From assembly GCA_004299275.1 (NCBI GenBank), contig SCSU01000073.1, forward strand, positions 1 through 42,660: a stretch of DNA of 42,660 bases, given 5' to 3'. The stretch is from Patescibacteria group bacterium (GTDB lineage: Bacteria; Patescibacteriota; Patescibacteriia; 2-12-FULL-57-11). The position numbers and the translations under genes were made by a program. Positions 1 to 42,660 of the stretch are shown piece by piece (positions within the stretch are counted from its first letter, which is position 1; each line of letters starts with the position of its first letter). Under the pieces are notes generated by a model. It worked only from the letters and a program-made list of their open reading frames with translations, did no database searches and was not told where the DNA came from.

Positions 1-228
1 TTTCATCATTCTCTTTCGGCTGTGGTGGCGGCGCGGCCGCGACCCGAAGATTAAAACGATTATGGCGGAATACGAACCGCCGAAATCGCCCCGCTCCCCA
101 CTCGCTCCCGGACGAGGCCCGAGAGCACTGCAGGACCGAGCTCATCCGGCGGTTCGTATTCCGCCATAATCGTTTTAATCTTCGGGTCGCGGCCGCGCCG
201 CCACCACAGCCGAAAGAGAATGATGAAA
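1..228. repeat. Perfect 82-bp inverted repeat (1-82 and 147-228) around a 64-nt spacer; probable contig-end fold-back artefact
   Basis: 1-82 is the exact reverse complement of 147-228. The spacer continues the DUF2207 reading frame and the left arm then reverses it. Confidence 0.95.
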
Positions 229-1001
229 ACCAAAACAGGAACAGCCAGCGCGGCATTGTCCAGCAAAAAATCGCGGGCTCTCTCCGCCTTGGTCGGCGCC
301 CGCACAAAACCCTTAGGCCAGCCAATGGCAATAGTCAGCTCGCCGTCACTGGTGAATTGGTAAAAGCCGTCAGCCGCGCTCTTGGCACAATCCTGGGCGG
401 TTGAACCGTAAGACCCGGTGTAGCAGGAAGAGCTCACCGCCGCCGCCGGAACTCCGACAGGGAGTGTTACCGCCGCCTCGGCGCGGGAAAGTGGCAGTCG
501 CCAGCGGTTGCCGGTGACGTTCCAGTAGAGTTCGTCATGGTCGCTGAAAAAAAGCAACACGCGCGCGACGCGGTAAGTGATGCGGTAGACTTGCTCGCCC
601 GCGACCGTCCGGTTCGGGTCGCCGATGCGGATTCTTAAATCACCACCGAGCCGCGAGAGCGCATAGGGGAGGGGCGAGCCGTTCTGGTCGGTAACACTTT
701 CTACCGTCAGCCGAATCGTCTGCCGATTGCCGAAACGAGCGCGGTAGCGCACCGGGATTTCGCGGTCAATCCCGTGCCGCGGCGCGGGGAAGTAAACCGT
801 AATTTTTTCGGTGACCTCAATCGTCGCGTCGGGGTTGACCGCGATGGCCGCGTCAAAATCGCTAATCTGCTCGACGAGCGGCACCTCTTCCCCCATCATC
901 GGGTCCGCGTGCGCGTCCGCCGGCAACGGCCAAAATGCGGCAGAGGAAGTGGAGAGCAGGGCCGCCGCAACAAAATAAAAAAATTTATTTTGGGTAAACA
1001 T
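83..1001 (-). CDS. DUF2207-type membrane protein, 3' end truncated by the contig end/fold-back
   Basis: N-terminal signal peptide, 'ITVYFPAPRHGIDREIPVRYR', a TM segment, then 'EYEPPDELGPA', resembling the DUF2207 linker motif. Confidence 0.75.
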
Positions 1002-1241
1002 TTAAAACGCCTGTCTAATTAGCGAGCTCAAGACTAGATACGGCGGATACAAGGCCGGGAAAGCGAAGAGTACGGAAACCACGAGCCGCGCCCGGCGATT
1101 CCAAGGGGCGATGGTCCAAACCGCGATGAGCCCCACAAGCGGAATAGAAACGAGGAATAATACGGTCAGGATATTGGCGGCAAGAGCGGAGCGCGGGGCG
1201 GGTGCGGCGGCAGGAGAAAGAGCGGCAGTGTTATGTCTCAT
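1002..1241 (-). CDS. Small membrane protein of unknown function
   Basis: Start MRHNTAALS; two hydrophobic segments; ATGA overlap with the mltG stop. Confidence 0.6.
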   Translation of the reverse strand: MRHNTAALSPAAAPAPRSALAANILTVLFLVSIPLVGLIAVWTIAPWNRRARLVVSVLFAFPALYPPYLVLSSLIRQAF

Positions 1242-2251
1242 AAATTTTTTTTGTTCAAAACATGCTCTTCCAAAGTCCGGGCGTAATAGACCTTGCCGTC
1301 CGGCGCGGTCAGAAAGTACCAAAAAACGTTGGGCTTCCTCTCGAGCACGGCGCGAATTGCCGCTGACCCCGGATTCCCGATCGGGCCGGGCGGCAGACCG
1401 CGGTATTTATAAGTATTCCAAGGGTTATCCGCGGCGCGAGCAGCGGCCGAGGTAAAAACCGACTTTTTCCCGCTCACATAGTTTACCGTGGAATCGGCTT
1501 GGAGCGGTATCCCCGCCTTGAGCCGGCGGCTGAAGATGTCGGCCACGAGGCGGCGGTCCTCGTCCGAACGAACTTCGGATTCCACAATTGAAGCCAAGGT
1601 GAGAATCTCGTGAAAGGTGAAACCGGAGCGTCCGGCCGTCTCTCGGAAGTCCGCATTTTTTTTCTCGAAAGTGGCGAGGAGTTTGCGCGCAATCTCCTCG
1701 GGACGCGCGTCGGCGAAAAACCGATAGGTGTCCGGAAAAAGATAACCTTCGAGCGAGATTGAACCGGGTTTTTCTTTGAGGAACGGAAAGTCGTCGGGTG
1801 AAATTTTAGGCGGCGATGAAAGTTGAGCCGGCTGGCCGGTAATCGCCAAAAAACTCTCGGCGTTCTCGATTAAACCGGCTTTGAGCAGAATCACGGCGAC
1901 CTCGCGGAGACTGCTGCCCTCGGGGATGGTCGCTGTAACCTCCACCCGTCCTTTTGCCGAAAGTATCCTTATAATCTGCCGGACGCTCGCGCGCCGGGGG
2001 ATAAGAAAGATACCGGGGTGGAAGGAACGCGCCGCGCCGCCCGCGCCGGAGACGATGGCAAAGACAAATGATTTCCATGGTGTGAGCACGCGCGCGTCAC
2101 GGAGAACGCGCCCGACTTCATCCACGCTGTCATTTTTTATCTCTACTCTGACCGTTTCCCCGCCCGCGCCGACAAAATAACTCACAGCTCCCGCGCCAAA
2201 AAAAACAAGAGCCAATATGACGAGCGCTAAACCGGCGCGGCCGATTCTCAT
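1238..2251 (-). CDS. mltG: Endolytic murein transglycosylase MltG (YceG-like)
   Basis: 'LTLASIVESEV', 'LQADSTVNYV', 'NPWNTYKYRGLPPGPIGNPG' motifs; N-terminal TM helix. Confidence 0.95.
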   Translation of the reverse strand: MRIGRAGLALVILALVFFGAGAVSYFVGAGGETVRVEIKNDSVDEVGRVLRDARVLTPWKSFVFAIVSGAGGAARSFHPGIFLIPRRASVRQIIRILSAKGRVEVTATIPEGSSLREVAVILLKAGLIENAESFLAITGQPAQLSSPPKISPDDFPFLKEKPGSISLEGYLFPDTYRFFADARPEEIARKLLATFEKKNADFRETAGRSGFTFHEILTLASIVESEVRSDEDRRLVADIFSRRLKAGIPLQADSTVNYVSGKKSVFTSAAARAADNPWNTYKYRGLPPGPIGNPGSAAIRAVLERKPNVFWYFLTAPDGKVYYARTLEEHVLNKKNL

Positions 2252-2799
2252 AACTTTTTAATGAAAGCCAAAGCGGCGTAGGCGCCGCCGACGTGGACAA
2301 TCGAGTTGAGTTTGCCGGCGGCGAGCAACTTTCCAAAATCGCGGAGCGGCATGGCTATGACTTCAGTTATCTCTTTGGGCGTATTTTTCGGCCGGCCGAC
2401 CAACCGGCAGCCGAGCGCCGCGTAAAGCCAAAACTTGCCGGTGGAGGAAGTGGAAAATATTTGAAACGAACGGACAAATTTCATCAGCCGCGGCTCATAA
2501 CCAGTTTCTTCCCTAAGTTCGCGGCGCGCGGCCGCGAGCGGGCTCGGGTCGCGCTTTTCAATCCGCCCCACTGGCAGTTCCAGCAAAATCCGACGCGCGC
2601 CATGCTTGTATTGTCTGACCAAAAGCACTTCGCCCTTGGCCGTAACCGGGAAAACCATTACCCCGCCCAAATTGTGATTGACAAAAAAATGCGCAGTTCC
2701 GCCCGAGGGCAGGAGCACGGTTTCATCAACAATATCCCACCAGCGGTTCTTAAACGCGGTTTTGGTTTTTAGAATTTTCCACTTGCTCACCTTTTTCAT
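2248..2799 (-). CDS. NUDIX hydrolase (ADP-ribose pyrophosphatase-like)
   Basis: NUDIX box 'GRIEKRDPSPLAAARRELREETGY'; start at MKKVSK. Confidence 0.88.
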   Translation of the reverse strand: MKKVSKWKILKTKTAFKNRWWDIVDETVLLPSGGTAHFFVNHNLGGVMVFPVTAKGEVLLVRQYKHGARRILLELPVGRIEKRDPSPLAAARRELREETGYEPRLMKFVRSFQIFSTSSTGKFWLYAALGCRLVGRPKNTPKEITEVIAMPLRDFGKLLAAGKLNSIVHVGGAYAALAFIKKL

Positions 2800-2857
2800 G
2801 TTACAATAATTCGTACATTTACCGCCGAGCGGAATCCCGGCTTTACGTCGGAACGCA

Positions 2858-2906
2858 TTGATTCGCAATTCGTAATTTCGTATTGTATTCGTACTTTCGT
2901 AGCCAT
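2858..2906 (+). repeat. 49-nt dispersed TTGATTC...TCGTAGCCAT element, copy 1, ending in the start codon of the glycosidase
   Basis: 48/49 identical to the reverse complement of 16544-16592. Confidence 0.9.
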
Positions 2907-3915
2907 GAAGCAACAATCTCAAACACTCGTCGGGCTCCTCGCTATTTATTTCGGCCTCGCTGGTCTGGTTTTTGTCGGTACGCGCGTGGAAGAAGTCATT
3001 GAGCCGCCACGGCAACCGATTTGGGGAGCGACTTTTATGCCGAGCTACGCGGCGTTTATGGGGAACGACCCCCGCGCGGTGCTCGTAGCTCTGCTTGACG
3101 AACTCGGCGTCAAACATTTTCGGTTGACCATCCCCTGGGACCGGCTCGAGGCAAACCGTGGTCAGTTTACCTTTGCAGAAATCGAGTGGCAACTGGATGA
3201 AATCAAAAAACGCGGCGGCGACGCTATTCTCGCCATCGGCCGCCGCACGCCGCGCTGGCCGGAATGTCACGACCCGGCCTGGCTTAAGGCCATCTCGCCC
3301 GCCGAACAAGATGCCGCTACTCTTAATTTAATTAAAACCGAAGTCGAAAAACTCAAAGAGCGGCGCGAAATTATCGCCTGGCAGGTGGAAAATGAACCGT
3401 TGCTGCGCGTTTTCGGCCGTTGTGAGCGCCACAGCCGCAAACTTTGGCAGAGCGAAGTGGCGCTCGCGCGCCAGCTTGACGGTTCGCGGCCGGTCGTGAC
3501 CACGGAGTCCGGCGAACTCTCTACCTGGTTCGGCACGGCGCCGTCCGTGGACGCTCTCGGCATCTCTATTTATCACCAGACTTGGAATAATTGGCTGGGA
3601 AAAATTATTTATCCCCTCTCGCCGGCTTTTTACCGCCGGCGGACGGAGTTCACGAGAGCTCTCTTCAATAAACCGGTCTTCGTCTCCGAACTCCAAGCCG
3701 AACCCTGGGCCGGCGCGGCGCTCACGGAGCTCTCCATCGACGACCAGCTCCGGCTCGAGGACGCCCCCTCGCTCCGGCGCATGGCCGACTTTGCCGCGTC
3801 CACGCGCTTATCGCCCGTCTACTTTTGGGGCGCGGAGTGGTGGTACACGCTCCGCGAACAGGGGCAACCGGATGTCTGGGAAACCGCTAAGGAAATCTTT
3901 AAAAACCGCTCTTGA
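2905..3915 (+). CDS. Membrane-anchored or secreted glycoside hydrolase, TIM-barrel clan GH-A-like
   Basis: N-terminal hydrophobic segment; 'WQVENEPLL' (NEP acid/base-like) and 'VFVSELQAEPW' (nucleophile-like). Confidence 0.75.
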   Translation: MKQQSQTLVGLLAIYFGLAGLVFVGTRVEEVIEPPRQPIWGATFMPSYAAFMGNDPRAVLVALLDELGVKHFRLTIPWDRLEANRGQFTFAEIEWQLDEIKKRGGDAILAIGRRTPRWPECHDPAWLKAISPAEQDAATLNLIKTEVEKLKERREIIAWQVENEPLLRVFGRCERHSRKLWQSEVALARQLDGSRPVVTTESGELSTWFGTAPSVDALGISIYHQTWNNWLGKIIYPLSPAFYRRRTEFTRALFNKPVFVSELQAEPWAGAALTELSIDDQLRLEDAPSLRRMADFAASTRLSPVYFWGAEWWYTLREQGQPDVWETAKEIFKNRS

Positions 3916-3956
3916 CGAAAAAACACCAAACCGGTGAACTGACGCCGGAGGTCAAC

Positions 3957-4613
3957 GTGGAGAGAGTAAACCAAACCGCCGAGGAGGCTACGCTCACGAA
4001 CTGGCTCGCCGGCTATCTGCGGGCAAAAGGCAAACGCGGACGAACCGAGGAGCTGATGGCGCCGCTCTTCGCCCTCGTTCGTCCGTTCGCCGAGATCACG
4101 CGGACCGGCCGCTACCCGCTTGCCGAGTGGACGGCCCTAAACTCCCTCGAGGTTGCCGCGGCAATCGAGGCGGCAACCGGCGAGAGCGTGAAGGAACTCG
4201 TGCCGCTTTCGGTCGGCCGCGGCTGTACCACGGACTGGCGCGAGACCGTTTCGCTCCAAGCCCGGCTCGCTGACAGTGACTACCAGATGCGCGCCGGCAA
4301 CTGGACGCAGGAGGTCAGCTATCTCCGCGACCAGCTCACTATGCTCCTTTTCGAGGCCCTGCGACGCGCCATCGCTAAGACCGCCGGTCCGGCGCTCCGC
4401 GCCGCCATGAGCAAAGAGCGCTGGCACAAAGGTCCGGGACTGACCCTCACCCGCTCGGTCGAAAAGGTCGTGCTCCTCGAGGTCGGTTTTGCCAAAAATG
4501 GCGATCGCGAAGGTTTTGACCGCGTCGCCCCGCTCGCCAGAGTGCTCCCCCGCCTGCTCATCCTCGGCGCGGCCGTCGGCGAACCGCGCACCTGGCTCGT
4601 CGTCGTCGCCTAG
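3957..4613 (+). CDS. Uncharacterised protein with GTG start; strong SD and own terminator
   Basis: Open frame; GGAGG 5 nt upstream of GTG; hairpin plus T-run directly after the stop. The supplied ORF starts upstream at TTG 3912. Confidence 0.6.
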   Translation: MERVNQTAEEATLTNWLAGYLRAKGKRGRTEELMAPLFALVRPFAEITRTGRYPLAEWTALNSLEVAAAIEAATGESVKELVPLSVGRGCTTDWRETVSLQARLADSDYQMRAGNWTQEVSYLRDQLTMLLFEALRRAIAKTAGPALRAAMSKERWHKGPGLTLTRSVEKVVLLEVGFAKNGDREGFDRVAPLARVLPRLLILGAAVGEPRTWLVVVA

Positions 4614-4620
4614 AGTCATG

Positions 4621-4646
4621 CCGTGGCGGCCCGCCGCGGTTTTTTT
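4621..4646 (+). terminator. Rho-independent terminator
   Basis: ccgtggcgg/cgccgcgg stem followed by a 7-T run. Confidence 0.85.
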
Positions 4647-4651
4647 ATTGA

Positions 4652-4688
4652 TTACGAATTACGAATCAATACGAATTTACGAATAATG
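4652..4688 (-). repeat. TTCGTA-type dispersed AT-rich repeat
   Basis: Minus strand reads ATTCGTAAATTCGTATTGATTCGTAATTCG, made of the same words as the 49-nt element. Confidence 0.65.
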
Positions 4689-4719
4689 GTCTGATGTTGT
4701 TTTAATAACTTGTTTTTCT

Positions 4720-4749
4720 GTTTCCGTTGCTGTTGCTGTTTCTGTTTCC
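4720..4749. repeat. Degenerate hexanucleotide array (GTTTCC GTTGCT GTTGCT GTTTCT GTTTCC)
   Basis: Five consecutive related hexamers between convergent genes. Confidence 0.75.
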
Positions 4750-4762
4750 CTTTTATTGTTTT

Positions 4763-5854
4763 CTACAGATATTTCTTGAGTTTCCTCTTGACCATCACTT
4801 CCACCAATTTTTTAACCTCTTGCGAGCGAGACTTTGGGCAGACCAAAACCGCGTCTTCGGTCTCGACCACCACCATATCGTGCACGCCGACCGTGGCGAT
4901 GAGCTTGCCCGCCGCGGAGACGAGGAGATTGCCGCCGGAGTCAATCGCGAGGTGCGGACCGCGCGCGACTGTCGCTTGGGGACTCGCGGCAAGAATCTCG
5001 TGCACCGCCCGCCAGCTTCCGACATCAGTCCAGCCGAAGTCCGCCGGAATGACCGCCATCCCTTTTTCTTTTTCCAGAATGCCGTAGTCAATGGTCGTGG
5101 GCGCGATGGCCGCAAATTCGCGGTTAATCACCGCGTTCTCGCGCACCGTGCCCAAAGCGTTTTTTATCTTCACGAGCCGCTCATGCATCGCCGGCAGATG
5201 CCGGGCGTATTTCTGGAACAATGTACTGGCTTTGGCCACGATGAGCGTCGGGTTCCAAAGATACTCCCAGGACTGGACGTAACGCTCCGCGGTTTTCTGA
5301 TTCGGTTTTTCCACAAAAGCCCGGACCGAAAAAATTTCATCCTCGCCGCGCCGACGGCGAACCCGCGCCAGCAGGTCGCCCATCCGGATATAGCCCAAGC
5401 CGGTATCCGGATAAGCCGGCCGGATGCCGACGAGCACCAGTCGGTCCGGCTCGGCGCGCGCCAGCGACTCCGCGACTTTGAGGATGCGCAAAAATTCGCC
5501 GACGTCGCGGACAAAATTATCGGCATTGGCGTAAACAATAAAGGCCTCGGGGTCTTTGTGAAGAATCCGGACGAGCGCCAGGCCCAAAGCCGGCGCGGTT
5601 TCTTTTTTCATCGGCTCGACCGAGATATGCGCGCGGGGAATCTGCGGCAATTCGCGGCGCACGCGGTCCAGATACTCGCGGGTGGTCGCGACCCAGAGCC
5701 GCTTGGCGCCAAAACCGCGGCTGAGCCGCGCGGCGGATTTCTGGAGCATGGTCTCTTGGTCAAAAAGCGCCTGCAGCTGTTTGGGCGCGCCGGCGCGGGA
5801 AAGCGGCCAGAGCCGCGTGCCGGCTCCGCCGGCCATGAGAATCGGGGTCAACAT
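4763..5854 (-). CDS. manC: Mannose-1-phosphate guanylyltransferase
   Basis: 'MLTPILMAGGAGTRLWPLSRAGAPKQ', 'VEPMKKETAPA', 'FVEKPN', 'DFGWTDVGSW'. Confidence 0.92.
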   Translation of the reverse strand: MLTPILMAGGAGTRLWPLSRAGAPKQLQALFDQETMLQKSAARLSRGFGAKRLWVATTREYLDRVRRELPQIPRAHISVEPMKKETAPALGLALVRILHKDPEAFIVYANADNFVRDVGEFLRILKVAESLARAEPDRLVLVGIRPAYPDTGLGYIRMGDLLARVRRRRGEDEIFSVRAFVEKPNQKTAERYVQSWEYLWNPTLIVAKASTLFQKYARHLPAMHERLVKIKNALGTVRENAVINREFAAIAPTTIDYGILEKEKGMAVIPADFGWTDVGSWRAVHEILAASPQATVARGPHLAIDSGGNLLVSAAGKLIATVGVHDMVVVETEDAVLVCPKSRSQEVKKLVEVMVKRKLKKYL

Positions 5855-5861
5855 AAATATG

Positions 5862-5889
5862 AGAAGTTAGAAATTGGGAGTTGGGGGTT
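5862..5889. repeat. Heptamer array AGAAGTT AGAAATT GGGAGTT GGGGGTT
   Basis: Four successive 7-nt units between uppP and manC. Confidence 0.75.
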
Positions 5890-5906
5890 GAGTGTCGGAC
5901 GCAAAG

Positions 5907-6695
5907 CTATTTGCTGCTCACAATGATGATGACAACAAGTGCCGCTAAAACCAGCCGATACCAGACAAACGGCCGGTAACTGGCACGGGCAACATACCGC
6001 AAAAGAAAACGGATGGCCAAAAGTCCGGCAAGAGCCGCTACAACAATACCCACAAAAAAAGCCGGCGTAATGTCAGCTGAGTTCAATGAACGCAAGGCGT
6101 AAAACGCGGCGCCGGCGGTAATCGGCGTCGCCAAGAGGAACGAGAGCCGCGCCGCCGCCTCGCGGTTAAACCCGAGCGCGCGCGCCGCGGTGATGGTTGC
6201 GCCGGAGCGGGAGACGCCGGGGACAATCGCCGCGGCCTGAGCCAGACCGATAAAAATCGCGCTTGAAACCGAGAATCCGGTTGCCTCTTTCGCTCTCCGG
6301 CCCCAAAGGTCGGCGAGATAGAGCAACACACCGGCAACAGCCAGAGCAACGGCCACGAGCAGCGGCGAGCGAAAAAAACCTTCAGCCTGTTTTTCAAACA
6401 GCACGCCGGCTAACGCCCCCGGGAGCGAACCAAGCGCCAGGAGCCATAAAGTTTTTTGGGGTGACTTGCCCGCGCCGCCCAAGCCGGTCCGGAAAATATC
6501 CAGCCAGTCGCGGAAAAAATAAATCAAAAGCGCGAGCAGCGTGCCCAAGTGCAGGGCCACGTCAAAGGCGAGCCCGGGGTCGCGCCAGCCGAAAAACCAA
6601 GGCAGGAGCACTAAATGCGCCGAAGAGGAAACCGGCAAAAATTCCGTCAGCCCCTGGACCAGCCCGAGCGCCATCGCTTGAAAGATTGAAATCAT
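5907..6695 (-). CDS. uppP: Undecaprenyl-diphosphatase UppP (BacA family)
   Basis: 'GLVQGLTEFLPVSSSAHL', 'GVSRSGATITAARALGF'. Confidence 0.95.
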   Translation of the reverse strand: MISIFQAMALGLVQGLTEFLPVSSSAHLVLLPWFFGWRDPGLAFDVALHLGTLLALLIYFFRDWLDIFRTGLGGAGKSPQKTLWLLALGSLPGALAGVLFEKQAEGFFRSPLLVAVALAVAGVLLYLADLWGRRAKEATGFSVSSAIFIGLAQAAAIVPGVSRSGATITAARALGFNREAAARLSFLLATPITAGAAFYALRSLNSADITPAFFVGIVVAALAGLLAIRFLLRYVARASYRPFVWYRLVLAALVVIIIVSSK

Positions 6696-7222
6696 ATCAG
6701 CGAATAGATTTTTACCGCTTCCACTACGGCTAAGGAAACAACTCCGGCGAGCAGGGCGCCGGCCAAAACATCCGAGGGATAGTGGACGCCGGCCGAGATT
6801 CGCGCCAAGCCGACCAGGACCGCCATGGCCAAAAACAGCGGGCCAAGCGGATGCGCCAAGAGGAGGAAGGTCAGGGCCACCGTAAACCCGATCGTCGTGT
6901 GGTCCGAGGGAAAAGATTTCCAGCGCGGCGGCATCCAGACCAGCGGCTCGAATTTAAGATGGGTAAAAGGCCGTTCGCGGTAAAGTAAAAGCCCCAAAGT
7001 CCAGGAAATGATTTCGGCAATGATAACGGCCGCGACCGCGGTCAAAAAAATGCGGAGCGTCTGGGTAAAATGCGCCGGCCCGCCTTCGGTGAGCGAGGTC
7101 ACGGCAACAAGGAGCAGGAGATAAAAAAGCCAGGTGGCAAAAAATTTAATCAGCGCGTCAAGCGCCGGCGACTTGCCGACGGGTGACCTCATGACACGGA
7201 GAATTTTGAGATCCAGGTCCAT
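6692..7222 (-). CDS. PAP2-superfamily phosphatase
   Basis: 'FPSDHTT' and 'ARISAGVHYPSDVLAG' motifs. Confidence 0.9.
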   Translation of the reverse strand: MDLDLKILRVMRSPVGKSPALDALIKFFATWLFYLLLLVAVTSLTEGGPAHFTQTLRIFLTAVAAVIIAEIISWTLGLLLYRERPFTHLKFEPLVWMPPRWKSFPSDHTTIGFTVALTFLLLAHPLGPLFLAMAVLVGLARISAGVHYPSDVLAGALLAGVVSLAVVEAVKIYSLI

Positions 7223-7266
7223 ATAAATCCCTCCCCCTTGCGGGGACTCCCTTTAGAAAAGGGAGA
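7223..7266. repeat. Dispersed ATAAATCCCTCCCCC...GGGAGA repeat, copy 1
   Basis: Near-identical to 11131-11174 (one indel and one mismatch over the shared core). Confidence 0.88.
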
Positions 7267-7278
7267 ATTTGGCACTTA

Positions 7279-8097
7279 TTAAATTTTCGCCGTCTTGGGC
7301 CGGGCCAAAAATGAAAGGCCGAAGACGGCGGCGGAAACCAAAACGACGGTCGGGCCGGAGGCGGTGTTCGCGTAGTAGGAAATGATGAGGCCGGCGAGGG
7401 AGGAAAAAATTCCGACCAGGGTGGAGACGGCCACGAGACTCCGCATGCTCCAGCCGATATTTTTGGCCGTCGCCGCGGGGATAATCAGGAGCGGCCCGAT
7501 GAGCACCGCGCCGACGAGCCGGATCCCGAGGGCGATGGTCAAAGCCAGAATGACCAAAAAAAGACGGTCCTGAAAACTGACGTTAACGCCCTCCACCCGG
7601 GCCAGGTCGGCGTGAAAAGCGATTTTCGTCCAGACCCGGAAAAAAATCAAAAGCAGGATGACGGTCGCGGCGGTCAGAACGGCAATCAAAATATTGTCCA
7701 AAGCCGAAACGCCGAGAATATCGCCGAAAAGATAACCAAAAAGGTCAACCCGGTAGCCCTTGAGCGCGCCGATGACGATTACGCCGAGCGCGAGGGCGGT
7801 GGAAAAGAAAACACCGATAATCGTATCCAGCGAAAGCGAGCGGCGCTCGCCGAGTTTAGAAATAAGCAGGGCAATCAAGACGGCAAAACCGGCGGCACCC
7901 GCAAGCGGGTGGATACCGAGCAGTAACCCCAGCGCCACGCCGGTAAACGAGGCGTGGGCGATGGCGTCGGAGAAAAAAGACATTTTCCTGACTATCACGA
8001 AAACGCCGAGGTTGGCGGCCAAAATCCCGATTAAAACGCCAGCGATGAGCGCTCGCACAAAAAAGTCGTATTGGAGAAAATCGGGCATAAGATTCAT
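7279..8097 (-). CDS. znuB: Metal (zinc/manganese-type) ABC transporter permease
   Basis: ABC-3 family: 'RKMSFFSDAIAHASFTGVALG', 'RLVGAVLIGPLLIIPAATA'. Confidence 0.88.
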   Translation of the reverse strand: MNLMPDFLQYDFFVRALIAGVLIGILAANLGVFVIVRKMSFFSDAIAHASFTGVALGLLLGIHPLAGAAGFAVLIALLISKLGERRSLSLDTIIGVFFSTALALGVIVIGALKGYRVDLFGYLFGDILGVSALDNILIAVLTAATVILLLIFFRVWTKIAFHADLARVEGVNVSFQDRLFLVILALTIALGIRLVGAVLIGPLLIIPAATAKNIGWSMRSLVAVSTLVGIFSSLAGLIISYYANTASGPTVVLVSAAVFGLSFLARPKTAKI

Positions 8098-8132
8098 TCG
8101 TGAGAATTCGGGTAAATTCGGAGATTTAAGAG
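8093..8132. repeat. ATTCGTGAGAATTCGGGTAAATTCGG repeat, copy 1
   Basis: Close match to 12529-12570; starts at the same distance from a start codon. Confidence 0.75.
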
Positions 8133-8867
8133 CTAACCGTGGTGGCGGTGGTTCCCGCGCTCGCCGGGCGCGTGCAGATAGCGCGCCGGCGTGGCGTACG
8201 CGCGGGAAAGCGTTTCGGCGGTAAGCACCTTGGACGGCGCTCCCTGACAAATCAGCTTGCGGTTGACGCAAACAACTTTGCTGGCGTAGCGGAAGACGAT
8301 ATCCAGGTCGTGTGAGACGAGGAGCACAGTCATATGCCGCTCTTCGGCCAAGCGGTGAATCAAGCCGTAAATCGTTTCTTCCCCCTCAATATCAATGCCT
8401 GAGGCGGGCTCATCAAGCACTAGCAGGGTAGGATTGGCAATCAGGGCATTCGCGATAAGCACGCGCTGGAGTTCGCCGCCGGAGAGCACGCCGATTGGTT
8501 TGTCCACGAGCTTCGCGGCGCCGACATCCTTCAGCGCGTGGGTAATCGCCTCATGCGCTTGCTCATCATGGCGCCAAAAACGATGGCGGACGAGCCGGAG
8601 CAAAAGCAGTTCCTCCACGGTCAGGGGAAAAGAGGGGTCAAAGTCCACTCGCTGGGGAACGTAGCCCGTGGTTGGCGGCTTTTCCCAGAGCACCTCGCCC
8701 GCCGCCGGCGCGAGACCGAGGATGGCGCGAATCAGCGTGGTTTTGCCCGAACCGTTCGGGCCGATAATGGCCACGAGCTCTCCCTGCTCTACCTCAAAAG
8801 ACACTCGCTCCAAAACGCGGGTTTCGCCGTAACGGACGCTCAACTCATGGACTGCGAGGAAAGGCAT
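8133..8867 (-). CDS. znuC: Metal ABC transporter ATP-binding protein
   Basis: Walker A 'GPNGSGKTTL', signature 'LSGGELQRVLIA', Walker B 'LLVLDEPASGID'. Confidence 0.92.
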   Translation of the reverse strand: MPFLAVHELSVRYGETRVLERVSFEVEQGELVAIIGPNGSGKTTLIRAILGLAPAAGEVLWEKPPTTGYVPQRVDFDPSFPLTVEELLLLRLVRHRFWRHDEQAHEAITHALKDVGAAKLVDKPIGVLSGGELQRVLIANALIANPTLLVLDEPASGIDIEGEETIYGLIHRLAEERHMTVLLVSHDLDIVFRYASKVVCVNRKLICQGAPSKVLTAETLSRAYATPARYLHAPGERGNHRHHG

Positions 8868-8880
8868 AAAAGCGGGGGAA

Positions 8881-8913
8881 CGAGATTGGATCTCCAGCGG
8901 AGATCCAATCTCG
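8881..8913. repeat. Palindromic element CGAGATTGGATCTCC-agc-GGAGATCCAATCTCG, intergenic copy
   Basis: 15-bp perfect arms; both arms identical to those of the copy inside queA (24387-24420). Confidence 0.97.
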
Positions 8914-8915
8914 CC

Positions 8916-9815
8916 CTACTCTGAGAGTGCTTCAATCAACGTTTCTAAATTCTTCCGCATAATTAGCTCGTAAGTGTCCGGCAGTAATGGGCCGGTTTCC
9001 GCCGTATCGAGCTGGCGAACCCTGAGCCCGGTTTCTTTGGCCACGGTTTCGAGCACCTTAGGTGAAAATTGCGGCTCGGAGAAAAGCGCCCTGACCTTTT
9101 CGCGACGAATCAAGTCAACGACCCCCGCGAGATATTTAGCCCCGGGTTCTTTACCCGGAAACTCCTCTATCACCGCCCGCTCTATTAACCCGAAACGTTC
9201 GGCAAAGTAACCGAAGGCCGCGTGAAAGGCAATAAAGTCGGTGCGCTTGATTGCCGGCGACTCCAGATAGAAATCATAGTCATCAGCCAATTTCTGTATT
9301 TTTTTGAGGTAAACTTCCGCGTTGCTCTGGTAGCCGGCGGCGTTCTTGGGGTCAGCGGCCGCCAAGCCCGCGGCGATGTTGGCCACCATCATTTGAACTA
9401 AAGTCGGAGAAAGCCAGATGTGCGGGTCGGGCGTTCCTTTGCGGAGACGGACTGGAACCGAAACGCTGGCGTCAATAATTTTGGCCATGGTCCCCGATTC
9501 TTTAATCACTCCCGCCGCCCACGCCTCCGCGCCCAAACCGTTCATCACCAAAACATCGGCGCGGCTGATTTTTTGCACATCGCCGGGAGTAAAAGAGTAC
9601 TCGTGCGGGCCGGCTCCTGGCGGCAGCAAGTTTTCCACCTCCGCTAAGTCGCCGGTAACGTTTTTGGTAAAGACGTAAATCGGGAGAAAGGTCGTCACCA
9701 CCCGGATTTTTTCACCCTTAACGGTTTTTTCTCCGCGGCCGACGAAAAGGAAGGCGGCCAAAACCAAGACAAAAATTGTCGCGAGAAAAAAAATTACTTG
9801 ACGGCGCTGTGGCAT
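8916..9815 (-). CDS. znuA: Metal ABC transporter substrate-binding protein (ZnuA-like)
   Basis: 'VVTTFLPIYVFTKNVTGD', 'GPHEYSFTPGDVQKI', 'DPHIWLSP'. Confidence 0.9.
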   Translation of the reverse strand: MPQRRQVIFFLATIFVLVLAAFLFVGRGEKTVKGEKIRVVTTFLPIYVFTKNVTGDLAEVENLLPPGAGPHEYSFTPGDVQKISRADVLVMNGLGAEAWAAGVIKESGTMAKIIDASVSVPVRLRKGTPDPHIWLSPTLVQMMVANIAAGLAAADPKNAAGYQSNAEVYLKKIQKLADDYDFYLESPAIKRTDFIAFHAAFGYFAERFGLIERAVIEEFPGKEPGAKYLAGVVDLIRREKVRALFSEPQFSPKVLETVAKETGLRVRQLDTAETGPLLPDTYELIMRKNLETLIEALSE

Positions 9816-9816
9816 A

Positions 9817-10854
9817 TTAGTGTCTACGCGATTTTGTTTTGACCCGGCGGCGTCCGCCGTTTTTTTGATGCTGCGCTCCGGTCTCGAGCAGTCCGGCGAC
9901 AGGCACGGCGTGCAGGGCGCAGAAATCATGGTGCGTCGAGAGGTCAAGATAAGCCGAAGTGGCCGCAATCGCCCCTTGGGCCGCACTGGTTACAATCTGC
10001 TTAAAAGAACCGGAAGCGTTCGTCACATCGCCGCAGGCAAAAACGCCGTCCACCGAGGTCTTCATCGTCCGCGGGTCAACATCAATCTGGCCCTGCTTGT
10101 CCAGTTTAACCCCTAACTGCGCCGGGAGCTCACTGCGCGGCACGGCGCCGATGGCCACAAAGACGCCGTCCAAAGCCAGCTCCCGCTCCTTGCCCTTTTT
10201 TACCTTATAGCGCACGGCTTTAAGCGGCGGCCCGCCCACGAACGCGGTTAAAACCGTCTCGAGCAGAACGTTAATGTTTGAATATTTTTTCAGCCGTTCG
10301 CGATTTATCGGCTCGGCGCGGTTCAAGTTCGGCTCGCGCACGAACAAAGTTACCGCGGCCGCTCCCATATCCGAGAGCTGGCTCGCCCATTTGACGGCCG
10401 AGTCCCCGCCGCCGACGACCCCGGCGCGCTTGCCTTTGAACAATGGTCCGTCGCAGGTCGCGCAATAATGGACGCCGCGGCCTTTAAGTTCGCTCTCGCG
10501 GCCGAGTCCGAGCTTCCGGTGTTCCATGCCGGTCGCAAGAATCACCGACTGGCTCTGGTAATTCTCCCTGCCGACCCGCACCTCAAAACAATGAGCGAAA
10601 TTTTTTACGAGCTCCGCTTTTCCGGAGAGCGTCTCGGCGCCGAGGCCAACGGCTTGGTTTTTCATCCGCTGAATCAGTTCAAAGCCGTCAATGCTCAGAA
10701 TGCCCGGATAATTTTCAATCGCTCCGGCCAGCGCCGTCTCCCCGCCCAACTCGCCTTCTACCACCAAAACCGAAAGATTATAGCGTTTGGCGTAAAGCGC
10801 CGCGGCCCAGGCCGCCGCCCCGCCGCCGATGATAATGGTGTCAAAAAATTTCAT
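9817..10854 (-). CDS. trxB: Thioredoxin-disulfide reductase
   Basis: FAD-binding 'IIIGGGAAAWAAALYAKR', redox 'HYCATCDGPLFKGKRAGVVGGGDSA', 'GVFACGDV'. Confidence 0.92.
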   Translation of the reverse strand: MKFFDTIIIGGGAAAWAAALYAKRYNLSVLVVEGELGGETALAGAIENYPGILSIDGFELIQRMKNQAVGLGAETLSGKAELVKNFAHCFEVRVGRENYQSQSVILATGMEHRKLGLGRESELKGRGVHYCATCDGPLFKGKRAGVVGGGDSAVKWASQLSDMGAAAVTLFVREPNLNRAEPINRERLKKYSNINVLLETVLTAFVGGPPLKAVRYKVKKGKERELALDGVFVAIGAVPRSELPAQLGVKLDKQGQIDVDPRTMKTSVDGVFACGDVTNASGSFKQIVTSAAQGAIAATSAYLDLSTHHDFCALHAVPVAGLLETGAQHQKNGGRRRVKTKSRRH

Positions 10855-10887
10855 AGAAGAAAGTGAGTTGTGACTGATTTTATTCCT

Positions 10888-10932
10888 CCCTGCCTGCCGC
10901 CTGCCTGCCTGCCGGTGGGCAGGGCAGGCAGG
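10888..10932. repeat. CCTGCC/GGCAGG inverted-repeat cluster
   Basis: ccctgcctgccgcctgcctgcctgccggtgggcagggcaggcagg; related words at 22151, 36648 and 40011. Confidence 0.8.
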
Positions 10933-11130
10933 CTTTCCTAAAGGAGGTGGCGAGCTTCGGAGCCGTACTCCGCCATAGCGGCTACGCGACGGCGAGCCGG
11001 AGGATTTTAAAATTTTTCCTTTGCCTATCCTTTATACCCTACCCGCTGCACAGGCCACACGGCCAGTGCAGGCGGGCCCGCCTGTCCTGCGCAAAGCGCT
11101 GGACGGCGGGTCCACTATTCCCTGCTCCCG

Positions 11131-11174
11131 ATAAATCCCTCCCCCTGCGGGGACTCCCTTTAGGAAAGGGAGAG
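11131..11174. repeat. Dispersed ATAAATCCCTCCCCC...GGGAGA repeat, copy 2
   Basis: See 7223-7266. Confidence 0.88.
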
Positions 11175-11186
11175 TTGGTTTCCATT

Positions 11187-11207
11187 CTACTTACTGCTCA
11201 CTATCCC
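11187..11207. repeat. Heptamer array CTACTTA CTGCTCA CTATCCC
   Basis: Three 7-nt CTNNNNN units downstream of mutM. Confidence 0.6.
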
Positions 11208-11249
11208 GCCTTTGGCGGGACCCCGCCGGAGGCGGTGGCTCTCTACTAA

Positions 11250-12080
11250 CTATTTTTGATGCTTCAGGCACCAATGCGTGCCGCGGCCGCCGAGTTTCGT
11301 TTTTTTGATTATACCGCCGTCGCCCCTCTTGCAGCGAGTCCCCGCTTGGCCATAGGCGTTGAGGCGCGGGAAGTTTGTTCCCTCCCGGCCAAAAGCATCG
11401 AGGTAGGAGTCAGCCGAAGTGCCGCGATTACGGATGGCTTTCTCTAGCGCCCGGCGCACCGCGCCGTGGAGTTTTATTATTTCTTGGTCAGTTAAATCGG
11501 CTACCCGGCGCGTGGGGAGAATTCCGGCGTCCCAGAGCGACTCGTCGGCGTAGATGTTCCCCACCCCGGCAATGCAGGTCTGGTCCATGAGGAGCGGTTT
11601 GATTCGTTTGCCGCTGTGCGCCCGGAGGCAAGCGATGAGCGTCTTGGGAGTAAAAGAAGCGGCGAGCGGCTCCGGGCCATAGCCCTGTTTTTCAAAATAA
11701 GCGCCGAGCTCGGCCGTTTTAATAACCCTAATCCAGCCGAAGCGGCGCAGGTCATCGTAGAAAAGAGCGCGCCGGCCGCTCAATTCAAAAATCGCTTCAG
11801 TTTCTTTTCGCGGAGCCGCGCCGCGTTTTTGAAGCAGCAGGCGCCCGGTCATTTTTAAATGGACCAGCATGGTCCGGCCGTTCGCGAGCTCCAGTCGGAG
11901 TACCTTGGCGCGGCGGCTGATTTTAACAAACTTCGCGCCCTTCACCATTTTGGCGAACCGCGAGGGAGTGAGTGGTTTGATGGCTTTCGAATACAGCACT
12001 TGGACGTTCAAAATTCGCTTCCCGGGAAGCTCGCGGGAAAGCTGCCGGCGAATAGTTTCAACTTCCGGTAATTCAGGCAT
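11250..12080 (-). CDS. mutM: Formamidopyrimidine-DNA glycosylase
   Basis: 'MPELPEVETIRRQL', 'YADESLWDAGI'; C-terminal degenerate zinc finger. Confidence 0.95.
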   Translation of the reverse strand: MPELPEVETIRRQLSRELPGKRILNVQVLYSKAIKPLTPSRFAKMVKGAKFVKISRRAKVLRLELANGRTMLVHLKMTGRLLLQKRGAAPRKETEAIFELSGRRALFYDDLRRFGWIRVIKTAELGAYFEKQGYGPEPLAASFTPKTLIACLRAHSGKRIKPLLMDQTCIAGVGNIYADESLWDAGILPTRRVADLTDQEIIKLHGAVRRALEKAIRNRGTSADSYLDAFGREGTNFPRLNAYGQAGTRCKRGDGGIIKKTKLGGRGTHWCLKHQK

Positions 12081-12102
12081 ATAGTACTCCCTAATATCCG
12101 AA

Positions 12103-12525
12103 TTATTCCGGATTCTCCCGAATCCGGCCAGGATACATTGGATTCAGAATTCGCCGAAAAATTAATGACTGAGAGCGGAAGTTAGCGATAATCCCGAGTT
12201 CCTTCTTCATGGCTTTAAGATACGCATCAACTTGGCGATAATGCTGTACCGTTAGTCTCGGAACAACTTTAATTTCCAAAATTATTTTTCCGTCTATCAG
12301 AAAATCAACAAAATATCTCCCAATAGAAGCGCTTTTAAAATGTAATTCTATTGGCACTTGTTCACTGTAGGGAACTCCAATTTTATCGAAAGCCGGCACA
12401 ACGGCTCTCTGATAATACTTTTCTTGATACGTGTTGCCTAAATCTTTGTGTACCGCGAACAAGGCTCCGACTATCTTGTAACTTAATTCCGGATAAAGAA
12501 GTTTGCTCGCAGACTTTTCAGTCAT
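12103..12525 (-). CDS. GxxExxY protein (predicted PD-(D/E)XK-like)
   Basis: 'LYPELSYKIVGALFAVHKDLGNTYQEKYYQRA', 'VDFLIDGKIILEIKVV'. Confidence 0.88.
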   Translation of the reverse strand: MTEKSASKLLYPELSYKIVGALFAVHKDLGNTYQEKYYQRAVVPAFDKIGVPYSEQVPIELHFKSASIGRYFVDFLIDGKIILEIKVVPRLTVQHYRQVDAYLKAMKKELGIIANFRSQSLIFRRILNPMYPGRIRENPE

Positions 12526-12528
12526 AAC

Positions 12529-12570
12529 ATTCGTGAGAATCCGGGTGAATTCGGAAATTCGGGAGTTAAA
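12529..12570. repeat. ATTCGTGAGAATCCGGGTGAATTCGG repeat, copy 2
   Basis: Matches 8093-8132; directly upstream of the GxxExxY gene start. Confidence 0.75.
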
Positions 12571-14155
12571 CCAACGCTCTCCCCGTCATCTCTGCCGGCT
12601 GGTCAATGTCCATCACGGAGAGGACTGTCGGCGCCACGTCGGCGAGCATACCCACCGGCGGCAGCAGAGCCAAATCACCCTCCACCGCGACCAGTTCCGG
12701 CGTCGCCTGGCCTTCAAAGCTCTTGCCGACAACAATGAGCGGCACCGGGTTGGTGGAGTGTTCCTTGTCAATCTCGCCGGTCTGCAAATTGATTACTTCC
12801 TCGCTGTTGCCGTGGTCGGCGGTGATGAGCACGACGCCATCGCTCCTGAGCGCGGCGGCGGCAATCTTTCCCAGACATTCATCCACCACTTCCGCGGCCT
12901 GGATGGTCGCCGCTAGATTGCCGGTATGGCCGACCATGTCGCTGTTCGCGAAATTTACCGCGATAAAGTCGTATTTTTTTCCATCAATCTCTTTGACCAC
13001 CCGCTCGGTGAGCTCGCGCGCGCTCATCTCCGGCTTCTGAGCGTAAGAGGAGACGCGCGGCGAAGGGATAATCACGCGGTCCTCGCCCGGGAACGGCTCC
13101 TCAATCGTGCCGTTCAAAAAAAATGTCACGTGGGCGTATTTTTCCGTCTCGGCGATATGGAGCTGGCGGAGTCCCGCATCGGCGATGACCTTGGCGAGCG
13201 GCAGCCGGACTACCTCGGGCGGATAAGCCGTGAGCACCGGTAAATTTTTTTCATACTCGGTCATGGTCACGACCAAAAGTTCGGCGGGGATATTCCTTTT
13301 GAACCTTTCAAACGCCGGCAGAGCAAAGGCACGGGTGAGCTGGCGCAGGCGGTCCGGCCGAAAGTTAAAAAAAAGAACCGCGTCGCCCGCCCCGAGCGTC
13401 GCCCGCGGTTTGCCTCGGCTTTTAATCACCGTGGGAGCGAATTCCTCGTCATAGACCTTGCGGCCGTAAGAATCTTTGATCGCGGCAAGCGGGTCGTCGG
13501 CGGAAAACTCGGCCGTCCCCTCGGCCATGGCGCGCCAGGCCTGCTCCGTCCGGTCCCAGCGGTTATCGCGGTCCATCGCGAAAAATCGCCCCGAGAGCGA
13601 AGCGACCTCACTCACGTGGAGTCGTTTCATCTCCGCCTGAAGCTGGGTGACAAAATCCAAACCGGAGTTGAACAGAGAATCCCGGCCATCCAGAATCGCC
13701 TGGACGAAAACACTTTTTAGTTTTTCCCGCCGGCAAAACTCCAGCAGCGCAAAAAGATGTTCAAGCGAACTGTGCACGTTGCCCCTGGAAACCAAACCGA
13801 CCAAGTGCAGTTTGGATTTGTGTTTCAGAACATGCTGCGCGGTCTTTTTGAAAACCGCGTTCTCGTAAAATGTTCCGTCCTCGATGGACTTGGCGATGCG
13901 GGGCAGAGTTTGGTAGTAGACGCGCCCGGCGCCGATATTTAAATGTCCGACTTCGGAATTGCCCATCTCGCCCCAGGAAAGACCGACCTCGGAGCTCGAG
14001 GCCGTGATATTCATGGCCGGATAAGTTTGGAGAAAACGCCGCCAGTTCGGGAGGTTGGCGCGCGACAGGGCGTTGCCCTCGGTCGCGGGCGCCGTACCCC
14101 AGCCGTCAAGAATCACGAGCACCACCGGTTTTGGGCGTTTCTGAACGCGAGGCAT
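12566..14155 (-). CDS. gpmI: 2,3-bisphosphoglycerate-independent phosphoglycerate mutase
   Basis: 'VVLVILDGWG', 'GNSEVGHLNIGAGR', 'ANSDMVGHTG', 'ITADHGN'. Confidence 0.96.
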   Translation of the reverse strand: MPRVQKRPKPVVLVILDGWGTAPATEGNALSRANLPNWRRFLQTYPAMNITASSSEVGLSWGEMGNSEVGHLNIGAGRVYYQTLPRIAKSIEDGTFYENAVFKKTAQHVLKHKSKLHLVGLVSRGNVHSSLEHLFALLEFCRREKLKSVFVQAILDGRDSLFNSGLDFVTQLQAEMKRLHVSEVASLSGRFFAMDRDNRWDRTEQAWRAMAEGTAEFSADDPLAAIKDSYGRKVYDEEFAPTVIKSRGKPRATLGAGDAVLFFNFRPDRLRQLTRAFALPAFERFKRNIPAELLVVTMTEYEKNLPVLTAYPPEVVRLPLAKVIADAGLRQLHIAETEKYAHVTFFLNGTIEEPFPGEDRVIIPSPRVSSYAQKPEMSARELTERVVKEIDGKKYDFIAVNFANSDMVGHTGNLAATIQAAEVVDECLGKIAAAALRSDGVVLITADHGNSEEVINLQTGEIDKEHSTNPVPLIVVGKSFEGQATPELVAVEGDLALLPPVGMLADVAPTVLSVMDIDQPAEMTGRALV

Positions 14156-14159
14156 AATT

Positions 14160-15425
14160 TTAACCAAGCAATTCTTCCTCAATTTCCATCAAGCGGTTGT
14201 ACTTGGCCACGCGTTCGGAGCGCGAGAGCGAACCGGTTTTGATGTAATCAGCGTTTACCGCCACCGCTAAATCGGCAATGGTCGTGTCGCAGGTCTCGCC
14301 CGAGCGATGCGACACCGCCACAGCGTAACCGCTCTTCTGCGCCATCCTGATGGCGTCAATTGTCTCGCTGAGCGTGCCGATTTGATTAACTTTGATAAGA
14401 ATCGCGTTGGCCGCGCCGAGAGCGATGCCTTTTTTAAGCCGCTCCGCCTTAGTCACAAAGAGGTCGTCGCCCACCAGTTTCAACCGGCGGCCGAGCCGTT
14501 TAGTAATTAGCCGCCAATTTTCCCAGTCGTCCTCGGCCAGCGGGTCTTCGAGCGTCATCAGCGGATATTTTTTGGCCCAGCTTTCAAAAAGCCGCACCAG
14601 GTCCCGGGCTTTCCGCGACTGCCCGTCGCGGCGCAAGCGGTAAATTTTATTTTTCGCGTCGTAGAACTCCGTTGCCGCGGCGTCCAGCCCAAGCGCGACC
14701 TCGCGCCCGGGGACATAGCCGGCGGCGCGAATCGCCTTGACGGCAAACTGCAGGGCCTCCTCGTTCCGAGTGAGCCGCGGCGCGTAACCGCCCTCGTCGC
14801 CGACGAGCGTTTGATGGCCGGCTTTTTTAAGCAGTCCGCCCAGAACGTGGAAAATTTCCGCTCCCGCCCGCACCCGCTCGCGGAAAGTTTTTTGCCGCGG
14901 GATAATCAGGCACTCCTGCAGGTCAATAGCCCAGCCAGCGTGGACGCCGCCGTTTAACACGTTCATCATTGGTAATGGCAGAACGTAGGACGTAGAACGT
15001 AGAACGTAGACGCGACGTAGCCAGCGGTAAAGCGGAACGCGCGCCGCGGCGGCGGCGGCGTGAGCTGCGGCGAGCGACACGCCCAAAATCGCATTGGCGC
15101 CCAGCCGCGATTTGTTTGGCGTGCCGTCCTTTTTAATCATCACGGCGTCCAGCTGTCGGAGATCGCGCGCGTCGCGGCCAATAGCTAGTCGGCGCAAAAC
15201 CTTATTGACGTTGGCGACGGCTCGGAGCACTCCCTTGCCGCCGTAACGTTTTTTTTCGCCGTCGCGGAGCTCCAGCGCTTCGTGCGAACCAGTGGAGGCG
15301 CCGGAAGGCACGCTGGCAACACCAATCACGCCGGAACGCAAAGTCACCGCGACTCCCACCGTCGGATTCCCCCGCGAATCCAAAATTTCCCGGGCTTTTA
15401 CTTCCTTAATCCTAAAATCAGCCAT
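14160..15425 (-). CDS. eno: Enolase
   Basis: 'REILDSRGNPTV', 'SGASTGSHEA', 'VGDDLFVTK', 'ILIKVNQIGTLSE', 'SHRSGET'. Confidence 0.97.
   Translation of the reverse strand: MADFRIKEVKAREILDSRGNPTVGVAVTLRSGVIGVASVPSGASTGSHEALELRDGEKKRYGGKGVLRAVANVNKVLRRLAIGRDARDLRQLDAVMIKKDGTPNKSRLGANAILGVSLAAAHAAAAAARVPLYRWLRRVYVLRSTSYVLPLPMMNVLNGGVHAGWAIDLQECLIIPRQKTFRERVRAGAEIFHVLGGLLKKAGHQTLVGDEGGYAPRLTRNEEALQFAVKAIRAAGYVPGREVALGLDAAATEFYDAKNKIYRLRRDGQSRKARDLVRLFESWAKKYPLMTLEDPLAEDDWENWRLITKRLGRRLKLVGDDLFVTKAERLKKGIALGAANAILIKVNQIGTLSETIDAIRMAQKSGYAVAVSHRSGETCDTTIADLAVAVNADYIKTGSLSRSERVAKYNRLMEIEEELLG
14980..15007 (-). repeat. Heptamer array inside eno (sense CTACGTT x2, CTACGTC, CTACGTT-like)
   Basis: Plus strand AGAACGT AGGACGT AGAACGT AGAACGT; encodes YVLRSTSYVL in-frame. 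Confidence 0.9.
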
Positions 15426-15468
15426 AACGTTCGCATTTATTTGCTCTAATTCGCTTTCATTAGCGTTC

Positions 15469-16257
15469 TCATTTTATCTCATACGTCACGCTGACGTTTG
15501 CGCTCACGTCCAGCGAGCCGGTCTCAATCTGCGGCGCCGCGCCGCCCATGTCCCCCTTTAGCGCAAACTCCGGGGTCGGGAAGCCGCCGCCAACCGATTC
15601 GTTAAATGAAACCACGCGCACGATTCTGACGCCTAGCGCCTTGGCGATGTCCGCGGCTTTTGCCGTCGCGTTGCTGATGGCTTTGTCGCGCGCCTCAGCC
15701 CGGAGCGACTCCGGGTCGTCAATGGTAAAGTCCGGACCGCTCACCTGATTGGCGCCGAGTTCGCCCGCTTTTTGGAAGACAGCCGAAACCTTGGTGAGAT
15801 CGCGAACCTTGACATTCACGTTCTGGCTCACGGTATAGCCGACCAAGATGCTTTTGCCGTTGGTGTAATCGTAACGAGGATAGATGGAATAATTAGTGGT
15901 CTGCAAGTCAGCCTGGGCAATGCCCATGGCTTTGAGCGCCGCGACGAGCGCGTTCATCTTCTCCGTGTTCTGTTTTTGGGCGGCGGCGATGTCGGTCTCG
16001 CCTTCGGTCAGCACGCCGACCTGAATTCGGGCGATTGTCGGCGTGGCGGAAACTTTGCCGGTGCCGTCAATCATAATTGTGCGTTTTTCTTCTGGCGCTT
16101 TGCCAATGGCCTCAAACTGCTTGGCGTTATTTTTTATCGCGGTCAAAAGCCAAACACTGGCGTAGACCAAAAAAATCGCGACGAGCACGGTGAACAGACG
16201 ATTTTCATCCCAGCGCGGCCAAAAGGAGCGCGGCTCGGGAGCGGAAGGATTGGGCAT
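15469..16257 (-). CDS. SIMPL (DUF541) domain protein, membrane anchored
   Basis: 'GTGKVSATPTIARIQVGVLTEGETDIAAAQKQNTEKMNAL', 'DLQTTNYSIYPRYDY'. Confidence 0.9.
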   Translation of the reverse strand: MPNPSAPEPRSFWPRWDENRLFTVLVAIFLVYASVWLLTAIKNNAKQFEAIGKAPEEKRTIMIDGTGKVSATPTIARIQVGVLTEGETDIAAAQKQNTEKMNALVAALKAMGIAQADLQTTNYSIYPRYDYTNGKSILVGYTVSQNVNVKVRDLTKVSAVFQKAGELGANQVSGPDFTIDDPESLRAEARDKAISNATAKAADIAKALGVRIVRVVSFNESVGGGFPTPEFALKGDMGGAAPQIETGSLDVSANVSVTYEIK

Positions 16258-16275
16258 ATTTATAAAATTAAAAAA

Positions 16276-16542
16276 TTATTTTGGAAGTGAAGCACTGGAG
16301 ACAAGCGCCTTGAGCCGACTCGCCACGCGCGACAGACGGGTAGTCAGTACAACGACAACCACGGTGATAAAGGCGGCATAAACAAATTTGGCGACCAAGG
16401 TGTTGGCCGTGCCGAAAATCACGCGGAAGAGTTCTTGAATGGCGTCATTCCAGGCCAGCGCGGCCACGAGCCCAAAGCCGGTCGAGGAGAGCGCGGACAT
16501 GTTCTCAATGATGGTCAGCCGGAGAGAATCATTTTTCCCCAT
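16276..16542 (-). CDS. Small membrane protein (DUF5654-like)
   Basis: 'SALSSTGFGLVAALAWNDAIQELF' plus a TM helix. Confidence 0.7.
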   Translation of the reverse strand: MGKNDSLRLTIIENMSALSSTGFGLVAALAWNDAIQELFRVIFGTANTLVAKFVYAAFITVVVVVLTTRLSRVASRLKALVSSASLPK

Positions 16543-16543
16543 A

Positions 16544-16592
16544 ATGGCTACGAAAGTACGAATACAATACGAAATTACGAATTGTGAATCAA
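16544..16592 (-). repeat. 49-nt dispersed TTGATTC...TCGTAGCCAT element, copy 2
   Basis: 48/49 identity to 2858-2906; ends 1 nt upstream of the DUF5654-like start codon. Confidence 0.9.
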
Positions 16593-16610
16593 CGGGAAGG
16601 TACGAGTGAG

Positions 16611-17807
16611 TTAGTGAATTGCGAGTTGACGCGTCAACAGTGCCTCTATTCCCGGCAGTTGCTTGCCTTCCAAAAACTCCAGCATCGCCCCGCCGCCGGT
16701 TGATACCCAATCAATATAGCCGAGCACGCCCGCGAGCGCGAGAGCGTCAATCGTCTCGCCGCCGCCGACAACCCCGTAAGCTCTCCCTTGGGCTCGGGCG
16801 CCGAAAACGAGCGCGAGCGCCCGCGTGCCGTGCGAAAACCGCCGCTCTTCGTAAAGTCCGAGCGGGCCGTTCCAAACAATGGTCTCGGCTTTTTTTACTT
16901 CGGCGGCGAAGGCCCGAATGGTTTGAGGACCGATATCATAGATAATCTCCTTGGGCCCAACTTCGTCCACTCGCCGAACGAACGCTTTGCTTTTCGGTGA
17001 AGCCGCGACGACAACGTCGGTGGGGAGCATAATACTCTTTCGGCTACGGAGAATCCGGCGCGCCAAGGAGACATCGGATTTTTTAAGCGGCGAGGCGCCG
17101 ACAGAAAATCCTTTGGCTTTAAGGAACGGCACGGCCAGCGCGCCGCCAATCGCGAGCCGGGTCGCCCGCCGCGCGAGTGCGCTGATGACCCCGATTTTCG
17201 TCTCAATTTTTACGCCGCCAATCAGCACCAAGAAGGGCTTCTTCGGGTTACTGAGGAGCCGCGAGAGAACCTGAATCTCTTCCGCCAAAAGCAGTCCGGC
17301 GGCGGAGGGGAGATATTTTTGCACGCCGACAATGGAAGCCGCAGAACGGTGGCTCGCGGCAAAAGCGTCATTGACGTAAAAATCCGCAAGGTCGGCGAGC
17401 GCGCGCGCAAAACGCGGCGAATTTTTTCCCTCCCCCGCCTCAAAACGCAAATTTTCCAAAAGCAGGATGTCGCCGGAGCGTAGGGAGCGAACCGCCCGGA
17501 CGACTTTTGAGCCGCTCGCGGCGGCAACAAAACGAGTCGGTTTCCCCAAAAGCTGCTGTAGGTGTCGCGCCACCGGACGGAGAGAGAGCGCCGGCGAGCG
17601 GCGGCCGCTTGGCCGCCCGAGGTGAGAAGCGAGGATAATTTTGGCGCCAGCGGCGGAAAGATGCCGGATTGTCGGCAACGCCGCCTTAATGCGCCAGTCC
17701 TCCCCCACCTTTCCTTTGTTCATCGGGACATTAAAATCCGCGCGCACCAGCACTCGCTTGCCGCGCAATCTCTCCGCCGGCCAATCTTTGACAGTCTTTA
17801 ATTTCAT
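16611..17807 (-). CDS. pgk: Phosphoglycerate kinase
   Basis: 'GKRVLVRADFNVPMN', 'LASHLGRP', 'NDAFAASHR', 'GGVKIETKIGVI', 'WNGPLGLYE'. Confidence 0.97.
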   Translation of the reverse strand: MKLKTVKDWPAERLRGKRVLVRADFNVPMNKGKVGEDWRIKAALPTIRHLSAAGAKIILASHLGRPSGRRSPALSLRPVARHLQQLLGKPTRFVAAASGSKVVRAVRSLRSGDILLLENLRFEAGEGKNSPRFARALADLADFYVNDAFAASHRSAASIVGVQKYLPSAAGLLLAEEIQVLSRLLSNPKKPFLVLIGGVKIETKIGVISALARRATRLAIGGALAVPFLKAKGFSVGASPLKKSDVSLARRILRSRKSIMLPTDVVVAASPKSKAFVRRVDEVGPKEIIYDIGPQTIRAFAAEVKKAETIVWNGPLGLYEERRFSHGTRALALVFGARAQGRAYGVVGGGETIDALALAGVLGYIDWVSTGGGAMLEFLEGKQLPGIEALLTRQLAIH

Positions 17808-17819
17808 ACCCGGTATTAG

Positions 17820-17863
17820 CACGGACCTTGAAGGTCCGTTTTTACAGACCTTCAAGGTCCGTG
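17820..17863. repeat. Nested palindrome: 17-bp perfect arms, each arm itself self-complementary
   Basis: cacggaccttgaaggtc (17820-17836) and gaccttcaaggtccgtg (17847-17863), between the NDH-2 stop and the pgk start. Confidence 0.95.
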
Positions 17864-17868
17864 TCCGA

Positions 17869-19185
17869 TTAATCATTCCTGGTGTAAAGCCAGGCCCCGT
17901 GGAAAAAGGCCGTGATGGCCCGGCGCCAGGGCAGAATGGAAAGGAAGTATCTAAAGTCAGCGGCCTGACGGACAAGCCAGCCAAAAAAACCGGGGAAAGA
18001 TAGCTGACCGATAACGGCCAGGGCCTGCTTGCCGCCCAAAGGGATTACCGCTGGATAGACGGGGAAGTCATAGCTCCGCCGGCTGACCGGAACTCCGAGG
18101 TCGGCGAGGATTTGCGTCGCCGCCACCTCGGCCTGTCTCGTGGCCGACTGCGCCAGCATCGGCGCGGTTTCTTTGGTGACTGGGTTCGTCACCGCGGCCG
18201 AGTCGCCGATGACGAAGATGTCCGGATTTCCCGCCAGCCGCTGGTCGCCGCCGACAATCACCCGGCCCTTGCGGTCGAGCGGCAGGCCGAACTTTTCCAA
18301 GATCGCGGCGCCGCGCACCCCGCCGGTCCAGACGATAATGTCGGTTTCAAACTTTTTCTCAAACTCGGCGCGGAACTCGCAAACCAGCTCTTCTATCGTT
18401 TCTCCGGCACGGAGCGGCCGAGGCGCGAGCACAACGTGATTCCCCTCCACCCGCTTGATGCAGGTATCCAGGTGAACTTTGACTCCCAATTTCACGAGGC
18501 GCTCCTTGACCCGGGCTGAGTACTCCGTCTTGAGAGAACCGAGGAGCCGCGGAGTCGCCTCGACCAAAGTAATTGACCAATCGCTTCGGTCGAGCGCGCC
18601 GCGCCGCTCCATCTGCCTAAAACAGCCGGCAATCTCCGCGGCGAATTCCACGCCGGTCGCGCCGCCGCCGCCAACAAAAATGTTCAGCAGAACTTCTTTC
18701 CCCTCTCGCTTCTTTTTTAGACAGGCAGCAATCCGCTCGCGTAGAACCAGCGCGTCCCGGCGAGTTTTGAGCGTCAGGGCTTTTTCCCGCAGCCCGGGGA
18801 TGTTGAAAAAATCCGTCTCCGCGCCGACGGCCAGCGCCAGTTTTTCGTAAGCCAAGACGACGCCGCTTTTAGTCGTCACGGTTTTGGCCGCCGCGTCTAA
18901 CGCGACAACTTCCTCGTGCAAAAAATTAACTTCGCAGCAGGTCTTAATCACCTCGGTGAAACGGAAAGTCGCGCCGCGGATGAGCGCCGGCGCGAGCTCG
19001 CTCGGCGTCGTGCAGCCGCTCGCGACCTCGTAGAGGAGCGGTGTGTAGACGTGATGAGTGTGCCGGTCAAGCAAGAGCGCGGGGTTGTCGGGGATTCTCC
19101 GGCGGTAACGCGAAAGAATCCGCGCGAGACGGAGGCCGGCAAACCCCCCGCCGACAATGATGATTGGTTTTTTTGTCACTGCCAT
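17869..19185 (-). CDS. ndh: Type II NADH dehydrogenase (NDH-2)-like FAD/NAD oxidoreductase
   Basis: 'IIIVGGGFAGLRLARIL', 'TPLLYEVASG', 'NIFVGGGATGVEFAAEI', C-terminal 'FPGFFGWLVRQ'. Confidence 0.85.
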   Translation of the reverse strand: MAVTKKPIIIVGGGFAGLRLARILSRYRRRIPDNPALLLDRHTHHVYTPLLYEVASGCTTPSELAPALIRGATFRFTEVIKTCCEVNFLHEEVVALDAAAKTVTTKSGVVLAYEKLALAVGAETDFFNIPGLREKALTLKTRRDALVLRERIAACLKKKREGKEVLLNIFVGGGGATGVEFAAEIAGCFRQMERRGALDRSDWSITLVEATPRLLGSLKTEYSARVKERLVKLGVKVHLDTCIKRVEGNHVVLAPRPLRAGETIEELVCEFRAEFEKKFETDIIVWTGGVRGAAILEKFGLPLDRKGRVIVGGDQRLAGNPDIFVIGDSAAVTNPVTKETAPMLAQSATRQAEVAATQILADLGVPVSRRSYDFPVYPAVIPLGGKQALAVIGQLSFPGFFGWLVRQAADFRYFLSILPWRRAITAFFHGAWLYTRND

Positions 19186-19194
19186 AACGCAGAC

Positions 19195-19200
19195 AGTATA
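19195..19200 (-). promoter_or_regulatory. Extended -10 (TGCTATACT on minus strand) close to the ndh start codon
   Basis: Minus strand TGcTATACT; projected TSS about 3 nt before ATG. Confidence 0.4.
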
Positions 19201-19211
19201 GCATAACATCC

Positions 19212-19240
19212 TTGACGAACGGGGTGTCTTTAGTTATCAT
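19212..19240 (+). promoter_or_regulatory. Sigma70-like promoter TTGACG-N17-TATCAT
   Basis: -35 at 19212-19217, -10 at 19235-19240, upstream of CDS 19269. Confidence 0.6.
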
Positions 19241-19268
19241 ACCGTCTTTCCCAAAATGGAGGCACTAA

Positions 19269-20225
19269 ATGGCACGGGGAAAGAAGGAAACAAAAGAAAA
19301 AAAGGACTCGCCCTTTAAATTGGTTCTCATCCTCCTCGCGATCATCGGTCTCGCGATCTGGATGTATGTCGACGACAACGCGCGCCGACAGACGGAACCG
19401 CCCGCGACCTCTCGCCCGCCGGCAGCAGCGGCATCGGTCGAAGAGAGACCAAGGGAGTTCTTGGAAAAAAGTCTGTCCCGGCTCGAAAAAATAGAGCAAG
19501 ACGGCGCTCTGCTCGGCCGCGCTCTGGAGGCGGTCGCCGCGGGAGATCCGCGCGGCGATCTGCTGATTGCCTTCCATCGCGAGCATGCCTACTACTCGGT
19601 GCTCGTGGGCAATGGAGTCACCATTCAACACGCCGCAGGTAATCAGTCAAAATCCCTAAGGGATCCGTTGGCTTTCGAGGTGACGCTCGCGACCAAACGC
19701 GAACGAGCGCTGAACGGCCTGCCGGTCAACTCGGGATTCGAGTGGAACAGCCAAAGGAACCAGTTGTTCGCACTGCCGGTTCACGTGACGACGGTGGAGT
19801 GGGGCGGCATTCTCTTTGCCCACGAGCTCAGTCATGCCTATGACGTCGTGACCGGCGTTGAGCCGCGGCAAACCAAGCCGAGCGATCGCGCCTACCTTGA
19901 GGGTGAACTCCGCGCCTACGAGATGGAGTTTCGTCTAGCCGATCGTCTGGCCAAGGGCGCCTATCGGAAAACCATCTTGACGACGCTCGAACTAAGGGGA
20001 TATCTGAAAAAAGAACTCCCCAACTGGATCGAAACCCTGGACGATGACTTCAGGCGGATTGACGCTGTTTTCCCGTCGCCGGCGAAGGACAGGGACGAAC
20101 AATCGGCGAGGAACGCGATGGCCCAGATCGCCTTGAACTTCGTCCGCATCGAAAAGCAGAAGGGCGGGAGAGAAGACCGTCTCGCCTACATCTCCTACCT
20201 CTACGGCAAATACTTCGGCCGTTAG
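19269..20225 (+). CDS. Membrane-anchored putative zinc metallopeptidase (HExxH)
   Basis: N-terminal TM; 'ILFAHELSHAYD' then 'YLEGELRAYEMEF'; SD ggagg upstream. Confidence 0.6.
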   Translation: MARGKKETKEKKDSPFKLVLILLAIIGLAIWMYVDDNARRQTEPPATSRPPAAAASVEERPREFLEKSLSRLEKIEQDGALLGRALEAVAAGDPRGDLLIAFHREHAYYSVLVGNGVTIQHAAGNQSKSLRDPLAFEVTLATKRERALNGLPVNSGFEWNSQRNQLFALPVHVTTVEWGGILFAHELSHAYDVVTGVEPRQTKPSDRAYLEGELRAYEMEFRLADRLAKGAYRKTILTTLELRGYLKKELPNWIETLDDDFRRIDAVFPSPAKDRDEQSARNAMAQIALNFVRIEKQKGGREDRLAYISYLYGKYFGR

Positions 20226-20254
20226 ACGTCACGCATTCCGTGACGTTATTTTTT
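20226..20254 (+). terminator. Rho-independent terminator
   Basis: acgtcacg-cattc-cgtgacgt followed by tattttttc. Confidence 0.88.
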
Positions 20255-20318
20255 CAGAAAACCGCGGCTTGCGCCGCGGCTTCCCTCAAGCCATTTGCCC
20301 TTTGCTATCCGCCATTTG

Positions 20319-21368
20319 CTACCGCAAGGTTTCCCCCACTCTGACCGCCATCTCCACCAAGCGCATGGAGTAACCCCATTCGTTGTCGTACCAGGCGAGC
20401 ACTTTGAGCAGGTCGCCGTCAATGACTTTGGTGAACTCCAGGTCCACCACCGCCGAATAGGTCGAGCCGATGTAGTCCGTGGAGACGAGCGGCGCTTCGG
20501 AGACGCCAAGCACGCCTTTGAGCCGCGGCGAATTAGCCGCTTTGCGGAAGATATCGTTAACCTCTTTGACCGTCGTTTTCTTTTTGAGCAAAAAAGTGAA
20601 ATCGGAAAGGGAGACGTCAATTATCGGCGCCCGGATGGCAAAACCGTCAAAGAGCCCGCGGAGCTCGGGGATGGCCTCGGTCGTCGCGACCGCCGCGCCG
20701 GTCGTCGTCGGCACCAAATTCATGAGCGCCGAGCGCGCGCGGCGGAGGTCACGGTGGAGCGCCGGCGGCGGGCCGTCCACCAAGTTCTGCTCGGCGGTCA
20801 CGGCGTGAATGGTGGTCATGGCCGCCTTTTTGACTCCAAAAACTGATTCAATCACCGCGGTTACCGGCCCGACGCAATTGGTGGTGCAGGAAGCGTTGTT
20901 GATGACGGCTTCCTTTCCCTCTTTTTTGCCGTCGGCGTTGACACCGATTAAAAATGTCGGCACCCCGCCCTTGGCCGGCGCGGAGACAATCACCCTTTTC
21001 GCGCCCGCCTTGGTCACGTGCAACTCTGCCAATTCTTTTTTGGTGAACCGGCCGGTGCACTCGAGCACCACGTCCACCCCCATCTTTTTCCACGGGAGCA
21101 AGGCCGGGTCTTTCTCCGCCGTGACCGCAATTCTCATCCCGTCAACGACCAGCGTATTGCCCGCGGCGGAAATCTCGTGCGCAGTGGTGCGAAAAACCGT
21201 GTCGTATTTGAGCATGTGCGCGAGCGTCGGCGCGTCCATCAGGTCGTTCACCGCCACAAACTCGAGCTTTTTCATCAAATCCGGCCGCTCCAACGCCGCC
21301 TTAAAAGTCGTGCGTCCGATCCGGCCAAAACCGTTGATGGCGACACGTATTTTTTTTCCAACTGGCAT
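20319..21368 (-). CDS. gapA: Glyceraldehyde-3-phosphate dehydrogenase, type I
   Basis: 'INGFGRIGR', catalytic 'NNASCTTNC', 'VPTTTGAA', 'WYDNEWGYS'. Confidence 0.96.
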   Translation of the reverse strand: MPVGKKIRVAINGFGRIGRTTFKAALERPDLMKKLEFVAVNDLMDAPTLAHMLKYDTVFRTTAHEISAAGNTLVVDGMRIAVTAEKDPALLPWKKMGVDVVLECTGRFTKKELAELHVTKAGAKRVIVSAPAKGGVPTFLIGVNADGKKEGKEAVINNASCTTNCVGPVTAVIESVFGVKKAAMTTIHAVTAEQNLVDGPPPALHRDLRRARSALMNLVPTTTGAAVATTEAIPELRGLFDGFAIRAPIIDVSLSDFTFLLKKKTTVKEVNDIFRKAANSPRLKGVLGVSEAPLVSTDYIGSTYSAVVDLEFTKVIDGDLLKVLAWYDNEWGYSMRLVEMAVRVGETLR

Positions 21369-21371
21369 AAA

Positions 21372-22043
21372 TTACGGCGCGAACTGAAGTGTTTTAAGTG
21401 CCTCGTCCCAAGCCGCGATGAGAGCGCTTTGGGTTTCGGGAGTAGACGCACTAAAGACAATCACCGTCCCTCCGTCTCGGACAAAGGTTAGACGGCTCCA
21501 AACTCCCGGCTTGCCGCCCGGACAATCGTCACATAACCCCGAAAATGTCTCATCAATCGCCAGCTTGCCGCCGAGAAGCACTTGATTCGGCCCGACAGTT
21601 ATTCGCTCGCTGGGCAAACCCGGTTTAAACGAATCTCCATTTTTTTTAAACCAGGCCTGAAAATCTTCTTGGCTGATGGCGGCAGTCTTGATGCGGACAG
21701 TTAATCCCTGACTGCTCACAAACATCATCGAACTATCCACAGCCGTACTCACCTGCCAATCGCCCGGAATGGTAATCGTGGCGCGAGTGCCTTTAAGATT
21801 AACCGAGTTGGCTGGTTTCGGCGCTGACGGCGCGGGGAGTGTTCCTTCACCAGTCGGTTCAACCAGCTTGCGCGTGAGCATAGCGATTGCCTGATTATTG
21901 GACTCGATTGAACGGGCAATTCGTTTGTTCAAACTGTCAATGTAGATTTGTTGGAGAACTAAGGCGGTAAGGAAAAAAATGACACCACCGGCAATGGCCA
22001 CCCACTGCAGACGCTCGGACAAACTCATTTGTGGTTTAGACAT
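21372..22043 (-). CDS. Membrane-anchored hypothetical protein
   Basis: N-terminal TM; coding-like frame upstream of gapA. Confidence 0.6.
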   Translation of the reverse strand: MSKPQMSLSERLQWVAIAGGVIFFLTALVLQQIYIDSLNKRIARSIESNNQAIAMLTRKLVEPTGEGTLPAPSAPKPANSVNLKGTRATITIPGDWQVSTAVDSSMMFVSSQGLTVRIKTAAISQEDFQAWFKKNGDSFKPGLPSERITVGPNQVLLGGKLAIDETFSGLCDDCPGGKPGVWSRLTFVRDGGTVIVFSASTPETQSALIAAWDEALKTLQFAP

Positions 22044-22194
22044 AAATATATTGGGTTATTTTTGTTGTTAGCCATAGAAAAAGAGTTTACTGAAGCTTAA
22101 TTGAACTCCAGTATACACCTTTTTTGCTCACATAACCAAAATCCCCTACCGGCAGGCAGGGGGCACAGTTCCGTTTAGTTTTTATTAGCTTATT

Positions 22195-22225
22195 TCCCGC
22201 AGAGCGGGATCCTGACTTTACGTCG
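22195..22225. repeat. CCCGCAGAGCGGGATCCTGACTTTACGTCGGGAA dispersed repeat
   Basis: Closely similar to ACCGCCGAGCGGAATCCCGGCTTTACGTCGGAA at 2821-2852. Confidence 0.75.
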
Positions 22226-22240
22226 GGAATCTTTAATTCG

Positions 22241-22834
22241 CTATCCTCCCAGCGCAAACCGCGCGAACCGCCGCACTTGGATATTTTCGCCGAGCTGGGC
22301 GATGGCGTGTTGCACCCTTTCGCCGACCGTGATGTCTTCATCTTTGACAAAAGTTTGGCGGAGCAGGCAGACCTCGGAATAATACTTCTCCAGCTTGCCG
22401 GCAACGATTTTTTCCACGATTTCCGGCGACTTGCCGCTGCCGGCAATCTCAGCCGCGTAAATTTCCTTCTCTTTGGCCGCGACCTCGGCCGGCACGTCTT
22501 CGGGTTTTAAATAAAGAGGGTTCGCGGCCGCGATGTGCATGGCCAAATCATGCGCCAATTCTTTAAACTGCTCGGTGCGCGCCACAAAATCCGTCTCGCA
22601 AAGGAGTTCAACCATGGCGCCGACTTTTCCATTGGAATGGATGTAGGCGTGGACCAGCCCCTCGGCTGTGGCGCGGCCGCTTTTGCCGGCCGCTTTGGCC
22701 AAACCCTTGGCGCGGAGCGCGTCCGCCGCGGCGGCCAAGTCGCCGCCGGAATCTTCTAACGCTTTTTTCGCGTCCACAATACCGGCGCCGGTCATCTCGC
22801 GGAGCTGCATGATAATTTTGGGGTCAATGGTCAT
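22241..22834 (-). CDS. tsf: Elongation factor Ts (short form)
   Basis: 'LREMTGAGIVDAKKALEDSGGD', 'ETDFVART', 'YSEVCLLRQTFVKDE'. Confidence 0.95.
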   Translation of the reverse strand: MTIDPKIIMQLREMTGAGIVDAKKALEDSGGDLAAAADALRAKGLAKAAGKSGRATAEGLVHAYIHSNGKVGAMVELLCETDFVARTEQFKELAHDLAMHIAAANPLYLKPEDVPAEVAAKEKEIYAAEIAGSGKSPEIVEKIVAGKLEKYYSEVCLLRQTFVKDEDITVGERVQHAIAQLGENIQVRRFARFALGG

Positions 22835-22835
22835 A

Positions 22836-23606
22836 TTATTCTTGGTTCTCCGCGCTCACGGCCTCTTCAGCCGCGTTCGTTACCGCCGGCGCGGCAGGGG
22901 CAACAACACCAGCCGCGCGTCTGGCCTTGCCCTCAAGCACCGCGTCAGCGACCAGTTTGGTAATCAGGTCGATGGTTCCAACCGCGTCGTCATTAGCCGG
23001 GATGGGATAAGCAATTTCGGTCGGGTCAACATTGGTGTCGCAAATCGCGACCAACGGCACTCGCTTGGCGACCGCTTCGTTCACCGCCGTTTTTTCCTTT
23101 TTGATATCCACGACAAAAATCGTATCCGGTATTTTGTCTAAAGAAAGAATGCCGCCGGCCTTGGCCTCTATCTCCGCCATCTTGCGCCGGAACATCAGCT
23201 GTTCCTTTTTGGTGTACTTGACGGCAAATTCGCCGGACTCAAACCCGCGCGCCAGATCGCGGTGGGTCTTGATTAAGGCGTGGATGACCGAAAAGTTGGT
23301 GAGCGTGCCGCCGAGCCAGCGGACGTTCACGTAAGGCACGCCGGCCCGCATGGCCTCGCGCTCAACGATTGCTTGCGCCTGGCGCTTGGTGCCGACAAAG
23401 AGTGCCGTGCCGCCGCGCTCGGCCACGCTGGCAAGAAACTCCAGCGCCTCGGCCAATTTCTTTTGAGTAATCTCCAAATCAACAATGTGCACCCCGTTCC
23501 TAACGCCGAAAATGTAGGACGCCATCTTAGGATGCCATTTGGACTTCTGGTGCCCAAAGTGGAAGCCCGCCTTGAGCATCTCCATGAGTGTTGGAATTTG
23601 AGGCAT
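22836..23606 (-). CDS. rpsB: 30S ribosomal protein S2
   Basis: 'LKAGFHFGHQKSKWHPKM', 'FVGTKRQAQAIV', 'NVRWLGGTLTNF'. Confidence 0.97.
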   Translation of the reverse strand: MPQIPTLMEMLKAGFHFGHQKSKWHPKMASYIFGVRNGVHIVDLEITQKKLAEALEFLASVAERGGTALFVGTKRQAQAIVEREAMRAGVPYVNVRWLGGTLTNFSVIHALIKTHRDLARGFESGEFAVKYTKKEQLMFRRKMAEIEAKAGGILSLDKIPDTIFVVDIKKEKTAVNEAVAKRVPLVAICDTNVDPTEIAYPIPANDDAVGTIDLITKLVADAVLEGKARRAAGVVAPAAPAVTNAAEEAVSAENQE

Positions 23607-23727
23607 ACGATTTGTCCTTTTGCCGCCACCTCGTTCGCGCGGCGCCGTCAACCCGTTGCTTGCCCGGCGGGTCAGGACTTGGCGCCAATCCCGAGATGTG
23701 TGTGATGAATTAATGTGGGCGGCGTTG

Positions 23728-23756
23728 AGTATAGTCCGAAGACAAAAAGGAGTCAA
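23728..23756 (-). promoter_or_regulatory. Sigma70-like promoter for rpsB: TTGACT-N17-TATACT
   Basis: Minus strand -35 at 23756-23751, -10 at 23733-23728. Confidence 0.75.
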
Positions 23757-23761
23757 CAATA

Positions 23762-23791
23762 TTGACGCACACCGGGAAGCAAAGCTACAGT
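23762..23791 (+). promoter_or_regulatory. Divergent promoter TTGACG-N18-TACAGT
   Basis: -35 at 23762-23767, -10 at 23786-23791, upstream of CDS 23809. Confidence 0.5.
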
Positions 23792-23808
23792 GCGCGGCGA
23801 GGAGAAAA

Positions 23809-24105
23809 ATGGAACTGGTAATTATCGCGGTTTGCAACGTTCCGGACTGCCTCTGGGCGCGTTACCGGACAAACGGCGACGTTGTTGAGGGAGAAATCAA
23901 ACGCGACCGCGCCGCGGACAGCGCCGCGGCCGCCGGCGTCATTTGCCCGGCGCACCGGCCGCAAATCACGGCGCGCTGTGAGTGCCGGCGGCGGCTGATT
24001 GACGGGGTATGGGAAAAGGAGCCCCTACCGCCCTTGATTCCCATTTCGGCCACGCTCCCCTTCTTCGTCTGCCCCGAGTGCGCGCCGCCCACCACGACCC
24101 CCTAA
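23809..24105 (+). CDS. Small Cys-rich protein of unknown function (zinc-ribbon-like)
   Basis: SD gaggag before ATG; Cys motifs 'CNVPDC', 'CPAH', 'CEC', 'CPEC'; stop lies in the terminator loop. Confidence 0.6.
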   Translation: MELVIIAVCNVPDCLWARYRTNGDVVEGEIKRDRAADSAAAAGVICPAHRPQITARCECRRRLIDGVWEKEPLPPLIPISATLPFFVCPECAPPTTTP

Positions 24106-24119
24106 GGGTCGTTTTTTTA
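24094..24119 (+). terminator. Rho-independent terminator whose loop contains the stop codon
   Basis: acgaccc-cctaa-gggtcgt followed by a T-run. Confidence 0.88.
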
Positions 24120-24139
24120 TAAACCGCGTACACCTTGCC

Positions 24140-24163
24140 CTATGTTCTACGTTCTATGTTCTA
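24140..24163. repeat. Heptamer array CTATGTT CTACGTT CTATGTT CTA
   Basis: 24-nt sequence identical to 32666-32689; contains the queA stop codon. Confidence 0.95.
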
Positions 24164-25234
24164 TACAACAAGCATCGCGTCACCGAAAGAATAAAAACGA
24201 TATTTTTTGCGAATCGCGGCGCGGTAAGCGCGCAAAACTTTTTCCCGCCCGGCAAAAGCCGAAACCAGCGCGAGCAGTGTCGACCGCGGCAGATGGAAAT
24301 TGGTGATGAGCGCGTCCACGACACGAAAACGATACCCGGGAGTGATAAAAAGTTTGACCCACCCGCGCCGGGCACGGGACGCGTTTCGAGATTGGATCTC
24401 CCGCAGGAGATCCAATCTCGTCTGGCTTCTGCCATGCGAACCGGGACCCAGCAGTCCCTCCAAAGCGCGCACGGTCGTGGTGCCGACGGCAATCACCCGG
24501 CCGCCGCGCTTTTTTGTTTCGCGAATAACACGGCTGGTCGCTGTCGGAATTTCTCCCCACTCGGCGTGAATCGCATGCTCCGCGAGCCGTTCGGCCCTGA
24601 TCGGTTGGAAAGTTCCGAGCCCCACGTGCAGAGTTACAAAAACTATTTTTACTCCGCGGCGGCGAATCTGCCCGAGCAGTCGCGGCGTAAAATGGAATCC
24701 GGCCGTCGGCGCGGCGACCGAGCCGACCGCGCGGGCATAGACGGTCTGGTACTCCTCGAGCTTCCGCGGCAGGCGTTTGATATACGGCGGCACCGGAATC
24801 TCGCCGATACGGTTAGCCGCGGCTATGACCGGCGCGGGCGGCGCGTTAAAAATAACAGAAAGCGTCCCATCAGAATTTTTCGCGCGGACAATGCCGCGGA
24901 GCGAACGCGAAAAAACTATCGCTCGGCCGCGGGCGAGCTTTTTACCCGGCCGCGCCAGCACGCTCCAAACGCGGCCGCGCGTCGGATGGAGCAAAAAAAT
25001 TTCAACTCTGCCGCGTTCCGTCTGGCCATAGAGGCGCGCTCGAAAAACCTTAGTGTCATTCATAACCAAGACGTCCCCCCGCCGCAAATAATCGGCAATG
25101 TCGCGGAATACCCGATGTTCAATCCGCCCAGTCTGCCGATTGAGCAGCATTAGACGCGAGGAGTCCCGCGGCCGCGCCGAACGCTCGGCAATGCGCCCGG
25201 GCGGCAGATGATAATCCAAGAGCGAAGTCTTCAT
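24161..25234 (-). CDS. queA: S-adenosylmethionine:tRNA ribosyltransferase-isomerase
   Basis: '[22 protein letters not shown]', '[16 protein letters not shown]', '[12 protein letters not shown]', '[16 protein letters not shown]'. Confidence 0.95.
24387..24420 (-). repeat. Palindromic element CGAGATTGGATCTCC-cgca-GGAGATCCAATCTCG inside queA
   Basis: Arms identical to 8881-8913; encodes ~[11 protein letters not shown] in-frame. Confidence 0.97.
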
Positions 25235-25298
25235 ACCGCAATGCCCATCAACGAATGTTGACATGTCAGTCCTCTTATACTACACTCCAGCCAAGTTT

Positions 25299-25613
25299 AT
25301 GAAACCCAGCATCCACCCCGAATATTTCCCCCAAGCCAAAGTGATTTGCGCCTGCGGGGAGGAATACGAAGTCGGCTCAACGAAGGAAGAGGTCCACGTT
25401 GAGCTCTGTTCGCATTGCCATCCGTTTTTTACCGGCAAACAAAAACTGGTGGACACCGCTCGCCGGGTGGAAAAGTTCCACGAGCGCGCGGCCAAAAAAG
25501 AAACGACCGCCCACCGCGGCGGCAAAAAGCGCAAACTGCAAAAGCGGGCGGCGCGCAAAGAAGCCGCGCGGGCGACTAAGGAAGAGGCCGCCGAAAAAAA
25601 ATCAGAAAAGTAA
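25299..25613 (+). CDS. rpmE: 50S ribosomal protein L31 with Lys/Ala-rich C-terminal extension
   Basis: '[27 protein letters not shown]', '[21 protein letters not shown]'. Confidence 0.93.
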
Positions 25614-25635
25614 GCTCATCAAACCGGCAGGCGTT

Positions 25636-25662
25636 CGACCATCTTTTCTGTTACGATGGTCG
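25636..25662. repeat. Short hairpin cgaccatc-N11-gatggtcg between rpmE and prfA
   Basis: 8-bp perfect arms in a spacer. Confidence 0.7.
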
Positions 25663-25692
25663 GGTCCGCTGGTTTTTGATTGTCTTTAAAAT

Positions 25693-26760
25693 ATGGACAT
25701 CATTCACGAAATCAATAAACGCCGCGCCCGCGCCGCGGAAGTAGAAAAAGAACTCGCCGCTAACCCCGCCGGTGAGCGGGCGCGCGCGCTCGGCCGCGAA
25801 TACGCCGAGCTGGAAAAAACTCTGCGTCTGGCCGACGAGTTTGACGCGCTGAGCAAAAATTTGGAAGAAACGCGCCGCATCGCCGAGTCCGAAAAGGACC
25901 CAGAGCTCCGAGCTCTGGCCGCGGGCGAACTCCCCGGGCTTAAAGCGCGCCGGGTGGCGCTCGAGGCCGCCATAAACGACGCCTTGAGCCCGCCCGACCC
26001 GTTGGACGAAAAATCAATCATCGTGGAGGTCCGCGCCGGCACCGGCGGCGAGGAGGCGGCGCTCTTCGCCAGCGAACTTTTTCGGCTCTACGCGCGCTTC
26101 GCCGAACGGAAAAAATGGAAAACGACATTAGTTTCGGCTAACCGCACGGATTTGGGCGGCTTTAAAGAAGTGATTTTCGAAATCGCCGGAGAGGGCGCTT
26201 ACCGCGAACTCAAATACGAAAGCGGCGTGCACCGCGTCCAGCGCGTGCCGGCGACGGAAAAGACCGGCCGGGTGCACACTTCCACCGTAACGGTGGCGGT
26301 ACTGCCGGAGGTGGAAGAAGTGGATGTGCGCATTGACCCCAAAGACGTCCGCCTCGACACCATGACCGCCGGCGGCCACGGCGGCCAGAGCGTCAACACC
26401 ACCTACAGCGCCGTCCGCCTCACTCATCTGCCGACGGGACTCGTGGTCTCCTGCCAGGATGAACGCAGTCAGCGCCAAAACCGCGAGCGCGCCTTTCAAA
26501 TTCTGCGGGCGCGATTATTCGCCATGGAAGAGGAAAAACGGCGAACCGAACGAAGAGAGGAACGGCGGGCGCAAATCGGCACCGGCGAACGCGCCGAAAA
26601 AATCCGCACCTATAACTTCCCCCAAGACCGCCTGACTGACCATCGTCTTAAAGAAAGCTGGCACAACCTACCCACAATCATGGACGGCGATATCGCGCCA
26701 ATCGTGTCTGCCCTGCGCCGCGCCGACCGCGAAGGGACGATGGGGCAAGGCGAAGAGTAA
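25693..26760 (+). CDS. prfA: Peptide chain release factor 1
   Basis: '[11 protein letters not shown]', '[26 protein letters not shown]', '[18 protein letters not shown]'. Confidence 0.96.
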
Positions 26761-26766
26761 AGAGCA

Positions 26767-26795
26767 AGGTCAGACCTCTAATGGCGGTCTGACCT
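26767..26795. repeat. Hairpin aggtcagacc-tctaatggc-ggtctgacct in the prmC leader
   Basis: 10-bp perfect arms plus direct repeat GACCTCTAA (26773 and 26791). Confidence 0.9.
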
Positions 26796-26806
26796 CTAAC
26801 CTTTTT

Positions 26807-27724
26807 ATGCTTATCCGCGAGGCGCTTTTCGCCGGAACAAAAAAACTTAGCCGGCATCGCGAGGAGTGGAGCTCCAACGCGCTCGACGCCGAGCTCCTCC
26901 TCGCCTTCGCCCTAAAAAAACCGCGCGAATTTCTCTACAGCCATAACGAAAGACCGCTGCCGCCAGCGGCAGCAAAGCGCTACCGCGCGTATCTGGCGCG
27001 GCGGCTCCGCCACGAGCCGGTCGCTTACATCCTTGGCGCGAAAGAATTTTTCGGCCTCAAAATCGAGGTAAAAAAACGCTGCACGCTCATCCCCCGGCCG
27101 GAAACCGAAATTCTCGTCGAAAAAGCGCTTGAGCTGCTAAAATCTCCAAATACCAAATTCCAAATACCAAATTCCAAATACCAAATTATTGATGTTGGCA
27201 CCGGTTCCGGCGCGATTGCCGTCGCTGTCGCCCAAAATATGCCGCAAGTCCGCGTGATTGCGACGGACAACTCCGCCTGCGCCTTAAGAGTCGCCCGCCA
27301 AAACGCCCGCCTGCATGGCGTCGCTTCTCTGGTCAAATTCACCAAGGCCGACATCCTGCAGCCAACCTTATCCCCTATACCCTATTCACTATCCACTATT
27401 CACTACCCCCTATCCCCTTCGCCGCTCATCCTCGCCAACCTCCCCTACGTCCCCACTCGCGAGTGGCAAAAACTCCCGCCGGAAATTCGCCGCTATGAGC
27501 CGCGGGCGGCGCTTGACGGCGGCCGCGACGGCCTCACGCTCTATCGCCGGCTCCTAGCCCAAATCAACCAGCGCAGCATCAAATCATTCACGCTCCTCGC
27601 CGAAATCCATCCCGAACAAAAAACCGCCTTCCGGCGGTTGATCAAAAAATATTGGCCCAAGGCGCAAATTGCTTTCCACCAAGACCTGGCTGGAAAAATC
27701 CGGGTGGTCGAGACTATGGTTTGA
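26807..27724 (+). CDS. prmC: Peptide chain release factor N5-glutamine methyltransferase
   Basis: 'DAELLLAFAL', 'LIPRPETEILVEKAL', 'DVGTGSGAIAVAVA', 'LILANLPYVP' (NPPY variant), directly after prfA. Confidence 0.93.
   Translation: MLIREALFAGTKKLSRHREEWSSNALDAELLLAFALKKPREFLYSHNERPLPPAAAKRYRAYLARRLRHEPVAYILGAKEFFGLKIEVKKRCTLIPRPETEILVEKALELLKSPNTKFQIPNSKYQIIDVGTGSGAIAVAVAQNMPQVRVIATDNSACALRVARQNARLHGVASLVKFTKADILQPTLSPIPYSLSTIHYPLSPSPLILANLPYVPTREWQKLPPEIRRYEPRAALDGGRDGLTLYRRLLAQINQRSIKSFTLLAEIHPEQKTAFRRLIKKYWPKAQIAFHQDLAGKIRVVETMV
27146..27187 (+). repeat. In-frame 6 x 7-nt array (CCAAATA CCAAATT)x3 inside prmC
   Basis: Exactly 42 nt; encodes PNTKFQIPNSKYQI immediately before DVGTGSG. Confidence 0.97.
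27375..27416 (+). repeat. In-frame heptamer array CTATACC CTATTCA CTATCCA CTATTCA CTACCCC CTATCCC inside prmC
   Basis: Six 7-nt units (42 nt) with degenerate flanking units; lies just before LILANLPYVP. Confidence 0.93.
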
Positions 27725-27731
27725 TAAAATA

Positions 27732-27770
27732 AAAGACTGGACCCCGACGTTACGTTGGGGTCCAGTCTTT
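27732..27770. terminator. Bidirectional hairpin terminator between prmC and the pilin gene
   Basis: 14-bp perfect arms aaagactggacccc/ggggtccagtcttt at a convergent junction. Confidence 0.8.
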
Positions 27771-27775
27771 ATTTC

Positions 27776-28213
27776 CTAAATCGGCCCGACCGTGTGGTTG
27801 CCCTTGGCGCCGACCTGGGAGTCAATCTCTAAAGTATAACGGAGCGAATAAGCCGTCCCGTCGGAGGAGTAGAAAAAACAGCAATTTGAGTCGCTGACAC
27901 AGCTCGCGAGCGGGTCCACCGGCACTTTGGCGATAGCGCTTTCCTGTTTTAACGCTTGAGAGACGCTGTCGGAGTTGGTCAGGCAGAGGTTGCTCGCCGC
28001 GGGATAAGAATTTTTAGTGGTGAAATACAGCGCCAAACTTTTCTGCATTGTCCGGATGTCGGTCACGCGCCGCGAATCACGAGCGCGCTGGCGGACGTAG
28101 TTCGTGCCCGTAATGGCGATAGTCGCGAGCAAACCGACGATAGCGACCACCACCAAAAGCTCAATTAAAGTGAACCCCCCTTTGCGTTTTTTAATTCTGA
28201 AGTTTCTCGCCAT
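27776..28213 (-). CDS. Type IV pilin-like/pseudopilin protein
   Basis: Prepilin motif 'KRKGGFTLIELLVVVAIVGLLATIA'; start overlaps the 3' end of the DUF3048 gene. Confidence 0.9.
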   Translation of the reverse strand: MARNFRIKKRKGGFTLIELLVVVAIVGLLATIAITGTNYVRQRARDSRRVTDIRTMQKSLALYFTTKNSYPAASNLCLTNSDSVSQALKQESAIAKVPVDPLASCVSDSNCCFFYSSDGTAYSLRYTLEIDSQVGAKGNHTVGPI

Positions 28214-29333
28214 AGCCGGAAAAATTTTCTGACGCGCCGTAACTCACGCTGATTCCTTCCGGCACCACCTCAACCCAGGTCGCCCCGGGACGGAAGCGAA
28301 TCTCCTCGCCTGACTGATTTTTAAACCGCAGCCGCTCACTGGTAGAATCTTTCGACCAACTGCCTTCCTCGGCCTGGCTGTCTTTAAAAATTATAGCACG
28401 ACCGGCGCCAAGCGCGCCAAGCGCGAGCCGGCCGACCTCGTCAAGCACCCGAGTCCGGACAAAAATTATCGCGACATTCGCGGCCCTGAGCTCATCGCCG
28501 AGCGCGTCGCGGTCCGGAGAGTCGGCCAAAAAACGCCGATAAGCGCGCAACTGCGGTTCCCAGCGCCATTTAACTTTGTAATCGCGGGTGGAAAAAGGAA
28601 CAACGACCTCCTCGGCGGCGCTCCCGACCAAGGGGGTGGAAGTCGCGGCAAACTGCCAAGAACTTAAATTAACCGTCTGGTCCGCGCCGCGTTTTTGCTC
28701 CGCGCGTCGGAGCAAGTCGGAAGAGGTGTAGACATTATGTGGCGCCGAGCGCGAGCTCGCCCGCCAAAAATACGCCCCCCAAAAATATTCATCCAAATCG
28801 CGGACAACGCCGGCTTTGATTGCCGAGAGCGCCGCGGGCGAACCGCCGACGTGGGCGTAAAGCGCGTCAAGCTCCCCAGTCCAGTCCAAAAAATACGGCC
28901 TAGCGCTCCGGACCGGCCCGATTTCGGGCACTTCGCTCTCGGCTTCGTAAAAGGCGAGCAAGCGGGTGATGCCGCCCTCAACCGGCGCCTCAAAAACCAG
29001 CGAGGCCCGGCTGATTCCCGAGAGCGGCCGGGCGTCCACGTGATTTTCCACAGTCACGGCAAAAGGACGCCTGGTCTCAGTCGAGCTCGCCGGCAGTCCG
29101 TCCAATAACCGGCGCCGGACTTCCAGGTAAACCGGCGGCAGCGTCTGCGCGCTTCCGAACGTTGCCGCTCCGCTCACGGCCGTTGTTTGCCAGTACAAAA
29201 TCAGCCCCGTGCCGCCGATGAGTCCGCCCGGCACTGCCACCAAAAAGGCCAGAAAAATTCTGGCCGAAAACTTCATCTTTAAATATTTTTTCCACATTCT
29301 GCCCGCTCTCTCGAGCGCGGCGCGCATCGTCAT
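28191..29333 (-). CDS. DUF3048 domain-containing protein, membrane anchored
   Basis: 'RPFAVTVENHVDARPLSGISRASLVFEAPVEGGITRLLAFY', 'IGPVRSARPYFLDW'. Confidence 0.88.
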   Translation of the reverse strand: MTMRAALERAGRMWKKYLKMKFSARIFLAFLVAVPGGLIGGTGLILYWQTTAVSGAATFGSAQTLPPVYLEVRRRLLDGLPASSTETRRPFAVTVENHVDARPLSGISRASLVFEAPVEGGITRLLAFYEAESEVPEIGPVRSARPYFLDWTGELDALYAHVGGSPAALSAIKAGVVRDLDEYFWGAYFWRASSRSAPHNVYTSSDLLRRAEQKRGADQTVNLSSWQFAATSTPLVGSAAEEVVVPFSTRDYKVKWRWEPQLRAYRRFLADSPDRDALGDELRAANVAIIFVRTRVLDEVGRLALGALGAGRAIIFKDSQAEEGSWSKDSTSERLRFKNQSGEEIRFRPGATWVEVVPEGISVSYGASENFSGYGEKLQN

Positions 29334-29334
29334 A

Positions 29335-30012
29335 TTACTCCGTCGCTTTTTCTGCCGCCGGTTCGGCTTCCTCCTCTTCTTTCTTCTTAGTGACGACTTC
29401 AATGCCCTCAACCGAAACTTCGGTTTTGCCTTCAAGCGCCTTGAGTTCCTCTTCGCTCCGCGGCGCTTCTACATAAGTCACCACCTCATCCGGCTGGTCC
29501 AAAAAAGAAATCCCGTGCGGGGCCGCGATGTCGCGGACGCGAATGGCGTCGGCAAAGGCGGCGAGTCGCCCCAGGTCAACCGGAATTTCGTGCACCAAGT
29601 CGGCCGGCAGACACTCCACGGCGAGCGCGCTCAAATTTTTGACCAAAGTCCCGCCCAGACCCTTGACCGCCGGCGCCTCGCCGAAAAACTTCAAAGGTAT
29701 CTCCGTCTTCAATTTTTCCTGCATATTGACCGCCAGGAAATCGATGTGATTAACCGTGTCCTTGAGCGGGTCAAAACTCACCTCGCTGATCAGCACCTTA
29801 ACCGGCTTCTCCTCGTCCATTTTGAGGTCAACGAGCGTGGAGCCGCCGGCGGCGCGATAAACTTTATCAAAAACCGCGCGCTCAACCTGGACCGGACTGC
29901 TCGTTACGCCATGACCGTAAATCACCGCGGGGATTTTGCCCTCGGTCAGGAGATGTTTGGCGGCTTTTCCGGTTTTCTCGCGGCGCGAGACGGCGAGCAA
30001 AAGTGAGTCCAT
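29335..30012 (-). CDS. rplY: 50S ribosomal protein L25/general stress protein Ctc
   Basis: 'REKTGKAAKHLLTEGKIPAVIYGHG', 'HIDFLAV'; acidic C-terminal tail. Confidence 0.93.
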   Translation of the reverse strand: MDSLLLAVSRREKTGKAAKHLLTEGKIPAVIYGHGVTSSPVQVERAVFDKVYRAAGGSTLVDLKMDEEKPVKVLISEVSFDPLKDTVNHIDFLAVNMQEKLKTEIPLKFFGEAPAVKGLGGTLVKNLSALAVECLPADLVHEIPVDLGRLAAFADAIRVRDIAAPHGISFLDQPDEVVTYVEAPRSEEELKALEGKTEVSVEGIEVVTKKKEEEEAEPAAEKATE

Positions 30013-30072
30013 AAGACAAAATCTGGAGATACAAAAAGGGGTTTTAACCCCCGACTATTTATCATTTTCTTT

Positions 30073-30423
30073 TTATTCTTGCAAGACCCGGACAAACTCT
30101 TGGCCATCGGCCAGCAGTTCGTGGGTGGCAATCACGTCGTCAGTGTGGATCGGCCGCGAACCCTGAAAGCGCAGCGCGTCCTCCGAGGTGCAGTCAGTCA
30201 CGAGCCCCAGGGAAGAAATTCCGCCGCGCGAGACAACCACGAGCGCCAGTAGGGCGTGGCCGCACTTCCGGCAATGGATGTGCAGGAGATGGCTCTGGTC
30301 ATTTTCCCCCAGCACTTTGGCTTCAAGCGGGTCAAAAACCGATTCGCAAAGCGGACAGCGCGAAACCAGGTTAAGGCCGTTCCAGAATGAATTGGGAGAA
30401 AGCGGCGCTTTCATAGAGGTCAT
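30073..30423 (-). CDS. Zinc-ribbon-type hypothetical protein
   Basis: Two CxxC pairs ('CPLC', 'CRKC'). Confidence 0.6.
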   Translation of the reverse strand: MTSMKAPLSPNSFWNGLNLVSRCPLCESVFDPLEAKVLGENDQSHLLHIHCRKCGHALLALVVVSRGGISSLGLVTDCTSEDALRFQGSRPIHTDDVIATHELLADGQEFVRVLQE

Positions 30424-30430
30424 CTAAGAC

Positions 30431-30451
30431 CTACCCACTACTCACTACAAC
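30431..30451. repeat. Heptamer array CTACCCA CTACTCA CTACAAC containing the rodA stop codon
   Basis: Three 7-nt units; rodA TAG is 30445-30447. Confidence 0.85.
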
Positions 30452-31590
30452 GTAATTGTAGCTCCGGCGTCCCCCTCGGTCAACATTTCCGGACGCGCGC
30501 GCTCGGCCCGGACCGCAATGCTCTGGAGAATCCCGACAGCGAGCCAACTCGCGACAAGCGATGAGCCCCCTAAAGAAAGGAAGGGCAGGGCAATGCCAGC
30601 GACCGGCGCGACGCCGAGATTCATCCCGATGTTGACCGTGGCGGACAGCGCGAAATTAGCCATCAGCCCCAGCGTTAAAAAAAGGGTGAAATTGTCCCGA
30701 CAGAGGGCGGCTAAACGCGCCGCTCGACGAAAAAAAATAAAAAAGAGGACGAGCACGGCCGCCACGCCGAGAAAACCCAACTCCTCGCCGATCACGGCAA
30801 AAATAAAGTCCGACTGCGCCTCGGGGATAAAACGCAGCTGGCTTTGGGAACCAAACCCGAGGCCGCGGCCATAGAGCCCGCCGGCGCCAATCGCGATTTT
30901 CGCCTGCAGGCTGTTCCAGCCGCGCGAGAGCGGCGCGCGCGAAGGATTGACGAAGGTGTACAGCCGGTCCTTTTGATAATCCTTGAGCAAAAAAAACCAG
31001 GCAAAAAGCAGAATGGCGATTGCCCCGAAAACCAGCAGGGCCAGGTGCGAGCGCTTGGCGCCGGAGAGCAGCAGCAGGATGACCCAAAGCCCGACTAAAA
31101 TAGCTGCGCCGCCGAAATCCGGCTGGAGCAGGACTAGCGCTGCCGGCGCGGCGACCAGGAACGCCGAGGAAAAAAATAATTTTTTGTCACGCAGGTCGGC
31201 ATGCTTGCTCATCAGACGAGCCAAGAGAATGATGAGAGCGATTTTGACGAATTCCACCGGCTGAAAACCCCAGCCAATCGCCGTAAACCAGCCGCGGGTG
31301 CCGTGCAGGGTGGTGCCGAAGACAAGCACGATTAAAAGCAATGCCAGGGCGCCGAGATAAACTGCCCGACCATAATTTTCCAAAATCCGAAAGTTGACGG
31401 AACTCATAACCAAAAAACCGAGCAGTCCCGCCGCGAGCGACACTATCTGCTTAATCAAGCCGTTAAAGGAAGGCGGCTCTTGCGCAAAACCGACCGAGGC
31501 GATGGCCGCGAGCCCCAGCGCCGACAGCAAGAACGCCGAAAAAAACATCGGCCAGTCCATTTTGGAAAGTAAGCCAAGCGGGCGGGACAT
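30445..31590 (-). CDS. rodA: Rod shape-determining protein RodA (SEDS family)
   Basis: 'GTTLHGTRGWFTAIGWGFQPVEFVKIALI', 'LLQPDFGGA', 'GRGLGFGSQSQLRFIPEAQSDFIFAVIGEE'. Confidence 0.93.
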   Translation of the reverse strand: MSRPLGLLSKMDWPMFFSAFLLSALGLAAIASVGFAQEPPSFNGLIKQIVSLAAGLLGFLVMSSVNFRILENYGRAVYLGALALLLIVLVFGTTLHGTRGWFTAIGWGFQPVEFVKIALIILLARLMSKHADLRDKKLFFSSAFLVAAPAALVLLQPDFGGAAILVGLWVILLLLSGAKRSHLALLVFGAIAILLFAWFFLLKDYQKDRLYTFVNPSRAPLSRGWNSLQAKIAIGAGGLYGRGLGFGSQSQLRFIPEAQSDFIFAVIGEELGFLGVAAVLVLFFIFFRRAARLAALCRDNFTLFLTLGLMANFALSATVNIGMNLGVAPVAGIALPFLSLGGSSLVASWLAVGILQSIAVRAERARPEMLTEGDAGATITL

Positions 31591-31641
31591 GGTGTTTGAA
31601 CTCTAGAACGATTTTCTGCTTTTTGTCTAATTGTTGGAGTT

Positions 31642-31674
31642 AAAAACGCTCCGATCTAGTGTCGGAGCGATTTT
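31642..31674. terminator. Hairpin terminator cgctccga/tcggagcg with T/A tracts on both sides
   Basis: 8-bp stem flanked by aaaaa and atttt. Confidence 0.75.
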
Positions 31675-31701
31675 CTATCTCGCTTTCCTAGTCCTGCCGC
31701 C

Positions 31702-31743
31702 CTACCTACTGCGTACTACGTTCTACCTACTCACTGCCTACTG
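31702..31743. repeat. Six-unit heptamer array CTACCTA CTGCGTA CTACGTT CTACCTA CTCACTG CCTACTG (42 nt)
   Basis: Overlaps the 3' end and stop codon of CDS 31727-32614. Confidence 0.85.
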
Positions 31744-32614
31744 CACTTGGCGGCATAATTGCCTTGGGGTCAAGGATGTTGACCGACGGCGTGATTTCCA
31801 CTTTGGAGATGGCCGCGAGGTCCTGCACCCAAATTAAATCAACGTTTCTGACCTCACCCGTCTCCAATTGCTGAAGTTCCACCGAGTTAACCGCGACGAG
31901 CGCGGTACCCCGATAGAGCTTGGCCAAAAAATTGACGGTCCAGTAACCGTAAGCCGAGTGGTTAGTCACGGTAAAGGAAACCCGCGACACCACACCCTTG
32001 CCGTCGGCTGAGGCGGTTGAAGCAAACTGAGCGTCGGAGACCTCAAACTTGAGGTGGTCGTCGCGGTAACGGGGGTAATCGGGTACGAGGTGCGGATTGA
32101 CTTTGTGCCAGGCAAAATCGGAAATTTCGTAACGGGCGCCAGCCATACGGCTCGGACTCTCCAACCCAAGGTCAATCACGGATTTGGTCTCACCGGGGAG
32201 AACGTACTCCGTCTTTTTAGTGGTGGTCGTGTTTTCTCCGACAAACTGGCCGGTCCAAGTCGCCCAATAGTTCAGGTTGGGATTGCTAATCTCGGCGTAA
32301 ACGTCAACCAGCCCCTTGCCACCGTCTAACACCTGAACCTCTTTGCGGAGCAAGGGCTTGGCCAGCGCGGCGGCAATCGCCGCCGGATTGACCAGGTTCC
32401 GGCCAAGTTCGCGCTCTAGGCGCACGTCGCGGACATAGTCAATCAGGTAGAGCTTAACCGCGAACCCGACGGAAAAAAGCAGGAGCCCGGCATCAATTAT
32501 TAATAAAATCAAAATTAAAACCCGGCGCAGCTTAAGTTTGTGCGTAATATACCAGTAGCCGAATTTAAGCTGTTTTTCAGTCAAGTCGTTTGGCGGCAGA
32601 GAGTTCGGGTCCAT
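31727..32614 (-). CDS. Membrane-anchored hypothetical protein
   Basis: N-terminal TM 'RRVLILILLIIDAGLLLFSVGFAVKLYLI'; coding-like frame. Confidence 0.75.
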   Translation of the reverse strand: MDPNSLPPNDLTEKQLKFGYWYITHKLKLRRVLILILLIIDAGLLLFSVGFAVKLYLIDYVRDVRLERELGRNLVNPAAIAAALAKPLLRKEVQVLDGGKGLVDVYAEISNPNLNYWATWTGQFVGENTTTTKKTEYVLPGETKSVIDLGLESPSRMAGARYEISDFAWHKVNPHLVPDYPRYRDDHLKFEVSDAQFASTASADGKGVVSRVSFTVTNHSAYGYWTVNFLAKLYRGTALVAVNSVELQQLETGEVRNVDLIWVQDLAAISKVEITPSVNILDPKAIMPPSAVGSE

Positions 32615-32665
32615 ACCAGCAAATAGTATATCAAAGAAAGCGCCTCTCCGGCGCCTTCTTTAATA

Positions 32666-32689
32666 CTATGTTCTACGTTCTATGTTCTA
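32666..32689. repeat. Heptamer array CTATGTT CTACGTT CTATGTT CTA
   Basis: Identical 24 nt to 24140-24163; immediately downstream of the stop of CDS 32691-33818. Confidence 0.95.
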
Positions 32690-32690
32690 T

Positions 32691-33818
32691 TTACTTCACC
32701 ACTGCCCGCCAGACCTGAATCTTGCCGTCGCCGGTGCGCACACCGTAAGCAAAGGAACTGCCCACGCCGTATTCCGCCGGCGCGCCGTAAACTCGCGGCG
32801 CGTTAACCGAATCATTGGTCGCCGCCGTGTGAATCCGGATCGCCGATTCATACGCCGGGCTCGTCCCGCTCTCTGATGCAATCAATTTCTGAAAATATAG
32901 ACCGTCGCCTTTGACCATCAACTGTCCGCGCCGGCTAGAGTCGAGCCAAGAATAAGGCGGAGAACCGCTGCCGATTACCCGCCAGACATTTTCCGCATCG
33001 CCGCGGCCGTAAATGCCCGCTGTATTTTTGACGCCAATCTGGGAAGTGCTCTGCTCGCTTATAAGCCACTTGCCTGAAACACGGTTAAAACTGACTTCGT
33101 AAAGCGCGAGCGCGCTCATGTTAACGGCTTTCAGGTCCTGGAACCACGGCGCGAACTGGGCATAAGCGCGGCCGTCCACAGCGAGAATAAAATTAGCCGA
33201 ACTGCCGTAAACGCTGTTCGCGGTTTTCCAAATCGTGCCGTTGATGTAGGTCTCCCCTCTTTCAATTTTTAGCGTATGCAAACGGGGCGGACCGAGCACG
33301 CCGCCGGCAACATTAATCGCCGCGAAATCTTTGCCGTCGCTTTTATACCAGTGATAAATCGTCCGGCCGTCCGGCTTCCACAGCGGACCGTAGGTCTCTT
33401 CGCCATTCACCGAAGTGGCCATATCGCCGCCGGTCTGATGCAGCGGGTCCTCCCAGTGGTTGGTAATCACCGCCCGCTCCCCGACGCAAGTGCCGGTAAA
33501 ACGCACCAGCGAGCTCGGGGAGTCCTCGGCCATAACCTGCCAGTATTTGGTGAGCTTGGCGCCGTTGGCCTTTAAAGCGAAAAGTTTGGAAATTTTTTGC
33601 CCTTTGTAGCCATTCTCTTTCTGTACCTGCCAAACCAAATAAACGCGCTCGCCGCATTGGAACGCTTTAAAATCCTCTGGCTTGGGAACATTCGAGCTCC
33701 ACGGCGCCGGAATTTCCGCCACCAAATTTTTGGCAACGGGCAAATTGTCCGCGGCGATACCCGGAACCGGAAAAAAAGCGAAATTGACGGCAAAAACGGC
33801 TGAAAGTAATTTTTTCAT
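32691..33818 (-). CDS. Exported hypothetical protein
   Basis: Signal peptide 'MKKLLSAVFAVNFAFFPVPGIAAD'; soluble, aromatic/Gly-rich remainder. Confidence 0.75.
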   Translation of the reverse strand: MKKLLSAVFAVNFAFFPVPGIAADNLPVAKNLVAEIPAPWSSNVPKPEDFKAFQCGERVYLVWQVQKENGYKGQKISKLFALKANGAKLTKYWQVMAEDSPSSLVRFTGTCVGERAVITNHWEDPLHQTGGDMATSVNGEETYGPLWKPDGRTIYHWYKSDGKDFAAINVAGGVLGPPRLHTLKIERGETYINGTIWKTANSVYGSSANFILAVDGRAYAQFAPWFQDLKAVNMSALALYEVSFNRVSGKWLISEQSTSQIGVKNTAGIYGRGDAENVWRVIGSGSPPYSWLDSSRRGQLMVKGDGLYFQKLIASESGTSPAYESAIRIHTAATNDSVNAPRVYGAPAEYGVGSSFAYGVRTGDGKIQVWRAVVK

Positions 33819-33948
33819 AATGTTCCTCCCTTAGTGGAGTAACGGGAAAGGATAGCAAAAAACTGCCGCTTTGTCAATGCCTTGGGCAGGATTTCCCGCA
33901 AAAAAATGGCTAAAATAAGCAATATTCGAATTTTGAAAATCCGACAAA

Positions 33949-33974
33949 TAAAAAAACCGGTTGGGTGCTCCAAC
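33949..33974 (-). terminator. Rho-independent terminator (minus strand)
   Basis: Minus: GTTGG-AGCAC-CCAAC-CGGTTTTTTT. Confidence 0.65.
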
Positions 33975-34001
33975 GCGGCGTAAACTCGCGGGTTATCGGT
34001 C

Positions 34002-34418
34002 TCAGGCCATCGGCACGCCGGCCGCGACGAGCGGCGGCGAGTCCTCAACGATGTCCAGAGCGAGCGCTTCGAACTCGGGATGCCGGTCGAACTGGCAGAA
34101 GGCGAAGTACTCCTTGAGCTCCAGCCGGTAGCCGTCGGCCGAGTCGGCCTCGCCGTAGCCTCGCACCAGCACGACGGCGAGCCTCTCCCTGATGATCTCC
34201 TCGAGCAGAGCGTGAAGCTCGCGCGGCAGCTCGGAAAAACGCCGGTCGTACCAGCGGCCGAGCGCCAGCCCGCGGCGTCCGCCTTCGATGAAACGCTTGA
34301 AGACGAAACACAGCCCGCGAGTCACGGCCTCGACGTTCTCCTTGGTCTGCGCCAGACCTTCCGGAATGGTGAATACGCGAACCGCGAGGAACCCCCCGAC
34401 TGTCGAAAGTTTGTCCAT
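34002..34418 (-). CDS. Hypothetical protein, isolated gene
   Basis: GGAGG SD upstream of ATG; promoter-like TTGACA-N17-TAAAAA and own terminator. Confidence 0.6.
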   Translation of the reverse strand: MDKLSTVGGFLAVRVFTIPEGLAQTKENVEAVTRGLCFVFKRFIEGGRRGLALGRWYDRRFSELPRELHALLEEIIRERLAVVLVRGYGEADSADGYRLELKEYFAFCQFDRHPEFEALALDIVEDSPPLVAAGVPMA

Positions 34419-34436
34419 GGCAGGCCTCCGCGCCGA

Positions 34437-34465
34437 TTTTTACTCCACAATTTACCGCCTGTCAA
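34437..34465 (-). promoter_or_regulatory. Promoter-like TTGACA-N17-TAAAAA
   Basis: Minus strand -35 at 34465-34460, -10 at 34442-34437. Confidence 0.55.
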
Positions 34466-34485
34466 AAATTGGCTTCCTATGCTAG

Positions 34486-36567
<2,082 letters not shown>

Positions 36568-36570
36568 TGG

Positions 36571-36663
36571 TAGTCCCTCGACTGCGGTCCGACGTGACGT
36601 CGGACCTCCGCTCGGGAACTAGAATCAAAAAGTCCCGAGTGTAACGTACCTGCCGGCAGGTAG
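36571..36663. repeat. Composite hairpin repeat after gyrB
   Basis: Contains ggtccgacgt-g-acgtcggacc (36586-36606), a ctcggga/tcccgag stem and tacctgccggcaggta; shares words with 39961-40050. Confidence 0.8.
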
Positions 36664-36800
36664 GTCAATGGGCTACGAAATACAGCTCCTGAATTCACCC
36701 CCTCTTGTCAGCTATTTAAACACCTGCTACACTTCCACTTGATTTCCTCCCGACCCCCGCCAAGGGGGTTTTTAGAAACCGCAAAAAATCGAAAAACCCT

Positions 36801-37004
36801 ATGTCATGGAAAGACAACCCCATCGGCAAATATCTCTCGGATTCACGGGACGAACTCGCTAAGGTCGTCTGGCCGTCGCGTCAGCAAATCATCAATCACT
36901 CCCTTTTAGTCATCGGCATTTCGCTCGGCGTCGCCATCTATTTCGGCCTGATTGATGTCGGCCTCTCCCGCGCGATGGAAATGCTGATTGCCAAATTCCG
37001 TTAA
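36801..37004 (+). CDS. secE: Preprotein translocase subunit SecE
   Basis: 'RDELAKVVWPSRQQIINHS'; directly before nusG. Confidence 0.93.
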   Translation: MSWKDNPIGKYLSDSRDELAKVVWPSRQQIINHSLLVIGISLGVAIYFGLIDVGLSRAMEMLIAKFR

Positions 37005-37010
37005 TATAAT

Positions 37011-37556
37011 ATGCCCAAACAAGTCGCCCAACACGGCCGCCGCTGGTACGCCATCCACACCTACTCCGGCTACGAGGAGAATGTTTCGAGCAACCTCCGC
37101 GCCAGGATTGACTCCATGGGCATGCAGGACAAAATTTTCAACATTCTGATTCCCAAAGAGAAAAAAATTAAAATCAAAAACGGCAAACGCAAGGTGGTGG
37201 AAGAAAAAATTTTTCCGGGCTACGTGCTGGTGGAGATGGTCGTCACCGACGACTCTTGGTACGTCGTCCGCAACACCCCGAACGTCACCGGCTTTATCGG
37301 CACGGGCACGAACCCCACGCCCGTCGCGGAGGAAGAAATCAAAACGCTCCAAAAACGCATGGGTGTGGAAGAGCCGCAATATAAAATTGACGTTGAGGTC
37401 GGCGATCCGGTGCGCATCAACGACGGGCCTTTTAAAGGTTTTGAGGGCAAGGTCTCCGACGTGGACGAGGAACGCGGCAAGATTAAAGTGCTGGTCAACA
37501 TGTTCGGCCGCGAAACGCCGGTGGAACTGGATTTCTTGCAAATTAAAAAGATGTAA
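37011..37556 (+). CDS. nusG: Transcription termination/antitermination protein NusG
   Basis: '[18 protein letters not shown]', 'FPGYVLVEM', '[18 protein letters not shown]'. Confidence 0.96.
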
Positions 37557-37617
37557 GGTAAAACGCTCGAACCTAGGGCTTTATGTCCGCACCCGCGGCG
37601 CGGGTTACACAATAAAT

Positions 37618-38049
37618 ATGGCCGCACCAAAGAAAAAAGTGAAAACTCAAATCAAGCTCCAGATCCCGGCGGGCAAAGCCAACCCCGCGCCGCCGGTCGG
37701 TCCGGCTTTGGGTCAGCACGGTTTGAACATCGCCGAGTTCTGCCAAAAGTTTAACGCCGCGACGTCCAAGCTCGGAGGTGACATCATTCCGGTGGTCATC
37801 ACGGTCTATGAAGACCGCAGCTATAATTTTATTCTCAAAACCCCGCCGGCCGCGGAGCTGTTAAAGAAGGCCGCGGGTATTGAAAAAGGTTCCGGCAAAC
37901 CATTGGCCGAGAAAATCGGCAAAGTCACGCGAGCGCAAATTCTGGAGATTGCGCAAAAGAAACTGCCGGACTTAAACACCACCGACATCGAGGCCGCCAA
38001 ACGCACCATCGAGGGCACGGCGCGGCAGATGGGTTTAGAAGTGGTCTAA
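37618..38049 (+). CDS. rplK: 50S ribosomal protein L11
   Basis: '[34 protein letters not shown]'. Confidence 0.97.
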
Positions 38050-38053
38050 CCTT

Positions 38054-38737
38054 ATGCCTCACTCCCAACGTTTTCAGGAACTCAAAAAACTGATTGACCC
38101 GAAAAAGGCTTATCCCCTCGCCGAGGCGGTCGAGCTCGTAAAAAAAACCTCTGCCGCAAAATTTGACGCGACGGTGGAACTGCACTGCAAACTGGGCATC
38201 AACCCGACCAAGGGCGAAGAGCAGGTCCGCGGCACGGTCTCCCTCCCCCACGGCACGGGTAAAACAAAAAAAGTGGCGGCCTTCGTCGGCGGCGAAAAGG
38301 TTAAAGACGCCAGAGAGGCCGGCGCCGATTTAGTCGGCGGCGAGGACCTGATCGCCGAAATCGCCAAAACGGAAAAAATTGACTTTGACGTCGCCGTGGC
38401 CGCGCCGGAGATGATGCCCAAACTGGCCAAGCTGGCCAAGATTCTCGGCCCCCGGGGCCTCATGCCCAATCCCAAAACCGAAACCGTCGGTCCCAACGTG
38501 AAAAAAATGGTGGAGGAGTTAAAGAAAGGTAAAATCGCTTTTAAAAACGACGCCACCGGCAATCTTCACCTCGCCATCGGCAAAGTTTCTTTTGCGGCGG
38601 AAAAACTCGCCGCGAACGCCGCCGCGGCGCTCGAGGCAATCAAAAAAGCCAAACCCGCTTCCTCCAAGGGCGACTATTTTCAAAACATCACCCTGACCTC
38701 TTCCATGGGCCCGGGCGTCAAAGCGCAGGCGGCGTAA
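38054..38737 (+). CDS. rplA: 50S ribosomal protein L1
   Basis: 'LPHGTGKTKKVAAF', 'LGPRGLMPNPKTETV'. Confidence 0.96.
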   Translation: MPHSQRFQELKKLIDPKKAYPLAEAVELVKKTSAAKFDATVELHCKLGINPTKGEEQVRGTVSLPHGTGKTKKVAAFVGGEKVKDAREAGADLVGGEDLIAEIAKTEKIDFDVAVAAPEMMPKLAKLAKILGPRGLMPNPKTETVGPNVKKMVEELKKGKIAFKNDATGNLHLAIGKVSFAAEKLAANAAAALEAIKKAKPASSKGDYFQNITLTSSMGPGVKAQAA

Positions 38738-38752
38738 ATCAAAAAAATCCTT

Positions 38753-39286
38753 ATGGTGCCGGCGAGCCGTCCCAGTTGGGACCAATATTTCATGAACATC
38801 GCGCACGAGGTCGCGCGGCGCAGCAACTGCCTCAGCCGGCAGGTGGCGGCGATTATCGTCCGCGATCGGCGGATTATCTCCACCGGCTACAACGGCACGC
38901 CGCGCAACACCAAAAATTGTTTTGATGGCGGCTGCGGGCGTTGTGCCGAGCGGACTTTGGGTGCCAGCACGGCCGGTGCGCGTCTCGAGGAGTGCACCTG
39001 CTCGCACGGGGAGGAAAATGCCATCGTCCAGGCGGCCTATCACGGCATCTCGCTCAAGGACTCCACGCTCTACACCACTTACTCGCCCTGCCTCATCTGC
39101 GCCAAGATGATTATCAACGCCGGCATCCGCGAGGTCATCTTCGGCGCCGAATATCCGCTCGCCGACCGCGCCCGCGAACTTTTGGCTGAGGCCGGCGTCC
39201 TCCTCCGCCGCCCGGATATTGCCGGCGTGTCGCCGACGCCATCAATAATTGGATTAACTGGAGGTGTCAACGCGTTAACTCGGTAA
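38753..39286 (+). CDS. dCMP/deoxycytidylate deaminase family protein
   Basis: 'YNGTPRNTKNC', 'CSHGEENAIVQAA', 'TTYSPCLICAKMIINAGI'. Confidence 0.92.
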   Translation: MVPASRPSWDQYFMNIAHEVARRSNCLSRQVAAIIVRDRRIISTGYNGTPRNTKNCFDGGCGRCAERTLGASTAGARLEECTCSHGEENAIVQAAYHGISLKDSTLYTTYSPCLICAKMIINAGIREVIFGAEYPLADRARELLAEAGVLLRRPDIAGVSPTPSIIGLTGGVNALTR

Positions 39287-39333
39287 CTCGTAACCCCTCT
39301 TAATCTCCCATTATCCTAAGGGGAGAAATCTAA

Positions 39334-39414
39334 ATTCGTATTTTCGTATTGTATTCGTACTTTCGTAGGCCATAAGTATTCGTAAATTCGTATTTGATTC
39401 GCAATTCGTTTCCC
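39334..39414 (+). repeat. TTCGTA-type repeat (third, divergent copy plus a second half-copy) before the P-loop kinase
   Basis: ATTCGTATTTTCGTATTGTATTCGTACTTTCGTAGGCCAT then TTGATTCGCAATTCG. Confidence 0.8.
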
Positions 39415-39963
39415 ATGAAAATTACCATCGGCCTTGTTGGCGCGCCGGCCGCCGGCAAAGGCACTATCGCCGCTTACTTAGAAAAAACTCGCGGAGCGAA
39501 AAAATTCCGATTCTCCGATCCCCTCTTTGATATTCTCGTCCGGCTGGGCATCGTCTCAACCCGCGACAACATGATCAAGCTCTCGGAAATCCTCCGGGCG
39601 ACCTTCGGCGAAACGCTTCTCGCCGAGGCCCTGCTCGCCGATGCCCAACGGTGCGACGCGGAGCTCATCGTCGTTGATGGCGTCCGACGGGAGGGGGACG
39701 TCGCGGCCTTGCGCCGCTTGCCCGGCTTCCATCTGGCGGCGATTAGCACCCAGCCGGAACTGCGTTTTGAGCGCTCCAAAATACGGGCGGAAAAATCGGG
39801 CGAGGCGACCCAAAGCTACAAAGAATTTTTAGCGTTGGAACAACGTTCAACCGAGACCTCGGCGCGAGAGCTGGAGAAGACGGCGGAAGTTACTTTCGAC
39901 AATAACAACGGGCTTGATAATCTCTACCGGCAAATTGACGAATTCGTCATGAGGATATCGTAG
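39415..39963 (+). CDS. P-loop nucleoside/nucleotide kinase-like protein
   Basis: Walker A 'GLVGAPAAGKGTIAAYLE'; 'RFSDPLFDIL', 'IVVDGVRREGDV'. Confidence 0.75.
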   Translation: MKITIGLVGAPAAGKGTIAAYLEKTRGAKKFRFSDPLFDILVRLGIVSTRDNMIKLSEILRATFGETLLAEALLADAQRCDAELIVVDGVRREGDVAALRRLPGFHLAAISTQPELRFERSKIRAEKSGEATQSYKEFLALEQRSTETSARELEKTAEVTFDNNNGLDNLYRQIDEFVMRIS

Positions 39964-40050
39964 CCCTTCGACTGCGCTCAGGGACTCGTTGATTAAGTTC
40001 CCGAGCTTGCCTGCCTGCCGTAGCTCTCGCGTAGGCAGGTCGAGGGACTA
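39961..40050. repeat. Composite hairpin repeat after the P-loop kinase
   Basis: tagcccttcga...tcgagggacta imperfect outer arms and an inner ctgcctgcc...ggcagg stem. Confidence 0.8.
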
Positions 40051-40052
40051 CA

Positions 40053-40087
40053 ATAATTTCGTACTTTCGTACAATTTTCGTAGCCAT
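40053..40087 (+). repeat. Orphan TTCGTA-type repeat with no start codon
   Basis: aataatttcgtactttcgtacaattttcgtagccat followed by AAAATAA. Confidence 0.75.
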
Positions 40088-40093
40088 AAAATA

Positions 40094-40121
40094 AAAAACG
40101 CGATCCTCACGCGGGATCGCT
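40094..40121 (-). terminator. Rho-independent terminator (minus strand)
   Basis: Minus GCGATCC-CGCGTGA-GGATCGC-GTTTTTT. Confidence 0.88.
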
Positions 40122-40562
40122 TTCCTGTCTCCAGTCGCTCGTCTCGGCCGCGGCCAGCCGGGGACGCGGCTCCCCGCTGAAGTCGCGGTACTCGCCGAGG
40201 AACCTCTTCAGGTGTTCGAGCGCCTTGCCCGGCGTCTCCCATTCGCGGAACTCGACGACCTGCGGGAGTTTGCGGATGGCTCGGGCGCAGGGATGACCCT
40301 GCGGCCAGAGCAGCACGATGGGGATGCTAAGCCCGTTCGCGAGGTGGTGTTCATCGAGCATCGGCGCCGGGCAAACTACGGCGTAGACGACGAGCAGCTT
40401 GGCGTTCCGGACGACCATCAGGTCCGGCGTCCGTCGCGTCTGAATCACGCGATGTCGGTGCTGCTGGATTGTCACTCGAGCGATTTCGGCGAAACGCTCA
40501 GCGCTCCTCCGGGCCCCGGGAGCTAGCAAGTCCAGGGGGACCGACAAACAGATGTAGGACAC
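40107..40562 (-). CDS. Hypothetical protein, GTG start
   Basis: AAGGAGGAGAAC-GTG; the upstream ATG at 40616 falls inside the promoter -35 box. Confidence 0.6.
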   Translation of the reverse strand: MSYICLSVPLDLLAPGARRSAERFAEIARVTIQQHRHRVIQTRRTPDLMVVRNAKLLVVYAVVCPAPMLDEHHLANGLSIPIVLLWPQGHPCARAIRKLPQVVEFREWETPGKALEHLKRFLGEYRDFSGEPRPRLAAAETSDWRQESDPA

Positions 40563-40587
40563 GTTCTCCTCCTTACTCCGACTGATA

Positions 40588-40616
40588 AACATAAACGAAT
40601 AGTTTATTTGAGTCAA
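40588..40616 (-). promoter_or_regulatory. Promoter-like TTGACT-N17-TATGTT
   Basis: Minus strand -35 at 40616-40611, -10 at 40593-40588. Confidence 0.6.
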
Positions 40617-40687
40617 GAGGGCGGTGTTTCTTGTGCCCCGCGCTCTCTTGTGTGAGAATAGGGCGGACGCGATAGAAAGGAGGAACT

Positions 40688-41386
40688 ATGTTCGTGATAA
40701 TTGACGGCATTGACGGGAGCGGCAAAGGCGTAATCGTGGAGTGTCTCGCCGCCGCGCTGCGGGAGCAAGGGCGAGATGTCTTTGACGCCCGCGCGGCAAT
40801 GCGGAGGGAGGGCCGCGTGCCCGGCGCCGAGGACATCGGCGGCGCCGACGCGGTCGTGACCACCGAGCCGGCCTATGCCTGGGCCGGGCTCGCGCTCCGC
40901 GAGGAGCTCCTGCGCAATCCGGCCTACGACCCGCTCACGGTCGCCCAGGCCTTTGCCGTGGACCGCGAAATCCACTATCGACGGGTCATCCTGCCCAGCA
41001 GCGCCGCCGACAAGCTCATCATTTCCGAACGCGGCATCTCCGGCTCGCTTGCCTACCAAGTCGTTGCCGGCATCCCTGAGGAAAAAATTCTCGCGCTCCC
41101 CGGCAACCGCCTGGCGCTCGAGAACCCGCCGGACCTGCTCGTCCTCGCGCAGCTTGACGCGGAAACAGCGCTCAAGCGCCTCGCGGCTCGCGCGGGCAAA
41201 GATGACGGCTCCTACTACGAACGCCGGCCGTTCCTCGAAGAGCTGGCCGTCCGCTACCGCGACCCGGCTTTCCGAGAAATCTTCCAAAGCCGTGGCACGC
41301 GCGTCATCGAAATCTCAACCGAAGGAACACTGGCAGACACCGAAGCGCGCGCCCGCACTCTGCTCCTGCCGCTCCTCGCCCAATGA
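40688..41386 (+). CDS. tmk: Thymidylate kinase
   Basis: 'MFVIIDGIDGSGKGVIVECLAAAL', 'TTEPAY', 'DREIHYRRVILP', 'SERGISGSLAYQ'. Confidence 0.85.
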   Translation: MFVIIDGIDGSGKGVIVECLAAALREQGRDVFDARAAMRREGRVPGAEDIGGADAVVTTEPAYAWAGLALREELLRNPAYDPLTVAQAFAVDREIHYRRVILPSSAADKLIISERGISGSLAYQVVAGIPEEKILALPGNRLALENPPDLLVLAQLDAETALKRLAARAGKDDGSYYERRPFLEELAVRYRDPAFREIFQSRGTRVIEISTEGTLADTEARARTLLLPLLAQ

Positions 41387-41407
41387 ACCCGACCGGCAAG
41401 CATCATT

Positions 41408-41434
41408 TCTCGGACTTGCGCCGAGACTTTTTTA
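41408..41434 (+). terminator. Rho-independent terminator after tmk
   Basis: tctcgg-acttgcg-ccgaga followed by cttttttatt. Confidence 0.8.
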
Positions 41435-41479
41435 TTAGTACGCTAGCGAAGCGGAAATTATCTAACGACAAACAATTTT

Positions 41480-42259
41480 ATGACTACCCTCCTCACCGCC
41501 GGCGATATCATTGACCGCAGCGCCCAGTTCTATCGTCTCCATCTCGGTAAAGTTTTGCGCGTCACCGTCTGGAGTCTCGCCGCCGGGCTCGCGGCCGGCG
41601 TCGCCGAAAATCTGCTCCTCTGGCTCGGTCAAACCGATACTTTAATCGGGAAAATTGTCCTTCTTTTAACCGGCCTGCCGGTGATGGCTGTTTCAGTATT
41701 CGTGACGCTCCTCCTCACCCGCGCCATGGTCCGGGAGATCAAGGGGGCCGAAAGGTGTCCGGCGGCGACGTGGCGGGACGCGGCGCGGAGCTTTTGGCCG
41801 ATGGCCGCAACACTTATCCTTGTCACGGCGCTAATCTTCCTCGGCGGCATGGCTTTCCTCGTCCCGGGAGTTATCTTTTGGACTTGGTTCGCTTTCGCTC
41901 CGGTCGCCGTGGCGACGGGCGACGCCGGCGTCAAAAAAAGTTTCGGCCTGAGTCGCGAACTCGTCGCGGGAAAATTTTTCTCCGTACTCTGGCGGCTGGC
42001 CGCGCCGATGATTTTCTTTTTTCTGCTCCAGCTCGTGATGTTGCTCCTTACCACCCTGCTGCTCCAGGGGGCGGTCCGCGGCGTTTGGTCAATTGAGATC
42101 CTGGTCGCCGGCGCGCCGCTCTGGTTTTTGCTCCTGCTTAGTTTGATTATGGAAGTTATCCGAACGGCCGTTCTGCCGCTTTTTGTCTTCAGCGCCACCA
42201 TGCTCTACTTGGCGCTCAGCGATGCGAAACCAGAACCAACAAAACCAGAACAGGTATGA
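41480..42259 (+). CDS. Multi-pass membrane protein of unknown function
   Basis: Several TM helices; ATGA overlap with gatB. Confidence 0.75.
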
Positions 42260-42660
42260 AGTTCATTCCCATCATCGGCCTCGAAATCCACGTCCAGCTC
42301 AAAACCAAAAGCAAAATGTTCTGCTCTTGTTCCAATCAGGGGGAATTCGAGCCGCCGAACACCACCATCTGCCCGATCTGCACCGGCCAACCCGGAGTGC
42401 TGCCGGTGATTAACGCCGCGGCGGTCAGGATGGGAATCAAAGTCGGCAAAGCGCTCGGTTGCGCTATCCCCGACCGCGCCAAGTTTGACCGCAAAAACTA
42501 TTTTTACCCCGACCTGCCCAAGGGCTACCAAATTTCCCAGTACGATTTGCCGGTGGCTATTGGCGGTAAGCTCGCGGTGGAAGTGCCGGGAGCTAAGACG
42601 GCGCGGCCGCAAGTGGTAGTCGGCATCACCCGCGCCCATTTGGAGGAAGACGCGGCAAAA
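42256..42660 (+). CDS. gatB: Asp/Glu-tRNA amidotransferase subunit B, truncated by window end
   Basis: '[20 protein letters not shown]', '[12 protein letters not shown]', '[20 protein letters not shown]'. Confidence 0.95.

Follow-up and report, generated by a model that had tools for sequence, protein, structure and literature searches.

Arrays of TTCGTA boxes between the genes of Patescibacteria look like small, probably non-autonomous repeats of a new family

We analyzed a DNA stretch of 42,660 nt from a Patescibacteria group bacterium (assembly GCA_004299275.1, contig SCSU01000073.1; hereafter, the window), and found that a 49 nt sequence present twice within it belongs to a larger set of repeats: arrays of the hexamer TTCGTA, set at regular spacing between genes. 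These arrays look like a new, large family of small, probably non-autonomous intergenic repeats. The reading that we prefer, with a probability of roughly 0.55, is that of a non-autonomous intergenic repeat family of Patescibacteria, the arms of which would be recognised by an enzyme acting in trans, together with recombination among copies.

The original prediction described two copies of the 49-mer, in opposite orientations (Table 1), and proposed that they deliver a promoter and a start codon to new genes. The two copies are indeed identical at 48/49 positions, a match for which the chance expectation is 0 (no matches in 100 dinucleotide shuffles), and their described end points were borne out: copy 1 enters the ATG at 2905, and copy 2 stops just 5' of the DUF5654 ATG. 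The proposed promoter, TTGATT-N17-TATTGT, is also present, with either hexamer scoring 4/6. No third copy of the 49-mer with three or fewer mismatches was found in the whole genome (1,000,965 bases, 73 contigs). Two points had been overlooked. Firstly, the 49-mer consists of four TTCGTA boxes, at distances of 8, 11 and 8. Secondly, it has numerous relatives, including three more arrays in the window; one of these, the six-box array, has its mid spacer (TTGTA) in common with both 49-mer copies. The start of the contig (window positions 1-228) is a fold-back, in which bases ~1-90 recur as reverse complement up to ~228; this is probably an assembly artefact.

Table 1. TTCGTA arrays in the window and the genes beside the two 49-mer copies.
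Feature	Position	Strand	Remarks
Copy 1 of the 49-mer	2858..2906	+	Solo arm; runs into ATG of GH42-like ORF
Four TTCGTA boxes of copy 1	2869..2901	+	Boxes at 2869, 2877, 2888, 2896; spacing 8/11/8
Additional TTCGTA box	2810..2815	+	Near start of divergent NUDIX gene
NUDIX gene	2251..2799	-	Divergent from copy 1
GH42-like ORF	2905..3915	+	Downstream of copy 1; PF02449, weak, E 5e-5
Four-box arm	4653..4683	-	Outer end abuts terminator T-run of opposite-strand gene 3912-4613
Copy 2 of the 49-mer	16544..16592	-	Between PGK stop and DUF5654 start
Four TTCGTA boxes of copy 2	16549..16581	-	
DUF5654 gene	16276..16545	-	Downstream of copy 2; PF18898, E 4e-19
Phosphoglycerate kinase (PGK) gene	16614..17834	-	Upstream of copy 2
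Third array, six boxes	39335..39392	+	22 nt 5' of ATG (39415) of AAA_17-type kinase gene
Three-box arm	40058..40082	+	Facing end of convergent gene

TTCGTA occurs 33 times in the window, where 15.6 occurrences are expected. Genome-wide, the pattern TTCGTAN{1,12}TTCGTA gave 131 matches, while the reversed pattern, used as a control, gave 0. The basic unit, or arm, comprises four direct TTCGTA boxes with a spacing of 8/10-11/8 bp; sometimes, there are more boxes. Within 343 kb (~1/3 of the genome), the 56 kb that are noncoding contain TTCGTA/TACGAA 165 times and the 287 kb that are coding contain it 65 times, making box density 13 times higher in noncoding DNA; these stretches were picked for holding arrays, which inflates the density of boxes but not the coding/noncoding split. 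All 93 of the close TTCGTA pairs in the same 343 kb lie in noncoding DNA, where TACGAA is enriched more strongly than any other hexamer counted (coding regions were called with a simple, purpose-written ORF caller, and individual start positions are approximate). The arrays are, like a MITE-like repeat, multi-copy, non-coding and intergenic. A role as DNA-uptake sequence is unlikely, given that the boxes are nearly absent from coding DNA.

Several further repeats were observed alongside the boxes. The same genome contains a second, TTCGTA-flanked repeat of ~110 nt with the core CAAACCATATAATATTACAAATCGGTGCGGGAC and CCCGC/GCGGG stems (G000:C4:9380-9412, C41:774-806, C49:994-1026 and 1888-1920; also in L027 and L038), as well as CCTGCCTGCCGGCAGGCAGG-type hairpins nested beside TTCGTA boxes (L023 3692-4049, L027 7199-7706, L032 8213-8754, L035 9884-10205). 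At L032 2402-2967, two TTCGTA arrays face outward on either side of a short reading frame, the product of which we take to resemble GxxExxY-type proteins. In L173 (3990-4583), three boxes plus ATACTGATCC make up a 33-bp unit that is repeated in tandem two to three times, a case of array growth by duplication.

Matches to the four-box pattern occur in at least 110 stretches from public genomes, 80 of which were examined. Among the matches listed, nearly all are from Patescibacteria (Uhr-, Doudna-, Portnoy-, Moran-, Taylor-, Lipton-, Yanofsky- and Parcubacteria) or unclassified bacteria; the exceptions among them, both with solo arms, are L123 (labelled Omnitrophota) and L145 (labelled Bacteroidetes, and with genes that look bacteroidetal). 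The same 8/10-11/8 architecture recurs in Uhr-, Doudna-, Portnoy-, Moran-, Taylor-, Lipton- and Yanofskybacteria. In a sample of the phylum, 13 of 379 genomes carry the pattern, several at high copy, while the reversed controls were found in 0. No four-box match was obtained from 2.9 million viral contigs and no similarity to the 49-mer among plasmids or phages, and a viral or plasmid origin was rejected on these grounds.

The form taken by the arrays differs between genomes. Ca. Uhrbacteria (G035), like many other Patescibacteria, usually have a dyad: two outward-facing arms around a centre, which measures 8-56 nt in 25 strict 4+4 elements. Inverted arms are present in most other lineages, while the genome of the window has mostly solo arms and few complete dyads (L025 9148-9213, L042 9436-9484). 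Box-bearing gaps in other lineages form gap-spanning hairpins (median z -5.4; G035 alone, -1.7; single examples, -9.3 and -5.8), while those in this genome do not fold (median z +0.4; window copies, +0.57 and +0.09). The bases flanking the outermost boxes pair and co-vary (permutation gave 0.0006, 0.015 and 0.0006 for positions 1 to 3 in turn; 30 genomes, with the use of one element per genome as the only control for relatedness). In the 25 strict elements, a set that takes in several copies per genome, outer position 2 is paired in 22 (10.2 expected) and mid spacers pair less than shuffled ones (20/86, against 34.4 expected). Extra bases in the strict elements are asymmetric, occurring in one arm.

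A travelling promoter would be expected to sit at gene starts. Stops turned out to be nearly as frequent: 117 outward arm ends lie at starts and 93 at stops (a stop codon or an opposite-strand terminator), with a starts/stops split of 14/12 in this genome, 14/14 in G035 and 89/67 in the others. The shares of tandem, convergent and divergent gene pairs near arms are close to background, and arms are also found inside ribosomal operons and in convergent gaps. In many genes the arms stop 3-8 nt 5' of the ATG; in this genome, the right border TTCGTA-RCC-AT lies before an ATG at some sites, and before the AT-AAAAAAA of an opposite terminator at others. Arms thus fill gaps up to the next functional feature, which explains the coincidence with start codons that gave rise to the prediction.

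TATTGT, the suggested -10, sits in the mid spacer (the most variable part of the arm) and occurs in 3/14 four-box arms. Neither a -35/-10 pair conserved across copies nor a preference for positions upstream of starts over gene ends was observed, and promoter scans yielded no sigma70 promoter at 9/12. An SD-like motif was seen at 0/10 ATG starts directly preceded by TTCGTA arrays, compared with 52/219 (24%) other genes; the 49-mer itself, therefore, delivers no known initiation signal.

Occupancy is specific to lineages. Consistent with the earlier suggestion of a mobile sequence, the 49-mer is repeated between unrelated genes, and the PGK-DUF5654 junction that holds copy 2 is box-free in three genomes of the same family (G001-G003). 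Numerous element-bearing junctions have a bare counterpart (-4 to 25 nt) in a different lineage, and orthologous sites that are occupied in one genome and empty in another were found between both genera and families. Of 214 pairs of orthologous junctions compared across lineages, 10 have three or more boxes in both partners (9.5 expected), while two Uhrbacteria have 5 occupied junctions in common (1.8 expected). With no conserved -10, orientation-neutral placement, and no positional conservation between lineages, the portable promoter did not hold up.

Elements also lie in ribosomal operons, namely those of L173 (rplN-rpsQ and neighbours), G309 (rplD/rplW, rpsS/rplV, rpsQ/rplN) and this genome (rplW/rplB, rplF/rplR); rplB and rplR of this genome were named by Pfam, the other ribosomal genes from sequence by eye. 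In three cases, identity between copies extends to or past the start codon: (i) the pair in the window, (ii) the rplW/rplB and rplF/rplR gaps of this genome, which have 50 nt in common at 96%, including AAAGAAGGT-ATG (SD and ATG), and (iii) the rplD/rplW and rpsS/rplV gaps of G309, which are nearly identical from AATAAGAAGTAA (the last codons and stop of rplD) through ATGGTTATGGCAACTAA (common to both downstream genes), such that several codons are held in common. Near-identical gaps that include start codons indicate that copies can take leader and start codon along. The notion of a portable leader hence retains partial support—shared sequence reaches or passes the start codon in these three cases, but array-preceded starts have no SD-like motif—while that of a portable promoter retains none.

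Other ribosomal gaps have a structure of their own: in L232 (G309) 1690-8250, L147, L144 and L164, many spacers of 75-200 nt that separate ribosomal protein genes form long interrupted hairpins, and every one of these is made from its own short word or end (GATTGCA, CTAG words, CCTATAGG, GATTCGAATCGG, CCCCGTTAGAAA..TTTCTAACGGGG, CCCCCACAC..GTGTGGGGG).

On the preferred reading, a complete element would consist of a short centre with an outward-facing arm on each side, and solo arms, the 49-mers among them, would be half elements. The box arms would be recognised by a putative enzyme or protein that provides mobility in trans, most likely in the manner of MITE, REP/BIME, ERIC and Correia elements. 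Elements would multiply within genomes and settle between genes, filling the gap to a start codon, stop codon or terminator, and recombination between copies would sometimes drag the neighbouring leader and start codon along. No transposase or recombinase was found, nor did the few long stretches bounded by arms that were inspected (e.g., L126) contain an arm-flanked transposase; inspection of several junctions by eye revealed no target-site duplication. The predominance of solo, unfolded arms in this genome counts against a repeat element, and the invariance of the box from family to family might instead be due to a DNA-binding protein of the host.

Were the latter the case, TTCGTA arrays would lie at the borders of transcription units as double-stranded binding arrays for a host protein, be it a regulator, an insulator or a nucleoid protein. 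This would suit the invariant hexamer, the direct-repeat spacing conserved across families, the commonness here of solo arms that are unable to fold, and the way in which outer ends adjoin the limits of transcription units on either side. We nevertheless consider it unlikely, since array positions are not conserved between lineages (the 10 versus 9.5 pairs above), the target genes display no apparent functional class, and both outer-base covariation and start-codon copying are left unexplained. A bolder and more doubtful idea is that Patescibacteria have in common a gene-junction module of iterated TTCGTA boxes, which is copied from one junction to another along with leader, SD, start codon and initial codons, those of essential ribosomal genes included; this would form a natural translation-start transplant system, possibly via a folded single-strand recombination site. 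The interrupted hairpin might otherwise act as RNA or single-stranded DNA, either in mRNA processing or protection between genes or as a folded, attC-type recombination site. The gap-spanning folds and covarying outer bases, the unpaired mid spacer and the asymmetric extra bases of one arm all point in this direction, as does occurrence between ribosomal genes; nonetheless, the solo arms of this genome, the lack of enrichment of co-directional gaps over convergent or divergent ones, the absence of an Rfam match or attC R-box, and ribosomal neighbours that are in conserved order rather than cassettes make it improbable.

Neutral gap growth by slippage and template switching would need no element or enzyme. 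It could account for the hairpins of other short words in other gaps of the same operons, and for the tandem duplication of the 33-bp unit in L173. We find it a little less credible again, because the hexamer and its 8/10-11/8 spacing recur in distant families while reversed controls are near zero. Least credible, and very improbable, is the portable promoter and start codon of the original prediction. Many arms do end 3-8 nt 5' of an ATG, boxes at 8-bp spacing do create TANNTT hexamers, and the window pair has sequence in common up to the copy 1 ATG; however, nearly half of the arms face stops or terminators, arms lie within ribosomal operons and convergent gaps, and the counts for TATTGT (3/14 arms), promoters at 9/12 (none) and SD-like motifs (0/10 starts) all speak against it.

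Patescibacteria are a vast and mostly uncultured group of ultrasmall bacteria with tiny genomes, and yet these repeats fill even the gaps of ribosomal operons. If the elements move, they offer a handle on the dynamics of Patescibacteria genomes, and call for caution with promoter and leader predictions from their intergenic DNA. If, instead, they are bound by a protein, the invariant box makes the binding protein directly findable.

No known structured RNA was recognised (no Rfam match in 70.5 kb), and a search of the open-licence PMC literature returned no description of the TTCGTA family, which is weak evidence of absence. Among known systems, the elements resemble MITEs and intergenic palindromic repeats (ERIC/IRU, Correia/NEMIS, RUP) in being small, non-coding, intergenic, multi-copy and, in most lineages other than that of the window, dyad-symmetric, in lying in operon gaps, and in their lineage-specific occupancy. 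They differ in that MITEs, ERIC and Correia have a unique terminal inverted repeat, whereas TTCGTA arms consist of a 6-bp box repeated at a fixed distance; and, in contrast to MITEs, no target-site duplication is visible, no parent transposon was found, and solo arms are common. Bacterial MITEs are exemplified by those of Coxiella (PMC5896051), and are reviewed in PMC10969869. REP/BIME palindromes, moved by RAYT Y1 transposases, include GTAG/CGTC-tagged families (PMC3733652). Like them, TTCGTA elements are extragenic palindromes, and some TTCGTA arms end in CGTAG or CGTCG beside the fold; they are two to three times longer than REP/BIME, and are built of repeated boxes. The Y1 domain (PF01797) is absent from the element-rich genomes G035, G309 and G381, and present in element-poor ones such as G015 and G036; a Y1 transposase is not the general partner of TTCGTA elements. 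The exact stop-to-start position and outward arms suggested gene cassettes of an integron, a candidate that was dropped in view of the conserved-order ribosomal neighbours and the absence of attC boxes. The likeness to integron attC sites (PMC2727003) lies in the imperfect hairpin of paired boxes, the unpaired central spacer, the asymmetric extra bases, the variable loop, and the position between stop and start codons. Unlike attC sites, TTCGTA elements have TTCGTA/TACGAA throughout in place of RYYYAAC/GTTRRRY, carry four boxes per arm, and lie between core ribosomal genes in conserved order.

Follow-up and report, generated by a model that had tools for sequence, protein, structure and literature searches.

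Two gene dialects in a Patescibacteria genome: a codon-atypical, SD-led minority among genes that start behind T at –1

SD-independent initiation has been described in Bacteroidota, where genes of Flavobacterium (PMC6847099) and Prevotella (PMC3155529) carry a positive signal, A at –3 together with other positions. In non-SD genes of Bacteroidetes, Cyanobacteria and others, C has been reported directly upstream of the start codon (PMC5397173). Patescibacteria were not found by name in this cited literature on start signals. The genome studied here resembles Bacteroidota in that SD is missing from most genes despite an intact anti-SD, and in the AT-rich region upstream of genes. It differs in its dominant T at –1 (hereafter T(–1)) and in having no preference for A at –3 (A 0.31, T 0.33 in the non-SD class of our start model, where T takes 0.80 and C 0.14 of the weight at –1), while pooled Bacteroidota loci, as counted here, also show some T(–1) excess. 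With the C signal it shares the position, immediately 5' of the start codon in non-SD genes, but T occupies this position in about 80% of the non-SD model; C makes up about 40% in non-SD genes of a sister genome.

The remaining genes recall two other known categories. Like codon-atypical horizontally acquired genes they have deviating codons and few homologues and are short and accessory, but they are mostly scattered singles rather than islands, and their codon shift is coupled to another start signal and to a promoter and terminator of their own. Phage morons are single genes with their own promoter and terminator, and the likeness to them lies in single units of transcription, complete in themselves and flanked by unrelated genes; unlike morons, the units described here are chromosomal, lie outside prophage as far as seen and have no viral relatives that we could find. 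No published report of this combination of features was found in our searches of open-access papers.

The window, a stretch of 42,660 nt, is contig C18 of the source genome (G000; 1,000,965 bases, 73 contigs), of which 928,713 bases (∼93% of 1.0 Mb) were analysed. The nearest gyrB among named genomes is that of Candidatus Uhrbacteria, with 71% identity to gyrB of the window, and on this basis we assign the genome to Patescibacteria. Genes were called by our own codon-score finder and starts were placed by an EM model with an SD class and a non-SD class, both approximations; since the EM model can reinforce motifs it has learned, T(–1) was also checked on starts without any alternative. The sister genome (G003, two contigs) belongs to the same family and a different genus, and 651 kb of it were used for the homologue search.

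Codon classes and the features that accompany them

An initial annotation, made from the sequence of the window, had proposed two gene dialects as its most system-like pattern, and this proposal holds well beyond the window: SD, codon class, promoter box, terminator, cysteine content and scarcity of relatives coincide across the genome and again in a second genus. A two-component mixture on synonymous codons only, blind to start signals, places 11.7% of genes in the source genome and 13.4% in the sister genome in a minor class. BIC still improves with more components (the minor one stays at ∼11% with three or four), so that 'two' classes is a simplification. The codon comparison that the annotation had suggested gives a sharp contrast in the source genome: core SD is found in 61.5% of the 78 confident minor-class members versus 2.9% elsewhere (odds ratio 54, p=1e–38). 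T(–1) marks 13% of these members and 76% of the majority (as TATG, versus 15% at all ATGs), an own terminator follows 41% versus 11%, Cys content is about five times higher (1.6% versus 0.31%), and 15% versus 50% have a match in the sister genus. The sister genome shows the same split, with SD in 44% of its minor class versus 2.8% (p=1.5e–16). In the source genome minor-class genes stand mostly as singles, on 36 of 62 contigs. Members that do have homologues include kinase, NUDIX, isochorismatase, PRPP synthetase and MopE-like genes. Two contigs are mostly minor-class, L041 (C40, 10 kb; 7/11 genes) and L057 (C56; 5/5), and could be an element or bin contamination.

Sorting the genes by start signal leads to the same picture. 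Of 711 starts, 75 (10.5%) have a core SD, compared with 1.9% of internal in-frame starts and with counts of 10–18 in shifted windows. Genome-wide scoring, also suggested by the annotation, links SD to an own terminator (43% of SD genes versus 13% of others, p=1e–7). The link is not significant in the few data from other Patescibacteria, short stretches of which were pooled (6/35 versus 31/326, p=0.15). TTGAC lies 40–80 nt upstream of 47% of SD genes versus 7% of others and is about as frequent in the sister genome; TTGACA within 80 nt precedes 19 of 61 SD genes, with 1.2 expected from non-SD genes. No operator shared by SD genes was found upstream of them in the source genome, where only TTGACA-type –35 k-mers stand out. 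SD genes are shorter than other genes of the genome and more often divergent from the upstream neighbour; they seldom have a homologue in the 651 kb of the sister genome, hold 33 Pfam families in 61 genes versus 153 in 61 length-matched controls, and are richer in cysteine than T(–1) genes in both genomes (p=1e–10 in the source, p=5e–4 in the sister). A PADLOC scan for defence genes returned scattered matches, each to a single member, with no concentration.

SD genes of the source genome favour TTC, AAG, ATC and TAC, which T(–1) genes do not (Phe TTC 0.74 versus 0.35). High expression was rejected as the cause of this shift, as TTC is 0.34 in EF-Tu, EF-G, RpoC, GroEL and r-proteins. Nor does absence of relatives alone explain the shift: T(–1) genes share one codon table whether or not they have homologues (rms 0.009, compared with 0.086 for SD genes).

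Start signal of the majority genes

T(–1) is evident on starts that leave no choice: 63% of 87 unambiguous ATG starts of the source genome carry it, compared with 15% of all ATGs and 12% of internal in-frame ATGs, and T or C precedes 82% of 106 unambiguous starts. Ortholog-supported starts (reciprocal best hits between the two genomes with aligned N-termini) have T(–1) in 94 of 113 cases in the source genome, and in 92 of the 113 pairs T there is matched by T or C in the sister. Strong SD and T(–1) are almost mutually exclusive in the source genome; T(–1) occurs at 14/75 SD starts versus 473/636 others (p=4e–21, partly circular as these are EM starts) and at 1 of the 7 strongest SDs of the unambiguous set. 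By simple counts at first ATGs, other Patescibacteria loci, and most of ten genomes from the class, are enriched in T(–1) and have SD no more often than background. In other phyla T(–1) is weaker (pooled Bacteroidota), or SD is seen instead (Bacillota, Chloroflexota).

In the window, gyrB, secE, nusG, rplK, rplA, prfA, rpmE, manC and gapA all lack SD, as the annotation had said of them, but they are not devoid of signal: each has T(–1), which it had missed. This count takes the starts of gapA (21368) and rpmE (25299) as right. In both genomes the initiator tRNA (loci L243/L244; source genome C62:4308-4384) has C33 instead of the usual U33, and A29-U41 replaces one of three G-C pairs. A pattern search finds C33 in 6 of 8 matched class genomes, one of them the source genome; in the rest of the phylum C33 is rare. 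Loci L243/L244 also contain Lgt and LspA.

The six SD-led genes of the window

Six genes of the window had been singled out for a clear SD and a dedicated terminator. All six ORFs are present, each preceded at 4–6 nt by GGAGG or GAGGAG and closed by a hairpin with T-run that follows the stop or overlaps it (Table 1). Promoter-like boxes had been claimed for four; we see a TTGAC(A/G/T) box and a –10-like hexamer at 17–18 nt upstream of all five uncharacterised genes, weakest in 3957 (TGAACT), while such a pair is not clearly present upstream of 40688. The five are indeed without a Pfam match at E<1, and 40688 is a thymidylate kinase. Codon log-odds place four of the six in the minor class.

Table 1. 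Positions of the SD-led genes, their signals and majority-dialect genes in the window (codon scores in nats)
Feature	Position	Strand	Remarks
3957 gene, uncharacterised, 218 aa, GTG start	3957..4613	+	minor codon class, +11.6
3957 promoter-like TTGACG-N17-TGAACT	3912..3940	+	read from sequence; –35 overlaps stop of upstream gene
3957 SD GGAGG, spacing 5	3947..3951	+	
3957 terminator hairpin, T7	4620..4647	+	
19269 gene, membrane-anchored protein with HELSH (HExxH), 318 aa	19269..20225	+	codons ambiguous, –2.7
19269 promoter-like TTGACG-N17-TATCAT	19212..19240	+	
19269 SD GGAGG, spacing 6	19258..19262	+	
19269 terminator hairpin, T-run	20225..20255	+	
23809 ORF, short, cysteine-rich, uncharacterised, 98 aa, 7 Cys	23809..24105	+	codons ambiguous, –1.6
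23809 promoter-like TTGACG-N18-TACAGT	23762..23791	+	read from sequence
23809 SD GAGGAG, spacing 4	23799..23804	+	
23809 terminator	24094..24119	+	overlaps stop codon
34002 gene, uncharacterised, 138 aa	34002..34418	–	minor codon class, +16.5
34002 promoter-like TTGACA-N17-TAAAAA	34437..34465	–	
34002 SD GGAGG, spacing 6	34425..34429	–	
34002 terminator-like hairpin, CGG, T7	33950..33978	–	stem shown by RNAfold
40107 gene, uncharacterised, 151 aa, GTG start	40107..40562	–	minor codon class, +15.3
40107 promoter-like TTGACT-N17-TATGTT	40588..40616	–	read from sequence; its ATG mimics a start codon
40107 SD GGAGG, spacing 5	40568..40572	–	
40107 terminator	40093..40120	–	overlaps stop codon
40688 thymidylate kinase (tmk)	40688..41386	+	Pfam 1.4e–19; both SD and T(–1); minor codons, +6.6
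40688 SD GGAGG, spacing 4	40679..40683	+	
40688 terminator hairpin, T6	41408..41433	+	
gyrB	34540..36567	+	majority dialect: no SD, T(–1), majority codons, –50
nusG, rplK, rplA run	37011..38737	+	operon-like cluster, T(–1) at each start, majority dialect

As a non-core, atypical set the six hold together only in part. The description fits 3957, whose product has no relatives in 18 other genomes, 34002, whose product was not found in 190 other genomes of the class, and 40107, whose product has one weak match in 191. It does not fit 40688, a gene conserved in the family; codons leave 19269 and 23809 undecided. Among 95 class genomes, 24 encode a thymidylate kinase, G002 and the sister genome among them; the relatives whose starts could be read lack a core SD, and several have T(–1). 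We therefore see 40688 best as a resident gene that additionally carries an SD. The weakest case is 23809, which our gene finder did not call. The product of 19269 has its membrane helix at the N-terminus, and its sole relative among 116 genomes of the phylum, in G089, keeps HExxH as HELRH, is 34% identical and starts behind TGGAGG. By eye, the protein pattern of 40107 suggests a nucleoside deoxyribosyltransferase-like fold, to which Pfam and the predicted structure lend no support; confidence of the predicted structures of the 19269 and 40107 products is too low for use.

Programs erred at several of these genes. The EM model initially misplaced the starts of 3957 (to TTG at 3912, which is the –35 box) and of 40107 (to ATG at 40592, inside the –10 box), and the terminator scanner missed the 34002 hairpin because CGG separates the stem from the T-run. 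Two more window genes have SD-like leaders, 32691-33818 and 6692-7222; their codons are clearly of the majority (–65 and –35 nats), and these leaders look like chance SDs or exceptions. Two convergent genes at 26807-28213 share a long, perfect-looking terminator hairpin (GACTGGACCCC...GGGGTCCAGTC). No tRNA gene or integrase was seen in the window; there were no viral-contig relatives for four of its genes, and one phage search and one plasmid search for relatives of window genes found none.

Origin of the minority genes

We propose that the majority (∼88% by codons) initiates without SD and is marked by the base immediately 5' of its start codons, usually T and sometimes C. This base would exert its effect at the ribosome, where U(–1) might pair with A37 of the initiator tRNA. 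The 16S tail of the source genome, GGATCACCTCCTTTC, is intact and keeps CCTCC, so the same ribosomes can read both dialects. The minority would be accessory genes, mostly alone and without relatives, each expressed from a –35/–10 promoter through a leader of ∼20–40 nt, a strong SD and its own terminator, and having its own codon usage and amino-acid composition as well. These genes in conventional SD dialect within an SD-independent genome were probably acquired laterally, most likely repeatedly over time and from GC-richer, SD-using sources. A gene arriving with all its signals would be expressible wherever it lands, and we infer that selection may have favoured such self-contained units. Lateral acquisition fits codons that are atypical for reasons other than expression, the few homologues, the scattered single complete units and the non-resident start signal. 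The initial annotation had considered recently acquired cargo or a separately regulated regulon; acquisition is the better supported half, in view of few homologues and atypical codons not shared by highly expressed majority genes, while 'recently' meets a difficulty. Of the 12 minor-class genes with a reciprocal best hit in the sister genome, 8 are minor there too (p=3e–8) at 30–55% identity, which speaks against a purely recent origin and points to long residence.

Long residence is what one would expect if the minority were a native compartment of genes that stand alone and are regulated one by one (with roles at the surface, in stress or in host contact), for which SD and sigma70-type promoters are the mode of expression and whose codons reflect a different history of selection or mutation. 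Besides the shared pairs, this explanation draws on members such as a response regulator, a Ser/Thr kinase and lipoprotein-like proteins, and on the homologue of 19269, which in another family also lies behind a strong SD. Most of 191 class genomes contain TTGAC-N36-62-GGAGG-N4-9-ATG more often than its reversed form, the control, but in very different numbers, from about background to 150 copies (23 versus 2 in the source genome, 150 versus 4 in G282); G017 and G224 are likewise rich in this cassette, and family f16 is poor in it. Such a distribution would suit a native mode too. In addition, no donor came to light in the collections searched, the shift of the minor class in the same direction in both genomes could also be an effect of composition, and two of the six window genes are not codon-atypical. 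However, the minor codon usage is absent from highly expressed majority genes, the sister genus lacks homologues of most members and the search for a common operator failed in the source genome. Given the shared pairs and the class-wide cassette, we regard transfer as probable rather than certain, and a native accessory mode as possible but unlikely. An artefact of spurious or antisense ORFs, contaminating contigs or biased start prediction might be suspected from the missing homologues, the odd composition, an assembly in 73 contigs and an EM model that favours learned motifs. But GC3>GC1>GC2 holds in 99% of minor genes, which indicates that their reading frames are real and rejects shadow ORFs; promoter, SD and terminator sit in the right places, and the codon classes were found without start data. 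Contamination is unlikely because minor genes interleave with core genes on the same contigs and the split recurs in the sister genome, which has only two contigs. This explanation is largely refuted already and appears extremely improbable. Scarcely more probable is that leaderless transcription accounts for T(–1), through a pyrimidine at –1 relative to the start of transcription, the dialects then being leaderless and leadered mRNAs. A small excess of TATAAT-like boxes 9–11 nt before T(–1) starts of first genes (17 versus about 7) is in its favour, but T(–1) persists inside operons, where –10 boxes are rare, at 75% for gaps of ≤5 nt and 89% for 6–20 nt (T(–1) in divergent genes, 56%), and we reject leaderless transcription as the main cause.

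Two observations concern leaders in other genomes. In G089 (C3:64472-75512, L221-L229) one leader repeat recurs before every one of nine consecutive genes, the 19269 homologue among them. It runs from CCTCCTCTCCGCC through a variable hairpin to GGCCGAAG[AC]TGGAGG, next to which the start codon follows; its first part could pair with the SD. Leaders of the TTGAC-SD cassette in G286, G147 and G183 have a boxA-like GTACATT/GCACATT/GTTCTTT between –10 and SD (13 of 17 in G286, 0.6 expected, for a motif picked by eye from the same sequences); it is not enriched in the source or sister genome. Among minor-class proteins, some lipoprotein-like ones rich in Asp-Ala-Gly seem to us reminiscent of Myxococcota.

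Going further, the whole class may keep a second, textbook dialect (sigma70-type promoter, leader, SD, terminator) for persistent lineage-private, cysteine-rich, often surface-type genes, with core genes on U(–1)AUG, and initiation in the two compartments would then be separately controllable; we put this forward as speculation with rather poor odds. As to practice, our results suggest that SD-tuned gene finders misplace many starts in the Patescibacteria phylum. Most genes of Patescibacteria are beyond the reach of homology, and start signal together with codon class would offer a simple means of telling their resident genes from accessory ones. This would also reveal how SD-type genes are taken up and read by a cell that does not depend on SD. 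The T(–1) signal, finally, makes a claim about initiation that can be tested, in organisms difficult to cultivate.

Follow-up and report, generated by a model that had tools for sequence, protein, structure and literature searches.

Heptamer Arrays in prmC

The window, a stretch of 42,660 nucleotides from a Patescibacteria genome (contig SCSU01000073.1), comes from a 1.0-Mb draft of 73 contigs, and the bacterial group concerned is tiny and uncultured. It carries a prmC gene with two tandem arrays of 7-nt units, and further heptamer arrays are located in eno and at two other reading frames. The features are as follows, with their coordinates in the window.

26807-27724, plus strand: prmC, encoding peptide chain release factor N5-glutamine methyltransferase, 305 aa (TIGR03534, 241 bits, cutoff 199.1; AlphaFold pLDDT 92; best PDB match HemK, 1nv8)
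27146-27187, plus strand: array 1 of prmC, heptamer, (CCAAATA CCAAATT)x3, 42 nt, lying in the coil that joins helix 98-112 to strand 127-130 (beta-1, SAM motif I)
27366-27418, plus strand: array 2 of prmC, heptamer, CTATNCM family, covering about residues 187-204 within the coil that leads into the NLPY strand (207-210)
14160-15425, minus strand: eno (enolase), carrying an array (TIGR01060, 590 bits, cutoff 300)
14980-15010, minus strand: enolase array, CTACGTT family, in frame, read as VYVLRSTSYV in the loop between PLYRWLRR and LPLPMMNVLNGG
24140-24164, plus strand: array of the CTAYGTT family, overlapping the stop codon at the 3′-end of ORF 24161-25264 (minus strand)
32666-32690, plus strand: CTAYGTT-family array, the same 25 nt as at 24140-24164, abutting the stop codon of the minus-strand ORF 32691-33818

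The gene is recognized as prmC by an above-cutoff match to the TIGR03534 equivalog, an N-terminal Pfam PrmC_N domain, motif I, and an NPPY-type motif, which reads NLPY here, as is the rule among the aligned PrmC proteins of its class, probably ABY1. Array 1 lies in frame within the 305-aa ORF and is translated as PNTKFQIPNSKYQI. The original prediction of an exact 42-nt heptamer array in this gene is confirmed; CCAAATWCCAAATW has five overlapping matches at 27146-27187 and none in 100 dinucleotide shuffles, the TRF score of the tract is 68 at period 7 and 87 at period 14, and these tandem 7-nt units beyond chance make it a heptanucleotide simple sequence repeat. It is not palindromic. The array had been placed directly before SAM motif I; the two do adjoin, except that a single extra Ile codon separates the array from DVGTGSGAIAV. 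That the words are repeats at the DNA level and not protein-driven sequence, as had also been proposed, is borne out by a period of 7 that is off the codon step, by the presence of other words at the same site elsewhere, and by recurrence of the exact 42-mer inside an unrelated gene, tsaD (G000:C10:78244). Array 2, overlooked in the original prediction, belongs to a different word family from array 1 and ends just upstream of NLPY. The 25-nt array common to 24140-24164 and 32666-32690 reads CTATGTT CTACGTT CTATGTT CTAT and lies in both cases at the 3′-end of a minus-strand ORF; at 24161 its final letters are the stop codon (TAG) of that ORF.

Other Essential Genes and Dispersal of the Words

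Arrays were also sought in 280 kb of stretches of the same genome taken from contigs with CCAAAT arrays, a choice that biases array densities upward. In this sample they occur inside TsaD (two), RsmA (three), IleRS, ValRS, and enolase, all of which score above their NCBIfam cutoffs. The RsmA arrays are found before motif I and before the NLPY strand, that is, at the same two sites as in PrmC, and the arrays of IleRS and ValRS, with different words, both lie just upstream of the same DRWIL(A/S)RL segment. In samples from the class, arrays are present in RsmA in 6 of 30 cases, the loop before NLPY being common to four genomes, and in TsaD in 9 of 30.

The genome-wide search for the word of array 1 that had been suggested returned CCAAATN at about seven loci. 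For CTATNCM, this genome has 27 matches spread over about 17 loci, G002 has three, and seven further genomes have none; for CTAYGTT there are 68 matches here, over about 38 loci, and zero in three genomes of the same family. One word thus stands at many unlinked loci and at few in relatives, as in a dispersed family. Sharing of an identical word is ten times more frequent between arrays of one genome (4.1%) than between arrays of different genomes (0.4%), and none of 1000 label shuffles reaches this. AGCTCCA was found only in PrmC of G053 and G111 among the genomes searched. The flanks of CTATNCM arrays have no shared ends and no target-site duplications. G010, from another family in the class, has about three CTAYGTT-family loci, for which horizontal spread or convergence is possible.

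PrmC Across Genomes

Heptamer arrays are present in PrmC in 31 of 128 genomes of the class (27 at a stricter threshold), in five of six Patescibacteria outside the class, and in one of 72 non-Patescibacteria taken as a control. The array site in prmC is therefore not special to the window's genome, since four PrmC loops are occupied across the class (residues 104-129, 139-152, 183-210, and 249-265 in the numbering of the window's PrmC). All 45 PrmC arrays in the class fall within these four loops, which make up 25% of the protein length; the probability of such an outcome by random placement is near 1e-27, a value that relatedness makes less extreme in truth. A wider draw from the phylum (11 of 68 PrmC with arrays) adds a loop near residue 50 and another before residue 176. 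In the aligned proteins of other lineages, the motif I site is occupied by AGCTCCA, ATACAAG, or CGTTACA, and the NLPY site by CACGCTG, GCTTACG, or GGAAATT; since the words differ between genera, many of the array events in PrmC are independent. Carriers at periods 5, 6, 8-11, and 13 number only 0-4 each among the 128 class genomes, including none at period 6 and two at period 9, which are codon-synchronous. The reading frame is intact in every PrmC examined.

The sole non-Patescibacteria PrmC of the control set with an array is L171 (Candidatus Saganbacteria), with GGTCGCG x3.5, also in loop 1. The same PrmC loops also receive inserts of other kinds, namely, near-perfect palindromes in L038 (G036) and L036 (G050) and longer non-heptameric inserts in L080 (G084) and L101 (G101). 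Likewise in these loops, the PrmC of L048 (G019) has a SERSEESR-type insert before beta-5, and that of L047 (G003) has about 25 inserted residues encoded by GC-rich sequence.

Structural Context and Loop Length

An AlphaFold model of the window's PrmC, built from 67 sequences, has a mean pLDDT of 92.3, and its nearest solved structures are those of HemK/PrmC (1nv8, 1sg9, 2b3t, and 1t43). In this model, array 1 falls in a coil (113-126, pLDDT 77) between a helix and the motif I strand, and array 2 in a coil (181-206) that precedes the NLPY strand and whose pLDDT drops below 50 over residues 192-200; the remaining two array loops are also modeled upstream of strands (150-154 and 262-266). Loops ahead of the strands of a Rossmann-like methyltransferase are opposite the side that binds SAM and the substrate, and tolerance of extra residues is therefore expected there.

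Orthologs without the repeat are shorter at this position, whereas equal length would have spoken against the original prediction. Loop 1 (residues 104-129) is 26 aa in the window's PrmC, and non-carriers have a median of 19 aa (IQR 18-21). Across carriers the median is 22.5 vs 19 aa for loop 1 (p = 3.7e-6) and 22 vs 19 aa for loop 3 (p = 7e-4), and alignment of the window's PrmC to PDB 4dzr leaves seven gap positions at loop 1. The polarity of insertion at this site was judged by comparison at the family level. The idea of a repeat-mediated micro-insertion is thus mostly right, in that carrier loops are longer, but the net gain in the window's PrmC is about 7 residues and not 14, so the array partly replaced older loop sequence. 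Arrays span about 11 aa, yet carriers are only 3-6 aa longer, and this rules against a plain insertion of the complete array. Nor does the length of loop 1 rise with array length (Spearman 0.04). Within a single genus, AAGCTCC stands in the PrmC of G053 and G111 vs AAATTCC in that of G132, and such differences indicate that array words turn over faster than the protein. In another same-genus pair, with 70% protein identity, G055 has an array in loop 1, whereas the loop of G084 lacks one, is 8 residues shorter, and contains no seed word.

Period, Size, and Coding Bias

In the 280-kb sample, 34 arrays are detected at period 7 and at most two at each of periods 5, 8, 10, 11, and 13 with the same score. 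The other flanks from the class, scored likewise, give 70 arrays at period 7, 22 at period 8, and 0-2 at periods 5, 10, 11, and 13. Repeats of two units (score 7-8) number 35 vs a background of about 29, those of higher score (9 or more) 52 vs about 4, and array length peaks at 4-5 units. A slight excess of 2-unit arrays beside a strong excess of arrays with three or more units is unlike the ladder expected from stepwise slippage, and it fits arrival in multiple units or synthesis in a burst. The mismatch between units is 0.153 at lag 7 and 0.183 at lag 14; an ABAB alternation, as seen in array 1, is thereby rejected as a general rule, the overall mismatch being higher at lag 14 than at lag 7.

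Array midpoints lie within ORFs in 17 of 34 cases by a crude, greedy ORF set, though coding sequence makes up about 87% of the sample, as expected if most insertions into coding sequence have been removed. Arrays in coding DNA are depleted and, in the PrmC of the class, limited to loops ahead of beta strands. The words show no clear bias against stop codons, as 80% of them are stop-free on at least one strand vs 74% of shuffled words.

Origin of the Arrays

Array 1 of prmC is probably a copy of a lineage-specific, dispersed heptamer array, and it was probably retained because the loop around it can accommodate additional residues. On the proposed mechanism, arrays would come ready-made with about 4-5 units (about 30 nt), either copied from other arrays or synthesized in one burst, and would not grow from a single 7-nt duplication. 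Selection would then purge those that shift the frame, add a stop codon, or strike the fold or the active site, and the survivors would sit in tolerant loops before beta strands. The lack of common ends or target duplications in array flanks, of any observed passage from donor to target, and of a rise in loop length with array length speaks against this mechanism. A 7-nt word in frame specifies 7 residues per 21 nt, so that a word free of stop triplets would be open in every register, and the encoded peptide would have no catalytic role. A broader proposal, which we put forward only tentatively, is that an active process in Patescibacteria writes or copies lineage-specific heptamer words into many genomic sites, as ready-made tracts of about 30 nt that lack terminal repeats; this would be a minimal mobile or repair-made element that keeps rewriting tolerant loops of essential enzymes.

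Alternatively, each array may have grown where it is by replication slippage on a polymerase with a 7-nt slipping register, as considered by Mrazek and colleagues, with word sharing as a secondary effect. Many bacteria have heptanucleotides in excess, and the idea of a polymerase footprint has been put forward (PMC4692102; PMC4679880). Adjacent units are indeed somewhat more alike than distant ones, and certain words are private to one locus, of which AGCTCCA fits making in place better than copying. Nevertheless, the 2-unit arrays expected as the first step of slippage are barely in excess, dozens of loci have a common word family that is absent from close relatives, the same 42-mer stands in both prmC and tsaD, and the array-free loop of G084 offers no seed; local growth is therefore possible but rather unlikely as the main source.

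Selection for a function, whether as phase-variable switches in which a change of 7 nt turns a gene off or as useful new loops, appears improbable. Genes can be switched by tandem repeats whose unit length is not a multiple of 3, as is established at contingency loci, and a regulatory role has been proposed for heptanucleotide repeats in Geobacter (PMC2700814), but the targets here are housekeeping enzymes (PrmC, TsaD, IleRS, ValRS, RsmA, and enolase), whose off state is expected to be lethal or crippling, and the arrays are short and imperfect, with words that vary by lineage at one loop and positions that track structural tolerance. An assembly artifact might be suspected in a metagenome-assembled genome, the window being taken from a draft in 73 contigs; this has hardly any probability, because independent assemblies, including few-contig genomes (G116, two contigs, one of 640 kb), have arrays at the same loops, the frame is kept throughout, and 42 nt is shorter than a normal read. 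Equally improbable is a repeat selected at the protein level with the DNA following, in favor of which the translation is nearly repetitive every 7 residues; codon-synchronous arrays (periods 6 and 9) hardly occur, different words at one loop encode unrelated peptides, and the same word families also occur outside long ORFs. The copied or burst-made array that survives in a tolerant loop thus remains the preferred reading.

Comparison with Known Repeat Families

The PrmC loops across Patescibacteria amount to a replicated experiment, with one site, many independent words, and a strict structural filter, and two questions become testable, namely, the reason for a unit of seven and the choice between local growth and the arrival of finished arrays. 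Annotators should read peptides such as PNSKFQI and HYPLSTI as DNA repeats, not domains; such peptides also shift the alignments of marker proteins and the trees built on them. Although heptanucleotide arrays have been on record for decades, no mechanism for them is, to our knowledge, generally accepted. The Rickettsia palindromic elements are selfish DNA of about 100-150 bp, palindromic and with a shared sequence, that is found in protein-coding genes. The present arrays are like them in being small in-frame repeats at tolerated surface positions of conserved genes, and unlike them in that the prmC array is 42 nt with no palindrome and the heptamer arrays have no fixed word.

A search of the literature outside most subscription journals found nothing relevant on heptamer arrays or on tandem or simple sequence repeats in Patescibacteria or Parcubacteria, and the words heptamer, heptanucleotide, and Patescibacteria are absent from the main text of a recent survey of short tandem repeats across the tree of life (PMC12699852). 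Heptanucleotide arrays as such are already known, and their occupation of essential-enzyme loops was not found described. In Geobacter metallireducens, a family of 49 elements consists of four tandem heptanucleotides (GGGACCG) between and within genes (PMC2700814); it differs in that a single word is concerned, in a single species, and that the elements carry an annotation as putative regulatory RNA, and the passages of that article on the family give no analysis of protein positions. GGGNATC in Xanthomonas and GGGGAYT in Nostoc (Mrazek, 2007, as summarized in PMC4692102), TAACTGA in Beggiatoaceae (PMC4679880), and three tandem heptanucleotides in Calothrix (cited in PMC4692102) are further bacterial cases. 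They share with the present arrays a 7-nt unit, a lineage-specific word with a core and one or two variable positions, and many dispersed loci, and the array size is comparable, most often four units in Xanthomonas and 4-5 in the window's lineage and class. The reports on these cases focus on intergenic, G-rich, or regulatory sites, whereas most of the words described here are not rich in G, and the arrays return to the same housekeeping-enzyme loops throughout the class.

Follow-up and report, generated by a model that had tools for sequence, protein, structure and literature searches.

Few tandem repeats are expected within conserved enzymes, and those that do occur should have units divisible by three. 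The window analyzed here, a 42,660-nt stretch of DNA from a Patescibacteria group bacterium (contig SCSU01000073.1, assembly GCA_004299275.1), contradicts this expectation because the gene for the release factor methyltransferase PrmC that it contains carries two tandem arrays of 7-nt units (Table 1). The question raised by this locus is how such arrays come to reside, in frame, in an essential gene, and whether their location next to conserved sequence motifs reflects the way in which they arise or only the sites at which they survive.

The prmC gene and its two arrays

The defining activity of PrmC is the methylation of the GGQ motif of the release factor RF1. The product of the gene considered here matches the PrmC model with 241 bits (curated cut-off 199, E 1e-71), contains motif I (DVGTGSG, at 129) and NLPY (211-214), as expected of a member of this family, and has the solved structure of HemK (1nv8, E 2.6e-15) as the best fold match of its structural model; the combination of the whole-protein match, the motifs and the fold match identifies it as a predicted PrmC.

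Array 2 consists of the units CTATACC, CTATTCA, CTATCCA, CTATTCA, CTACCCC and CTATCCC, with the degenerate units TTATCCC and CTTCGCC at its flanks. These six units, their flanks and their position had been described in a sequence-only reading of the window and agree exactly with the DNA. The units are imperfect, and the periodicity extends, also imperfectly, to about 27368-27420 (~50-53 nt); Tandem Repeats Finder reports 27369-27418 with period 7, 7.1 copies and a score of 51. The period-7 score of array 2 is 21, compared to a best score of 12 in 5000 codon shuffles of prmC and of 11 in 200 two-base shuffles of the window, so that, as in the heptanucleotide simple sequence repeats, tandem units of exactly 7 nt are present beyond chance. 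The encoded peptide, TLSPIPYSLSTIHYPLSPSP, spans residues 187-206, ahead of the LANLPY segment that starts at residue 209, and thus the array indeed lies within prmC and upstream of this motif. The second family is likewise unrelated to the first, given that the CCAAATA and CCAAATT units of array 1 differ from CTATNCM. Conversely, the 42-nt core that had been proposed for both arrays is a coincidence, with the length set by where the ends are placed: array length in other prmC genes varies from 22 to 62 nt around a median of 33 nt, only 3 of 46 arrays are in the range of 41-43 nt, and this variation rules out a special 42-nt unit.

Table 1. Coordinates of the genes and heptamer arrays discussed for the window
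Feature	Position	Strand	Remarks
Enolase	14160-15425	-	Host gene of the (TCTACGT)4 array
Enolase array (TCTACGT)4	14980-15010	-	Third intragenic array of the window; just before LPxPMMN
Intergenic heptamer array CTATGTTCTACGTTCTATGTTCTAT	24140-24164	+	
prfA	25693-26760		prmC directly downstream
prmC, release factor N5-glutamine methyltransferase (predicted), 305 aa	26807-27724	+	TIGR03534
Array 1, six alternating CCAAATA/CCAAATT heptamers in prmC	27146-27187	+	Loop ahead of motif I (DVGTGSG) at beta strand 1
Array 2, six CTATNCM heptamers in prmC	27375-27416	+	Beta strand 3/4 loop, 5' of LANLPY
Second intergenic copy of the CTATGTTCTACGTTCTATGTTCTAT array	32666-32690	+	Identical to the first across 25 nt; flanks unrelated

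Heptamer arrays in the genome, the class and the phylum

A census that covered 391 kb of the 1.0-Mb genome (73 contigs), the window included, yielded 46 arrays of period 7, at most five of any other period and none in shuffled sequence. Both families found in prmC show the dispersal of a single unit family over many loci that characterizes heptanucleotide repeats: with at most one mismatch, the array 2 family, CTATYCACTATYCA, occurs at 39 sites in the genome and the array 1 family, CCAAATW, at 28 sites, compared to none for the respective reversed controls. A heptamer common to at least two arrays of the genome is found in 41 of the 46 arrays (mean of 29 and maximum of 36 for shuffled units). 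The two identical intergenic arrays of the window have unrelated flanks, which points to apparent copying, from one locus to another, of whole arrays or of the order of their variant units. Within the 391 kb, the arrays are concentrated outside genes, as is typical of heptanucleotide repeats, with 28 in 54 kb of intergenic DNA compared to 18 in 337 kb of ORFs. Exact CTATYCA pairs are present in 7 of 182 genomes of the class, seven in this genome and one or two in each of the six others, and are missing in the three family relatives; the CTATYCA family is nearly genome-specific. A search of the genus for close strains returned this genome alone.

Arrays in this genome are also found in the genes for RsmA (three), TsaD (two), enolase, IleRS and ValRS (one each). 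Of the three RsmA arrays, one immediately precedes motif I and another immediately precedes NLPY, which are the strand-1 and strand-4 positions of PrmC, and those of IleRS and ValRS each lie just ahead of the DRWIL segment. Among 50 ileS genes, 12 arrays were detected, all of period 7 and recurrent near residues 213-216, 349 and 840. The first of the two arrays in the TsaD gene (L204:17862-18968) is 69 nt long and alternates CCAAATA and CCAAATT, like array 1 of prmC.

Within the class, 26 of 111 prmC genes contain period-7 arrays (38 arrays), each other period gives 1-6, and the codon-shuffled genes give 6 in 5550. Outside the class, such arrays are present in 9 of 26 prmC genes, and a gene from another class (L264) has a CTATCCA array ahead of strand 1. 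In the joint alignment, 34 of 136 prmC genes carry 46 arrays, which are located before strand 1 (18), strand 4 (12, including array 2), strand 5 (8), strand 2 (4) and strand 3 (1), with the other three in the N-terminal domain. All arrays mapped to the methyltransferase domain are confined to loops on the N-terminal side of beta strands; the loop 219-225 after NLPY, although length-variable, harbors none of the 46. The 46 arrays have 41 distinct consensus units and therefore do not derive from one inherited insertion. In a single family (f9), the same two loops contain AAGCTCC, AAATTCC/ACTAATT, GCAATCN, AAAATCT or GCCATTT depending on the genome, between flanks that are 64-78% identical at the nucleotide level in the pairs compared. 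The recurrence proposed in the sequence-only reading is thus strongly supported. In homologs from other CPR genomes, these positions do not contain conserved, repeat-free residues; the loops vary, and about one quarter of the homologs carry an array of their own.

The turnover of the arrays can be followed within one genus (g53). Two of its genomes have AAGCTCC elsewhere as well as in prmC, whereas the third has no AAGCTCC family and carries AAATTCC at the same place in prmC. The shared AAGCTCC array shows a single difference in 31 nt compared to 22% divergence between the genes (P about 0.004), which suggests homogenization within arrays or from dispersed copies. In the PrmC of a same-family relative (L065, genome G003), the array 1 loop is the site of a long, heptamer-free insertion, AGPGLPPRARRSTAEWPSGRTRGVDGHGA. 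A scan of genome contigs with PrmC retrieved only two distant loci and, in addition, a false match (L062) produced by the heptamer peptide alone.

Location of the arrays in the PrmC fold

When 275 slots of array-free PrmC sequences are ranked by length variation, 192-207 and 112-121 take the first two places, and 188 and 258 are also among the first five. The main array slots are therefore the most variable slots of array-free PrmC, which lends good support to gene-specific tolerance, one of the two possibilities raised initially, as does the excess of arrays in prmC over other ORFs (see below).

Secondary structure was taken from an AlphaFold2 model built from a three-sequence alignment (pTM 0.67; the single-sequence model had a pLDDT of 40), to the depth of which scans of viral contigs contributed one relative. 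The model includes a helix at 98-112, a loop and a strand at 125-130 in the region of array 1; a strand at 176-180, a loop at 181-206 and a strand at 207-210 in the region of array 2; and a helix at 241-255 followed by a loop and a strand at 262-266. The pLDDT is below 50 for array residues 119-123 and 184-202. Taken together, alignment and structure prediction place both arrays in probable loops, modeled with low confidence, ahead of strands. A sequence search of solved structures retrieved HemK/PrmC of Thermotoga and E. coli, with gaps at both array positions in the alignments listed.

Class I methyltransferases bind both cofactor and substrate at the strand ends opposite to the loops that lead into the strands. 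Accordingly, the description of the arrays as adjacent to catalytic motifs holds for the sequence but not for the fold, in which secondary structure and the known topology put them on the sheet edge that faces away from the motifs. The adjacency in sequence arises because the array-bearing loops precede strands whose far ends bear the motifs, and judging from the predicted secondary structure and class I topology, the nearness to catalytic motifs is likely to be incidental. The catalytic motif itself as the target of insertion was rejected given that strands 2, 3 and 5 have arrays ahead of them too and that unrelated enzymes contain arrays. Loops with arrays are ~3-5 residues longer than array-free loops, whereas an array encodes ~11 residues (median 33 nt), and hence simple insertion does not fully account for the arrays.

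Origin and retention of the arrays

Array 2 is one of many heptanucleotide arrays in this genome; it probably became part of prmC and has been maintained, without loss of the reading frame, as a flexible loop at the protein surface. The arrays would be created and homogenized by 7-nt slippage and/or by copying between loci of one genome, selection would remove insertions elsewhere in essential genes, and the frame constraint, under which only changes of 21 nt would be allowed, would freeze the number of units; arrays would thus spread within each genome, but permissive loops would be the only places where they persist in frame. A benefit to PrmC is unnecessary for this explanation, and in-frame heptamer arrays are apparently harmless to the host enzymes. 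Array 2 is a local case of a phylum-wide pattern, namely in-frame heptamers in permissive loops of essential enzymes. The arrays mark where the enzymes of reduced genomes tolerate foreign sequence and provide a natural series of loop replacements.

Among the alternatives, the one that fares best holds that the loops are targets, such that the site preference of mobile arrays, repair synthesis or selection for disordered linkers places or keeps arrays there beyond neutral tolerance. In 80 loci of the class, prmC was compared to other ORFs and to neighboring intergenic DNA: prmC contains 16 arrays in 69.5 kb, 29 times the density in other ORFs (4 in 500 kb, two of the four in release-factor genes of the PCRF/RF-1 kind), and the prmC loops, with 1.3 arrays per kb, exceed about 19-fold the neighboring intergenic DNA (6 in 88 kb, 0.068 per kb), although in a compact genome the intergenic DNA around prmC hardly serves as a neutral reference. 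A loop density above the neutral rate means that neutral tolerance alone may not suffice and that retention by frame-locking, selection for flexible loops or targeting is to be added. Frame-locking, whereby only 21-nt steps survive, could allow arrays in coding sequence to outlast those between genes. The presence of arrays in the same two loops in several genomes of one family, each with its own unit, is also compatible with targeting. However, the main slots are the most variable ones in array-free genes too, arrays are scattered over enolase, IleRS, ValRS, TsaD, RsmA and the DNA between genes, and the array-rich genome itself is denser in intergenic than in genic arrays, so that targeting appears unlikely. 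Rather doubtful as well is an activity that would write or rewrite DNA seven nucleotides at a time and that would operate, or be retained, mainly in exposed loops of essential proteins, where genome-specific heptamers would replace loop sequence faster than neutral drift; if real, it would continually generate new loop sequence. A density surplus over intergenic DNA, if genome-wide, would require a mechanism beyond slippage and tolerance.

The possibility that the heptamers ride larger interspersed elements, and were carried into prmC in this manner, was considered in view of a palindromic element (beginning GATAAATCCCTCCCCCTGCGGG...CTCCCTTT...AAAGGGAG) that is found at 11130-11141 of the window and at 22 other places in the genome, often directly 3' of CTATYCM arrays; its core, GATAAATCCCTC, matches 23 genome sites with at most one mismatch, and the element has CTATYCM arrays immediately upstream at several intergenic sites. 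Furthermore, the ileS gene of another genome (L311, genome G028) contains, in the loop that accommodates heptamers in the IleRS of the present genome, an in-frame sequence, PPRSPFDKGEEGVVSPSLVKGRVGVGF, that is apparently a translated interspersed repeat of another type. Carriage by such elements is nevertheless improbable because the prmC, ileS, rsmA and valS arrays have no neighboring element and identical arrays have unrelated flanks.

A role of array 2 as a contingency (phase-variation) switch, in which gain or loss of 7-nt units would toggle PrmC, is suggested by the fact that any change by a single unit shifts the frame, 7 not being a multiple of 3. This role is very improbable and was rejected: imperfect units lower slippage, a modifier of release factors is a poor target for a switch, and the prmC arrays examined are all in open frames. 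In 12 of the 46 prmC arrays, the consensus unit implies a stop codon in any 21-nt stretch and the frame is nonetheless open, from which it follows that variant units sit at the would-be stops, as expected if read-through is required. An assembly artefact, conceivable in a fragmented assembly, or a low-complexity peptide bias with no cause at the DNA level is hardly credible, and the former was rejected, given the recurrence in many independent genomes, a period that is not a multiple of the codon and the failure of codon shuffles to reproduce the signal.

Heptanucleotide repeats themselves are already known, and the STRRs of cyanobacteria are among them; the present case stands out in that essential enzymes repeatedly accommodate 7-nt arrays, in frame and with units particular to nearly every genome, in the same loops. 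Other known cases are GGGAATC/GGGGAYT in Xanthomonas and Nostoc (PMC4692102) and, in the account given in PMC4679880, the TAACTGA repeats of Beggiatoaceae. As quoted in the latter source, heptanucleotides are the most common long unit in most genomes (Mrazek et al., 2007), and a polymerase contact length of 7 nt has been suggested by Mrazek and colleagues. The present arrays share with the prokaryotic heptanucleotide repeats the 7-nt unit, imperfect tandem copies, dispersal over many loci and intergenic over-representation. In these reports, however, the repeats described are mainly intergenic, and genic repeats are thought to be mostly multiples of three, unlike the in-frame 7-nt arrays with near genome-specific units that occupy the same essential-enzyme loops phylum-wide, and unlike the prmC genes of the relatives, where the local intergenic density is exceeded. 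The arrays bear on the problem of why 7 nt is the favored step of bacterial repeats.

The Rickettsia palindromic elements are dispersed repeats that reside in frame in unrelated essential genes and are tolerated at the protein surface. In-frame insertion at tolerant sites of unrelated genes is common to these elements and the present arrays, but the former are palindromes of one family each, whereas the latter are tandem heptamers with nearly as many units as there are prmC arrays (41 in 46). The phrase "selfish DNA in protein-coding genes" occurs in PMC3767692 and in other papers. The tandem repeats of Borgs resemble the present arrays in being rapidly evolving, genome-specific, located both in and between genes and associated with disordered segments, but the Borg units inside ORFs are divisible by three and mostly perfect (PMC9879509), in contrast to the imperfect 7-nt units described here. 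The constant-size tandem repeats of Bacillus similarly combine a fixed unit size with variable sequence and several families per genome, with units of 52 or 20-21 nt rather than 7 nt (PMC8161180). The open-licence literature yielded no account of heptamers inside CPR/Patescibacteria genes.

A riboflavin synthase-like gene (L212:3704-4303) ends in a CTATYCM array in antisense orientation, which provides its final codons and its TAG stop; this is as expected, given that antisense CTATYCM holds TAG in every frame. Three neighboring large ORFs of contig C70 (L215:5317-6693, 6812-8107 and 8151-9920), with no match in Pfam, have hydrophobic, signal-peptide-like N-termini that are largely encoded by arrays of GCGATTW, GCCATTC and TTTCGTA heptamers (e.g., FAISALLFAISVLLFATPALA), and putative secretion signals of these ORFs may thus be supplied by repeat DNA.
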